Positions 1 through 6,040 of a stretch of DNA of 6,040 nt are shown here, piece by piece; the first letter of the stretch is position 1, and every line of letters starts with the position of its first letter. This DNA is from Acidobacteriota bacterium (GTDB lineage Bacteria; Acidobacteriota; Terriglobia; UBA7540), in assembly GCA_021789565.1 (NCBI GenBank), contig JAJYJL010000572.1, positions 1-6,040 on the forward strand, read 5' to 3'. The position numbers and the translations under genes are program-made. The notes below the pieces were generated by a model that searched no databases, was not told where the DNA came from, and saw only the letters and a program-made list of their open reading frames with translations.

Positions 1-553
1 GGTTACGCTGAACCTGTTCTATGCCACCGATTTTGCCGACCGCCTGGAAAACGAGATCATCCCTGCATTGCGCGCAGGCTTTGTGGTTCTCACGGACCGG
101 TACATCTATTCCTTGATTGCGCGGGCCGTCGTCCGAGGAATCGATCCTGTATGGGTGCGGAACGTTTATCGCTTTGCACTTATCCCGGATGCGGTTTTTT
201 ACCTCAGGATTGGAGTGGATGATCTGATTCCGCGGGTGGTTTTTTCAACGGGATTTGATTTCTGGGAATCCGGCATGGACTTGCATCCAAGCGAGGACAT
301 GTACGACAGCTTTCAGAAGTACCAGACCGCCCTGCTGGCACAGTTCGAAACTCTCGCGGAAGAGTACCAGTTCAAGGTCATTGATGCCAGTCAGGAAATT
401 CCCGCCGTCTTTGGTGATTTGCGGGAAGGCATCAGCGATGTTCTGGCAGATAGCGAGCCGCCCTCGTTCGATGGCGTGGCGGCAAACAGGGAACGTGAAG
501 GGATCGCAGCCAGCGGCCCCTTGCCTTCAGACAACAATGGTGCCGGAAACTGA
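1..553 (+). CDS. Thymidylate-kinase-family protein (dTMP kinase-like), 5' end outside the window
   Basis: The frame is already open at base 2 and ends at TGA 551-553, leaving 183 residues. The N-terminal P-loop must lie upstream of the window. Thymidylate kinases phosphorylate dTMP to dTDP with ATP in the cytoplasm. Visible family features are the 'LFYATDFADRLENEI' helix, matching the 'LLFaADRaqH' segment, and 'VVLTDRYIYS' carrying the DRY motif. 'PDAVFYLRIGVDD' matches the family's PD-x-x-x-x-L-x(4) strand, and 'FKVIDAS' matches the last core strand. The LID region is unusual: between 'IPRV' and 'SFQKYQ' it holds a Phe/Trp-rich stretch (FSTGFDFWESGMDL), not the usual Arg-rich RxxR-type loop. 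The last 30 or so residues are Ser/Gly/Asn-rich and probably disordered. The family assignment is fairly firm. Whether it is the housekeeping Tmk or a divergent paralogue with another substrate cannot be decided without the N-terminus. The TTG at 68 is internal and not a start. Confidence 0.8.
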   Translation, partial: VTLNLFYATDFADRLENEIIPALRAGFVVLTDRYIYSLIARAVVRGIDPVWVRNVYRFALIPDAVFYLRIGVDDLIPRVVFSTGFDFWESGMDLHPSEDMYDSFQKYQTALLAQFETLAEEYQFKVIDASQEIPAVFGDLREGISDVLADSEPPSFDGVAANREREGIAASGPLPSDNNGAGN

Positions 554-563
554 AGGGTTTCTC

Positions 564-1685
564 TTATAAGCGGGCAAACTGTGCAGCCGGTGAATCCACC
601 ACCCTGCGCACCCATTCTCTGGTTTTGATAAAGTCCGTCCTGTCCCGGATCATCTCAAAATATTTCTTCTCCAGCGTTGACTTCAAGACCCGGTTCCTCA
701 TAATTAATCGCTCGATCTGAACTGCCATTTCCAGATGATCGCGCAGGAAGGCGGGGTCGGCGATCATTCCGATAATGGATTCCTCGAACACCACCAGGTC
801 ATGCCAGTTCCCCAGTTGGGTCTGGAGGCTGCGGAGCCAGATTAATGCCTCCTTGCTTCCAGAGACGTCGAACGCATGAGTCACCTCAATCAGGTACCGC
901 ACACGCTTGGCGGCGATGCGCGTGCGATGCAGGACGGCCGGACTGTGCTCGTAGCGTGATTGAGCGATCTCCTGCTCAAGCTCCGTCCATACAGCCTTCA
1001 ATGCGTCGCTGATGCGTTCATAAAACTGCTCTACCGTGAGATTCGCCGCGGTCCCGTCGCGACCTGGATTCCCGGTCGCAGAAGCAGAATCTCCGTTGGC
1101 AGGAAGGTAGTCCTTCAGACGTACATAGATGGCCGAAAGGTTGGCCTTAGCCAGCTTGCGTAGAGATTTTTCCATCCTGGCGGAGCGCAATTCCTTTAGA
1201 TACTGGCGGATGGCCTCCCAGGCTTCGCGGCGCGCCGTGTGTTTCCGAGCGAGGGCTGCGTCCACGCGTTCAAGCAGCACATCATAGTTTCTGACTTCTG
1301 ACAACGAACCGCGGCAACGCTTAAGGCCGCGGTATAACTTGCGAACTTCTCCTGAACGCGGCAAGGGATAAACCAGATCGATCACTTGTTGCAACCGCCT
1401 GGTTGCTACGCGCAAATCGTGGATGGCGCCAGGATCGTCACCTTGTAAGACCTTCGGTTCGAGGGACACGCATTTGTCCAGGTGCTTGATGGCCAGGCTG
1501 GAGACCCGCGCCCACTCTGCAGATGGGAGAGATCCATTGCCCATCTCTGGCACTTCCCGCCCGAAGTGCTCTTCTTGCGGGTGTGCGCCTACCGCGCCAT
1601 GCTTTTCCAGGTCGTTTCGCAACAGAACTGGAGGAGAGTTTGTCTCGGAAACGACATGTCCGCCGTGCCCGTTTGAATGACCCAT
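564..1685 (-). CDS. CHAD domain-containing protein
   Basis: This is a 373-residue protein read from ATG 1685-1683 to TAA 566-564. CHAD is an all-helical, histidine-containing domain whose members bind inorganic polyphosphate, often as granule-associated proteins. Two internal repeats show the hallmark: 'IHDLRVATRRL' near residue 88 and 'LHRTRIAAKRVRY' near residue 252, each with His followed by basic residues on one helix face. 'LQTQLGNWHD' near residue 287 is the usual conserved loop of the second half. The halves are joined by a flexible Gly/Ser/Asn linker at about residues 195-215. The ATG at 1685 has an SD-like CAGGGTG a few bases upstream. The frame extends to a TTG at 1775, but that codon has no SD and lies in a candidate promoter. 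A later ATG at 1544 would give 326 residues with the whole CHAD domain intact. The gene is convergent with the thymidylate-kinase-like gene (10-base gap) and divergent from nifJ. No second catalytic domain such as CYTH is present. Confidence 0.88.
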   Translation of the reverse strand: MGHSNGHGGHVVSETNSPPVLLRNDLEKHGAVGAHPQEEHFGREVPEMGNGSLPSAEWARVSSLAIKHLDKCVSLEPKVLQGDDPGAIHDLRVATRRLQQVIDLVYPLPRSGEVRKLYRGLKRCRGSLSEVRNYDVLLERVDAALARKHTARREAWEAIRQYLKELRSARMEKSLRKLAKANLSAIYVRLKDYLPANGDSASATGNPGRDGTAANLTVEQFYERISDALKAVWTELEQEIAQSRYEHSPAVLHRTRIAAKRVRYLIEVTHAFDVSGSKEALIWLRSLQTQLGNWHDLVVFEESIIGMIADPAFLRDHLEMAVQIERLIMRNRVLKSTLEKKYFEMIRDRTDFIKTREWVRRVVDSPAAQFARL

Positions 1686-1774
1686 ACGACACCCTGGTGG
1701 ATTACGGAGTTTTGCCCGATCCCTGGCCGCCACCGGCGATGCACCACACCTTTCGCCGATGGGCCCGTGAAACA

Positions 1775-1780
1775 ATTATG
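1775..1780 (-). promoter_or_regulatory. Possible -10 element for the CHAD gene
   Basis: Read on the - strand this is CATAAT, a 5/6 match to TATAAT, about 90 bases upstream of the chosen ATG at 1685. No convincing -35 box sits at 16-18 bases spacing; the best match, TAGACT, is too close at 13 bases. It argues mildly against the TTG at 1775 as the start, since that codon would overlap the promoter. Confidence 0.22.
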
Positions 1781-1841
1781 ATTCGATAGCAACAGTCTAC
1801 AGATAAATTTTGGCCATTACAACGCCTTCTCGTAGCTCCAG

Positions 1842-1855
1842 CGGGCTGCTGCCCG
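1842..1855. other. Short perfect hairpin in the CHAD-nifJ intergenic region
   Basis: CGGGC-TGCT-GCCCG forms a five-base-pair GC stem with a four-base loop. No T-run follows on either strand, so it is not an intrinsic terminator. It lies about 40 bases upstream of the candidate sigma-54 promoter, and its role is unknown. Confidence 0.3.
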
Positions 1856-1880
1856 ATTGAAGTAAATCCCTCCAATCTTC

Positions 1881-1896
1881 AGGCACGAGCGCTGCA
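1881..1896 (+). promoter_or_regulatory. Candidate sigma-54 (RpoN) -24/-12 promoter for nifJ
   Basis: The sequence AGGCACGAGCGCTGCA matches the sigma-54 consensus TGGCACG-N4-TTGCA at 10 of 12 defined positions. The essential GG (1882-1883) and GC (1894-1895) are exactly ten bases apart. The expected transcription start is near 1907, giving a leader of about 105 bases before the nifJ ATG. Sigma-54 control is well known for nif-linked and redox genes, and such promoters need an enhancer-binding activator. I did not identify an activator site. A match of this quality can occur by chance, but its position and strand are right and no good sigma-70 promoter competes with it. Confidence 0.42.
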
Positions 1897-1927
1897 AGCG
1901 GGTTTTTCGTAAATTTTGTCTAACCGA

Positions 1928-1947
1928 AAAATGTGACGCTCATCACT
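1928..1947. promoter_or_regulatory. Candidate CRP/FNR-family or Rex-like operator upstream of nifJ
   Basis: AAATGTGA-CGCTCA-TCACT is an interrupted inverted repeat with TGTGA-N6-TCAC(T). It matches 9 of 10 core positions of the CRP-type site TGTGA-N6-TCACA, and partly matches the Rex site TTGTGA-N6-TCACAA. If transcription starts near 1907 the site lies in the leader and would suit a repressor. If an unseen promoter starts near 1980 it would suit an activator at about -41. Which regulator binds is inference. Confidence 0.33.
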
Positions 1948-2002
1948 GCGCAGGTGGGTACCAGGGCCTAGCCTTAAGATGTTATAGAGCTTTCATGATT
2001 GC

Positions 2003-2008
2003 GGAGGG
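2003..2008 (+). promoter_or_regulatory. Shine-Dalgarno of nifJ, deciding the start
   Basis: GGAGGG is a near-ideal ribosome binding site. It ends 5 bases before ATG 2014 and only 2 bases before ATG 2011, so 2014 is the better start. The in-frame TTG at 1999 lies upstream of this site and cannot be served by it. The ATG at 2026 is 17 bases away, which is too far. Confidence 0.75.
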
Positions 2009-2013
2009 AAATG

Positions 2014-5000
2014 ATGGCAGGAGCCATGCGCACAATCGACGGGAATGAGGCGACCGCGTCCGTAGCCTATGCCACAAGCGAGGTGATTGCCATCTACCCG
2101 ATCACTCCCTCGTCTCCCATGGGTGAACTGGCTGACCAGTGGGCGGTGGAAGGCGCCCCGAACATCTGGGGAACGGTTCCCAAGGTGATGGAAATGCAGA
2201 GCGAAGGCGGGGCTGCCGGGGCCCTGCACGGGGCAATCCAGGCCGGAGCGCTGGGCACAACCTTTACTTCCTCGCAGGGACTCTTGCTGATGATCCCGAA
2301 CATGTACAAGATGGCGGGCGAACTGACGCCTGCCGTCCTTCACGTGGCGGCCCGTACCGTGGCCACTCATGCACTTTCCATCTTCGGGGACCACAGTGAT
2401 GTGATGGCCACGCGAGCCACAGGTTTCGCGTTGCTCGCTGCCAACACGGTTCAGGAATCCATGGATCTCGGACTGATCGCTCATGCCGCCACGCTGGAAT
2501 CGAGGGTCCCGTTTCTCCACTTCTTTGATGGGTTCCGCACTTCACACGAGATTGCCAAGGTCAAGCAAATTGAAGAGGCTCATGTCAGGGCGCTGATTGA
2601 CCAGGACGCCGTTCGCGCCCATAGGGAACGCTCGCTGTCACCGGACCATCCGTTTATCCGGGGTACCGCCCAGAACCCCGACGTCTATTTCCAGGCCAGG
2701 GAAGCTGCCAATCCGTTCTACCTGGCTTGTCCTACGATTGTTCAAAATGTGATGGACCGCTTTGCGCAGATCGTCGGGAGGACTTACCACTTGTTTGACT
2801 ACGTGGGCGCGCCTGAAGCTGAGCGTGTGATTGTCATGATGGGTTCAGGTGCCGAGGCGGCGCAGGAAGCCGTTGAGCACCTTGTCGAGAAGGGCGAAAA
2901 GGTCGGTTTGGTTAAGGTTCGTCTTTATCGGCCGTTTTCTGTTGAGCACTTTGTTGCTCTGCTACCTCCGACGGTAAAAACGATCGCCGCACTCGACCGC
3001 ACCAAAGAACCGGGCGCTGTTGGCGAACCGTTATACATGGATGTCGTGACTGCGTTGTCTGAAGCCATCGGGGCGCCAAATGTGAGACTGCGAGTGGCTC
3101 CGAAGGTCATCGGTGGCCGTTATGGTCTTTCCTCCAAAGAATTTACGCCGGCGATGGTGAAGGCAATCCTGGACGAGATGTCGAGTAACAAGCCGAGGAA
3201 CCACTTCACCGTCGGAATTGTGGATGACGTCTCACACACCAGCCTCGGCTATGATCCGGAGTTCTCGACCGAGAATCCCGGGGCTGTCAGGGCCATCTTC
3301 TATGGGTTGGGCTCCGACGGAACTGTGAGTGCCAACAAGAACTCCATCAAGATCATCGGGGAAGAGACGGAAAACTACGCTCAGGGTTACTTTGTTTATG
3401 ACTCCAAGAAATCAGGTTCGGTGACCGTTTCGCACCTGCGTTTTGGTAAGAGACCGATTCATTCCACGTACCTGATCAGCAAGGCCAACTTTGTGGCCTG
3501 CCATCAATTCGGCTTCCTTGAGCGTTTCGACGTTCTGGGAAGCGCGGAGCCAGGATCGACGTTCCTGTTGAACTCACCTTATGGTTCCGCGGACGTATGG
3601 GAGCACCTTCCCCGCACCACCCAGGAGCACATCGTCAACAAGAAGCTGAGATTCTACGTGATTGATGGCGTCAAAGTGGCCCGGGAAGCGGGAATGGGTG
3701 GCCGGATCAATACCGTCATGCAGACCTGCTTTTTTGCCCTCAGCGGTGTGCTTCCCCGTGACGAGGCCATTCAACAGATCAAGCACTCGATCGAAAAGAC
3801 CTACGGAAAGCGTGGGGAAACGATTGTTCAGAAGAACTTTGCCGCGGTTGACCGGGCACTCGACAATCTGCACGAAGTTCCAGTCAGCCAGCAGGCAAAC
3901 AGTGGGTTTGATATTCAGCTGCCGGTGCCCGCTCAGGCTCCAGAATTCGTCCGGAATGTTACGTCAAGAATCATCATAGGCGAGGGTGATTTGCTTCCAG
4001 TCAGTGCCTTCGGCCCCGACGGTACCTTCCCGACCGGGACCGCCCAATGGGAGAAGAGAAACATCGCGCTCGAAATCCCTGTGTGGGATGCGGACCTGTG
4101 TATCCAATGCGGCAAGTGTGTTCTGGTTTGTCCTCACTCGGTAATCCGGGCGAAAATTTATGATTCAAAGTGGCTGGAAAAAGCGCCGGCCAGCTTCAAA
4201 GCAACGGCAGCGCGCTGGAAAGATTTCAAGGAATACAAATACACTCTGACGGTTGCACCTGAGGATTGTACCGGCTGCACACTGTGCGTCCAGGTCTGCC
4301 CGGCAAAGAGCAAGAGCGAAGCTCGCCACAAGGCGATCAACATGGAGCCTCAGGCCCCGTTGCGAGACCAGGAGCGCAAGAATTGGGATTTCTTCCTGCA
4401 ACTACCGGAAATGGACCGCAGTCCTTTGAGCCTGGGGCAGGTGAAGGACGCCCAATTGTTGGAGCCGCTGTTTGAGTTCTCCGGAGCCTGCGCGGGTTGC
4501 GGCGAGACACCTTACATTAAACTGCTGACACAATTGTTCGGCGACCGCTGTCTGATTGCCAATGCCACTGGATGCTCTTCGATTTACGGTGGTAACCTTC
4601 CTACCACTCCTTACACCACGAACCACGAAGGCCTGGGGCCATCGTGGTCGAACTCGCTTTTCGAGGACAACGCGGAGTTCGGACTTGGAATGCGCCTGGC
4701 GGTGGACAAGCAGGCCGATTACGCGCGGTACCTGGTGGGAGACTTGGCAGGGCAAGTTGGAGAGGAACTGGCGGCCCAGATTCTGGCAGCCGATCAGGTA
4801 ACCGAGGAAGATATCGGGAAGCAGCGCGAGCGGGTGTGGGCGCTCAAGGAAAAACTTGGCGGTATTGATACCCTGGCAGCGCGCGACCTGCTGAAAGTTG
4901 CTGACTACCTGGTCAAAAAGGACGTCTGGATCCTGGGTGGAGACGGCTGGGCTTATGACATCGGCTATGGTGGTCTCGATCATGTGTTGGCATCCGGAAA

Positions 5001-5442
5001 GAACGTCAACATTCTGGTGCTGGATACCGAGGTTTATTCAAACACCGGTGGCCAGATGTCCAAAGCGACGCCGCGTGCGGCCATCGCCAAATTCGCCGCG
5101 GGTGGAAAGGAGAATCGAAAGAAAGATCTGGCGATGATGGCCATGACGTATGGCAATGTCTACGTGGCGTGCGTGGCAATGGGCGGGAATGATACGCATA
5201 CCATCAAAGCCTTTCTCGAGGCTGAGGCGTATGAAGGACCGTCTTTAATCATTGCTTACAGTCACTGCATTGCTCACGGCTATGATCTGGCCTTCGGTAT
5301 GGAACAGCAGAAAGCGGCGGTTCTGTCCGGTTACTGGCCGCTGTTCCGCTACAATCCTGCGCTGGCCAGGGAAGGGAAGAATCCCCTTCATCTCGATTCC
5401 AGGCCACCGTCTATTCCGCTTGAAAAGTATGGTTACAACTAA
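2014..5442 (+). CDS. nifJ: Pyruvate:ferredoxin/flavodoxin oxidoreductase (PFOR), ending at a premature in-frame TAA
   Basis: This cytoplasmic single-chain enzyme oxidatively decarboxylates pyruvate with CoA to acetyl-CoA and CO2 and passes electrons to ferredoxin or flavodoxin. Read to the TAA it has 1142 residues. Domains in order are the N-terminal pyrimidine-binding domain (about 5-240, YPITPSS at 28-34), the transketolase-C-like domain II (about 260-395), and the gamma/EKR domain (about 405-600). A two-cluster ferredoxin domain (about 675-775) and the TPP domain (about 820-1110) follow. Clusters are [11 protein letters not shown] (696, 699, 702, 706) and [11 protein letters not shown] (752, 755, 758, 762). 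The proximal cluster uses Cys826, 829, 854 and 1085. TPP binding shows GDG at 976-978 and YSNTGGQ with Asn1010. Thr31, Glu64 and Arg114 fall at the numbers I recall as catalytic in the D. africanus enzyme, supporting the start at 2014. All catalytic parts are intact. The stop removes only the family's C-terminal helical tail, encoded in frame immediately downstream. Confidence 0.96.
5440..5442 (+). other. In-frame TAA replacing a conserved Glu codon near the end of nifJ
   Basis: The codons read Y-G-Y-N-TAA-T-R-Y-T-M-L. PFOR homologues that I recall have a Glu here (YNETRY in cyanobacterial-type, AENRY in D. africanus-type). GAA to TAA is a single G-to-T change. Coding continues in the same frame with no indel, so this is a nonsense codon and not a frameshift. 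Whether it is real, a sequencing error or a read-through site cannot be told from the sequence. Confidence 0.85.
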
Positions 5443-5592
5443 ACCCGCTACACTATGCTTGTCAAATCCCGACCGGAAGTTGCAAGCCAGGCTCTGAAGC
5501 TCGCTCAGGAGGACGTAAAAGCACGCTGGGAGCTGTACGAGAAGCTGGCGGCATCACCCGCTGCCGAAGTTCCCAAGGAAGTGAAAAAATGA
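5443..5592 (+). pseudogene. nifJ: Detached C-terminal tail of nifJ (49 codons plus TGA)
   Basis: This continues the PFOR frame directly after the TAA and ends at TGA 5590-5592. It encodes [16 protein letters not shown], then [17 protein letters not shown], then a short Ala/Pro/Lys tail. The pattern of RY-x-x-L, then P-E-x-A, then an amphipathic helix with 'R-W-x-L-Y-E-x-x-A' is the normal terminus of PFOR after the TPP domain. With the stop read as Glu, the full protein would be 1192 residues, in line with the usual family length of about 1170-1200. The only internal ATG (5455) has no ribosome binding site, so a separate 45-residue peptide is unlikely. If the stop is real and not suppressed, this segment is untranslated leader for the next gene. 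Confidence 0.85.
5575..5581 (+). promoter_or_regulatory. Shine-Dalgarno of the DHODH-like gene, inside the nifJ tail
   Basis: AAGGAAG lies 7 bases before the ATG at 5589 and within the last codons of the nifJ tail. It supports the chosen start and lets ribosomes load here even if translation of nifJ stops early at 5442. Confidence 0.6.
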
Positions 5593-6040
5593 CAGATCTC
5601 CGCACAACTTACCTCGGATGTGAACTGAAGAGTCCTCTCGTTGTTTCAGCCTCGCCGTTATCGGAGGAGATCGACAACATTCGCAAGATGGAGGATGCTG
5701 GAGCGGGGGCGGTTGTCCTTCACTCGCTGTTCGAAGAGCAAATCATCCGGGAAAATGAGGAACTGCATCGTGGTCTCTCTGCGGGCACTGAGAGTTTTGC
5801 CGAGTCGCTGACCTACCTGCCGGAAGTTACCCAATACCAGCAGGTCCCGGACTTCGGTGTCCCGAGTGGCACGCCGGACATGACCGTTTATAACCGCGGT
5901 CCGGAAGGTTATCTGGAACATGTTCGCCGGGCTGCGGAAGCCGTCAGGATTCCTGTGATTGCCAGCCTCAACGCCACTTCGCCAGGTGGATGGGTAAAAC
6001 ACGCTCAGAGAATAGCGGAGGCTGGCGCATCAGCTCTGGA
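5589..6040 (+). CDS. Dihydroorotate dehydrogenase-like flavoprotein, 3' end outside the window
   Basis: It starts at ATG 5589, overlapping the TGA of the nifJ tail as ATGA, and stays open for 150 codons to the window edge. The N-terminus '[20 protein letters not shown]' matches the first beta strands of the DHODH FMN-binding TIM barrel. '[19 protein letters not shown]' follows, and the 'IPVIASLN' strand with '[14 protein letters not shown]' is also typical. The inserted stretch '[14 protein letters not shown]' marks the DHODH-like subgroup I recall from cyanobacteria and relatives, not the classical PyrD of pyrimidine synthesis. The catalytic Cys/Ser loop lies beyond the window, so activity cannot be judged. 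Its tight coupling to nifJ suggests a redox function linked to PFOR or ferredoxin and not UMP synthesis, but that is inference; the real substrate of this subgroup is unknown to me. Confidence 0.85.

What the first reader, a model, noticed from the sequence alone, without database searches (positions are those of the whole stretch)
5437..5592. nifJ interrupted by an in-frame TAA at a conserved Glu codon, with the intact C-terminal tail following
Directly seen: the PFOR frame stops at TAA 5440-5442, yet the next 49 codons in the same frame encode the typical family terminus and end exactly where the next gene's start overlaps. The stop replaces a Glu conserved in remembered homologues, so one G-to-T change explains it. 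The tail shows no other damage, so the lesion is very recent, a base-call or assembly error, or tolerated by read-through. The TAA codon excludes selenocysteine and pyrrolysine explanations. Standard gene callers would report a protein about 50 residues short and leave the tail as intergenic.
Basis: partly seen in the sequence, partly recalled or inferred. Interest (0 to 1): 0.72.

Follow-up and report, generated by a model that had tools for sequence, protein, structure and literature searches.

The report
Private stop codon late in nifJ
One environmental DNA fragment carries a stop codon near the end of a well-known metabolic enzyme gene, at a spot where every relative compared has the same amino acid; it looks like a sequencing error or a very fresh mutation, not a new mechanism.

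Summary
The nifJ (pyruvate:ferredoxin oxidoreductase, PFOR) frame stops at TAA 5440-5442. The next 49 codons (5443-5589) are the family's ordinary C-terminus, and their TGA (5590-5592) overlaps the ATG (5589) of the next gene. The stop sits at a Glu conserved in 180 of 180 aligned relatives and encoded GAA or GAG in 120 of 120 non-duplicate loci. No relative examined ends there. The window's own protein is one sequence from one 6040-base contig. The tail differs from the five nearest proteins about as much as the body, and the protein has no excess of private residues, so no decay is seen. One private residue, Gly at aligned position 1133, lies three codons before the stop (chance about 0.04, post hoc): a weak hint of local miscalling. 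Nothing found supports recoding: TAA, not shared, no stable RNA structure after it, a neighbouring gene ending in TAA. Suppressor tRNAs and a second PFOR could not be sought (no genome held). Verdict: a private nonsense difference, most likely a base-call or assembly error in one metagenome contig, next a very recent real mutation. Only reads can decide. Ordinary; low interest.

The parts
2014..5442 (+). nifJ / pyruvate:ferredoxin (flavodoxin) oxidoreductase frame up to the in-frame TAA (1142 codons from ATG 2014, then the stop)
   Evidence: TIGR02176 1812.9 bits; Pfam POR_N, PFOR_II, POR, EKR, Fer4 types and TPP_enzyme_C
5431..5433 (+). Gly codon (aligned position 1133) not seen in any of 180 relatives, which have I 82, V 78, A 11, M 5, T 3, L 1; three codons before the stop
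5440..5442 (+). in-frame TAA at a conserved Glu position (GAA 61, GAG 59 in 120 non-duplicate loci)
5443..5589 (+). 49 codons of ordinary PFOR C-terminus in the same frame, without visible damage
5590..5592 (+). TGA at the family's usual end, overlapping the next gene's start (ATGA 5589-5592)
   Evidence: an ATGA overlap stands at the true stop in 18 of 120 non-duplicate loci
5589..6040 (+). dihydroorotate dehydrogenase-like gene (NF005741/PRK07565, partial match of 171.5 bits), runs off the window's end

Best explanation
The TAA is most likely a base-call or consensus error in a single metagenome contig from an Acidobacteriota (Terriglobia-like) bacterium; the living cell probably has the ordinary full-length PFOR. 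Shown: the stop is found in this contig only, among all relatives examined, and the gene is otherwise intact on both sides. Inferred: that the cause is technical and not biological.
For: The window's protein is one sequence on one 6040-base contig. Glu is invariant in 180 of 180 relatives, and none of the 119 relatives listed lacks the tail. Differences from the five nearest relatives are 4-7 of 49 in the tail against 87-110 of 1135 in the body. The window has 8 private residues; a hand-picked 11 relatives have 0 (one, P0008) or 3-9. Of columns invariant in the other relatives, the stop is the window's only departure, against 0-2 in each of 34 close relatives. A second private change lies three codons upstream (chance 0.04), which fits a locally poor stretch of sequence.
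Against: No reads, coverage or quality values could be seen, so error is not shown. No other frame break is visible in the four gene frames of the 6 kb, so the contig is not generally bad. The clustering test is post hoc and weak; with the earlier, smaller alignment there were 10 private residues besides the stop, not 8. A fresh true mutation would look the same.
Confidence: 0.55

Rival explanations
1. A real, very recent nonsense mutation: this strain, or a minority of its population, makes a PFOR short by about 50 residues, probably unstable or inactive, on its way to a pseudogene. Translation of the next gene, whose start overlaps the old end, may be lowered (inference).
For: Private, single, with no other damage seen in the gene. 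The lost tail resembles the end of separate beta subunits (the best PorB stretch extends from profile position 244 to 292 of 300 when the tail is included, total 97.2 to 102.2 bits, both far below that family's cut-off of 405) and aligns with the end of a solved PFOR chain (6cin, residues 6-1169 for the whole protein; 1135-1169 for the tail alone, E 0.018).
Against: The gene shows no relaxed constraint, so the lesion would have to be very young. A second PFOR copy could not be sought, because no own genome is held.
Confidence: 0.38
2. The stop is tolerated: some ribosomes read through TAA, or termination at 5440 is followed by re-initiation at the conserved in-frame ATG 5455-5457, giving the tail as a separate 45-residue peptide that completes the enzyme.
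For: The tail frame is intact and an in-frame ATG begins 12 bases after the stop; that Met is invariant in 119 of 119 relatives.
Against: No relative examined shares the stop. A published screen for prokaryotic read-through genes requires a shared stop, while admitting that it thereby misses species-specific cases (PMC1914089, passages). No unusually stable RNA structure follows (z +1.34; 186 of 200 shuffles fold at least as well), no Rfam match at gathering threshold, and I see by eye no Shine-Dalgarno-like stretch before ATG 5455. The CHAD gene on the same contig ends in TAA, which argues against a general reassignment.
Confidence: 0.05
3. A natural shorter PFOR that ends at this position in this lineage.
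For: Only the stop itself.
Against: 0 of 180 aligned relatives end here; the 34 relatives at 86-92 percent identity over residues 600-1135 (P0003-P0036) all carry the tail; the window's own tail has not diverged.
Confidence: 0.02

Closest known systems
Pyruvate:ferredoxin (flavodoxin) oxidoreductase, NifJ / single-chain PFOR (TIGR02176)
   Same: Domains, their order and the C-terminal tail sequence; far above the family cut-off (1845.6 against 911.35 bits with the stop passed over)
   Different: The reading frame is closed 49 codons before the usual end
Private nonsense alleles, young pseudogenes and single-base errors in metagenome contigs (general knowledge)
   Same: A single in-frame stop absent from the relatives, intact sequence on both sides, one contig
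   Different: Nothing distinguishing was found; which of these it is needs reads
Stop-codon recoding (selenocysteine at UGA, pyrrolysine at UAG, programmed read-through)
   Same: An open, conserved frame continues after an in-frame stop
   Different: The stop is TAA, is not shared by any relative examined, and no recoding signal was found

Membership tests
Single-chain PFOR / NifJ (TIGR02176) | Whole-protein score above the NCBIfam cut-off | tested here: met
   1812.9 bits without the tail, 1845.6 with it; cut-off 911.35
Single-chain PFOR / NifJ (TIGR02176) | POR_N, PFOR_II, POR, EKR, ferredoxin-like [4Fe-4S] and TPP-binding domains in order | tested here: met
   Pfam matches
Single-chain PFOR / NifJ (TIGR02176) | Complete C-terminus in one open frame | tested here: not met
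   TAA 5440-5442; profile covered only to 1125 of 1167
Conserved stop-codon read-through gene | Same stop at the same position in other species | tested here: not met
   0 of 180 proteins, 0 of 120 non-duplicate loci
Selenocysteine or pyrrolysine recoding | Stop is TGA or TAG | tested here: not met
   TAA
TAA reassigned to sense in this organism | TAA not used as terminator elsewhere | tested here: inconclusive
   The CHAD-domain gene (564-1775, minus strand) ends in TAA after its domain, which argues against reassignment; but it is one gene, its homologues' ends were not compared, and no whole genome is held
Pseudogene | Relaxed constraint or further lesions | tested here: not met
   Tail and body diverge alike; 8 private residues, against 0-9 in a hand-picked 11 relatives. 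A very young lesion would pass unseen
Base-call or assembly error | Reads disagree with the consensus at 5440-5442 | not testable with these tools
   No reads are held
Nonsense suppression | Suppressor tRNA reading UAA in the genome | not testable with these tools
   No own genome is held

The most novel reading that the evidence does not exclude
The organism makes working PFOR despite the TAA, either by reading through it or by re-starting translation at the conserved ATG 5455 and completing the thiamine-pyrophosphate domain with a separate 45-residue C-terminal peptide.
Probability: 0.05. Interest if true: 0.55.

Novelty: already known. Interest (0 to 1): 0.12.

Why it matters
It matters mainly as a caution: a stop inside a conserved gene of a one-contig metagenome protein should be checked against reads before any biology is built on it. 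If the stop were real and the enzyme still worked, it would be an unusual bacterial case of UAA read-through or of a split PFOR. The 1142-residue database record (P0002) also shows how gene calling leaves the conserved tail out.

Tried and rejected
Natural shorter end: rejected, none of 180 relatives ends there. Selenocysteine or pyrrolysine: rejected, the stop is TAA. Genome-wide TAA reassignment: not favoured, a neighbouring gene ends in TAA, but that is one gene. Downstream RNA signal: none found. Promoter and terminator scan of 1700-6040: 4 promoter-like sites (shuffles 1.8 on average) and 1 terminator-like site (shuffles 4.4), none near 5440. General decay of the gene: not seen. Stops in relatives: one search printed five rows with a stop inside the match and one more; on reading the six loci, five of the six stops lie at the end of the gene and read as its natural end, and one (L116, residue 288, TAG) is internal. 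Searches drew on different, overlapping sets, and one search did not print all its matches, so no rate is claimed. A DNA-level test of selection on the tail was not done: the nearest DNA held is about 75 percent identical in protein, which I judged too far; the 86-92 percent relatives were available as proteins only. Structure prediction was not run. A quasi-palindrome around the stop was considered by eye as a source of the two neighbouring changes and dropped, because it does not explain them. Literature: searches (listing; 12 passages of PMC1914089; listings only) showed nothing on this case; three searches on general terms, so this says nothing firm about what is in print.

Full report
What is there. 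The window is 6040 bases, the same length as the one contig behind its own protein in the database: P0002, one member sequence, one contig, longest 6040. No whole genome is held for it. Four gene frames fill it: a thymidylate-kinase-like gene cut at its start (2-553), a CHAD-domain gene on the minus strand (564-1775), nifJ (2014-5442, with the same frame open again to 5589), and a dihydroorotate-dehydrogenase-like gene from ATG 5589 that runs off the end. Of the relatives that carry a name, the nearest are Terriglobia, Bryobacteraceae and other Acidobacteriota metagenome genomes.

Check of the observation. The nifJ frame ends at TAA 5440-5442. The same frame then stays open for 49 codons (5443-5589) to TGA 5590-5592, which overlaps the next start as ATGA. 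With the stop passed over as X, the TIGR02176 match extends from profile position 1125 to 1166 of 1167 and gains 33 bits. The tail alone hits the last 36 positions of that profile (E 0.0027) and, weakly, residues 1135-1169 of a solved PFOR chain, 6cin (E 0.018); the whole read-through protein aligns with residues 6-1169 of that chain. So the tail is the family's normal C-terminus.

The stop against relatives. In an alignment of the 119 database relatives listed, Glu stands at the stop's column in 119 of 119, and each carries at least 44 residues after it. Adding the new proteins of the second search gives 180 of 180, with at least 40 residues after it. Both searches list only the best 120 hits. 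Of the 119 loci then held, 118 had a match reaching this column, and all 118 have Glu (duplicates included). After later fetches, 126 loci reached it; without 6 duplicates, 120 have GAA (61) or GAG (59), with 38-74 codons from there on, 119 ending in a stop and one running off its locus. No relative examined shares the stop.

State of the gene. Against the five nearest proteins (P0003-P0007) the window differs at 87, 105, 96, 110 and 101 of 1135 body positions and at 4, 4, 7, 5 and 6 of 49 tail positions. Residues found in none of the 180 relatives number 8 in the window besides the stop. In a hand-picked set of 11 relatives they number 6, 8, 5, 3, 6, 0, 4, 6, 6, 8 and 9; the 0 is P0008, which seems to have near-identical siblings in the set. 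Among columns otherwise invariant in the first set, the window departs only at the stop, while each of 34 close relatives departs at 0-2. I therefore see no decay, and the lesion, if real, is very young.

A hint of local miscalling. One of the 8 private residues, Gly at aligned position 1133 (5431-5433), is three codons before the stop, where relatives have I 82, V 78, A 11, M 5, T 3 and L 1. The chance that any of 8 randomly placed private residues falls within three codons of the stop is 0.040 (100,000 draws). With the first 119 relatives only, the private residues numbered 10, which would raise that chance somewhat. The test is weak and post hoc. It fits a short stretch of poor sequence, but also a multi-base mutation.

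Recoding. TAA is not the codon of selenocysteine or pyrrolysine (established knowledge). The 101 bases from the stop onwards fold less stably than most shuffles (z +1.34), no Rfam family matches the window at gathering threshold, and the CHAD gene on the same contig ends in TAA. A published screen for prokaryotic read-through genes demands that the stop be shared across species, to exclude pseudogenes and sequencing errors, and says that species-specific read-through lies outside its scope (PMC1914089, passages). This case fails that criterion, which makes read-through unlikely without excluding it. Re-initiation at ATG 5455 remains possible: the Met is invariant in 119 of 119 relatives, so it was there before the stop and is no adaptation to it.

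Background. Single stops are met elsewhere in assembled genomes. In (204 of 396 genomes with a match at E 1e-100 or better; 58 of 162 at E 1e-200 or better, sets that overlap), six printed rows carried a stop inside the match. Not all matches were printed, so this is an example, not a rate.

Verdict. A private nonsense difference in an otherwise intact nifJ. I put base-call or assembly error at 0.55, a real very recent mutation at 0.38, tolerated read-through or re-initiation at 0.05 and a natural short form at 0.02. These numbers are judgement. Reads across 5431-5442 would settle the first two.

Noticed in passing
5431-5433: A Gly codon where 180 of 180 relatives have I, V, A, M, T or L, three codons before the stop; a second oddity within 12 bases.
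   Followed up: partly
L116, residue 288 of the match: Another genome of the phylum draw has a single internal TAG in an otherwise open PFOR frame.
   Followed up: partly
564-1775, minus strand: CHAD-domain gene convergent with a thymidylate-kinase-like gene, with 10 bases between their ends; it ends in TAA.
   Followed up: partly
5589-5592: nifJ's usual stop overlaps the start of a dihydroorotate-dehydrogenase-like gene as ATGA; that form stands at the true stop in 18 of 120 non-duplicate loci. Loss of translation up to this point could affect the downstream gene.
   Followed up: partly
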